From positions 1 to 43,313 of the forward strand of contig JAPKYC010000137.1 in assembly GCA_026394505.1 (NCBI GenBank): a DNA stretch of 43,313 bases, read 5' to 3'. Source of the stretch: Methanothrix sp. GTDB taxonomy: Archaea; Halobacteriota; Methanosarcinia; Methanotrichales; Methanotrichaceae. Shown here piece after piece: positions 1-43,313 of this stretch. The position numbers and the translations under genes were made by a program. The notes under the pieces are model-generated. The model was given only the letters and a program-made list of their open reading frames with translations. It was not told the DNA's origin and did not search any database. Positions within the stretch are counted from its first letter, which is position 1, and each line of letters opens with the position of its first letter.

Positions 1-335
1 GCCGAAGTCAGGTAGATTGATATTGTTTTGTCTTTCATTTCAGTTGGCCCTTCCACGACATTATCTACATAAACGTTCCAACCCCATGCCCCGATCCGGT
101 CGAATTTGCTGATTGCAGTACCTTGAATCGTAATGTCCCCGAGGTATCCTGTTCCAGAGTCCAGCGGAGTTACAACTGGGACCAGATGATTTTCGCTGTT
201 ATTTGCGACCAGAACGTCTGGAATAGGCATTCTTTCAATAGTTTCTTGCTTGCTATGCGCTGCAATTCCGTCAGCAAACCCTACCGCCAATAGCAGCATT
301 GCCGCTATTGCCAATATTCCAAATTTTTTATACAT
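1..335 (-). CDS. Secreted protein with N-terminal signal peptide, 3' end off the left edge (partial)
   Basis: Reverse complement reads MYKKFGILAIAAMLLLAVGFADGIAAHSKQETIERMPIPDVLVANN..., open to the window edge; RBS-like GAGGAAG upstream of the ATG. Not in the supplied ORF track. Confidence 0.75.
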   Translation of the reverse strand, partial: MYKKFGILAIAAMLLLAVGFADGIAAHSKQETIERMPIPDVLVANNSENHLVPVVTPLDSGTGYLGDITIQGTAISKFDRIGAWGWNVYVDNVVEGPTEMKDKTISIYLTS

Positions 336-434
336 TTTTCACACTTCCTCGTACATATATCATTATATTTCATGATGATTAAAAGAAGACGGTCGGAAAA
401 GAGAGGAGGAACACAGCGTGTCTCTATCCTCTGC

Positions 435-514
435 TCAGAAGACTACCTCGTTCTCTAATATTTTCGCGCCCAAGCCTGCCGCCTCCTCGACTGCTGCCAG
501 GTCTTTCATCAAAA
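435..514 (-). pseudogene. 3'-end fragment related to the gene at 2545-2952
   Basis: Reverse complement translates LLMKDLAAVEEAAGLGAKILENEVVF*, nearly the same as the C-terminus IFLMKDLAAVEEVVGLGAKIVEGEVAF* of the 2545-2952 product. Confidence 0.8.
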
Positions 515-706
515 GTAAAAGGGATGACTGGAGCCAGCCATAAAGGGAGTATACGGGGCGACTGCCTCCAATTAACAAGTAGTAGTAATAGTTAAAAAGG
601 ATCATCCGCGCGCCGCGAAAGTGATTCCTTACCGCCCTTACCTCTGCTCGCGTTGGTTCTGCTCATGCAACCCTTATGATTACTTGGTCTTTAAGAAATT
701 ATTTAT

Positions 707-1117
707 ATGATTCTGATATTTATCAGCAGCGTAGGAGGAAGCAGCATCAAAAACGCCACTATCACAGACGAAAGAGACTCGGAGTTCGTGCAGGAACTAC
801 AGAGCTTAGGCGTGAACAGGAATGTAGCTCTTGTGATAACATTCCTCAAAGATCAAAACGAGAGATATTTCAAGGATATAGAAATAGCTACAGACCTGAA
901 ACAGCAGAAAGTCAGCGTTGCCATGCAAACCCTGCGAGAAAGAGGCTGGCTCAAAGAGCATGATATTGAGGGCAACGTAAGAGGCAGACGCTTTAGCATC
1001 TATTCGTTGCGAGCGACCATCGATGAGATCATAAATTATTACGAAGCGGAGAAAAGCAGGGAATCTGTCAGAGCAATGGAGTCGATCCAACGGCTGAAGG
1101 AACTTAGTTCAACATAA
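707..1117 (+). CDS. Winged-helix transcriptional regulator, archaeal ArsR/MarR-like (start uncertain)
   Basis: NVALVITFLKDQNERYFKDIEIATDLKQQKVSVAMQTLRERGWLKEHDIEGNVRGRRFSIYSL has wHTH character; 55 bp upstream of the EVE-nuclease ORF, same strand. Confidence 0.7.
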   Translation: MILIFISSVGGSSIKNATITDERDSEFVQELQSLGVNRNVALVITFLKDQNERYFKDIEIATDLKQQKVSVAMQTLRERGWLKEHDIEGNVRGRRFSIYSLRATIDEIINYYEAEKSRESVRAMESIQRLKELSST

Positions 1118-1172
1118 TCTAGGAAAATTTCGTTAAAGTTATCGATAAACAGCAAAGACGGGAGGCTAACAC

Positions 1173-2534
1173 ATGAACGGAGAATACGTTTTAAATTGGC
1201 TAATTGAGGACGCAGATCGAAATGCAAATGATTGCTATTTAGATATATGGCAAAATAAGCTTGAAGATTATTTGTATGAGCTAAATTCGAGAAGAGATAT
1301 CGATTTACCGCAAGACTTCTCTTTGAATAACCTGCCGAACGAAGAAAAAGCGATTTCGATATTAAGAGAGACTTTTAAAAACAATATATCCAAAATATCT
1401 CTAATTTTAAATTATATCTATCCGGAAAAATATATATTTTATCGCGTTTCAAAGCTGGAGAATGAGATATTTTCAGGATTAAAATTTTTGAGTGAAATCT
1501 ATGATAAATTTCAGTTTGAATTTTATAAGATCGGACAAAATAAAGATAGCTTTGACAACTACCTCATTTTAAACGAAGCTATGCGTTCTTTTGCCTCAGA
1601 TGCGTGGCCAGATGTAAAAGATAAACTCATTCACAAAAAAATAAACTATTTCTTATACCAAGGACTTGGAAGCCTATTTTTGGAGAGAAATGGTTACAAC
1701 AGATATTGGATAATGGCTACGGGAGAAACTCATTTTGATTCGTTAGACAAAGAGAACGAAGTCATTTGGTCAGGAAGAAAAGAGATGCAAGTGAATGATC
1801 TGGTTTTTATGTACAGACAAGCTCCAAGAAAAGCGATAGCAGACCTTTTTTCTGTCTCAGAACCACCCTATTTCGACCCCTACGGTGGTTGGGGTGGTTT
1901 TTGGGTTCCACTAAAAAAGATTACACCGATTAAAGACATAACAATGATCGCGATGAAACATGATACGGTACTCGGCAATTGGGGCTTTGCAAAATGCAGT
2001 TCTCAGGGAGTTGTTACAGCACCAGTGCCTTATTCAATATACAACAGATTGTTGGAGATAATCGGAAAAGATGTATGCGAGAAAAACGACTTAATCCCTG
2101 AACCAGTAGCAAAAACGGTTAGCTCAGGTCAGTATGCAACCGAAGAAGAGTTCGAAGATGCTGTCCTTGAGCCACTTTTCCGACATTGGGGATTTAAGTT
2201 TCAGAGGCAGTATCCTTGTTACTTTACAATAGGTAGACAGTACCATACTTGTTTTGTGGATTTCATTATTCATGACGAAAGAGGCACTTTAACACTCTTT
2301 GAAGATAAATTAGAGATTCTAAATGATGCACAACTTCAACAAGCGGTCCTGCAAGCAAAATCTTATTCGTTGCTGTTAGGGATCAACAACTTCGTAATAG
2401 CATCTCCTGAAGGCTTTTGGATATACAAACTTGATAAAAACAACGAGATTCTACTAGAAAAGATAAGCTCAGATGATTTTAAGGAAAAAGAAGAGGGAAT
2501 GAGAGATTTAATTTTAAAACTCCGAAATAATTGA
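1173..2534 (+). CDS. Predicted modification-dependent restriction-type protein: unknown N-terminal region, EVE/PUA-like domain, C-terminal PD-(D/E)xK nuclease
   Basis: RBS GGGAGG upstream of ATG. EVE-like segment NRYWIMATGETHFDSL...IWSGRKEMQVNDLVFMYRQAPRKAIADLFSVSEPP...NWGFAKCSSQGVVTAPVPYSIYNRLLEII. Nuclease-like motif VDFIIHDERGTLTLFEDKLEI (D-x12-E-x-K). Confidence 0.6.
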   Translation: MNGEYVLNWLIEDADRNANDCYLDIWQNKLEDYLYELNSRRDIDLPQDFSLNNLPNEEKAISILRETFKNNISKISLILNYIYPEKYIFYRVSKLENEIFSGLKFLSEIYDKFQFEFYKIGQNKDSFDNYLILNEAMRSFASDAWPDVKDKLIHKKINYFLYQGLGSLFLERNGYNRYWIMATGETHFDSLDKENEVIWSGRKEMQVNDLVFMYRQAPRKAIADLFSVSEPPYFDPYGGWGGFWVPLKKITPIKDITMIAMKHDTVLGNWGFAKCSSQGVVTAPVPYSIYNRLLEIIGKDVCEKNDLIPEPVAKTVSSGQYATEEEFEDAVLEPLFRHWGFKFQRQYPCYFTIGRQYHTCFVDFIIHDERGTLTLFEDKLEILNDAQLQQAVLQAKSYSLLLGINNFVIASPEGFWIYKLDKNNEILLEKISSDDFKEKEEGMRDLILKLRNN

Positions 2535-2544
2535 GGACATTTGA

Positions 2545-2952
2545 TCAGAAGGCAACCTCGCCTTCTACTATTTTTGCGCCCAGTCCCACCACCTCCTCGA
2601 CTGCCGCCAGATCCTTCATCAGGAATATCCTCTCGTTCGCAGCCTCCTTGAAGGCCACGGAGTTTTTCAGGATCGGGGCATACTTGGCGTGCTTGGGGAG
2701 CTGGACCACGTAGCCCTTCAGATCCTCCACCAGGTCGTAGTCAAAGCCATTTCTTTCCAGGAGCTTGAGAGCATTGTTCCTCGCGCCGATGGACTTGAAC
2801 TCGAAGCGGTACAGGTCTTTGTTGTAATAGTCCAGCAGCGCATTGAATAGCTCATGGTTATCGAAGAACTGCTTGAAGACCCAAAGCTTGCCAAGCTTGA
2901 AAAATGTGATGTGCTTGCGCCTCTCTATCACGTCGAAGGTATTGGCCTGCAT
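2545..2952 (-). CDS. Conserved hypothetical protein (135 aa)
   Basis: Intact ORF; C-terminus recurs as a fragment at 435-514. Confidence 0.6.
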   Translation of the reverse strand: MQANTFDVIERRKHITFFKLGKLWVFKQFFDNHELFNALLDYYNKDLYRFEFKSIGARNNALKLLERNGFDYDLVEDLKGYVVQLPKHAKYAPILKNSVAFKEAANERIFLMKDLAAVEEVVGLGAKIVEGEVAF

Positions 2953-3015
2953 GGGGAGCTCTCCTCTGCGTAATTATCACATTAATTCGCGATAAATCTA
3001 TGGGTTACTCAATGC

Positions 3016-4986
3016 CTAACGATCGCTGCCCTCAAACCCATACGCCGCCTCTCCCCATGCCTTCTCCAGCAGCTTCCCGTAATACCCTATATCGAACTCC
3101 GAAGCCGTCCTTTCCGGCTCCACCTCCCACTTTTTGGCGTCCTTAACCACATAGCCTATCTCCATCCCCGGCGCCAGGGGAATGCCCTGCTTCAGGTGAG
3201 CCTGCACCGCTGAGGCTTCAGCACACCTGCGAGAATAGCTCAAGCGGCTCACTCTGCGATGAATGGCCAGCTCCTGCACGTCAGCCTCTACAAGCTCGTC
3301 TATGTACCGCCTGCGCACTTCTCGGGCCTTGGGCTCTATTCTGCGGAGCTCCTCCCGGCACCTCGCCCCGGCCAGGACCTCGAACAGCTCTTTCTGCATC
3401 CGGAGCACGTACTCGGGCGTGTCTCCTTTGCGGGCCATCACGCCCCGGATCTTCATCTTGCCCGTGTCCAGCCGCCCAAAATAGCGGTTGTAGGCCCCCG
3501 AGCCGTCGGCCATGGGCAGGAAGGCGATCCAGTCGTATGAGTCCACCTCCGTCAAGATGCCCGTCTCCCTCTCCACAGCCTCCTTGAAGCTCGCTATGGG
3601 CTCGCCTATAACCCATAAGCAGTCGATGATGCCATGCAGGACCTGGAAGTCCATACCCTCGGCCAGCTCCTTGACCTGCATGAGCAGCTCCCTGGAGATG
3701 CCTGTGATCCGCTCATGCACCTGGATCTGGCCGAACTTGGCGTTCCGATAGCCGGTGTAGCCAAAGCAGGTTACCAGCATCCATTTGAGGATCGAATCTA
3801 TGCCGGCGTAATCCGGGTTGGTCTTCTTCAGCCTCTTGGTCTCGATGCGCAAATTGAGCAGAGAGGAGAGCACGGTGCTGAGAAAGCCCTTCAGCTCTGG
3901 ATGCTCGATGGTTTCAGGGGAGAGGTTGTACTTCACGATGATCGAAGGGTACATGGAGGTAAAGTCGATCTGGTGAACCCGCTCGTACACGCCCGGTTCG
4001 GGCTGGAAGATCATGCCTCCCTTGTCGCAGGCCCTCAGCTCGGAGATGTTCCTGAGGCTCTCTGCGTCTCTTTTTCTGAAGGGCACTGCTACGCCCCGAC
4101 GCAGCGCCTCGAAGACCTCGTAGCTGGAGATGAGCGTGCCGGGCGTGAAGCGGGAGGTGAGGTTGGGGGAGAGGCCGGAGAGCCGGGAGGCCATGAGGAC
4201 GCCCTTCAGGCCGCTCTCGGCATAGACGAAGCTCTTGGCAGTGTCTATGAGCACCCGGCCTTCAGGGATGAGCGCGCCGTCCTTGTGGTTGACTTTTCCA
4301 TAGCTCCAGTAGGATTTGGAGGCCATCGGCTTGAAGAAGCCAGTGCGGCTGATGGTCGGCTCCAGGCCGTATCTTCTGGCCTTGCGAACTATGAGCGGAA
4401 GCCAGGTGTCTGCATGGGGACATAGGATCAGGTCGGGATCATGGGACTTGACGAGTTCCAGGAGATCGGAGAGGACCTGTCTCTCAGATCCTTCCAGCCT
4501 CCGCTTGCGGCCATCCAGAACCTCGATGCGGGAGATATCCCTGGGCAAAGAAGGATCTCCGGCCACCTGTATTTCCAGGCCGGTTAAAGGGATCTCAAAA
4601 TCTGGCGAGAACCGGGATTCATCTCTGTCTCCGCAGGGGAAGAGGTCATGCTCGGCCAGGTAGCGTTGGTCCTGGCGGACATCCACGTTATAGAGCTCGG
4701 CGGCGTAGCGGGTCTGGATCTCGATCTTCTCGGCGACTTTTCGGCCTGCATAGATCCTGTGGCCCTGAAAGGTGCCGAAGATGGTTCTGAAGCTGCATTC
4801 CTCAGCTTTGAAGCGGCTCTCCAGGGCCTCGATCATCTCCCTGTGGGCGGAAGGATCCTTGAGATGCATGTAGAACGAGGGTGGATAGACGGCGCAGGCT
4901 TTAGTGAGGCCTATCTCCCGGCCCCACAGCTCCACACAGCTTTTGTAGTAAGAGTCGAAAATCCACACGTTCCACCTCTCCCCCAA
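3016..4986 (-). CDS. Divergent archaeal family B DNA polymerase, PolB2-like, with degenerate motif C and no recognisable DxE exonuclease motif
   Basis: Motif A QIDFTSMYPSII, motif B KWMLVTCFGYTGYRN; the motif C position reads LHGIIDCLWV instead of YGDTDS. Confidence 0.75.
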   Translation of the reverse strand: MGERWNVWIFDSYYKSCVELWGREIGLTKACAVYPPSFYMHLKDPSAHREMIEALESRFKAEECSFRTIFGTFQGHRIYAGRKVAEKIEIQTRYAAELYNVDVRQDQRYLAEHDLFPCGDRDESRFSPDFEIPLTGLEIQVAGDPSLPRDISRIEVLDGRKRRLEGSERQVLSDLLELVKSHDPDLILCPHADTWLPLIVRKARRYGLEPTISRTGFFKPMASKSYWSYGKVNHKDGALIPEGRVLIDTAKSFVYAESGLKGVLMASRLSGLSPNLTSRFTPGTLISSYEVFEALRRGVAVPFRKRDAESLRNISELRACDKGGMIFQPEPGVYERVHQIDFTSMYPSIIVKYNLSPETIEHPELKGFLSTVLSSLLNLRIETKRLKKTNPDYAGIDSILKWMLVTCFGYTGYRNAKFGQIQVHERITGISRELLMQVKELAEGMDFQVLHGIIDCLWVIGEPIASFKEAVERETGILTEVDSYDWIAFLPMADGSGAYNRYFGRLDTGKMKIRGVMARKGDTPEYVLRMQKELFEVLAGARCREELRRIEPKAREVRRRYIDELVEADVQELAIHRRVSRLSYSRRCAEASAVQAHLKQGIPLAPGMEIGYVVKDAKKWEVEPERTASEFDIGYYGKLLEKAWGEAAYGFEGSDR

Positions 4987-5179
4987 GGCCCTGGATAGAG
5001 CCGAGCTTCTCCCAGGCGATCTCTTTACGGGCAGAAGATGATAAGGGTGAGGTGGGAGCGGGGCGAATGTGATTGGTGGTCTAGAGTCCTACTTTTGCAA
5101 CAGAAACACCGTAGCGTGGAGTATATATATTGCGATAATTGCAGATATTCAAGACATTACTATAAGGAGGCAGAAGGTT

Positions 5180-5575
5180 TTGGAAGATTGGAAGATAAAG
5201 ATTTCAGTGCTTTGGCTCTTTGCGTCAGTCGCCTTTTTGGCTCATCAGATATTGGTGCTCATGGAGCCTGGTATAATAGCGCAGCTAATGGCTGGAGAAG
5301 CAGAAGGTCAGAAGATAGGACCTGAACTGATACTGTTCTTTGCGATCTCAATGTTAGTTCCTTTGGTGATGGCTTTCCTGTCCCTGACCTTGAAGGATTC
5401 GATGAATCGCTGGGTAAACATCATTCTGGGCGCAGTCTTTGCTGCCCTTTGGTTCGTAGGTGTAGTTAGTGCGGCACTGTCTGCATACTGGGGGGAGGCA
5501 CTAATGACGCTTTCAGCAGTTGCGGCTTCGACACTGATTGTCTGGTATGCATGGAAGTCTAAACAGAAAGCTTGA
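5180..5575 (+). CDS. Small multi-pass membrane protein (DUF6326-like by impression)
   Basis: TTG start 9 nt after AAGGAGG (5164-5170); LEDWKIKISVLWLFASVAFLAHQILVLMEPGIIAQL... with about four hydrophobic helices. The ORF-track start at 5069 is less well supported. Confidence 0.55.
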   Translation: MEDWKIKISVLWLFASVAFLAHQILVLMEPGIIAQLMAGEAEGQKIGPELILFFAISMLVPLVMAFLSLTLKDSMNRWVNIILGAVFAALWFVGVVSAALSAYWGEALMTLSAVAASTLIVWYAWKSKQKA

Positions 5576-5620
5576 GTACTGTAAGCTGTCTGACCAACGT
5601 AGGTCTCCCCGAGTTATAGA

Positions 5621-5851
5621 TTATTCTTTTTTATCCTCCTTCTCCTTCATCATCTCTACCAGCACAGAAAACACCGCCGCCTCCAGCGGATCATCCAGCG
5701 CATAGAAAGCCTCGCTGGAGTGCTTCTTGGCCATCTCCGCCACCTTTTGCCCGAAACCCCGGTCCTCCTTCTTAAGCGCCCGGCTGGCCTTCAGCCATCT
5801 GGCAGAGACGTCCTTTACGCCCATCCTCACGCTCTCGAAACTTCGTCCCAT
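5621..5851 (-). CDS. Small hypothetical protein, third gene of a three-gene cluster
   Basis: 76 aa ORF 2 nt downstream of the 5854-6090 ORF. Confidence 0.55.
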   Translation of the reverse strand: MGRSFESVRMGVKDVSARWLKASRALKKEDRGFGQKVAEMAKKHSSEAFYALDDPLEAAVFSVLVEMMKEKEDKKE

Positions 5852-5853
5852 AG

Positions 5854-6090
5854 CTAATCACTCAGACAAAAAGTCGCAGGCCACCGCCCCTCCTCGCGCT
5901 TCTCCGGCCAGATATTCTCCTCTTCGGGCAAGCTCCTTTCCATCAGCCTGCTCTTTATCATCTCCTCCACCTCGCCGGGCCGGGCGTGAAAGACCTCCGC
6001 CAGGATCTCCTTGGCCGTCTCCAGTTCCATGGCCCTGCTTACCATCGGCCTGGGCTCGATCGCTCTTCGCCGCCTCCAGGGCCACCTCAT
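5854..6090 (-). CDS. Small hypothetical protein, second gene of a three-gene cluster
   Basis: MRWPWRRRRAIEPRPMVSRAMELETAKEILAEVFHARPGEVEEMI...; overlaps the upstream gene by 4 nt; a second copy is at 14908-15093. Confidence 0.6.
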   Translation of the reverse strand: MRWPWRRRRAIEPRPMVSRAMELETAKEILAEVFHARPGEVEEMIKSRLMERSLPEEENIWPEKREEGRWPATFCLSD

Positions 6091-6599
6091 GAGTAGGCCT
6101 CCAGAGTTCTCTGGCTCTCCCTCGTCCGCGGGTGGGCTTTGGCCACCAGCCGTGGAATTTCACGGAGGCCTTCCTCAAAGTAGAACACACGGTCGGCATT
6201 CTGCACCAGGTCCTCGAAGAAAGGGTCAATCCCTGAGGCGTAGAGCAGCACGGCGGCCTCTTTTGCGGCATCGCAGAGAGCATGGGAGATGTACTCGGTC
6301 ATCTCTTTGGCGTCCTCGTAGAGGAGAGGGTCATGCTCGATGAGAATCAGCGAATGGTGGGCCTCCTCCAGGATGGTCATGAGCTGGAAGACGGTAAATC
6401 CCCGGCGGATTTCCAGGGCCTCAAACCTGCGGTCCAGCCTGGAAAGGATGGCTGAGGAGTTGCCGGTGACGTAGAGCACCTTGAAACGTTGCAGGTTCAG
6501 GTTGCGGTTCAGGGCCTGGATGAACATCTCCCTGGGGGCCGTCAGGGCATTGAAGGACCGGGGCCGGAGGAAGATCGTGGGAAGAAGCTCGAAGTCCAT
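6087..6599 (-). CDS. Hypothetical protein with RecA/P-loop-ATPase-like strand pattern, first gene of a three-gene cluster
   Basis: MDFELLPTIFLRPRSFNALTAPREMFIQALNRNLNLQRFKVLYVTGNSSAILSRLDRRFEALEIRRGFTVFQLMTILEEAHHSLILIEHDPLL...; decayed copy at about 15181-15480. Confidence 0.6.
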   Translation of the reverse strand: MDFELLPTIFLRPRSFNALTAPREMFIQALNRNLNLQRFKVLYVTGNSSAILSRLDRRFEALEIRRGFTVFQLMTILEEAHHSLILIEHDPLLYEDAKEMTEYISHALCDAAKEAAVLLYASGIDPFFEDLVQNADRVFYFEEGLREIPRLVAKAHPRTRESQRTLEAYS

Positions 6600-6699
6600 G
6601 CTTAAAAGTGGGAGCTACGGGGATATGAGGGCGAGCCGGGTGCGCGGGGCGAAAGTGTATATGAATGCAGGTTCAAAGATCTGGATTTAAGAGATAACG

Positions 6700-7587
6700 A
6701 TGACAATCCTGGTGGGCTGCAGCGGCTGGTCTTACGATGATTGGGTGGGGAAATTCTACCCAATGGAGCTGGCCAAAAGGAAGGGCAATTGGTTCTCTTA
6801 CTATGCCCAATTCTTCAACACCGTAGAGATCAACAGCACCTTCTACCGGCCGCCGGGCGAGCTGCAGGTCCAGTCCTGGATAAAGAAGGCCAGGGATTTG
6901 AAGAGCTTCGAGTACTCCGTCAAAGTGCCCCAGCTCGTCACTCACAAGGCGCTCGTGGAGGGAGATCCGGAGAAGGCCATCTTTTGGGCTACCTCTTTTG
7001 AGAAGACCTGCGTGAAGCCCCTGGCAGAGGCAGGCCTTTTGGGCGGCGTGCTGCTACAGCTCTCCCCCTACTTCAAGAATGAAGATTCCGCTCTCGCCAC
7101 ACTGAAAGGTGTTATGGATGCCGTTTCTCACGAAGAGTACAGCTACGCAGTCGAGTTTCGGCACAGGAGCTGGCTGGACGATAGCCGCAAGGAGATAGAT
7201 CCTGCAACGCTGGAGGTTCTGAGGGAGAGGAATGTCGCCAACGTCCTGATCGATGGCCCTGGGCAACATGCGGGCACGGAGCAGACTGCGGATCATGCCT
7301 ACGTGCGCTTCCATGGCCGGAACTATGATATCTGGTATAAGGGCGAGGAGGAGGACGACCACAGGCTGAATAGATATGACTATCTCTACAAGAAGGAGCA
7401 ACTGGAGTCTTGGGTGCCTCGCATCAAGGAGGCCGAGCTGAAGGCCGCCAAGGCGAGGGTGTACTTCAACAACCACGCTCGATCCAAGTCCGTGAGGAAC
7501 GCCTTTCTGTTGATGGACATGCTTTCGATAGAGCACAAGTCAAAGGAGATTCAGCTACAGGATCAATTCACTCTCGGGGAGTTTTAG
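6700..7587 (+). CDS. DUF72 (YecE-like) family protein
   Basis: MTILVGCSGWSYDDWVGKFYPMELAKRKGNWFSYYAQFFNTVEINSTFYRPP is a typical DUF72 N-terminus. Confidence 0.9.
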   Translation: MTILVGCSGWSYDDWVGKFYPMELAKRKGNWFSYYAQFFNTVEINSTFYRPPGELQVQSWIKKARDLKSFEYSVKVPQLVTHKALVEGDPEKAIFWATSFEKTCVKPLAEAGLLGGVLLQLSPYFKNEDSALATLKGVMDAVSHEEYSYAVEFRHRSWLDDSRKEIDPATLEVLRERNVANVLIDGPGQHAGTEQTADHAYVRFHGRNYDIWYKGEEEDDHRLNRYDYLYKKEQLESWVPRIKEAELKAAKARVYFNNHARSKSVRNAFLLMDMLSIEHKSKEIQLQDQFTLGEF

Positions 7588-7589
7588 TC

Positions 7590-8290
7590 GTGTTGAAGCT
7601 TACCTTTGATAAAGGTACAATTCAGATTCAAGGAGATGTCCGGGTTCCCAATTCTACCTGGGATGAACGCTCCAAGACTTTCAGAGCCATGGCCCTGTAT
7701 TACAGGGATATCATCGATTAATTCAAAGATGACGTTCTCAATCTCCTGCCCTGTCCCGAACTGCAAAGCAGCGTTGTATTGAGGAATTATCAGAACCAGG
7801 CCCTGGATGCGTGGGTAGCTAACGGCGATCGGGGCATAATCGTTCTTCCCACAGGAAGCGGCAAAACACTCGTCGGAATAAAAGCCATATCCTTGCTGAA
7901 CACCCCGACGATTGTAATCGCTCCCACCTTCGATCTGGTGGATCAGTGGCGCACCAGGCTGAAGAAAGAGTTCAAGACAGAGGTCGGGGTATTCGGTGGA
8001 GGCGAACGGGACATAAAAGCCTTAACCGTATCCACCTATGACTCCGCATATATTCATGCTGATAAGCTCAGGAATAAGTTTGGTTTGATAATCTTTGATG
8101 AGGTCCACCGTATTCCTGCCGCTGGGTATAGAAACATAGCTGAGATGTTCGCTTCTCCTTATCGGATGGGCCTGACGGCTACCCTGGAGCGAGAAGATGG
8201 TCTTCATGCGGAGCTCAATCGACTCGTAGGTGGGAAGGTCCTCGAAAAGAAGGTAAAAGAGCTTACTGGAACCCATCTATCAGCTTTCAG
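7590..8290 (+). pseudogene. XPB-like SF2 helicase remnant (internal stop, C-terminal RecA domain missing)
   Basis: Walker A LPTGSGKT, DEVH box (IIFDEVHR), LTATLERED; upstream in-frame segment LKLTFDKGTIQIQGDVRVPNSTWDERSKTFRAMALYYRDIID*FKDDVLNLLPCPELQSSVVLRNYQNQALDAW crosses one TAA; homology ends near 8280. Confidence 0.75.
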
Positions 8291-8475
8291 GGTTGGAGTG
8301 ATTGTGGCGGAGAGCTCAAAGTCCATGCTTAAAGATGGGACCGATGGTTGAGGTGTGATGTCTAGGATCCTGATTTATTTGTTTCAAGGATATTGAGCAA
8401 GTACGAAAAATAGATGAACTTTGTAGGAAACAAATATATCCATTAAAAGATTGTGAACTAGATGAGGAATATGTT

Positions 8476-10188
8476 TTGGAATCTGAAAAGGAACTAAACC
8501 CAGAAGAATTGTTTCAACTATTTCAGAGTGCTTTCAAGCAAAGCAATGCAGAGATAGGTAGAGAAGCGCTTAAGCGATTTGACAAGGTACGAGATAAGTC
8601 AATATTCCTAGATCCTACAATTAAATTTATCTCGGACGAATCTGAGGATGAAATTAGAGGTTGGGCAACCACAATTTTAAGGATGATTGGGGAAGACCTT
8701 CCAAAGTGGAAAGATGATGCGAAGCGAGCTGAAGCGGCGCAAAAAGCTTTCCAATCAATTATAGAGTTATTAAAACGTACGAGCTCTAAGGAAGAAAAGA
8801 AAAGATATTCCGATACTAGATTCTTCGCATTAAAGGCTGCAAAAATCCTCTCGACAGACGATGACAAGCAAGGAATTCTTAGAGGATTTCTCACAACAAT
8901 TTGGCAAGATGAGGACGAACATCATCCAGTTCGTGCTGAAGCGTTAGTTATTCTTGCGGATCTGGGAGATAATGAGAGTAAAAATAAAGTAAGAGATTGG
9001 TTGAAAAATCCAAGAGATTTCCGGAAATCATTAGGTATGCTGAAGGCCTTACGTGAATTTCCTCAATCTGATTTAGAGGATGAAGTTATTGCGATTTTAG
9101 GATCCAATGATTACTACTCTGATCATAAGTACGAAGCTATTTTAGTTCTGGGAAAATCCCCCAGTGGAGATTTGAAGGTCATTCGCAAATTAGGTGAAAT
9201 TGCAAGAACCGATTCTCACTCATATTTCCGTTTACAGGCCTTGAAATCCTTAGCCAATCTCAAGAAAAGAGAATCAGTCTTTGATCTTCTACATGGTCTA
9301 ACGGATACAAATGCAGAGAACCGAGTACAGGCATGTAATGCACTGAAATCTACCCTCTCTACAGATACAGAAGCAATTTCGATTATCATTAATGAAGCAT
9401 TTAATAAAGATTCCACTGATGATGTCTCTATAAAGCAATATGTAGAAGCACTTCGACATATAGATCTAGATAGAACTGTTTCTGCAGACATTCTCAGCAG
9501 GGAACTCCGAAACGAGGATCGAAAACGAGCACAAATCGCAGAGAAAATGCTAATCGAACTTGGAGGCTGGGTGGCAGTTCAACGATTAAATCAACGACGA
9601 ATAACCTTAGATGCCCTCGATAAACTTTTAAACGAATCTGAAATTGTAGTTAAAAATACATTTGAAGATACAATTCGCCAAGCTAGGCATAATTTCAAGT
9701 TTGCCCTTGGAGTTAATATTCTTGTGGTGATTACAGGATTTGTTTTAATTGGGATCGCAATAAAACAAGTATGGGACGGAAATAGTACGTTCGATCAGTT
9801 GTCGGTTGGTGGAGCTGGAGTATTCGGACTAATAATTAACAGGTATTTTAACGATCCGCGCAAAAATGCAAAAGAGGACTTGACCACTTTTATGAATGTA
9901 AATGTCATTTTTTTGGGTTTTTTAAGACAATTGAATGAAATAGATGCTACTTTTAAGCATGCATACTTGGAAAGCCAAAATTTCGGAATAGCTCAAATGA
10001 ATGAGACAGTTACACAGATCCAAGTGACCATGAATAAAACCCTAATTTTGGCATCTGATTATTTGGCGGCCCCAGTAATCATCAATAAGACAAAAGAAAG
10101 TCCTAGATCAATCCATGAAGATACTTTGAGTTCTAGTTTGGTTGAAAACCCAGATTTGACTGCTCAAGATTTGACTCGATCTATATAG
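8476..10188 (+). CDS. HEAT-repeat protein with C-terminal transmembrane segments
   Basis: Alpha-helical repeats (AEALVILADLGDNESKNKVRDWL, YEAILVLGKSPSGDLKVIRKLGEIA, FRLQALKSLANLKKRESVFDLLHGL) then hydrophobic FKFALGVNILVVITGFVLIGIAI. Start appears to be TTG; the frame is open upstream to about 8364. Confidence 0.65.
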   Translation: MESEKELNPEELFQLFQSAFKQSNAEIGREALKRFDKVRDKSIFLDPTIKFISDESEDEIRGWATTILRMIGEDLPKWKDDAKRAEAAQKAFQSIIELLKRTSSKEEKKRYSDTRFFALKAAKILSTDDDKQGILRGFLTTIWQDEDEHHPVRAEALVILADLGDNESKNKVRDWLKNPRDFRKSLGMLKALREFPQSDLEDEVIAILGSNDYYSDHKYEAILVLGKSPSGDLKVIRKLGEIARTDSHSYFRLQALKSLANLKKRESVFDLLHGLTDTNAENRVQACNALKSTLSTDTEAISIIINEAFNKDSTDDVSIKQYVEALRHIDLDRTVSADILSRELRNEDRKRAQIAEKMLIELGGWVAVQRLNQRRITLDALDKLLNESEIVVKNTFEDTIRQARHNFKFALGVNILVVITGFVLIGIAIKQVWDGNSTFDQLSVGGAGVFGLIINRYFNDPRKNAKEDLTTFMNVNVIFLGFLRQLNEIDATFKHAYLESQNFGIAQMNETVTQIQVTMNKTLILASDYLAAPVIINKTKESPRSIHEDTLSSSLVENPDLTAQDLTRSI

Positions 10189-10224
10189 AACTTCAATCTG
10201 CACCGCTGTCTCCAGCTCGCTCCC

Positions 10225-10708
10225 CGTACAGCGTAGCCCTGGCGTTCGGCTACCAGCGGGCGGGCGACCTCCCGCAGGCCAGGGAGTACACCATGCAGGC
10301 CCAGGCGGCGGGAATCCCGTGGCCCTCAAGAACCTGGACGCTATCTTCGGCAAGGAAGGCGACAGCTTGCGGGCTCTCTACTATCTGCGCCGCTCTTTCG
10401 AGATCGATCCCCTGGATCCGCAGACCGTGTACGGCCTCGCCTTCGCCTATATGGAGCTGGGAGACATGGAGCCGGCCCAGAAGCATTTCCAGGCGATTCT
10501 GGGGATGGAGGCACCCGAGGAGCTGCGCGTTCTGGCCATAGATGCCCAGACTCTGCCAGAAGGCCGCCAATGGGCCCCCTGGCGCGAGGGCGGCAAGACG
10601 CGCAATGTGCACCTGGGAAGCAGCAGGATGATGGATACCGCGGAAGCCCGCCAGAAGGCCAGGGAGACGAAGGCGGAGGCGCTGGGGAGGCATGAGACAG
10701 GATATTGA
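10225..10708 (+). pseudogene. TPR protein fragment with a frameshift near 10316
   Basis: Two frames join as ...VALAFGYQRAGDLPQAREYTMQAQAAGIPVALKNLDAIFGKEGDSLRALYYLRRSFEIDPLDPQTVYGLAFAYMELGDMEPAQKHFQAIL. Confidence 0.6.
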
Positions 10709-10889
10709 TGATCGTGCCTGGCCCATGGGGTCAAGGCCGGGCGGGGCAATGAAATGCGCCCTCCCTCAAGTTAGCAGCATCGACCTCTCGCCGCCGGGTG
10801 TTAGCCTATTGAGGAAGTATTGCCCACATGATTTCGAGAGTCACTGTGCTGGAGATGGGAACCCCGGATGACCTATAGAAGCACAATTA

Positions 10890-11645
10890 TTACTCATGTC
10901 TTTGAATATGGCTGCCGTTACAAAACGGTTTGTTATCCGATCTTCCGCATCTACAGAGGGTGACACGGTTCCGAATTTCGTATGGTTTGCCCTCAGAGGA
11001 TTCGATAGGGATGCCGCCGCGCACCCAGAGTGGGCCGTGCTCACCCCGAGGAGGATATTCAATGATTACAATGGACTTCTCGAATTCGGGCTCTATTATA
11101 TTCCAGCTTTCATTGTCCTTGATCACCAGCCGACCCGATGGGCAGTTGCACGCTTCCTCTATAGCAATGTCCCGAGCTTCCGGGCTATCTGATTGCTCTA
11201 CAAGGTTCCAGATCCCGCCTGCTCGCATGCAGAACCTGGCATGGACGCAAAGATGATTATTATCGGACAATGTTAGCGCAGGACCACGGATCACTCCCGC
11301 TCCTTTATCAAAGGGCTCGTTGTCTCCTGCCTCGGTTCCGTCAAAGTGACTCTTTGAATGAGTCCCATCACAAAACGGTTTGTTCATTGATTGGCCGCAC
11401 CGGCAGAGGGCATACTTTTCCTGCACGGGGTATTTCTTAACTTCCCGCCAGGTCCGACAGTAACCCTCATCATCGTTGCAAATCTCCGAGGTAGCAAGGG
11501 GTACTCCGCCGGTCACGATATATGGGCCATTCTTGCTAACGGTGATCTTCATGGAGTCATCTTGGGGTCCTGACGGGCTCTCATTCTTTTCTGTCATATT
11601 ATTGTATTCGGCTTTACTCGGATAAATTCTTGTGGACGCACTCAA
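10890..11645 (-). CDS. CDGSH iron-sulfur protein: two CDGSH motifs flanking a Fer4_19-like cysteine region
   Basis: CRCGQSMNKPFCDGTH and CRCGRSDNKPFCNGSH; central HARFCMRAG...ACNCPSGRLVIKD. A more likely start is M at 11597. Confidence 0.85.
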   Translation of the reverse strand: MSASTRIYPSKAEYNNMTEKNESPSGPQDDSMKITVSKNGPYIVTGGVPLATSEICNDDEGYCRTWREVKKYPVQEKYALCRCGQSMNKPFCDGTHSKSHFDGTEAGDNEPFDKGAGVIRGPALTLSDNNHLCVHARFCMRAGGIWNLVEQSDSPEARDIAIEEACNCPSGRLVIKDNESWNIIEPEFEKSIVIIEYPPRGEHGPLWVRGGIPIESSEGKPYEIRNRVTLCRCGRSDNKPFCNGSHIQRHE

Positions 11646-11673
11646 AGATATAATATAAATTCAACCTTTCTCC

Positions 11674-12768
11674 TCATGTCTTTTTTACCAGTTCGAGCAA
11701 GCAATATTGATAGGGCAAGCCCTCGGGTTTTTCATAGAACTTGTCCCGCAGCCGTTGATAAATGTCTTCGATCAGGTCTTTGTTGTCTGCGTGAAGTCCG
11801 ATCCACATCGACGATTCACTCCAGGCCCTGACTACATGGGCCAGGGTAGCGGCAAGCTTGGACCGTTCCTGTGGGTCGTCCAACTTGTCCTGCGCCTTGC
11901 TAAAATAGGCGCACGGGACAGTCAATGGATCAACGGCGTTGACGGCAAAACACCACCTAAGATCGTCTTCATTCAGCAAACGTGACATTTCATGGGGCGT
12001 CGCAAAGTAATCCGGTATAAAAATAGCATTTAGCTCTGCTTCGGAAAGCTTTTTCTCCTCATATAACTCTTTGCAAATGTCCCTGAGGTTGTTATATCCC
12101 GGCGACGCCGGCCACCGGTCGTCTCCCAGATTGGCAAGGTTGGCAAAAAACAAAGCGCCCCCCTTAACCAGCGACGCCCTGCATTCGTGCAGAAACGACC
12201 GCCAATCCGCTTTCCATTTTTCCGCAAATTTTCTACGTTCAAAATCAGGCAACTGGTTGGGCTGTATGCAGAGGGCATGCTGAAAATAATCAGGTCCAAC
12301 CGTTTTGGCATTCAGCCAGTGCAGCGCAGTGGAGGAAAAACCGATCTGGAGTTTGCCTGTTATCTCAGGAAATGGTTCATAAAAAGACCGCTGGATGTAT
12401 TGGGCCTCTACGTGCTTTAATTTCGCTAATGCCGAGGTTGCACAGAAGGTCTCGAAATTCGCCGGACCCGCCAGATCAATATAGACTAATTTGATGGTCA
12501 GCGTGGGATTCACCTCGTGAATCTGGCAGATGACTGCTTCAAACAACTCGCTCGAATTCACACCGTCTGCGGCGCCGTAATCGGCGATCACAAAAACCTC
12601 GTCGGCGCTCATGGCAGCGATCTGCGGAGATATACGCCGGATGTAAGACGCCATCCTGGGCAGTACCTCTGCATCCACCGCACGGGCCGTATCTGAAATC
12701 CGGCTGTAATCCTTGGTCATTGTCGGTGAATATTGTTGTGATGCGTTCTTCATGGGCTTTTGCCTCAT
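11674..12768 (-). CDS. SABATH-like SAM-dependent carboxyl methyltransferase (Methyltransf_7-like)
   Basis: VIADYGAADGVNSSELF (SAM motif), KLQIGFSSTALHWLN (compare the SABATH SSYSLxWLS region), long insertions typical of the family. Confidence 0.6.
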   Translation of the reverse strand: MRQKPMKNASQQYSPTMTKDYSRISDTARAVDAEVLPRMASYIRRISPQIAAMSADEVFVIADYGAADGVNSSELFEAVICQIHEVNPTLTIKLVYIDLAGPANFETFCATSALAKLKHVEAQYIQRSFYEPFPEITGKLQIGFSSTALHWLNAKTVGPDYFQHALCIQPNQLPDFERRKFAEKWKADWRSFLHECRASLVKGGALFFANLANLGDDRWPASPGYNNLRDICKELYEEKKLSEAELNAIFIPDYFATPHEMSRLLNEDDLRWCFAVNAVDPLTVPCAYFSKAQDKLDDPQERSKLAATLAHVVRAWSESSMWIGLHADNKDLIEDIYQRLRDKFYEKPEGLPYQYCLLELVKKT

Positions 12769-12884
12769 AACTGTAATCTAACTGGTTTTGAAATCGGGCA
12801 GCGTTTGAGAAATCCCGTGCAGCGCTTTGTCTTGTGTCAGCTCTTATACAACTATTGCGTAATACTTGCAATGCTTCTTCAGGG

Positions 12885-13082
12885 TGGCGATGCTCGATGG
12901 CGCGCGGCGGATAGGACCGCCCGCGAGCTGGCCCGGGCATGTGCGAGCCCTGCGAAAGGCCACCCGCGCACCCGCGGCCCGACCCTGGGAAGTGCCAGGA
13001 AGATGGATGCCGCGGCAGCCAGCCAGAAGGCCAGGGAGAGGAAGGCGGAGGCGCTGGGGATGCAGGGCTTGTCTTTGTTGTA
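12885..13082 (+). pseudogene. 3'-end fragment related to the tail of the TPR remnant at 10590-10705
   Basis: KMDAAAASQKARERKAEALG resembles RMMDTAEARQKARETKAEALG; nucleotide similarity is visible as ccagggaga(g/c)gaaggcggaggcgctgggga. Confidence 0.55.
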
Positions 13083-13119
13083 AAATACATATAGTAAGCA
13101 AGCGCAAGATCAGGTCGCC

Positions 13120-14880
13120 ATGTCTCCGTTGGCACTCTGGCTCTGCATGATTCTCCTCATCGGTAATGGGATAGCCGTAGATGTGCCTTTCGTCTTTGAT
13201 AAGATGTCATCCGGCGTGGCTAGCTACAATTCTGATCAGCTTGAGCAGGCGTATGCTGCATCTTCAGACCTCATGGGAGTGCCCCCGGTCTCCTATCTAT
13301 CAGACAGCGAGGTTCTAGAGTTCCCGATTGTAGGTGGCGGCAGTGCACCTGTTGGAAGAACCGAGAAGAAGGAAGATGATCTCAAAAAGACCGTTAGCTC
13401 AAGGGTAGAGCCAGCTCATTCTATGGTCCACGAGGTAGCCTTACTACTCGTGGCCAAGTTTCCTGGAGATCTCACTATTGACCAGATATGCTCAATTTAC
13501 AGCTACATGAAGAACGGTGAAGGATCTGTAAAAGGCTGGAGCTATGCCCGCGATCCAAGAGGCACCGATTTCTTCATGTATGCCAACCAATCCCTCAAGA
13601 TTGGCGGCAAAGCCGGTTGCGCAGGTGTGGGTGATTGCGATGATTTTGCCATCCTCATGTCGGCACTGGTGGAGTCTATCGGCGGAACCACACGAATTAT
13701 TTTTGCTCAAAACAAAACCTCTGGCGGGCATGCTTATGCAGAGGTCTATCTCGGGAATCTCAGCGATCAGAACAGCCAGGTAGATGAGATTATCAACTGG
13801 CTAAAGCAGAAATTCAATACGAATAAGATCTACACTCATATAGACACTGATAACAAGAATGTCTGGCTTAACCTGGACTGGGGTGTAGATGAGAAAGGAA
13901 CGACGCATCCTGGAGGGCCCTTTTTCCAGGGAGATAAGCACATTTTTGTCTGCGCCAGGGAGTTTGGAAAGACTTCCTTGAAATTACCTGAGACAAAGAA
14001 AGAAGGAGATGAACTGAGCCCGGCCATTCCATTGAATATAACGACAGATGAAATCAAGAGCAAATCTGCAGAGGTCTGGTTTAATAAGGGATTTGCTTTG
14101 AGTAGCCTAGGGTGGTACGATGAGGCCTTGCAGGCTTATGACAGAGCAATCGAGATCGATCCTAACTTTGCCGAGGCCTGGAACAACAAAGGCACTACTC
14201 TCCATAAACAAGACAAGTACGATGAAGCCATCAAAGCCTATGACGAGGCCATTAGGCTGGATCCCGAATATGTCGATGCCTGGTACAACAAAGGCAATTC
14301 TCTTGTAGACCAAGGCGAGTACGATGAGGCCATCAAAGCCTACGATGAAGCCATCAGACTAGATCCGAAATTTGCATACGCCTGGAACAACAAAGGCAGT
14401 GCTCTCGGTGTTCAGGGCAAGTACGACGAAGCCATCAAAGCCCGCGATGAAGCAATCGAGATCGATCCTAACTTTGCCGTGGCTTGGTGCAACAAAGGCA
14501 TTGCATTCGGTGAACAGGGCAAGTACGACGAGGCCATCAAGGCTTTTGACGAGGCCATCAGGCTGGATCCCGACTTTGCCGAGGCCTGGTACAGCAAAGG
14601 CGTTGCTCTCCATAAACAAGACAAGTACGATGAGGCCATCAAGGCCTGTGATGAGGCTATTAGGCTAGATCCCAATTATGCCGAGGCCTGGAACAACAAA
14701 GGCACCAATCTCCATAAACAAGACAAGTACGATGAAGCCATCAAAGCCTATGACGAGGCCATTAGGCTGGATCCCGAATATGTCGATGCCTGGTACAACA
14801 AAGGCGTTGCTCTTAAAGCCCTCGGAAGGAATGACGAAGCAAATGCTGCCTTCGCAAAAGAAAAAGAGCTAGGGGTATAG
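13120..14880 (+). CDS. Secreted transglutaminase-like domain plus TPR-repeat protein
   Basis: Signal peptide; GDCDDFAILMSALVESIGG...GGHAYAEVYLG (TGL Cys/His motifs) followed by tandem 34-aa YDEAIKAYDEAIRLDPxxxxAWxNKG repeats. Confidence 0.85.
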   Translation: MSPLALWLCMILLIGNGIAVDVPFVFDKMSSGVASYNSDQLEQAYAASSDLMGVPPVSYLSDSEVLEFPIVGGGSAPVGRTEKKEDDLKKTVSSRVEPAHSMVHEVALLLVAKFPGDLTIDQICSIYSYMKNGEGSVKGWSYARDPRGTDFFMYANQSLKIGGKAGCAGVGDCDDFAILMSALVESIGGTTRIIFAQNKTSGGHAYAEVYLGNLSDQNSQVDEIINWLKQKFNTNKIYTHIDTDNKNVWLNLDWGVDEKGTTHPGGPFFQGDKHIFVCAREFGKTSLKLPETKKEGDELSPAIPLNITTDEIKSKSAEVWFNKGFALSSLGWYDEALQAYDRAIEIDPNFAEAWNNKGTTLHKQDKYDEAIKAYDEAIRLDPEYVDAWYNKGNSLVDQGEYDEAIKAYDEAIRLDPKFAYAWNNKGSALGVQGKYDEAIKARDEAIEIDPNFAVAWCNKGIAFGEQGKYDEAIKAFDEAIRLDPDFAEAWYSKGVALHKQDKYDEAIKACDEAIRLDPNYAEAWNNKGTNLHKQDKYDEAIKAYDEAIRLDPEYVDAWYNKGVALKALGRNDEANAAFAKEKELGV

Positions 14881-14907
14881 CGGATCGGGTTCAGTTCTAT
14901 CCACATT

Positions 14908-15480
14908 TTATAATACCACATGTGGCCCCTCCGGCCTGCCCTCCTCCAGCCTCCTCTGTATCATCTCCTCCACCTCGCCGGGCCGGGCGTGGAAGACCTC
15001 CGCCAGGATCTCCTTGGCCGTCTCCAGCTCCATAGCCCTGCTTACCATCGGCCTGGGCTCGATCGCTCTCCGCAGTCTCCAGGGCCACCTCATGAGTATG
15101 CCTCCAAAGTAGCCTGCGCTCCCGGCATCTTCGCCTCGGCCTTCGCGCGGCCTGCTCGCCGTAGATGCAGAACACCCAGGTTAGCCAGCTCGGTTCAGCT
15201 TCTGCAGGTGAGGATCCAGCGCCGGCGCATAGAGCAGGATGGTGGTCTCCAGGATGGTCATGAGCTGGAAGACTGTAAAGGCGCGGCGCACTTCCAGCTC
15301 CGTGAATTTGCGGTCCAGCCGGCTGAGGATGCTGGAGTAGTTGCCACAGATGAAGAGGATCTTGTAGCGCTGCAGTTCCAGGTGGCTGTTCAGGGCGCCG
15401 GTCAGCATCTCCACGGGGGGCGACCAGGACGCTGAATGTTTCGGGGAGCAGGGAGACGGTCGGGTGGAGTTCGATTTCCA
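14908..15480 (-). pseudogene. Decayed second copy of the 5854-6599 gene pair
   Basis: MRWPWRLRRAIEPRPMVSRAMELETAKEILAEVFHARPGEVEEMIQRRLEEGRPEG matches 5854-6090; MEIELHPTVSLLPETFSVLV plus frameshifted LNSHLELQRYKILFICGNYSSILSRLDRKFTELEVRRAFTVFQLMTILE...LLYAPALDPHLQKL matches 6087-6599. Confidence 0.8.
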
Positions 15481-15628
15481 TGATAAAAGATATGAGGGCG
15501 AGGCAAGGGGGCGGGGCGAAAGTGAAGAGCGATCCAAATTCTAGGGTCAAGAGATAATAAAATTGGTCAACACCGCAATTTTTCCAAAATGTATTTATTG
15601 ATAGTAATAGTGAAAGTCACTATTAACA

Positions 15629-16048
15629 ATGGATATGAACTCTATGATAAATAAAAAGAATGTGGCCATTGGTTTGGTCGTGGGATTGTTTCTGTCGATA
15701 GGTTGTGTCTTGAGCTATAACCCGTCTGGTGGGGTTTCAGACGATCTGTCTGGCAAGTGGGATATGGTGGCTAACACGAATTATAAATTCATCCTTGACC
15801 TGCAGCAAAGCGGGAACCAGATCACAGGCACCATGACCAGCAAAGATGCGGCTTCCGAGACTGTGGAGACCATCAGCGGCACTATATCCGGCGGAACAAT
15901 TCAGTTCAACCGAGAAGGTCCCGGCCAGGTCTACACCGGCAGTGTGTCCGGCTCGTGTATTACAGGCACCTTTAGCCAAAACGGCCAGGGTCAGTATCCC
16001 TGGAGCGCGAGCAGGGTGCAGGGGGTCGTGTTAACACCGTTGATTTAG
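15629..16048 (+). CDS. Small secreted beta-rich protein, lipocalin-like by impression (copy 1)
   Basis: Signal peptide, then DDLSGKWDMVANTNYKFILDLQQSGNQITGTMTSKDAASETVETISGTISGGTIQF. Confidence 0.7.
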   Translation: MDMNSMINKKNVAIGLVVGLFLSIGCVLSYNPSGGVSDDLSGKWDMVANTNYKFILDLQQSGNQITGTMTSKDAASETVETISGTISGGTIQFNREGPGQVYTGSVSGSCITGTFSQNGQGQYPWSASRVQGVVLTPLI

Positions 16049-16087
16049 AGGCAGGGATGGCCTACTTTTTCTAACCTTACAGCATCG

Positions 16088-16115
16088 AGGGGTCGAATGC
16101 CCCTTGAGCTTTTCT
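16088..16115 (+). terminator. Putative hairpin terminator
   Basis: AGGGG(16088-16092)-TCGAATG-CCCCT(16100-16104) followed by TGAGCTTTTCTTT. Confidence 0.55.
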
Positions 16116-16266
16116 TTACCAGGAAAGTTTGCGGAAAGCTGACCCTATATTATTGTTATCAGCTATCCAGCTATCCTGATCTGCCTTCTCCAAGTCGTAT
16201 GTAGGGACATGTTTAATAATAAATAAACACATATACGATTGATACAAGCTTTTGAGGTAGGTCGAG

Positions 16267-16809
16267 GTGTTAGATATGTATATCAAAAAAAGATTTCTGG
16301 CTGGTATTGTACTGCTCATGCTTGCAATGAATACAGTTGATGCGATTCAGGGAAATCCATACTCAGATCCAAATCTCGCAAATCTTAAACCATCAGAACA
16401 TGAACCAGGATATTCTCTACCATATTACGACCTCACAGGTGAGTGGCAAGTGGAAAGCGATTCTGTAGGGGTAGATATACTCATAATAAAACAGTCGGGA
16501 AATACGATCGAAGGGACGATGTATGATTTTAATAGCACTAAACCCGTCGTTGATCCGATTGTTGGGACTATTTACGACAACCAAGTTGAATTCACTCGGA
16601 CACATCTTAATGAGTGGACTCGACGATATAGCGGCGTGATTTCGGTTATTTCCGGCTTTTTATCAATGCAAGGAACTGCTACTACTACAGGGGGGTATCC
16701 AAGCCAATATACCTGGACAGCACATGGGCCCCCTTTTAAGCCAAAAGGCTTGCCTGAAAACCTCCATCGTGTCGATGAGCCGGGAAGTCGCAGGGGCCTA
16801 GTCCCCTGA
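16267..16809 (+). CDS. Small secreted beta-rich protein, divergent paralog (copy 2)
   Basis: Signal peptide, LTGEWQVESDSVGVDILIIKQSGNTIEGTMYDFNSTKPVVDPIVGTIYDNQVEFTRT; same pattern as copies 1 and 3. Confidence 0.65.
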   Translation: MLDMYIKKRFLAGIVLLMLAMNTVDAIQGNPYSDPNLANLKPSEHEPGYSLPYYDLTGEWQVESDSVGVDILIIKQSGNTIEGTMYDFNSTKPVVDPIVGTIYDNQVEFTRTHLNEWTRRYSGVISVISGFLSMQGTATTTGGYPSQYTWTAHGPPFKPKGLPENLHRVDEPGSRRGLVP

Positions 16810-16818
16810 GCTTTTTTT
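16791..16818 (+). terminator. Putative hairpin terminator overlapping the stop codon of 16267-16809
   Basis: CAGGGG(16791-16796)-CCTAGT-CCCCTG(16803-16808) followed by AGC and T7. Confidence 0.6.
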
Positions 16819-16964
16819 ACTAGGAAAGTTTGCGGAAACTGACCTATATTTTCGTTATCATCTCGCCATCTATCCTGATCAGGCCTTCCCTGTAAAACTC
16901 CATAATCGACTCTATTTTTCCCGAAAGCATCTATTTATAGTAATAGTCATTATTAATAATAGAA

Positions 16965-18230
16965 GTGCATTCTATGATCGATAAAGGGTATGTGACCATT
17001 GTTTTAGCCGTGGGGCTGCTTCTGTCGATGAATTGTGCCGTTAGTCAAACGGGGGGCTTAAATCTGTTTGAAGGCAACCCTGGCCGGTTGTCGAACGTGG
17101 CATCAAACTTTATAGACAGCATAGACTTAACCGGCGTCTGGAATTGCGATGATGACGGTATATATTATATTAGACAGCTAGGGAATAGCATCTGGTGGTA
17201 TGGTGAGAAAGATCCCAATACTCCGGAGTGGTCTAATGTGATGTATGGCACTATCGACGGCGACATCATCAATGGAAATTGGGCGGATGTACCCAAGGGC
17301 AGGGTCATGCAAAATGGGGTAATGGTAGTCAAAATAGAGTCCAACAATCGGTTGCGTGTCATCCAAAAAACAGGAGGATTCGCTGGATCGGTTTGGGGGC
17401 GAGGAGATAGGGGGAGCGATACTTACGATTCAGCCGATCTGTCCGGCAAATGGGATATGGTGGCTAATACGAATTATAACTTCATCCTGGACCTACAGCA
17501 AAGCGGGAACCAGATCACAGGCACCATGACCAGCACCAATATGGCCTCCAAGTCGGTGGAAACCATCAGCGGCACTATATCCGGCGAAACAATTCAGTTC
17601 ACCCGGGAAGGCGCAGAGGTGACGCAGGTCTACACCGGCAGTGTGTTCGGCTCGACTATAACCGGCAGATTTAACCAAGATGGCCAGGGTCAGTATCCCT
17701 GGAGCGCCAGCAAGATGCAGGGGTCCGGCCAGAACCCCCAAATCGCAATTGACCTCGGATTTGTCCAGGCAGATAAGACAATTGTTGATATCATCAATCA
17801 GGGTTCGGATCTTGTAGATGGAGGAGGGTGCAAAGGAACTCCACCAAAATGCGGCCAAGGCGAGAAGGCTATATGCGACGTGCAATGTAATTGTAATTGT
17901 GTAGCAGACCTCCTGGATCCTATCGAGGATGTTCATGTGCTGGCCTCTGACACAAAAGCCAAAATCATCTTTGTAGTTAATGGTTTCTATCCCGGGGATC
18001 AGATTACTGTTCATTTCGGCGAATCTGGAGCAAGTGTTGATCTGTTCACAATGACCAAGAGTGTTCCAGATAATATGGTCTTCCTCATGGGCGATCTAAG
18101 ACCTTACACCAAATATTGGTTTAAGATTTCAAGCAATAAAGGAGAACATTTTAGTGGAGCTTTTAGGACTCAACCGAACCTTCTGGGACTTCCTGGAGAC
18201 AACTACCTACCAGCATCATTGATCACTTGA
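16965..18230 (+). CDS. Large secreted protein with two beta-rich repeats of the same family plus a Cys-rich and Fn3-like C-terminus (copy 3)
   Basis: DLTGVWNCDDDGIYYIRQLGNSIWW... and DLSGKWDMVANTNYNFILDLQQSGNQITGTMTSTNMASKSVETISGTISGETIQF; later GCKGTPPKCGQGEKAICDVQCNCNCVADLLDPIEDVHV. Confidence 0.7.
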   Translation: MHSMIDKGYVTIVLAVGLLLSMNCAVSQTGGLNLFEGNPGRLSNVASNFIDSIDLTGVWNCDDDGIYYIRQLGNSIWWYGEKDPNTPEWSNVMYGTIDGDIINGNWADVPKGRVMQNGVMVVKIESNNRLRVIQKTGGFAGSVWGRGDRGSDTYDSADLSGKWDMVANTNYNFILDLQQSGNQITGTMTSTNMASKSVETISGTISGETIQFTREGAEVTQVYTGSVFGSTITGRFNQDGQGQYPWSASKMQGSGQNPQIAIDLGFVQADKTIVDIINQGSDLVDGGGCKGTPPKCGQGEKAICDVQCNCNCVADLLDPIEDVHVLASDTKAKIIFVVNGFYPGDQITVHFGESGASVDLFTMTKSVPDNMVFLMGDLRPYTKYWFKISSNKGEHFSGAFRTQPNLLGLPGDNYLPASLIT

Positions 18231-18634
18231 AAGATACGACTTGTATGTATGGCAGTAGGTCAAGGAAGAAACTAATGAATCTCTTTTTTGCTACTACAGG
18301 CATTCAAGCAAGCTGGCACCTCAAAATTTTTAGCAGCATTCGATAGATATGCTCTCTCTATCCTCTTGGAGAGCTGGCCGCAGAAGGCAGGATCAGGCGA
18401 TGTGGCGACAAGCCTTGGAGATAGGCTCTCCACATCTGGCGTAACCTCACTGGCTATACTGCGGAGGGGGAAAAATGCGACTTGACTGGCAGCGAACGAA
18501 AATCGTAAACTCATCACTCGGAAGTACAGGATATGCCTGCTAATGCTGCTCTGGCGAAGGTTAGAGGAGGGCTTGAAGCAGAAATAACGGACTGTCTGAG
18601 CAGACTTCATAAGGGAAGGGCGATCTTGGAGGGG

Positions 18635-18715
18635 ATCTGACGCAGGTCTACACCGGCAGTTTGTCCGGCTCGACTATTACAGGCGGCTTTAACCAAAACG
18701 GCCAAGGTCAGAATC
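18635..18715 (+). pseudogene. Fragment of the same secreted-protein family (copy 4)
   Basis: Reads LTQVYTGSLSGSTITGGFNQNGQGQN, matching VTQVYTGSVFGSTITGRFNQDGQGQY in copy 3; the rest of the gene is absent. Confidence 0.75.
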
Positions 18716-19109
18716 TAACCCGAGTATCTACGCCATTACGACTGATGGTAGATTACTATGGTACAAGCATCTCGGATTTGCCGATGGCAGCAATGCGTGG
18801 GAAAATAATGGATATTCCAGACAAGTTGGAACTGGCTGGCAAACCTACCTGCATATCTTTAACGGAGGTACCTAAAAAAACCTCACTCCAGTGTTCTTGC
18901 CTCGACCAGGATCTCAAGCATGGGGATTCAGCATGAGACTGTGGGGGCATGTCATCACCAGAACTGCCACCAGCCCTTTTTTAATCTCCTTTTCTCCTGG
19001 CTTTAGTGATAGCTGGCTGATCGATCGGATGAGCTGTGCCCCATGGACCGAGATGCGATGCAATATCTTTCATGGCCTCCTTCCCCTTCCGCAATTTTGT
19101 TCTCCTCTC

Positions 19110-19679
19110 TAATCGATATCAATCCACATTGGCGGATAAGCCTCTTCCTGCAATATTCTCCAGGATTCCTGCAACATCCGCCTGGTCCTTGGATACCGCC
19201 CACTGCCAGGTCCCAAAGCCGCCATGCTCATTGATCGCCCTGACCCACTCATCCAGATAGCTCCGCTTGGTCTTATCCTGTAGAGTATCTCTTCCTTTGA
19301 CTTCGAGAACAAGATTGATGCCATTGCTTAAGCGAATTATAAAATCAGGTCAATACTTCTTTATCACTCCTTGATAGAAATAAGCAATCTCAAAGCCGAG
19401 ATGATCATTTTTTACCCATGCTTCAACATGGGAATTCCTATCAAGCTCAAGAGATTCGGCCATTTCCCATGTGCTATCATAAACGCAGAAATTGGTATGG
19501 GACTTTTTGGTATATTCACAAGGCTTGCCCGTGTACCATGTTCTCATACCTCTCGTGGAGCGTATAGGCCGACCGCTATCGAAAATAGGCACAAGAGATT
19601 CTGCATTTTCATCGCTTATTGCATTTCTTACATGCTGGACTATCTTATTCATATTGAGGGTTATGTAGATCCTTCTCAT
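19110..19679 (-). pseudogene. C-terminal remnant of a type III restriction enzyme Res-like protein
   Basis: Reverse strand: ...WVKNDHLGFEIAYFYQGVIKKY*PDFIIRLSNGINLVLEVKGRDTLQDKTKRSYLDEWVRAINEHGGFGTWQWAVSKDQADVAGILENIAGRG, with an in-frame TGA just before the PD-(D/E)xK motif. Confidence 0.7.
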
Positions 19680-19761
19680 TAATTATGTCCGCAAGGTGAT
19701 GCACCAATAATTAAATCCCGATCGAAAGGTTTTTTATTCTCTAATTCCTTCCTCTGGGGGA

Positions 19762-20052
19762 ATGAGCGAGGGAACTAACGATACTGAGAAGAAGGGCTTT
19801 GCTAAGCAGAAGCTCGAACTCAAGAATAAGCTGGATCTTAAGAGCAAGCTGAATCTGGATAACGTGGATCTGGGCGTCACTATGCCTTCCACGAATGTAA
19901 ATGAGTACATGCGGGTTTTAAGGCTGGCCCGAAAGCCCAGTCGTGAGGAGTTCAATATGATCGCCAAGATCTCTATGGCCGGCATAGGCATCATCGGCAC
20001 CTTGGGCTTTGTCATATATGCGCTGCTCACCGAACTGCCCAAAGCCTTCTAA
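19762..20052 (+). CDS. secE: Protein translocase SecE / Sec61 gamma subunit
   Basis: C-terminal VNEYMRVLRLARKPSREEFNMIAKISMAGIGIIGTLGFVIYALLTELP is a typical SecE/Sec61-gamma single-TM segment. Confidence 0.8.
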   Translation: MSEGTNDTEKKGFAKQKLELKNKLDLKSKLNLDNVDLGVTMPSTNVNEYMRVLRLARKPSREEFNMIAKISMAGIGIIGTLGFVIYALLTELPKAF

Positions 20053-20074
20053 AAAACTTTAAAAAATATCTTTT

Positions 20075-21175
20075 TTATCTCTCTTTAGCTTTGGCTTTAT
20101 TTAGCGCTCGCAATGTGGCTCCGAACTCCGATTCCACCAGAGTTTTCACGCCCATGGTCTTGGGATGCAAATCCAGCTCAACAGTGACATGCTGGTGGCC
20201 TAAATCGCGCAGAGGTTTGACCTGGCGCGGTCCATTGGTGATAGAGAATATCTCCATACCTTCCAGAGCTGATACCGGCAGGGCATGGGGCACTCCCGAG
20301 ATCACGGCAAAGTCGTAATGCTTTTTTGCGGCCAGCTTTTCCACAGCAACACCTGTCACCGGGTACTCGTCCAGTCCGCCGATGATCTGGAAATTCACCT
20401 TCCGCTCCATTAGATCGCGGGCGATATTGGATGCATCCCTTCTTACCTTAGGCAGTCCCACCTTGTCGTCCAAGTTGGCCAGGGTATCCACCTGATCGCC
20501 GGCAACCTCTGCCACGGCCGCGGTAATGTCGGCAAACATGTAGGCTGTCTCCTTCTTGGCATTGAGGATATTCAGGCCCTTCTTGCCTTGCCGGATGAGC
20601 TCTAGAAGCCGGGCGGCAGCCTCATATTTGAGATCTCCTCGCTCCGGAGCCAGGTACTCGCTGCTCGCAGCTCCGTAGAGCTTCTCTACAAGGGTAGCTT
20701 TCTCGAGCAGGCCCCTCTGCCGAAGAAGCTCTGCCTCATCTATGATTCCCTTGTCTCTTGCCGCCTCCAAAGCGAGGATCACGCCTTTGGTATTGTCTCT
20801 GTAGCCGGCATGAACCTCTACTTCCAGGACGGGTATATCCAGGTCGGCATTGAGGACGGCCTGATGCAGATCGTCACCGATGATCATGCTGCTGCAGGTC
20901 CCTGAGATCGCCATAAGTTTCGGATGGAACAATTCCCTGGCCTTCTTGAGCAGGGCGGTGAGCGGCTGCTGGCCTCCGAAGACGAATCCCGCTTCGTCCA
21001 GCGCTGTGGTGAGGACCCGCACTCCGTCCTCCTCTAAGAGACGGGCATGCTTGAAGCAGCATCCGCTTGGGCCGTGCAGTATGACCACCTCGGCACCAAG
21101 GTCGCGCAGAGTGTAAAGAGCTGCCACAATGGAGCTTGGTCTGGGATGAAGTATTGTTAAGTTATCGCTTGTCAT
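20075..21175 (-). CDS. cfbD: Ni-sirohydrochlorin a,c-diamide reductive cyclase, NifD-like subunit
   Basis: [60 protein letters not shown]...; adjacent to cfbE and cfbA homologs. Confidence 0.9.
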
Positions 21176-21180
21176 TTATA

Positions 21181-22419
21181 TCACCTAAAGCATTTTACAC
21201 AGGAAAGCAGCCTTTTCGGGCTGTCTTTCTGAGCCTTTTCCAGCCCTTGCTGCAGATTTTTGGCGGTAGCTGCCCCCAGTTCTTCTGCCAGGGGGACGAG
21301 TCTTTCTCCGACTATTATCAGCTTTGCCATCTCGTTTTTCCTTTGCCGAAGCAGGTCGGAGAGATCGGGGATGTTCATACCTTCACATACGGTTTCACTG
21401 TCCTCTCCCACCACTACGAACAGGTCACTGCCAGAGGCCCGGTCAAGCGCTCGCGCCACATCTTGAACTTTGAGTCCGGAGTTCGAATTGTCGAAGAAAG
21501 TCTGATTGGGCAGCCGCTTGATCTTCATGCGCCCGGAAAAACCGTCGAAACCGGTGAGGGCCTGGGCGATCTCGCTCCTCGGGATGCCGGCCTGGTCTGC
21601 GGCAGCCGCGGCTCCCGCGATTGCCGTCTCGTAGCCCATAAAGTCCAGATCTTGGCCCAAATCCAGATGCACCTCTTCTTTGGCAAAGATCAAACTATCC
21701 GGCCTGGCATAAACCCTTCCCCTTCCGGCAAAAGAAACATCCGGGGATAGCCGAGCATCGATGTTGGCCAGAAGCTTTGCTCCACTCTTGGCAAGGGTAA
21801 GCATCTGCAGCTTGGCAGTACTGGCCCACTTTGTGGCATTGGCGATGAGATAGTCTCCGGAAAGGCCGGTTATGATCCCATAATCGGCCCGGCCCGTGCC
21901 GCCCAAAGAGATCTCACAGACCAGGGCCATTGCCCCCTGGGCCTTTGCAACTTCTGTAGCATGGATCACATTTCCGGGTGTGATGGAAAGCCCCTTTTCC
22001 AGAAGGCAGGCTTTGCCGTCCTGCCAGATCTCCAGGCCGCGGGTGGTGTGGGATAAGACCTTCTTTTGCCGGGAGAGCATCAGGGCCAGCAAGAGGGTCG
22101 TGGAGGTCTTGCTGTACGTGCCCGTCACCTCGAAGATCTCCATGGTAGGATCTTCTCTCCTCCCTAGTAGTTCGCCCACCGCCTGATGGTGGGTGATTAT
22201 CTTCTTCTTGCTTTTTTTGGCCTGAGCTAGGGCCGGGTTGCCGGGTGCGAGGTGTACGGGGGCTACCACCAGGTTGAAGTCTGCCAGATTTGGGGTGTGG
22301 TGATATACTTCGATTGCTTCAGCCTGCAGGCCCGATTCGACCATCCTGCGAGCGATTATGGCTCCACCGTGGATGGTGTCGAGTACGGCTACCTTAGAGC
22401 CTCTTTCGCCCGCTTGCAT
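21181..22419 (-). CDS. cfbE: Coenzyme F430 synthetase, Mur-ligase-like
   Basis: VAVLDTIHGGAIIARRMVESGL...MEIFEVTGTYSKTSTTLLLALML (Mur ligase P-loop); operon context. Confidence 0.88.
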   Translation of the reverse strand: MQAGERGSKVAVLDTIHGGAIIARRMVESGLQAEAIEVYHHTPNLADFNLVVAPVHLAPGNPALAQAKKSKKKIITHHQAVGELLGRREDPTMEIFEVTGTYSKTSTTLLLALMLSRQKKVLSHTTRGLEIWQDGKACLLEKGLSITPGNVIHATEVAKAQGAMALVCEISLGGTGRADYGIITGLSGDYLIANATKWASTAKLQMLTLAKSGAKLLANIDARLSPDVSFAGRGRVYARPDSLIFAKEEVHLDLGQDLDFMGYETAIAGAAAAADQAGIPRSEIAQALTGFDGFSGRMKIKRLPNQTFFDNSNSGLKVQDVARALDRASGSDLFVVVGEDSETVCEGMNIPDLSDLLRQRKNEMAKLIIVGERLVPLAEELGAATAKNLQQGLEKAQKDSPKRLLSCVKCFR

Positions 22420-22781
22420 GCCAGTGTCGCAATGCATTCGTCCACGCCCAGGGGCTCGGCACAGATGACCTCTACCTCTTTGCCCCCTATCGTCAAAGTG
22501 CCTCTACGCTTTTGCGGATCTATGCCCATCTCCTGGGGGATGTCCTGGCGGGTATGAACCCCGTGGGCTAAAAAGAGGGGCAGAGCCACGATCTTCGATA
22601 CATTGGTTCCTGCAAAGCTATTCAGACCCTCCGGGATGTTGGGCTGGTTCATATTGAGATAAGCGGTCCTGACCGGTCCGGAGTGGTTTTTGCTGATCAT
22701 CTGGGCGAGCGATTCCACCAGTTCTTTATTGTAAGGCAGGCTGGAACCATGCCCGAGTATTAGTATGCCTACGTCCTTCAT
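22389..22781 (-). CDS. cfbA: Sirohydrochlorin nickelochelatase, short CbiX type
   Basis: MKDVGILILGHGSSLPYNKELVESLAQMI...VSKIVALPLFLAHGVHTRQDIPQEMG; internal Met gives about 130 aa, typical of CfbA. Confidence 0.88.
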   Translation of the reverse strand: MKDVGILILGHGSSLPYNKELVESLAQMISKNHSGPVRTAYLNMNQPNIPEGLNSFAGTNVSKIVALPLFLAHGVHTRQDIPQEMGIDPQKRRGTLTIGGKEVEVICAEPLGVDECIATLACKRAKEALR

Positions 22782-22887
22782 GGAAACACCAGTATTACTT
22801 TTCGCACATCTCGTGTTAAGAGACGATAGATTCATAAGTACTAAATCCTTTCGAGGCTGGGCTACTTGCAAAGGCGCCGCCAGGGAG

Positions 22888-23211
22888 ATGATAAGCATGG
22901 CAAATGGATTATCTACATTCTCAGCTTGTATCCTATTTCTTACGATCTTGATTGATCCTGCCTTTTCCCAGGAGATCGTTCTCTCTATGCATGAGAATTA
23001 CACCATGGAAAATTGCACATTGCAGGTTGAGGATATAGATTCGCAGGCGGCAAAGGTCTGGGTGTTGATCCTGGCTGGGCGAGAGCCGTCTTTATCAATG
23101 GTTCTGGGAATAAATGATACATTAAGCTGCGGCAAGCGGACGCTGATGGTAATGAGATTTTACGCTGGTGAGATCGCCGATATTGTCTGCATAAAAAGTA
23201 TTTCAGGCTGA
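22888..23211 (+). CDS. Small secreted protein with S-layer-domain-like pattern
   Basis: MISMANGLSTFSACILFLTILIDPAFSQEIVLSMHENYTMENCTLQVEDIDSQAAKVWVLI...; start chosen at the signal-peptide Met rather than the track start at 22765. Confidence 0.55.
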   Translation: MISMANGLSTFSACILFLTILIDPAFSQEIVLSMHENYTMENCTLQVEDIDSQAAKVWVLILAGREPSLSMVLGINDTLSCGKRTLMVMRFYAGEIADIVCIKSISG

Positions 23212-23784
23212 GAAATGCCGCTCGAAGATGCCTGCAATCTCAGGGGGCTTCTCGATGACGAAGACATCCTCCATCCGGCGCAGACTCTCGACATGCTGTG
23301 CATCCTCTTTTCTGATGCGTAGCCGCATCTCACTGCCGTCAGGGAGAATGGTGGCTATGATTCCGGGCTTATAGTCGCAGGGCATGATATATGTGGGAAC
23401 GAATGCCTTCTGGGACATGATGGCGGCGTTGGAGAGCAGTGAGTCTGCCAGGCCCAATGCGATCTTGGCCACGGTATTTGATGTCGCGGGTGCCAGCAGC
23501 AAAAACTCATAGCGCTTCACCTGCAACTGGCCGGCCAGGAAGGGAGAGTTAGCGTTGATCTCCACCCAGACCTTATCGAAGTGCTTCTCTAAGGTGTTGA
23601 ATAGCTTGTAGTACTTGATGACCTGCTCACCTGCCTTGGATACGAAGACGCGCACATCCACCACATCGTCGTACTGCTTCTGCAATTTTATCATGGCCTC
23701 GACCGTCTCCTCTATGCGGTCGCCGCTGCCTGTAATCCCCCAGGCAATCTTTCTCTTCGCGCCATCCTTTGCCATAATAATCAC
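23203..23784 (-). CDS. afpA: Archaeoflavoprotein AfpA-like
   Basis: KRKIAWGITGSGDRIEETVEAM...RYEFLLLAPATSNTVAKIALGLADSLLSNAAIMSQKAFVPTYIMPCD; flavoprotein fold, next to an Isf homolog. Confidence 0.8.
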   Translation of the reverse strand: MIIMAKDGAKRKIAWGITGSGDRIEETVEAMIKLQKQYDDVVDVRVFVSKAGEQVIKYYKLFNTLEKHFDKVWVEINANSPFLAGQLQVKRYEFLLLAPATSNTVAKIALGLADSLLSNAAIMSQKAFVPTYIMPCDYKPGIIATILPDGSEMRLRIRKEDAQHVESLRRMEDVFVIEKPPEIAGIFERHFSA

Positions 23785-23801
23785 TTAGTCCCTGCAGTAA
23801 C

Positions 23802-24404
23802 TTAATCTTTTAGTACATTCATGTTCTCGAGACGTACTACAGTCTCCGCGAATCTCTTTGTCGTCTTTCGGAGCGTGCGGAAGCCTTCTTCATCCAACAT
23901 TACCCCGTCCAGTGTATCGCGAGACCAGAAGGTTGCTCCCAGGTTGGCGCCAAAAAAACCCCCGCTCACCGGGATCATGCCGTTGAGGATGTAAAAGGTA
24001 TGAATCTGCTGCACGGCCAGCTCCTGGCCGCCCATGCGATCGCCTCCAACGGCGATGGCCATGCCCGGCTTTAGCCGCAGAGCAATGGGATCGGCTGCCA
24101 ATGTGGCTCGCGTTCTGTCTATTATTATTTTTGTCTGAGCACTCATGCTGCCGTTATAGACCGGCGTGGCGATAACAAACCCTTTGGCCTCCCGGATGAG
24201 GGGATAGAGCTGATACATATCGTCTTTAACTATGCATTCCTTGGCTTTGATGCAGTGGTCGCAGTGCCGACAGGGGCTGATCTGCCGGCCTCGCACCGTG
24301 AATTGCTCCGTCTCCAGGCCCAACTCCCCCAGCATCTTGAGGGCCTCGCTAAGGATTTGCTCTGTAGCCATCTTCCTGGGACTGCCGGATATGCCGAGTA
24401 TCAT
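23802..24404 (-). CDS. Iron-sulfur flavoprotein (Isf)
   Basis: MILGISGSPRKMATEQIL and compact Cys motif ISPCRHCDHCIKAKECIVKDD (CX2CX2CX5C). Confidence 0.88.
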   Translation of the reverse strand: MILGISGSPRKMATEQILSEALKMLGELGLETEQFTVRGRQISPCRHCDHCIKAKECIVKDDMYQLYPLIREAKGFVIATPVYNGSMSAQTKIIIDRTRATLAADPIALRLKPGMAIAVGGDRMGGQELAVQQIHTFYILNGMIPVSGGFFGANLGATFWSRDTLDGVMLDEEGFRTLRKTTKRFAETVVRLENMNVLKD

Positions 24405-24635
24405 GATAGTATCTGGGAGCTATAGATATTTCAGATTTACTGGAGGAGCCTCTTGCAGGATCGCTATGGCTGTTTGTAGCTCCAGGGCCTTTTTGTCCAG
24501 CCTGAAGCTGGGAAAGACCTGCCGCTCTATTCTCGGCCTCCTCTGCAAGGGCCATACTAGCTTCGCGAAAACTCCTGCCATTGTCAGCTAAAGTGATGCA
24601 AAAAGTATTATGCGGGAACTGCCAATGCAATAATC

Positions 24636-25115
24636 ATGATCAAAGGCAAGGCTTGGGTCTTTGGAGACGATGTGGATACCGATGTGATCATCCCCGGCAA
24701 GTACCTGCGCACAAAAGATGCCAGGCTCTGGGCGGAGCATGCCATGGAGGGCTTAGACCCGCAATTTGCCGCCCTGGTGGAGAAGGGCGATGTGATTGTG
24801 GCGGGCAGAAATTTCGGCAGCGGCTCGTCGCGCGAGCAAGCACCCCGCGCCTTGTTGGGGGCGGGCGTGGCTGTGGTGGTGGCCAAGTCCTTTGCCCGCA
24901 TCTTCTACAGAAATGCCATCAATGTAGGGCTGGCTCTGATCGAGGCGGATGTGCCCTGCCAGAAGGGCAACACCGTGCAGGTGGATCTGGCAGAGGGTTG
25001 TGTACGGGTGGGGGATAAAGTCTATCAGGGCACCAGGCTGCCTGATTTCCTCATGGAGATACTGGAAGACGGGGGCCTGGTGGCGCACGAAAGGCGGCAG
25101 AAAGGATTGGCATGA
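24636..25115 (+). CDS. hacB: Methanogen homoaconitase small subunit (aconitase/IPMI swivel family)
   Basis: [30 protein letters not shown]...[14 protein letters not shown]; the YLRT loop is associated with homoaconitase rather than IPMI small subunits. Confidence 0.85.
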
Positions 25116-25119
25116 TGAT

Positions 25120-25950
25120 ATGATCTTTCCGGAAGAGTACAAGTTCGTAGGGATTAAGGACCGAGAGCGTCGGGGTGAATCCGTCTACTTTGCCACCGAG
25201 TATCTCATCAGCCGGGAGGGGCCCGCTCTCTACCATGTCAAGAGTCGGGGCTCGGGCTTCATGAGAGAGGTGGTAGAGCTGGAGCCGATGGCCTTCGGCC
25301 AGGAGATCATGTTTTATCCTGATATTGTGGACACCAGGAACCGGGCCCAACTCATCGAGCTGGCGGAGGGCGTCTGCTGCCGGAGCGGGACGGCGAACAC
25401 AGTCGTCTTTCAGGGGCTGGATGAGCACATCACCTTTGTCAAAGACCCCGACCGTTCCCAGGTTCTCACCATCGAGATCCTGGATGTCTCGCCTCCCCAT
25501 CCGCCCTGGCTGGTTCACGTTCTCGCCGGCCTGGAGGCCTGCGGCATCCTGGGGGACCTGATGGTTCGTTTTGTGCCTCACATCCTGGATCTGCGCCAAT
25601 TTGATTGCAATAGCGTTTATTACCCTTGCCGGGCCTCGGGCCTGGGGCGCTCTCTGGATACGGACCTTGTGGTGCACGAGCGCCCTCGGATTGTGGGCTG
25701 CGCCGTCTCGCGAGAGATCTTTCTGGCCAATAATCCCGGAAAGGATTTCGAGTTTGTCAATATCTGCCCCGTGCAAAGTTCGGAGCCGGTCTTTCTGCCC
25801 CGGGGGCCTTTTATCACCCGCTGCTGCCGTTCCGAGCAAAGGGGCAAAACCTGCAAGAACGGGCAGCCGGGCATGGTGGTGCATTGGGGAGACGGGCCCT
25901 GGAAGATAGCGGAGGCGGTGCGATGTCTGGTGCAGGATCTAAGAAAGTAG
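25120..25950 (+). CDS. Conserved hypothetical protein between hacB and aksF
   Basis: MIFPEEYKFVGIKDRERRGESVYFATEYLISREG...; Cys-rich C-terminus NICPVQ...ITRCCRSEQRGKTCKNGQPG; 4-nt gap from hacB and 28-nt overlap with aksF. Confidence 0.75.
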   Translation: MIFPEEYKFVGIKDRERRGESVYFATEYLISREGPALYHVKSRGSGFMREVVELEPMAFGQEIMFYPDIVDTRNRAQLIELAEGVCCRSGTANTVVFQGLDEHITFVKDPDRSQVLTIEILDVSPPHPPWLVHVLAGLEACGILGDLMVRFVPHILDLRQFDCNSVYYPCRASGLGRSLDTDLVVHERPRIVGCAVSREIFLANNPGKDFEFVNICPVQSSEPVFLPRGPFITRCCRSEQRGKTCKNGQPGMVVHWGDGPWKIAEAVRCLVQDLRK

Positions 25951-26900
25951 CAGTCGTTGCCGGCGACGGCATCGGTCCCGAGGTTATAGAGAGCGCTCTG
26001 GCGGTGCTGGACGGCGCGGGCGCGAAGTTTGAACGGGTCCCTGTGGAGATTGGCCTGGCCCGCTGGAAGAGGACGGGGCTGGCCATGGCCGAGGAGGACC
26101 TGGCGGCTCTTAAAGAGTGCGACTGCATCCTTTTTGGGGCGATCAGCACGCCGCCCGACCCCAATTATGAAAGCGTGCTCCTCCGAATAAGAAAGGAGCT
26201 GGACCTTTATGCCAATATCAGGCCCTTTCAGTCCCAGGATCTGGATTTTATCATTGTGCGGGAGAACACGGAGGGGCTCTACTCGGGTTTGGAGGAGGTG
26301 GGGGTGGAGGAGTCGCGCACCTTGCGGGTTATAACGCGGCGCGGCTCGCAGAGAATTGCAGAGATTGCCTGCGACCTCGCGATCGCCAGGCGAAAGCTTA
26401 CCATTATTCACAAATCCAATGCGCTGAAGAGCGACTGCCTCTTTCTGGAGACCTGCCGCGCCGTAGCCGTGCGGCGGGGAGTGCCCTATGAGGACATGCT
26501 GGTGGACGCCGCCGCCTACAATCTGGTGATAAACCCCAAACGGTTCGACGTGCTGGTCACCACCAATCTTTTCGGCGATATCTTGAGCGATGAGGCGGCG
26601 GGAGTGATAGGCAGCCTCGGTCTATGCTCCAGCGCCAACCTCGGCTCCGACCATGCCCTATTCGAGCCCATTCACGGCAGCGCGCCGGACATCGCGGGAA
26701 AGGGCATCGCCAATCCCGTGGGTGCCATAAGAAGCGCGGCCATGATGATGCAGTGGCTGGGCGAGCCAAAGAAGGCGCGCCTGATCGAGGCTGCGGTGCA
26801 AAAAGCGCTGGCCTGCGGGGCAAAGACGCCGGATCTGGGGGGAAAGTGCAGGACAAGGGAAGTGACCGAAGCAGTTGTGGACTGCATGGAGATTTTCTAG
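25923..26900 (+). CDS. aksF: Homoisocitrate/isopropylmalate dehydrogenase family (AksF-like)
   Basis: KKVAVVAGDGIGPEVIESALAVL...RENTEGLYSGLE...[25 protein letters not shown]; paired with hacB. Confidence 0.82.
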   Translation: MSGAGSKKVAVVAGDGIGPEVIESALAVLDGAGAKFERVPVEIGLARWKRTGLAMAEEDLAALKECDCILFGAISTPPDPNYESVLLRIRKELDLYANIRPFQSQDLDFIIVRENTEGLYSGLEEVGVEESRTLRVITRRGSQRIAEIACDLAIARRKLTIIHKSNALKSDCLFLETCRAVAVRRGVPYEDMLVDAAAYNLVINPKRFDVLVTTNLFGDILSDEAAGVIGSLGLCSSANLGSDHALFEPIHGSAPDIAGKGIANPVGAIRSAAMMMQWLGEPKKARLIEAAVQKALACGAKTPDLGGKCRTREVTEAVVDCMEIF

Positions 26901-26929
26901 GGCCAGGGATGGAGAAAAGGAATTTGGGC

Positions 26930-27163
26930 TCAAAGACGAGCTGCATAGAGCCATTCGGTACGACTTATCTCTCCTTCCTTCAAGATGATTGAAAGGAGTT
27001 CAGCACCGATTTTTTCGCCATGGTGGGGATTCGGGATGGACACATAAGCATCATCTTTTACCATATACTCATGGCCGGAACCAGGATATGGTCCTTCAAA
27101 TCCTAGCTTCCCCAGTCGCCGGATCAATTCTCTGCGCGAAACTGGAATGAGCCTATTCGACAA
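26930..27163 (-). CDS. hicA: HicA-like toxin
   Basis: PVSRRELIRRLGKLGFEGPYPGSGHEYMVKDDAYVSIPNPHHGEKIGAELLSIILKEGEIS. Confidence 0.85.
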   Translation of the reverse strand: MSNRLIPVSRRELIRRLGKLGFEGPYPGSGHEYMVKDDAYVSIPNPHHGEKIGAELLSIILKEGEISRTEWLYAARL

Positions 27164-27173
27164 TGGCGATGGG

Positions 27174-27728
<555 letters not shown>

Positions 27729-27732
<4 letters not shown>

Positions 27733-28037
27733 ACAGGGGATGAAGAAAAATAGTCAACTTTGTGGCGGAGGACCCCGTTGCAAGCAGACGATGCAGGTTT
27801 CTGTCGCGACACGTTGATCATTGCGCCTTCAATTGCAGGAATAGTGTGTCCCAGCTTGATGCCGAGGACCAGCCATTCTTCAATAACCTCGATTAACTCG
27901 GCCCTGGCCTCTTCAACGGTTTTGCCTGTGGCCCATGCACCATTTAATCCCGGAACGGATACGAAAACTGGGTCATCACTTTCGATAATCTTGTACTCTG
28001 CCCACCGGAGCGCTGCCGCAATGTATTCCGCGAACAT
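27729..28037 (-). CDS. Orphan HicB-like antitoxin with a replaced C-terminal tail
   Basis: MFAEYIAAALRWAEYKIIESDDPVFVSVPGLNGAWATGKTVEEARAELIEVIEEWLVLGIKLGHTIPAIEGAMINV; no hicA downstream. Confidence 0.75.
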
Positions 28038-28312
28038 AACATGTAATTAACATTGCTTAAGTTATTAATCACTTTCTTTTCCGCCACATCTTTGCCAACC
28101 ATCGTGATAGGCTCCAGGGCAGGCTGTTCTCCAGCCTCTTCCTCATCTCCTCTTGATCTCGTTCCTCTCTCTTCGCCCGCTTCTTCACGAAAACCACCCA
28201 TTCACATTGACAACGCCCGAGGCTTAATACCTGATGGCATTGGTCTCCAATAGCCACAATCTTTCCAAAACTTTATATTCCAAGTCAGTCTAAATATATT
28301 CGGTGTGTAAAA

Positions 28313-30319
28313 ATGATTCAACCCCCCCTAAAGCTCTTCATCTACTTGGCTGCGTTATTCTTCCTATTATCAGTCTCGCTGCCGGCATCCGGCGCTGATG
28401 CTCTCTCCCCCTCTCCTGATGCGGCTAGCCTATTCCTGAATGGCACAACTTTCCAAGATGCAGATGGCGACAGCTTCTTCTCGGCTGGCGAAATGGGCCT
28501 CGCGAATAGGACCATCCGGCTTATCCTGGGAGGAAAGGAGATCTCCAACACCACCACCAACGAATCGGGGCAGTACCTCTTCGCCAATCTCTCCCCCGGC
28601 CGGTACGTACTGAGAGCAGATCCCTTTTCCGGATGGAACCGGACCGCTCCCGGAGCCGGCCGCTATGAAGTGACGCTCTCCGACCAGCCCGGCTTTGGCC
28701 TGGACTATGGCTTTTTCTCCTCAAGCAATCTCGCCGCCTCCCTTCCCGCTCGGCAGTATCCTCTCATGCGCCCCACACGAGAAGAGGCGGGCCTTTGGGC
28801 CGGGCAGTACAATGCTTCTGCTAAGGTCTATCTCAGTCCCGATATCGCGGCAAAGATAGCTGCCGCACCTGTCGCTTCCGTCAACCTGCTGGGTCGGCTC
28901 AAGTACACACCCTCCGAGCGCGACCAGGGGCGCTGCGGCAACTGCTGGGCCTGGGCGGGAACAGGCGTGATGGAGATCGATTATGCCCGGCAGAAGGGCA
29001 CCTCTGAGCGGCTCTCCTTGCAGTACCTTGATTCCAACTACAACGGCGCCTGTTGCGGCGGCTGGCTGACCGGCCTGGCCAGCTTTTACAGGGCCAAGGG
29101 CATAATGGTCCCCTGGTCCAACGCCAACGCCTATTATCGGGATGGAAGCACAGGCTGCGGTGCATGCTCGCCGGTCTCCGCCTCATCCATCTCCACCGAT
29201 CCCCATTATGATCTGACGACCATCTCCACCAGCACCGTTCCCTCGCACGGACTGGCCAAAGAGACGGCCATCTCCAACATCAAGAACGTCTTGTTGCAGG
29301 GCAAAGCCATCTGGTTTGCCTACTATTTGCCAGATAGCAGTGCCTGGAGCAACTTCTTCAGCTTCTGGAGCGCACAGCCGGAGACCGCCGTATGGCAGCC
29401 GGACTATGCCTGCGGCCGGTCGTATAACTATCAGAGCGGAGGCGGGCATGCCGTTCTTTGCGTGGGCTATGATGATACCAATCCCAATAACCGCTACTGG
29501 ATCATGCTCAATAGCTGGGGAACGACTGCAGGGCGACCGGCCGGCCTCTTCCGGGTGAACATGGACATGAACTACGATTGCTCCTGCACTGGCCTTGGAT
29601 ATGTCTTCTACTGGATGACTCTGGATATGAGCTACCAGGGAATCAAAAACAATCCCCCGCAAAAGCCTGCCAAGCCCCAAGGTACTGCTGCCGGCATTGT
29701 GCAGAGATCTTACAGTTACACCGCCTCGGCGATTGATCCGGATGGCGATGATGTCCAGCTTACCTTCGACTGGGGAGACGCAAGCACATCGGTGACAAAA
29801 TTCGCGAAATTTGCGGAGAAGATCAGCTTATCTCACGCTTGGCAGAAGACAGGTACATACTATGTGCGGGCTAAGGCCACAGACAGCAAGGGTGGTCAGT
29901 CCGCCTGGTCAACATCTCTTGCGGTCAAGATAACAGCCAATACCCCCCCTAAAAACCCCTCCGCTCCCGTGGGTGTCGCATCCGGCTATGTGGGCAAGTC
30001 CTATTCCTTCAAAGGCTATACCACGGATCTCAACAAAGACCAGATCTTCTATACCTTCGACTGGGGTGACGGCAGTACCTCCCAAACCGACCTGGTAAAT
30101 TCGGGAACTTCGGTGCGCGTTTCGCATACCTGGAGCTTGGCTGGAACCTATCTGGTCCGGGTCATGGCCACAGACAGCAATGAAGCTGCATCTCTCTGGT
30201 CCACCAGCAAAACGGTGAAAATTTATAATGCATCCCGCCGCTCATTGGCCAGTCTTTCTCTAGCGGCAAAAACAGAAAAAGCGGGACAGGGCAAAAAGAC
30301 CTGCCCCTGTTCGAAATAA
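28313..30319 (+). CDS. Secreted papain-family (C1A) cysteine protease with SdrD B-like N-terminal and two PKD-like C-terminal domains
   Basis: Signal peptide; NGTTFQDADGDSFFSAGEMGLANRTIRLIL; DQGRCGNCWAWAGTGVMEIDYA; GGGHAVLCVGYDD...YWIMLNSWG; two YTxSAIDPDGDDVQLTFDWGD-type repeats. Confidence 0.88.
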   Translation: MIQPPLKLFIYLAALFFLLSVSLPASGADALSPSPDAASLFLNGTTFQDADGDSFFSAGEMGLANRTIRLILGGKEISNTTTNESGQYLFANLSPGRYVLRADPFSGWNRTAPGAGRYEVTLSDQPGFGLDYGFFSSSNLAASLPARQYPLMRPTREEAGLWAGQYNASAKVYLSPDIAAKIAAAPVASVNLLGRLKYTPSERDQGRCGNCWAWAGTGVMEIDYARQKGTSERLSLQYLDSNYNGACCGGWLTGLASFYRAKGIMVPWSNANAYYRDGSTGCGACSPVSASSISTDPHYDLTTISTSTVPSHGLAKETAISNIKNVLLQGKAIWFAYYLPDSSAWSNFFSFWSAQPETAVWQPDYACGRSYNYQSGGGHAVLCVGYDDTNPNNRYWIMLNSWGTTAGRPAGLFRVNMDMNYDCSCTGLGYVFYWMTLDMSYQGIKNNPPQKPAKPQGTAAGIVQRSYSYTASAIDPDGDDVQLTFDWGDASTSVTKFAKFAEKISLSHAWQKTGTYYVRAKATDSKGGQSAWSTSLAVKITANTPPKNPSAPVGVASGYVGKSYSFKGYTTDLNKDQIFYTFDWGDGSTSQTDLVNSGTSVRVSHTWSLAGTYLVRVMATDSNEAASLWSTSKTVKIYNASRRSLASLSLAAKTEKAGQGKKTCPCSK

Positions 30320-30394
30320 TCGGGTGGCAGCAATAAAAGCGAGTAAGAAAATTGATGGATTCTTCTCCCTCATTTTCCGGTATTTTTTTTGCAA

Positions 30395-31645
30395 TTAAGA
30401 CGGCGTGCAAGCGTTTCTTTCCAGATTCTTTACCAGTGCCTCCGCCCTCCTTCCTACCAGGGCTGGGTCCACCGGAACGCGGGCCACGCCAGTCTCTATG
30501 GCGGCGCGAGCCACGGCTTCGGCTACAGCGGGAACGACCCTTCTGTCCAGAGGCGAGGGAATGATGCACTCCTCGGATACGCTCTCCACCAGGCCGGCAA
30601 TGGCCCGCGAAGCTGCGATCTTCATGGCCTCATTGATGTCGGAGGCCCGCACATCCAGGGCCCCGCGAAAGATCCCAGGGAAGCCCAGCACATTATTGAC
30701 CTGATTGGGAAAATCGGATCGTCCGGTGGCCACCACTTGCGCCCCTGCCTGCAAGGCCAGATCGGGCATGATCTCGGGCACGGGATTGGCCATGGCAAAG
30801 ACTATAGCATCCGCGGCCATGCTCTTTACCATCGCTGGAGTTACAATGCCCGCCACCGAAAGGCCCAGAAATACGTCCGCTCCTTCAATGGCATCGGCTA
30901 AAGTGCCTGTAATATTGCGAGGGTTGGTCATTTTTGCGATCTGCATTTTGGCAGAGTTGAGGTCGGGCCTGCCGGTGTGGATCACTCCCCGGCTGTCGCA
31001 GAGTATGACGTCCTTTACCCCGAAGCTGTAGAGAAATTTGGTAACGGCTATGCCCGCTGCTCCCGCCCCGCTCACGGCCACGCGCACCTGGGCAAAGCTC
31101 TTGCCCACCACTTTCAGGGCATTGATGAGTGCAGCCAGGGCGACCACGGCTGTGCCGTGCTGGTCATCGTGAAAAACGGGTATATTCAGGATCTTCTTGA
31201 GCCGCTCCTCTATCTCAAAGCAGCGAGGTGCGCTTATGTCCTCCAGATTAATTCCGCCAAAGACCGGCTCTATTCTGGCAACTGTATCCACAATGATCGA
31301 TGGATCCTTGCTGGTTATGGCTATGGGAAAGGCATCTATGCCTGCGAAGTTCTTGAACAAAATGGCCTTTCCCTCCATGACCGGGATGGAAGCCAAGGGA
31401 CCAATATCGCCCAGGCCCAGTACGGCAGTCCCGTCCGTTACCACGGCCACGATATTGCCCTTGGCGGTGTACTCATAAACGTCGTTTGGATTCTTCTCTA
31501 TCTCGCGACAGGGTTCAGCCACGCCCGGAGTGTAAGCTAAGGAGAGGTCACGCACGGTAGCGCAAGGGACCTTGCTGTGTACGGCAATCTTGCCCCTGGC
31601 ATCTTTATGAAACGCTAATGCATCATCTCTTAGAGACATAAACAA
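30395..31645 (-). CDS. NAD(P)-dependent malic enzyme
   Basis: [86 protein letters not shown]. Confidence 0.93.
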
Positions 31646-31721
31646 CTCCTGTTTTTAGGGTCCTGCGGCAACAAGGAGGAGCAACAGATATAAAGCATGG
31701 GTCAGACGGAGAATTGCAAGG

Positions 31722-31871
31722 GCCGGGGTGGCAGAGCGGACAATTTCTGCGGCTTTTGGGCCGCGGGAGTTCATACGCGGCAGGCTCGAGACCTGTTGTC
31801 CCTTCCAGGGACGCTTGGGTTCAAAATGGCGGGGGCGCGATAGCTCTCTCAGGAAAATCCCAACCCCGGCG
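31722..31871 (+). tRNA. tRNA-Ser(CGA) interrupted by two insertions (about 28 nt at the D-stem/anticodon-stem junction, about 32 nt in the T-loop)
   Basis: Acceptor GCCGGGG(31722-31728)/CCCCGGC(31864-31870) with G73; D-stem GCAG/CTGC; anticodon arm GCAGG-CTCGAGA-CCTGT (anticodon CGA); variable arm GTCCC-TTCCA-GGGAC; T-stem TTGGG/CCCAA with T-loop TTCAAAT split by an insertion. Confidence 0.75.
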
Positions 31872-31905
31872 CTATTTAATTATATTAAAAAAAGGCGATA
31901 AAATT

Positions 31906-32055
31906 ATGGCTAGATTTCCAGAAGCAGAAAAGAGAATCTTGAATCTCAAGATATGCATGAACTGCAACGCACGAAATCCCGTAAGAGCGACTCGCTGCCG
32001 CAAGTGCGGTTATAAAGGACTGAGGATGAAGTCCAAGGAAAACAAGACCGCTTAA
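31906..32055 (+). CDS. rpl40e: Ribosomal protein eL40
   Basis: [49 protein letters not shown] (49 aa, four Cys). The track start at 31714 runs through the tRNA and is wrong. Confidence 0.95.
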
Positions 32056-32814
32056 ATGATGTTTGAGAGGGGCAGAGTCGAGCTGCTGCTGGCCGCCGCA
32101 GTAGCCGAGCATGGCGCCGGACATCTCACTTTGATTGATCCGGATTCCCAGAGCCCGAGCGAGGCCGGCACAATGGCCCTGGCAGCGGCCAAAGGCGGCA
32201 CCGATGCCATCATGGTAGGCGGCTCGGTAGGGGCGGCAGGAATTCTTCTTCATGAGACGGTGCGAGAGATCAAGGAGATGACCGATCTGCCGGTAATTCT
32301 CTTTCCCAGCAGCGTGGCAGGCCTATGTGAAAATGCCGATGCCGTCTTTTTTATGAGCCTTTTAAATTCGCGCTCCCCAGCTTACATCGTGGAAAACCAG
32401 GCGCTTGGTGCTCCGTTGATCCTGCGCTACGGACTGGAGCCCATACCCATGGCTTATATCATCATTGAGCCGGGCGGCACAGTGGGATTTGTGGGCGATG
32501 CCCGCCTCATACCGCGAAGAAAGCCGGAGCTGGCTGCCGCCTATGCCCTGTCTGCCAGGTTCATGGGCATGAGGCTGGTATACCTTGAGGCGGGCTCAGG
32601 TGCAGACTCTCCTGTGCCCGCCGGCATGGTGGCCCTGGTCAAGAAAATTTTGGGAGACGTCCTGCTCATAGTAGGCGGCGGGATTCGCAGCGGCGGAGCA
32701 GCGGCAGAGCTGGTGAATGCTGGCGCAGACCTGATTGTCACTGGAACTGGTGTAGAGAAGAGCCGAGATGTCACCTCTTTTGTCTCCGAGCTGACAAACT
32801 CCATTAGAAGGTAG
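32056..32814 (+). CDS. Geranylgeranylglyceryl phosphate synthase (PcrB-like)
   Basis: HLTLIDPDSQ...GGTDAIMVGGSVG...VILFPSS...YIIIEPGGTVGFVGDARLIPR...LLIVGGGIRSGGAAAELVNAGADLIVTGTGVE. Confidence 0.93.
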   Translation: MMFERGRVELLLAAAVAEHGAGHLTLIDPDSQSPSEAGTMALAAAKGGTDAIMVGGSVGAAGILLHETVREIKEMTDLPVILFPSSVAGLCENADAVFFMSLLNSRSPAYIVENQALGAPLILRYGLEPIPMAYIIIEPGGTVGFVGDARLIPRRKPELAAAYALSARFMGMRLVYLEAGSGADSPVPAGMVALVKKILGDVLLIVGGGIRSGGAAAELVNAGADLIVTGTGVEKSRDVTSFVSELTNSIRR

Positions 32815-32820
32815 TTATTC

Positions 32821-33966
32821 GTGCCTTCCCCCATGCAGATCTTTCTAGGCCGGCATAATCTGGACGGTTTTCTCTTTGTCGGAGACAGCATCTGCGACGG
32901 CGACATGTATTACCTCACTCACTTCCTGGCAGGCGACAGATTCGCCCTTCTCGCCCAGGAGAAAACCACACTGCTCGTCTCTTCCATGGAGACGGGCCGG
33001 GCCGGGAAAGAGTCAATCGCGGATGAGTGTCTGAGCACTTCCCAATACCAGATTATGGATAAGCTGAAGAGATGCGAAAAGCCGGAAGACGCATATTGTC
33101 GGGTGCTGGTGGAGTTTTTGCAGGATCACGGCATAAGGCGCCTGGGCGTGCCTTTTCGCTTTCCGGCCGGTTTTTACCAGCCTCTTCTCCAGGATTTTGA
33201 GATCTACGTTCTGGAGAGCCCCGCCTCACGCTGCCGGGAGATAAAGAGACAAGAGGAGCTGGATGCCATCGCCGGCACACAGAGGGCCTGCGAGAGGGCC
33301 ATGCGCCGGGCTGTGCTTCTAATCGGCAGCTCAAAGCCCTGCGGGGAATTGCTCTATCGGGAGGGGCAGCCTCTTACCTCGGAAAAGGTGCGCGGTGCAA
33401 TTGAGGTATCTCTGCTGGAGGACGGATGCGAGGCTATGGATACCATCGTTGCCGGCGGCCCACAGGCTGCGGATCCTCATGCGCGAGGCACAGGGCCACT
33501 GGCTGCCAATGCCCCCATTGTCATCGATATCTTTCCGCGCAGCAAGAGCAGCCGCTACTTTGCCGATATGACGCGCACCGTTCTTAAGGGCGAAGCCTTG
33601 CCTGAGGTAAAAGAAATCTACGAGGCGGTGCGTCTGGCGCAGGCAGCGGGGCTTCTGGCCATCCGGGCGGGCGTTTTTGGCAAGGAGGTTCATTCTCGGG
33701 TCACACAGGTCTTCCAGGATCAGGGATACCCGGAGAGGGAGGGCCGCGGCTTTACCCATTCCACCGGGCACGGCGTGGGCCTGGATGTGCATGAAAAACC
33801 TCTCCTCAGCGAGATTGGTGAGGCTTTAGAGGTCAATCACGTGGTAACTGTGGAGCCGGGGCTGTACTATCCCAATATCGGAGGCGTGCGTCTGGAGGAC
33901 CTGGTAGTTGTGAAGAAAAACGGCTCTGAGAACCTCACTCATTTCGAGAGGCAGCTCGTGCTTTAG
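32821..33966 (+). CDS. M24-family Xaa-Pro peptidase-like protein
   Basis: GTG start; FTHSTGHGVGLDVHEKPLLSEIGEALEVNHVVTVEPGLYYPNIGGVRLEDLVVV. Confidence 0.9.
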   Translation: MPSPMQIFLGRHNLDGFLFVGDSICDGDMYYLTHFLAGDRFALLAQEKTTLLVSSMETGRAGKESIADECLSTSQYQIMDKLKRCEKPEDAYCRVLVEFLQDHGIRRLGVPFRFPAGFYQPLLQDFEIYVLESPASRCREIKRQEELDAIAGTQRACERAMRRAVLLIGSSKPCGELLYREGQPLTSEKVRGAIEVSLLEDGCEAMDTIVAGGPQAADPHARGTGPLAANAPIVIDIFPRSKSSRYFADMTRTVLKGEALPEVKEIYEAVRLAQAAGLLAIRAGVFGKEVHSRVTQVFQDQGYPEREGRGFTHSTGHGVGLDVHEKPLLSEIGEALEVNHVVTVEPGLYYPNIGGVRLEDLVVVKKNGSENLTHFERQLVL

Positions 33967-33975
33967 GTGTTATCA

Positions 33976-34857
33976 ATGGAAGCGGAAATTTTAGAGAAGT
34001 ACAGACGGGCAGGGCAAATCCTGGCCGAGGTGCTGGCCGAGGCACGGCCGCGGGTTGTTGTGGACGCGTCCTTGCTTGATGTGGCTAATTTCGTGGAGGA
34101 TGCGATCAGATCACGGGGCGCACAGCCCGCCTTTCCCTGCAACATTTCTCTGGATAGGAACGCGGCTCATTATACGCCAACGCCTAATGATGCCACTCGT
34201 TTTGCCGAGAATATGGCGAAGCTGGATGTGGGTGTGCACGTGGACGGCTATATTGCCGATGCCGCCATCACCGTTGACCTGAGCGGCCATGAAAGCCTGG
34301 TCGAGGCCTCCCGGGCCGCTTTAGAGGCGGCTTTAGAGATAATAAGGCCGGGCGCTGACACGGCCCAGATCGGCAAGGTTATAGAAGAGACCATAACCGG
34401 CTACGGCTATCGGCCGGTATATAACTTGACAGGCCACGGCCTGTCCCGATATCTGGCCCATGACGAGCCCTCTGTGCCCAACCGGGCTATGGAGAAGGGC
34501 ACCATCTTGAAGGATGGAGATGTTATAGCCATTGAGCCCTTTGCCACCAACGGCTCGGGCAGGATCAGCGAGGCGCCCATTAACGAGATCTACGGCTTTT
34601 CCGTCTCCCGGCCGGTGCGACTTCCTGCGGCTCGAGCGCTCTTAAAGGAGATCAGAGAGAGCTACAAAACGCTTCCCTTTGCCCGGCGCTGGCTCAAAGG
34701 CGAAAGAGCGGAATATGCGCTCATGCAGCTCCTAAGAAGCGAAGCCGTGCATAGATATCCTGTGCTCTGGGAGGTAGAAGGGGCCCTGGTCTCCCAGGCC
34801 GAGCACACCGTTGTGGTTCTCGATAAGGGATGCGAGGTAATAACCAGATCAAGCTAG
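33976..34857 (+). CDS. map: Methionine aminopeptidase (archaeal type)
   Basis: LDVGVHVDGYIADAAITVDLSGH...YNLTGHGLSRYLAHDEPSVPN...GDVIAIEPFATNGSG. Confidence 0.93.
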   Translation: MEAEILEKYRRAGQILAEVLAEARPRVVVDASLLDVANFVEDAIRSRGAQPAFPCNISLDRNAAHYTPTPNDATRFAENMAKLDVGVHVDGYIADAAITVDLSGHESLVEASRAALEAALEIIRPGADTAQIGKVIEETITGYGYRPVYNLTGHGLSRYLAHDEPSVPNRAMEKGTILKDGDVIAIEPFATNGSGRISEAPINEIYGFSVSRPVRLPAARALLKEIRESYKTLPFARRWLKGERAEYALMQLLRSEAVHRYPVLWEVEGALVSQAEHTVVVLDKGCEVITRSS

Positions 34858-35453
34858 TCGGCCCCGCCTGTATCCAAAGATCCATCATCCTCTTTGTAGC
34901 TATCGTCGCCCAGCATGGCTGCCGATATGGCATCAATTCCGTCCATAAGCTCTGCCGTCATGCAGTAAGGTATGTCGCCAATCTCCGGAAGGCTCTCTCC
35001 GCCTATAACTCTGGCCCCTACCTGGCTGAGCAGATCGAATGCATCATCCAGGTTCTCCTTCTGCTCGGCAGCAATCGCCTTTGCCACCATCTCTTCCAGG
35101 GGGCTTATGCGATCAAATATTCCTATGATATAGCGCTGGCTGGAGACGAATACTGCGGCAAGAGAGGTCTTGAGGGATTCGAGCATCAAATCGGCATCTT
35201 CTCCCATGGATTCGTTCTCGGCAAAGACAATCGACCTGATGGCCATGATCTCGGCTAGGGCCGCTTCGGGAGCTATAACGGTGTGCTCGCATCGGGCTAT
35301 CACCTTGAGACAGGCCAGCACCACGTCATCCATGATGTAGATGAAGACGGCACCCGAGTTCTTATCATCCTCCTCGGTAAGCTTGAAGTTGCTGTCCTTG
35401 ACCTTATTCATCCAGTTGAGCCATCGCTTCTCGGTGTAGAATTCTTCTTTCAT
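34854..35453 (-). CDS. DUF2150-like archaeal protein
   Basis: MKEEFYTEKRWLNWMNKVKDSNFKLTEEDDKNSGAVFIYIMDDVVLACLKVIA... Confidence 0.7.
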   Translation of the reverse strand: MKEEFYTEKRWLNWMNKVKDSNFKLTEEDDKNSGAVFIYIMDDVVLACLKVIARCEHTVIAPEAALAEIMAIRSIVFAENESMGEDADLMLESLKTSLAAVFVSSQRYIIGIFDRISPLEEMVAKAIAAEQKENLDDAFDLLSQVGARVIGGESLPEIGDIPYCMTAELMDGIDAISAAMLGDDSYKEDDGSLDTGGAD

Positions 35454-35481
35454 TTTACAACTCATCCTTCTTTTTAGCTGT

Positions 35482-35985
35482 TTACCGGTATGTATCCACC
35501 AGGGCCACTCTTTCTATGACCAGATCTTCTATCCTTTCCTCGCCCACTGCTCCTAGCTCCTCGGAAGTGATATTAAAAGCCTCTTTTACGGCCTTTGCAC
35601 AAAACGAACAGCCCTGTCCGTCCAGCTCTATGATCCGGGATAGCTCCGAGGCGTCCGGCCAGCTGCACCCGGAGCCGACGAGGACAAGTGCCATTCGCTC
35701 TGTACGATCCGATATTCTCATGAAAAGTGCTCTTTCAATTTGCCTCTCTCCGGAGGCATAACGCATGATCTCCATTCCTGCATCTTTAGCGATGTTTCTC
35801 GCTTCGGAAAAAGCTGCCAGCGCCTTCTTTGCGGCAAAGCGGATATGTCTCTCGCTGACGATCTTATCTGCGTCCAGGGCCTGCACTATGCAGCCATGAC
35901 GGGATTGCAGATCCTTAATCGCGGATATAAGCCGCCCTCTGTCTTGGATAATGGGCTTTCCGAAGAGCAGGCGAATCTCATTCAT
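35482..35985 (-). CDS. cgi121: KEOPS complex subunit Cgi121
   Basis: VQALDADKIVSERHIRFAAKKALAAFSEARNIAKDAGMEIMRYASGERQIERALFMRI; typical Cgi121 GERQI motif. Confidence 0.85.
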   Translation of the reverse strand: MNEIRLLFGKPIIQDRGRLISAIKDLQSRHGCIVQALDADKIVSERHIRFAAKKALAAFSEARNIAKDAGMEIMRYASGERQIERALFMRISDRTERMALVLVGSGCSWPDASELSRIIELDGQGCSFCAKAVKEAFNITSEELGAVGEERIEDLVIERVALVDTYR

Positions 35986-36151
35986 CTGTTTCCGATCTGA
36001 TGAGGAAGCTTAAAAGCTTGCGGTCTTGCCTGCCGATATAATTAAAATTAAATATCAGGCTGATAGAAGTCTCTAATGAAGTTCTGCAAAGATGCATAAA
36101 ATCTAAGAGGGGGCAGGTTCACTGCCCTAAAGTCACGAATTTTAGAGCGAA

Positions 36152-37012
36152 TCAAACCAGGCCGGCACGCTGCAGCCTTAGTAGATCGACGGTGTTCAGC
36201 TTTTCGCCCTGCCTGAAGTGAGTAAGGATATCTTCGGCCTCGCGCTTGGCAACCTCTTTGGCGCGATCTTCCTTTATGTCCCGGTTCTTCTTCTTCAAGC
36301 CCACGATGACCTTTTCGAAGTCGCGAACCTCTCGCTGGGTGCGGATGAACTCTTTGTGTTGCTCATCGGCGGCCTCCTGGGCCTTCACGAACTCCTTGTG
36401 AGCGGCATCGGCTTCGGCACGAGTCTGATCGGCTTCTTTGAAGGTGCCTATCATTTGATCGTGGTATTCCTGGGCCAGTTCCGCGAACCTGGTAACTTGA
36501 TCGTGGTGACCGGAAGCCTGATCTCTCATGGCTTGCGCTTCATCGAGAAGCTTCCTCAGCTCTTCGTTCTTCTCAAGCTGCTCTTTTCTGCCCTTGAACT
36601 CTGCATGCAAGGCGGCGATCTTATCGACCAGTTGCTTCTCCTTATCCGGGCTTAAAACCTCAGTCTGCTGCCGAAATTCCAGATGATCGATCTCGCGGCG
36701 CAGATCCCTTATGGAACGCTCACCGGTGAGGTTGTACTTCTTGCGGATATCGTCAATCCTTGCATAGAGCTGATTGGTATTCTCGTTGTACTCATCCCTT
36801 TCCTTCTTGGACTGTGCCACATTCTTGTTATTCTCATCCCGCAGCTTCTTGAGATCCTGGGCCCCATCGATCAGCTCTTTGGTGGCCTTGTTCAGCTCAT
36901 TTCGCTTGGCGGCCCACTTGCTCGCTTCAGCATTCAGTTGGCTTCTTCTATCCTTGAAGGCAAGGGACTCCTGTCTGAGTTTGCCTCTCTTATCTTCCAG
37001 TTCTGCCAGCAT
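36152..37012 (-). CDS. Archaeal coiled-coil protein, COG1340-like
   Basis: Long charged coiled coil; ATG at 37012 preceded by AGGAGGA is better supported than the track start at 37060. Confidence 0.8.
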   Translation of the reverse strand: MLAELEDKRGKLRQESLAFKDRRSQLNAEASKWAAKRNELNKATKELIDGAQDLKKLRDENNKNVAQSKKERDEYNENTNQLYARIDDIRKKYNLTGERSIRDLRREIDHLEFRQQTEVLSPDKEKQLVDKIAALHAEFKGRKEQLEKNEELRKLLDEAQAMRDQASGHHDQVTRFAELAQEYHDQMIGTFKEADQTRAEADAAHKEFVKAQEAADEQHKEFIRTQREVRDFEKVIVGLKKKNRDIKEDRAKEVAKREAEDILTHFRQGEKLNTVDLLRLQRAGLV

Positions 37013-37065
37013 CCCCCGTTTGTCCTCCTGTTCCAGCCCGCGGCTGGGGTTTGGTCCCACAGCGG

Positions 37066-37105
37066 AACCAAAAAACCCGGGAATCCTTCGCCTGGGTGGC
37101 GAAGG
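37066..37105 (-). promoter_or_regulatory. Leader hairpin plus U-run upstream of the coiled-coil gene
   Basis: On the minus strand CCTTCGCC-ACCCA-GGCGAAGG (37085-37105) followed by ATTCCCGGGTTTTTTGG, 50-90 nt before the likely start codon. Confidence 0.4.
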
Positions 37106-37510
37106 GCTTCTCTTTTAGCACTATACATTTGCATGCTCGATTTTTCTTATGACCGATGTCAATCTTGATATATAATTATTCTCTGCTCAAATAGCATGAC
37201 TCTCGTGCAAAATGGTTCTGACCAAAAGATGACCTTCTCATAAGATCGATAGGAGCGAACATACCACTATATGTCGGGAAACGCTTTACGTATTAACCTT
37301 TTGGTTATGCGACTCTTTGGTACAATTCGCTCTTATGCCGCTCTAGGGATGGTTACAATATAACCTGATTGCGGCAAGGGAAAATCCCTATTCATGTTCA
37401 TAAAAGGGCAATCAACAGATTAAAATAGGTGCGTTGACCTAAAGAAAACAGGATAATTTAAAAGAATAGTCTTATTCGCTTTAGATGGAGGGATTAATCT
37501 GAAGAAAGCA

Positions 37511-38500
37511 ATGCTTGCAGTATCGATGGCGATGGTTTTAGTATCGCTCATAGGTTGTTCATCTGCGCAATATGAAACTCGGTGGCCCTCGGGTGTTTTT
37601 GGAGCTACTAATCATATTTACCCCGGCCAAGCGTATAGTGGATACGCAACGCAAAACACCACATTCGACTTTGAGCAGAGTGTGCAGGGCAATGGTTACT
37701 TCATGACCTACCTGTATGCCAAGTCTGGAAATGTCGCCGTGAAGAATTATGCTCATGGCAGCGGCTCCTTAAGCAGTGAAGCCACTCTGACCTACCAGAA
37801 GTTGTACAAAATGAATCACCAGAACTACGCCGACTACAACGACTTTTACCAGAACTGCATCCAGTTCAAAGAAGATGTGGCTATGGTCTATGCGCCCATG
37901 AAGATCGCTGTCGGAACCGGCTATTATGCCGCAAATCCGCTGGATTATAGTTCATTGCTCAAGGAAAAGACCTGGGTAAAGAACTATCGTGCCGGCACCA
38001 GCATGCACCATGAGGTCGAGTATGCCCATGCCCTGGATAAGGAATTGAATATCGATGTTAAAGAGAAATTCAATTACACCTATGATCCAATTTTCGAAGG
38101 CGTAGGCTATACCCGGATGACGGTCAATGAAGATGTAACTGACGGCAAGGCACATATCGGAGTTCTTCAGGCAAACACGGAATTTGCCGCGAATAACCCA
38201 ACCCTCGATAATAGTAACCTGGTCGATCCAAAGGTCGCGAATTTCAAGAATAGTGCGTGGCGCAACCCATCCATCGAGATCGATGAGGATTACTGGGGAA
38301 CCTACCACATCGAAAAGAACATGACCCTCGAGGTGCCCTACTATAGGAAGACAACTCTTGACGACTGGCTACCCTGCTGCTTCGGCGGCTTCGATAGCAT
38401 GACTTCTCCCGATAAGAAGCCCTTCAAGTCGGCAACCGGCATCTTCGACTGCACCTGCTTCAAGGCACCAACCCAGGCTCAGTTCCCAAGAGTCTACTAA
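37511..38500 (+). CDS. Secreted surface protein of unknown function (about 330 aa)
   Basis: N-terminal MLAVSMAMVLVSLIGCSSAQYETRWPSGVFGATNHIYPGQ; signal-peptide-like; no recognised domain. Confidence 0.7.
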   Translation: MLAVSMAMVLVSLIGCSSAQYETRWPSGVFGATNHIYPGQAYSGYATQNTTFDFEQSVQGNGYFMTYLYAKSGNVAVKNYAHGSGSLSSEATLTYQKLYKMNHQNYADYNDFYQNCIQFKEDVAMVYAPMKIAVGTGYYAANPLDYSSLLKEKTWVKNYRAGTSMHHEVEYAHALDKELNIDVKEKFNYTYDPIFEGVGYTRMTVNEDVTDGKAHIGVLQANTEFAANNPTLDNSNLVDPKVANFKNSAWRNPSIEIDEDYWGTYHIEKNMTLEVPYYRKTTLDDWLPCCFGGFDSMTSPDKKPFKSATGIFDCTCFKAPTQAQFPRVY

Positions 38501-38546
38501 GAGAGAGGATTTTCCTTTCTCTTTTCATTTTTCTCAGATTTTAGAA

Positions 38547-39224
38547 ATGCCTTTGGGGGAAAAACCCTTTATGGCCGCGACACCAATTCTCAGCATGCAA
38601 TTCGCGACCTGGGAGACCCTTTACCAATCCATCCTGCAAGACTTCGGCTTTTCTCCAGGCCGGGACGAAGAAGCGGCAAGACTCCTGGCCGAGCTCTTGC
38701 GCGACCGAGAGCCACCAATGCGCGCCGCAGAGACAATAGTTGGCGGACGCAGGGCAGTGGTATGCGGCAATGCCCCCACCCTCGATAAGGAGCTGGAGGG
38801 GCTGCAAGAAAGAGATGCCGTCTTTCTGGCTGCGGATGGGGCCACGGCCGTTCTTTTAGGGCGCGCCGTTGTGCCCGATATTGTGGTCACTGACCTGGAC
38901 GGACCTTTTCCCGCCATTTTAAAGGCCAATCAGATGGGCTCTATTGTGGTGGTGCATGCCCACGGTGATAACCTGGATGCCCTGAAAAAATATGTGCCGC
39001 AGCTCGATAGAGTCATAGGCACAGTGCAGTGCCGTCCGCTGCCGGGCCTCCATAACTTCGGGGGGTTCACGGACGGAGATCGATGTGTATTTCTGGCCAA
39101 AGAGCTATGTGCGGCCTCTATAAAGCTGGTGGGCTTTGACTTTGAGGATGAGAGCGTCACGCCGCGCAAAAAAAGGAAACTGGCGTGGGCCAAAAGGCTG
39201 ATAGAATTGGCTCTTGCCGGATAA
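38547..39224 (+). CDS. mptE: 6-hydroxymethyl-7,8-dihydropterin pyrophosphokinase, MptE-like
   Basis: GRRAVVCGNAPTLDKELEGLQERDAVFLAADGATAVLLGRAVVPDIVVTDLDG...NFGGFTDGDRCVFLAKELCAASIKLVGFDFE. Start uncertain. Confidence 0.85.
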   Translation: MPLGEKPFMAATPILSMQFATWETLYQSILQDFGFSPGRDEEAARLLAELLRDREPPMRAAETIVGGRRAVVCGNAPTLDKELEGLQERDAVFLAADGATAVLLGRAVVPDIVVTDLDGPFPAILKANQMGSIVVVHAHGDNLDALKKYVPQLDRVIGTVQCRPLPGLHNFGGFTDGDRCVFLAKELCAASIKLVGFDFEDESVTPRKKRKLAWAKRLIELALAG

Positions 39225-39236
39225 AAAAGAATCACG

Positions 39237-39330
39237 TCTCTGCGACCTCTGCGTCTCTGCGGTTAATATTCGTAGCGGATAATTAAACCCAGGGGGTTAC
39301 CGAATAAAACCGCAGAGTCGCAGAGCGCGA
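39237..39330. repeat. Imperfect inverted repeat of CTCTGCG-rich units flanking a 28-nt spacer
   Basis: tctctgcgacctctgcgtctctgcggttaatattcg (39237-39272) versus cgaataaaaccgcagagtcgcagagcgcga (39301-39330). Confidence 0.7.
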
Positions 39331-39396
39331 GGGAGGACGAACGAACGGAGACGACTATTAATACGCGAGGAGCCAAGAAGCAATATCTATTCCAAC

Positions 39397-40041
39397 TTAT
39401 TTGTATATAACATTGAGGATCGCTTTTATGGCCTCTTCCGCCACCTTTTTTGCATCCTGCTCGGCGTCTATCTGCACAAATCGCTCCGGCTCAAGGGCGG
39501 CCAGGCGCCTGAAGTTTTCATCCACCAATCGCAGGAACTCGAGCCTCTCGAACTTCTGCCGTCCCCGGCGCGACTGCATTCTTTGCAGGGCGGCGTGTGG
39601 GTCTAAGACGAAGAGCAGAGTTCTATCCGGGAGCAAATTCCAGGGGCGGTAGATGCTCTGGATCCAATGCACCGGATCGGGCACAATTCCTCTCAGCGTC
39701 ACGCCCTGATAGGCGGCGGTGGAGTCGGCATATCTATCGGACAGGACAATTGCACCCGTTTCCAGAGCGGGGAGGACGGTCTTGGTGAGATGATGGGCGT
39801 GGTCCGCCATGAAGAGGAAAAGCTCTTGCATCTGCTTTGCGGCAGGGGGTCTTGTCTCGATGCTGCTTGCTCTTGCCAGTTCTGCTCTCAGGATCTTACC
39901 CACCTGTCCGGTCGTAGGCTCGGCGGTAAGCACCAACCTCCTCTCCGGCATCAATTCTGCTAGCCTTGAGGCAATCTGTTTGGCGGCAGTGCTCTTTCCC
40001 GAGCCGTCGATGCCCTCCAGGGTGATGAGCAGTCCCTTCAC
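39397..40041 (-). CDS. tmk: Thymidylate kinase
   Basis: MKGLLITLEGIDGSGKSTAAKQIASRL; VLSDRYADSTAAYQG. Confidence 0.95.
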   Translation of the reverse strand: MKGLLITLEGIDGSGKSTAAKQIASRLAELMPERRLVLTAEPTTGQVGKILRAELARASSIETRPPAAKQMQELFLFMADHAHHLTKTVLPALETGAIVLSDRYADSTAAYQGVTLRGIVPDPVHWIQSIYRPWNLLPDRTLLFVLDPHAALQRMQSRRGRQKFERLEFLRLVDENFRRLAALEPERFVQIDAEQDAKKVAEEAIKAILNVIYK

Positions 40042-40462
40042 ACTTGCAGGCTTTGGGCAGGGGAGTGATTAAATTGTCGCTGGTGATCCGTTTGCAGGAA
40101 AATAGATGCTGTCGCCCGATACTAACTCTGGTACGTCATCCGATGGGTATCCGCAGTCAGCCCAGTAACCCTCGTAGCGGGCGTCTGTACCGCATTTGGG
40201 TTGTCTCATGGTCATAGGTAGACAGATAGTCAGTATCCTACCATAAGGACCTATCAACGCGGCCTGTAGTCCCCTTCTTGCACCAGCATTCACAGCAGAA
40301 CATATTCTAAGCTCATGTCAGCCCTCTAAAGGGACATCATTTGAACGCAGCCGGAATTTATAAAGTTATCCATGCGAGATATATTGATTTCCTGGCAAGT
40401 GTCTTTGCCGTCTAGTAAGCTTTAAGTTGGAGTTGTACATTAACAATGCTGAGGTGCTTCAT

Positions 40463-41398
40463 TTGACCGACAAGATCTACGTAGTTGGGCACAAGAGTCC
40501 CGATACCGATTCTGTAACATCTGCAATCGCTTATGCCAATCTGAAGAACGCCCTGGGAATGAAAGAGGCAGTCGCTGCCGCCGCAGGAGACATCAACGAC
40601 GAAACCCGTTTCCTGCTGGATTACTTCAAAGTTGCATATCCTGAGAAGCTCACCGATGCCACCGACAAGATGGTCATCCTGGTAGATCACAATGAGATGG
40701 CTCAGGCTGTGGACAAGCTTAACATGGAAAATATCGTGGAGATCGTAGACCACCACAAGATCGGCGGTCTCGCTACCGGCAAACCCATATTCTTCCTCAA
40801 TGAGCCGGTGGGCGCGACCGGCGGCATCATCGCGAATCTCTATGAGCAGAACAATATCGCCATCAGCAAAGAGATGGCCGGCCTGATGATGTCAGCCATT
40901 CTCTCAGATACTGTGCTCTTCAAGTCTCCTACCTGCACCCCTCGCGACAAGGCTGCTGTGGAGAAGCTGGCCAAGATCGCGGGCGTCGATCCCATGAAGT
41001 TCGGCATGGAGCTCTTAAAGGCCAAGAGCAACATGTCCTCCAAGTCTGCCAAGGATATTCTCATGGGCGACTTCAAGAAGTTCGACTTCTCCGGCACCAA
41101 GTCCGGCGTGGGCCAGGTCGAGGTCATGGACCTGGCCGATCTCGCGCCCAAGAGAGCCGCCATACTGGATGAAATGAATAAGACGAAAGAGGATAAAAAG
41201 TTGGATATGGTCGTGCTCATGCTCACCGATGTCATGAAAGAAGCCAGCGATCTGCTCTTCGTAGGAAATGCGGAGGCAGCAGCAGGATTCGAGAAGGCTT
41301 TCGGCGGCAAGCTCTCCAACAACTCCATTTACAAGGAGAAGTGCCTCTCTCGCAAGAAGCAGGTCATCCCGCCCCTGGAAGGTGCCTTCAAGAAGTAA
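40463..41398 (+). CDS. ppaC: Manganese-dependent inorganic pyrophosphatase (DHH family)
   Basis: TTG start after GAGGTG; IYVVGHKSPDTDSVTSAIAYANL...VDHNEMAQAV...IVDHHKIGG. Confidence 0.92.
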   Translation: MTDKIYVVGHKSPDTDSVTSAIAYANLKNALGMKEAVAAAAGDINDETRFLLDYFKVAYPEKLTDATDKMVILVDHNEMAQAVDKLNMENIVEIVDHHKIGGLATGKPIFFLNEPVGATGGIIANLYEQNNIAISKEMAGLMMSAILSDTVLFKSPTCTPRDKAAVEKLAKIAGVDPMKFGMELLKAKSNMSSKSAKDILMGDFKKFDFSGTKSGVGQVEVMDLADLAPKRAAILDEMNKTKEDKKLDMVVLMLTDVMKEASDLLFVGNAEAAAGFEKAFGGKLSNNSIYKEKCLSRKKQVIPPLEGAFKK

Positions 41399-41481
41399 AA
41401 GGATCGCTAGATGAAGACAAGAGAGATGACGAGACCAGAATTTCATTCTCTTCATCTCTATCCATTTATGGGGGTGATAAC

Positions 41482-42096
41482 TTGAAAAAAATGATATTAT
41501 TAATGGCGGTAATATTTTGCGCAGCAATGATTAATGATGTGATGGCTCAGAATAATGCAAAAGTTTCCACGCTAACCGTCCTCAAGGAGGACAGCGGAAA
41601 TCTCTCGGAAATGATCTTGTTCCCATACACCACATTCCAGGATTTCGGCATTAATGGCCTCTTTGTAGGCGAAGCGGTCAAGTTTACGGCACCAAAACCT
41701 GGTTGGAAGATAAGCGGAATAGAAGTGACCGGCCTGACCACATACAACAACACGACAAAGCTTTTTGCGCCGGACAGGAACTTCCTCGTCGAGGTGAGGG
41801 ATAAAGACTTGAATCTGCTTTACAAGTTTGCCGATATGCAGAATCTGTACTTTGCATACACCAGCGAGGGCCGCTTTTTATCACGGGCAATAATGATTCC
41901 ATCGATACCGGTAACTGGTGACTTCTATGTGGTCTTCTACGACCGCGGATCCATGAGTATCGCGATGGAACAAACCAATGAAACGAGCAACTCCTTCTTC
42001 TTCTTTGAAAGCCAAATGAAGCCCGCCGATTTCACGACAGCAAAAGCAAACGACACCATGAAGATAAACTGGTTAATCCGTGTGGCTGGGGTATAG
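41482..42096 (+). CDS. Secreted protein of unknown function
   Basis: TTG start after GGGGGTG; LKKMILLMAVIFCAAMINDVMAQNNAKVSTLTVLKEDSGNLSEMILFPYTTFQDFGINGLFVGEAVKFT. Confidence 0.7.
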   Translation: MKKMILLMAVIFCAAMINDVMAQNNAKVSTLTVLKEDSGNLSEMILFPYTTFQDFGINGLFVGEAVKFTAPKPGWKISGIEVTGLTTYNNTTKLFAPDRNFLVEVRDKDLNLLYKFADMQNLYFAYTSEGRFLSRAIMIPSIPVTGDFYVVFYDRGSMSIAMEQTNETSNSFFFFESQMKPADFTTAKANDTMKINWLIRVAGV

Positions 42097-42160
42097 GAAA
42101 TTTGGAAGGAATCTATGACCGGATTCCCTCTAAATTGCTTTTTTTGATCGCATTATCCGA

Positions 42161-42862
42161 CTATGACATTAGAGATCCCTCTTGCTGCTTGGCACGATAT
42201 AGTATGTCATCCAGCTCGTAAAAATTATCCTGGATCAGGTCTTGCTGAGTTAGTTCTTTGTTCTTTTGAGCAACCACATAATTTGGATCAAGCTCCAGGG
42301 CCTTATCAAAGCTCAATCGAGCATCCTGATATTTCCCCTGCTCTAGGAGGACGACACCTTTGTTGTTCCAGCTTTTTGGATCTCGGGGATTTATTCTAAT
42401 GGCCGCTTCGAAACTTGCAAGAGATTCATCTAGTTTGCCTGCATTCCCCTGAGCCAGGCCTCTGCTCATCCAGGCATCATAGTAAGCTGGATTTATTTCC
42501 AGGGCATTATCGAAACTGGAAATGCCCTCTTCGTACTTTTCCAAACCCATAGTGAGCGCGAGACCTTTGAAGTACCAGGCGTCCGCGTTGGAAGAATTTG
42601 ACACCAGAGCCTGGTCAAAAATGTCAATGGCTTCACTATATTTGCCGAGATTGGCCAAGGCCAACCCTTTGCCGATTAGGAGAGAGGCGTTCGATGTGTC
42701 CAGTTCCAAGGCTCTATCATAGCTGGCAACGGCTTCCTCGTAGCTGCCATTGAGGGAAAACTGACGGGCTTCGGTAGACCAGTAGTCGGCAGTGTGTTCT
42801 CCAACAGCGGGCAAGATGCATATTGCAGCCAACGCCAGAATAGCGGAAAATGCGAGTTTCAT
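42161..42862 (-). CDS. Secreted TPR-repeat protein
   Basis: MKLAFSAILALAAICILPAVG signal peptide; repeated YEEAVASYDRALELDTSNASLLIGKGLALANLGKY units. Confidence 0.88.
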   Translation of the reverse strand: MKLAFSAILALAAICILPAVGEHTADYWSTEARQFSLNGSYEEAVASYDRALELDTSNASLLIGKGLALANLGKYSEAIDIFDQALVSNSSNADAWYFKGLALTMGLEKYEEGISSFDNALEINPAYYDAWMSRGLAQGNAGKLDESLASFEAAIRINPRDPKSWNNKGVVLLEQGKYQDARLSFDKALELDPNYVVAQKNKELTQQDLIQDNFYELDDILYRAKQQEGSLMS

Positions 42863-42945
42863 CGATGCCCTTCTCTCAGGAACTGATATATTTCTATTGT
42901 TTGCGAGGGGTAGCGGAGCATTAAGATCTGCCTATTCTGGCGTTT

Positions 42946-43159
42946 TAAGTCACCGACATGCACTCCGCGCGACAAGGCTGCCGTTGAGAAGCTGGCCAAG
43001 ATCGCGGGCGTCGATCATATGGAGTTCGGCATGGGACTGCTCAAGGCCAAGAGCAACATGTCCGCCAAGTCCGCCAGGGACATTCTCCTGGGCGACTTCA
43101 AGGAGTTCACCTTCTCCGGCACCAAGTCCGGCGTGGGCCAGGTCGAGGTCTGGATCTAG
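42946..43159 (+). pseudogene. Internal fragment of a ppaC-type pyrophosphatase gene
   Basis: SPTCTPRDKAAVEKLAKIAGVDHMEFGMGLLKAKSNMSAKSARDILLGDFKEFTFSGTKSGVGQVEVWI*; matches the central part of 40463-41398 with high nucleotide identity. Confidence 0.9.
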
Positions 43160-43291
43160 TACAGCGAGGCCGAAGTGAAACGGCGGCGGCGCACCCGCGC
43201 AGCAAGCTGCGGGGCATCCAAGGCGCCGCCGCATGAAGGTGGAACCAGGTTAAGCTGATCCAAACCTAAGCTGAATACGCATGCCCTTTAT

Positions 43292-43311
43292 CCCCGATGC
43301 AAGCATCGGGG
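43292..43311. repeat. Perfect 9-bp palindrome with 2-nt loop
   Basis: CCCCGATGC-AA-GCATCGGGG. Confidence 0.7.
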
Positions 43312-43313
43312 TA

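Follow-up and report, generated by a model that had tools for sequence, protein, structure and literature searches.

A tRNA-Ser(CGA) gene of the Methanotrichaceae with two predicted non-canonical introns, in the D-arm and in the T-loop

The window analysed here, a stretch of 43,313 nucleotides that makes up contig C23 of a Methanothrix assembly (2.3 Mb, 310 contigs, 78% complete), contains what is very probably, from comparison of sequences, a functional gene for tRNA-Ser(CGA) with two protein-spliced introns at the non-canonical sites 21/22 and 59/60 (Table 1); the site number 21/22 is our own assignment within the usual tRNA numbering. An earlier note made from the letters of the window had recognized tRNA-Ser(CGA) with G73, with its acceptor, anticodon, variable and T stems all intact and its anticodon loop, CTCGAGA, uninterrupted, and the sequence bears this out. 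Its further proposal, that a methanogen has two non-canonical introns in one tRNA gene, is supported by the gene itself, by conservation throughout the family and by a model of the spliced form. The mature tRNA predicted by splicing is 87 nt long with a normal T-loop, TTCAAAT, and the CCA end is not encoded. On comparative grounds this is a doubly interrupted tRNA gene of a known type in an unexpected lineage, and a well supported one.

Table 1. Features of the tRNA-Ser(CGA) locus and its surroundings (positions in the window)
Feature	Position	Strand	Remark
Promoter element GCAACAGATATAAA (putative), BRE/TATA-like, archaeal	31681..31694	+	27-41 nt 5′ of tRNA
tRNA-Ser(CGA) gene, with two extra segments	31722-31871	+	sequence reading
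Exon 1, positions 1-21: acceptor 5′ strand, D-stem 5′ strand, D-loop	31722..31743	+	
Intron 1 (predicted), 31 nt, site 21/22 in D-arm	31744..31774	+	junction reproduced in intronless orthologues
Exon 2, positions 22-59: D-stem 3′ strand, anticodon arm (CTCGAGA), variable arm; also T-stem 5′ strand and most of T-loop	31775..31825	+	
Intron 2 (predicted), 32 nt, site 59/60 in T-loop	31826..31857	+	missing from other families' orthologues
Exon 3, positions 60-73: T-stem and acceptor 3′ strands, discriminator G73	31858..31871	+	
Ribosomal protein L40e gene, downstream	31906..32055	+	Pfam PF01020
PcrB/geranylgeranylglyceryl phosphate synthase family gene, next after L40e	32056..32814	+	Pfam PF01884

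Standard searches pass over the gene. ARAGORN reports 0 tRNA genes in the window, an Rfam search of 31650-31950 matched nothing at the gathering threshold or even at E<=10, and the locus is absent among the 32 RF00005 matches of the genome. A covariance model, R1, was built from eight spliced orthologues, with the window's own spliced sequence represented in it. The earlier note had allowed that such a model might reject the locus, but R1 accepts it with 87.3 bits (genome-wide E 2.6e-14, the inserts being treated as insertions), and with these values a chance match is excluded. The two-insert gene was also found independently in dozens of genomes. Because the usual tRNA tools overlook it, such genomes may seem to be without tRNA-Ser(CGA).

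In an alignment of the region upstream of the gene from 28 family members, the element GCAACAGATATAAA is near-invariant, and it is likely to be the promoter element of the tRNA gene. The tRNA-L40e neighborhood is kept within the genus: a DNA search recovered the full-length gene, with L40e downstream, from 15 same-genus genomes, all with both inserts. Further 5′, the window has a 668-aa ORF (28313-30319) that carries PKD, SdrD B-like and papain-family peptidase domains and probably encodes a secreted or surface protein.

Excision of intron 1 two nucleotides into each bulge leaves the exon ends GGACAA and ACGCGG (in many relatives the 5′ exon end is GGACTA instead), and in intronless orthologues from families f6, f7, f12 and f22 the D-arm junction reads GGACTAACGCGGCAGG, which is the predicted spliced product. 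One f6 genus has an intronless gene that differs in the anticodon stem. Exon 1 equals the 5′ part of the intronless orthologues L072-L075 bar small differences, for example one D-loop base. Insert 2 sits between TTCAAA and T, and its removal restores a normal T-loop; in other families the orthologues carry TTCAAAT or TTCGAAT with no insert. The spliced 87-mer agrees with intronless orthologues across the D-arm, anticodon arm and T-loop, and since the spliced sequence can be read straight from these orthologues, the splice points that the earlier note had considered ambiguous are settled. Its second insert, of about 32 nt in the T-loop with AAAAT at 31823-31827 and 31854-31858, corresponds to the 32 nt at 59/60. 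As for its first, the GCGGC repeats at 31749-31753 and 31777-31781 are as described, but the size and site are not: the intron has 31 nt, not about 28 nt, and is placed at 21/22. The repeat is incidental, as it is not conserved in relatives; GCGGAC and GTYYANACGCGGCAGG around intron 1 are kept among them, and the letters near the repeat vary. A further candidate, with cuts after TAAT and between AAAC and GC to give the product GGACTAATGCG, was rejected because the intronless orthologues of several families read GGACTAACGCG.

The D-stem of the mature tRNA-Ser(CGA) has an A12.C23 mismatch that is conserved over several families with or without the intron (L072-L075 included), with U23 in place of C23 in family f5. 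As intronless genes also carry the mismatch, it is not a splicing artefact.

The bulge-helix-bulge (BHB) motif of intron 1 has an outer helix GC/GC, which is 2 bp in this genome, a central helix GGAC/GTTC, bulges AAT and ATAC, and an inner helix TTCTGCGGC/GCCGCGGGA. For intron 2 the outer helix is the T-stem, TTGGG/CCCAA, the central helix is TTCA/GGAA with A.G as its fourth pair, and the bulges are AAA and AAT. Junction sequences excised in a fixed register numbered 37 distinct for intron 1 and 25 distinct for intron 2. Standard pairs fill 94.8% of the pair cells of BHB 1, with all slid registers at <=52%, and 90.3% of those of BHB 2, with slid registers at <=64%; the double-sided changes number 31 against a shuffle mean of 10.9 in BHB 1 and 21 against 6.4 in BHB 2 (0/500 shuffles reaching the count in each case), keeping in mind that the pairs were counted in an alignment cut down to the surroundings of the proposed motif, with the register chosen beforehand, and that kinship among the sequences inflates the shuffle control. 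Because the shuffles keep relatedness and the register was preset, the slid registers are the better test. The 4-bp central helix is paired in 100% of cells for intron 1 and in 80% for intron 2, and there is one compensated pair in the outer helix of intron 2.

Neither motif has the strict hBHBh′ form. In intron 1 the 5′ bulge has 3 nt and the 3′ bulge 4 nt, the latter in 37/37 distinct sequences, with an outer helix of just 2 bp in this genome, and in intron 2 the departure is the A.G pair of the window copy. The earlier note had fitted three of four central pairs at best, which is correct for the T-loop intron in this genome but not for several relatives, 5/25 distinct sequences having all four pairs (A-U in fourth place; TTCA/TGAA). 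Left unconstrained, the RNA has a minimum-energy fold (-73.3) from which the BHBs are missing, and a fold constrained to contain them is less stable, at -64.1. For the full Methanothrix pre-tRNA, RNAfold prefers a GCG/CGC plus AATTTC/GGAGTT helix over the BHB of intron 1. That fold was rejected as the splicing structure since other families are without the AATTTC/GGAGTT helix and keep GGAC/GTYY.

It is very improbable that the locus is instead a decaying pseudo-tRNA, with UCG read by tRNA-Ser(UGA) via wobble, an option that the earlier note had kept in view. Its being overlooked by standard tRNA tools is in keeping with decay, as is the presence of a Ser(TGA) gene in the host genome and its relatives, but the exons are near-invariant over ten genera with the changes concentrated in the intron loops, both BHB motifs show compensatory changes, the promoter with its TATA element is conserved, and a single copy is kept throughout, complete relatives included. 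With R1, no second Ser(CGA) scoring near the two-intron copy was found in G004 (a complete genome), G234 or G217, and the serine entries in the tRNA list of G234 are GCT, TGA and GGA only. UCG makes up 61 of the 445 serine codons in 16 long ORFs of the window.

Two other readings accept an active gene and differ over the segments. Their retention, to give either a tRNA enlarged by a long D-arm and a long T-arm or an RNA of some other function, would suit the stable folding of the unspliced RNA; this too has very little probability, as 32 extra nt within the T-loop preclude the normal elbow, the orthologues that have no introns encode precisely the product of splicing, and the inserts drift in length and sequence while the BHB pairing persists. 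Least probable of all is relaxed-motif splicing of a 28-nt insert lying between the GCGGC repeats at the junction of D-stem and anticodon-stem. Though its excision, which would join GGACAATTTCTGC to GGC, would leave a 4-bp D-stem, GCAG/CTGC, in this genome, relatives do not keep the CTGC plus GCGGC letters of its 5′ boundary, the intronless orthologues have another junction, and the conserved GGAC/GTYY helix with its bulges puts the cuts at 21/22.

For a functional gene with introns spliced at 21/22 and 59/60, transcription would start from the conserved TATA element just 5′ of the gene, and each intron would fold with its flanking exons into a BHB. EndA, of the alpha'2 homodimer type, would then cleave two nucleotides into each bulge, and the ligase RtcB would join the exons to yield the 87-nt tRNA-Ser with T-loop TTCAAAT. 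Because the D-loop and the T-loop are both interrupted, the elbow and the T-loop modifications would form only after splicing. The host genome encodes RtcB (588 bits) and has EndA (PF01974) in two fragments at contig ends (G000:C153 and G000:C133; L039, L040). The split is an assembly gap, and the two contig ends overlap. In relatives EndA is full length, with the catalytic Y/H/K triad in its second half, and matches the A. fulgidus EndA; that of the same-genus genome G004 aligns to it (1r0v/2gjw) over residues 26-347 with E 1e-37. Judged by these alignments, the Methanotrichaceae EndA is of the alpha'2 type, a single protein with duplicated domains. The Crenarchaea-specific loop was not found in the G004 protein, which aligns to wild-type A. 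fulgidus EndA without an insertion and shows a gap against 3p1y, which we take to be the loop-bearing construct. EndA of the alpha'2 type has been described as narrow in specificity (PMC6379350, PMC4033280), and the A. fulgidus enzyme can excise a bulge-helix-loop intron at 37/38 from a full-length pre-tRNA (PMC6379350).

The distribution of the introns was followed in 238 genomes of the class with R1, plus follow-up reads. Every complete Ser(CGA) gene read in family f1 (ten genera: g1, g9-g17) has both introns. Genes with the T-loop intron were seen in Methanotrichaceae alone, and the 34 named records with it all have Methanothrix, Methanosaeta, Methanotrichaceae or broader archaeal labels. 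The D-arm intron extends to further families of Methanosarcinia and to one family (f8) of another class, and f3, f4 and f5 have it alone. A canonical 37/38 intron with no D-arm intron is present in f2 (L079, L080) and in f18 of another class (L249, L266); one f18 genus is intronless, and f6 and f7 are without introns. These sequences are most simply read as an ancient D-arm intron that was lost several times, with the T-loop intron acquired in the Methanotrichaceae ancestor, and the tRNA-Ser(CGA) gene looks like an intron hot spot. In f8 (L247, L248, L265), which belongs to another class of the phylum, the D-arm intron at 21/22 is short, and the variable arm has an insertion of ~35 nt whose ends fit a BHB by eye (GATG outer, CCTT/GAGG central).

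With R1, two g1 genomes, both 58-66% complete, gave no match, and in G014 the copy of the gene is broken at contig ends. No clear Ser(CGA) was seen in G228 (93% complete) or in the one g8 genome. Nor did G110 and G176, large complete f3 genomes of genera g34 and g38, have a clear tRNA-Ser(CGA) match with this model, and in these two either the gene is lost or it has a divergent form.

Another tRNA gene of the family, for tRNA-Arg(CCT), has a D-loop insertion of ~40-50 nt in genus g15, where G229 and G234 carry identical copies, and in G212 of g13, at loci L205:52-176 (G234:C1:79951-80075), L222 and L224, where ARAGORN mis-places the gene. No intron interrupts this gene in the remaining family members read or in the Methanosarcinaceae-like f3. 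This is a second case of a predicted non-canonical intron, with a patchy distribution.

Euryarchaeal tRNA introns have been described as single and at the canonical site, with alpha4 and alpha2 endonucleases that require strict motifs (PMC4090602, PMC4033280). The only Euryarchaeota listed with multi-intron tRNAs are Methanopyrus kandleri and Methanothermobacter (M. thermautotrophicus) (PMC4033280). Non-canonical introns have been mentioned for three thermophilic euryarchaeal methanogens (PMC3218864). One of the three may be Methanosaeta thermophila, and so the gene may be partly recorded there or in GtRNAdb. It seems reasonably probable that in this lineage a loop-less alpha'2 enzyme splices two non-canonical sites whose motifs each depart slightly from the strict form, that the rule confining alpha'2 to strict motifs and canonical sites fails there, and that the D-arm intron is old, being shared with another class. 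An acetate-using methanogen family keeps two predicted non-canonical introns in its sole Ser(CGA) tRNA alongside an alpha'2 enzyme, providing natural substrates for testing the rule of endonuclease specificity, and one gene offers a series of intron states, in the D-arm, anticodon loop, variable arm and T-loop.

Among known systems, the multi-intron tRNAs of Thermoproteales are alike in having short non-canonical introns, bounded by BHB motifs, within one tRNA, with 59/60 among the sites listed; Pyrobaculum tRNA-Pro(UGG), for instance, has introns at 25/26 and 56/57 plus one at the canonical site (PMC4090602). The Thermoproteales have an (alpha-beta)2 heterotetrameric endonuclease of broad specificity, whereas that of the Methanotrichaceae is alpha'2, and there is no evidence in the Methanotrichaceae case, in contrast to Thermoproteales, for intron transposition between tRNAs. 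M. kandleri and Methanothermobacter are likewise methanogens with multi-intron tRNAs, but M. kandleri has an (alpha-beta)2 enzyme, and the Methanotrichaceae are a separate lineage in which the two-intron gene is fixed family-wide. The hBHBh′ introns of Haloferax at 37/38 (PMC7714728) are similar in that a BHB is recognized by an alpha2-type endonuclease, but differ in site and in having neither the 4-nt bulge of intron 1 nor the A.G central helix of intron 2. The D-arm introns of f3, f4, f5 and f8 have the same site, 21/22, and the same central helix, GGAC/GTYY, but are not accompanied by a T-loop intron, f8 having its variable-arm insertion instead.
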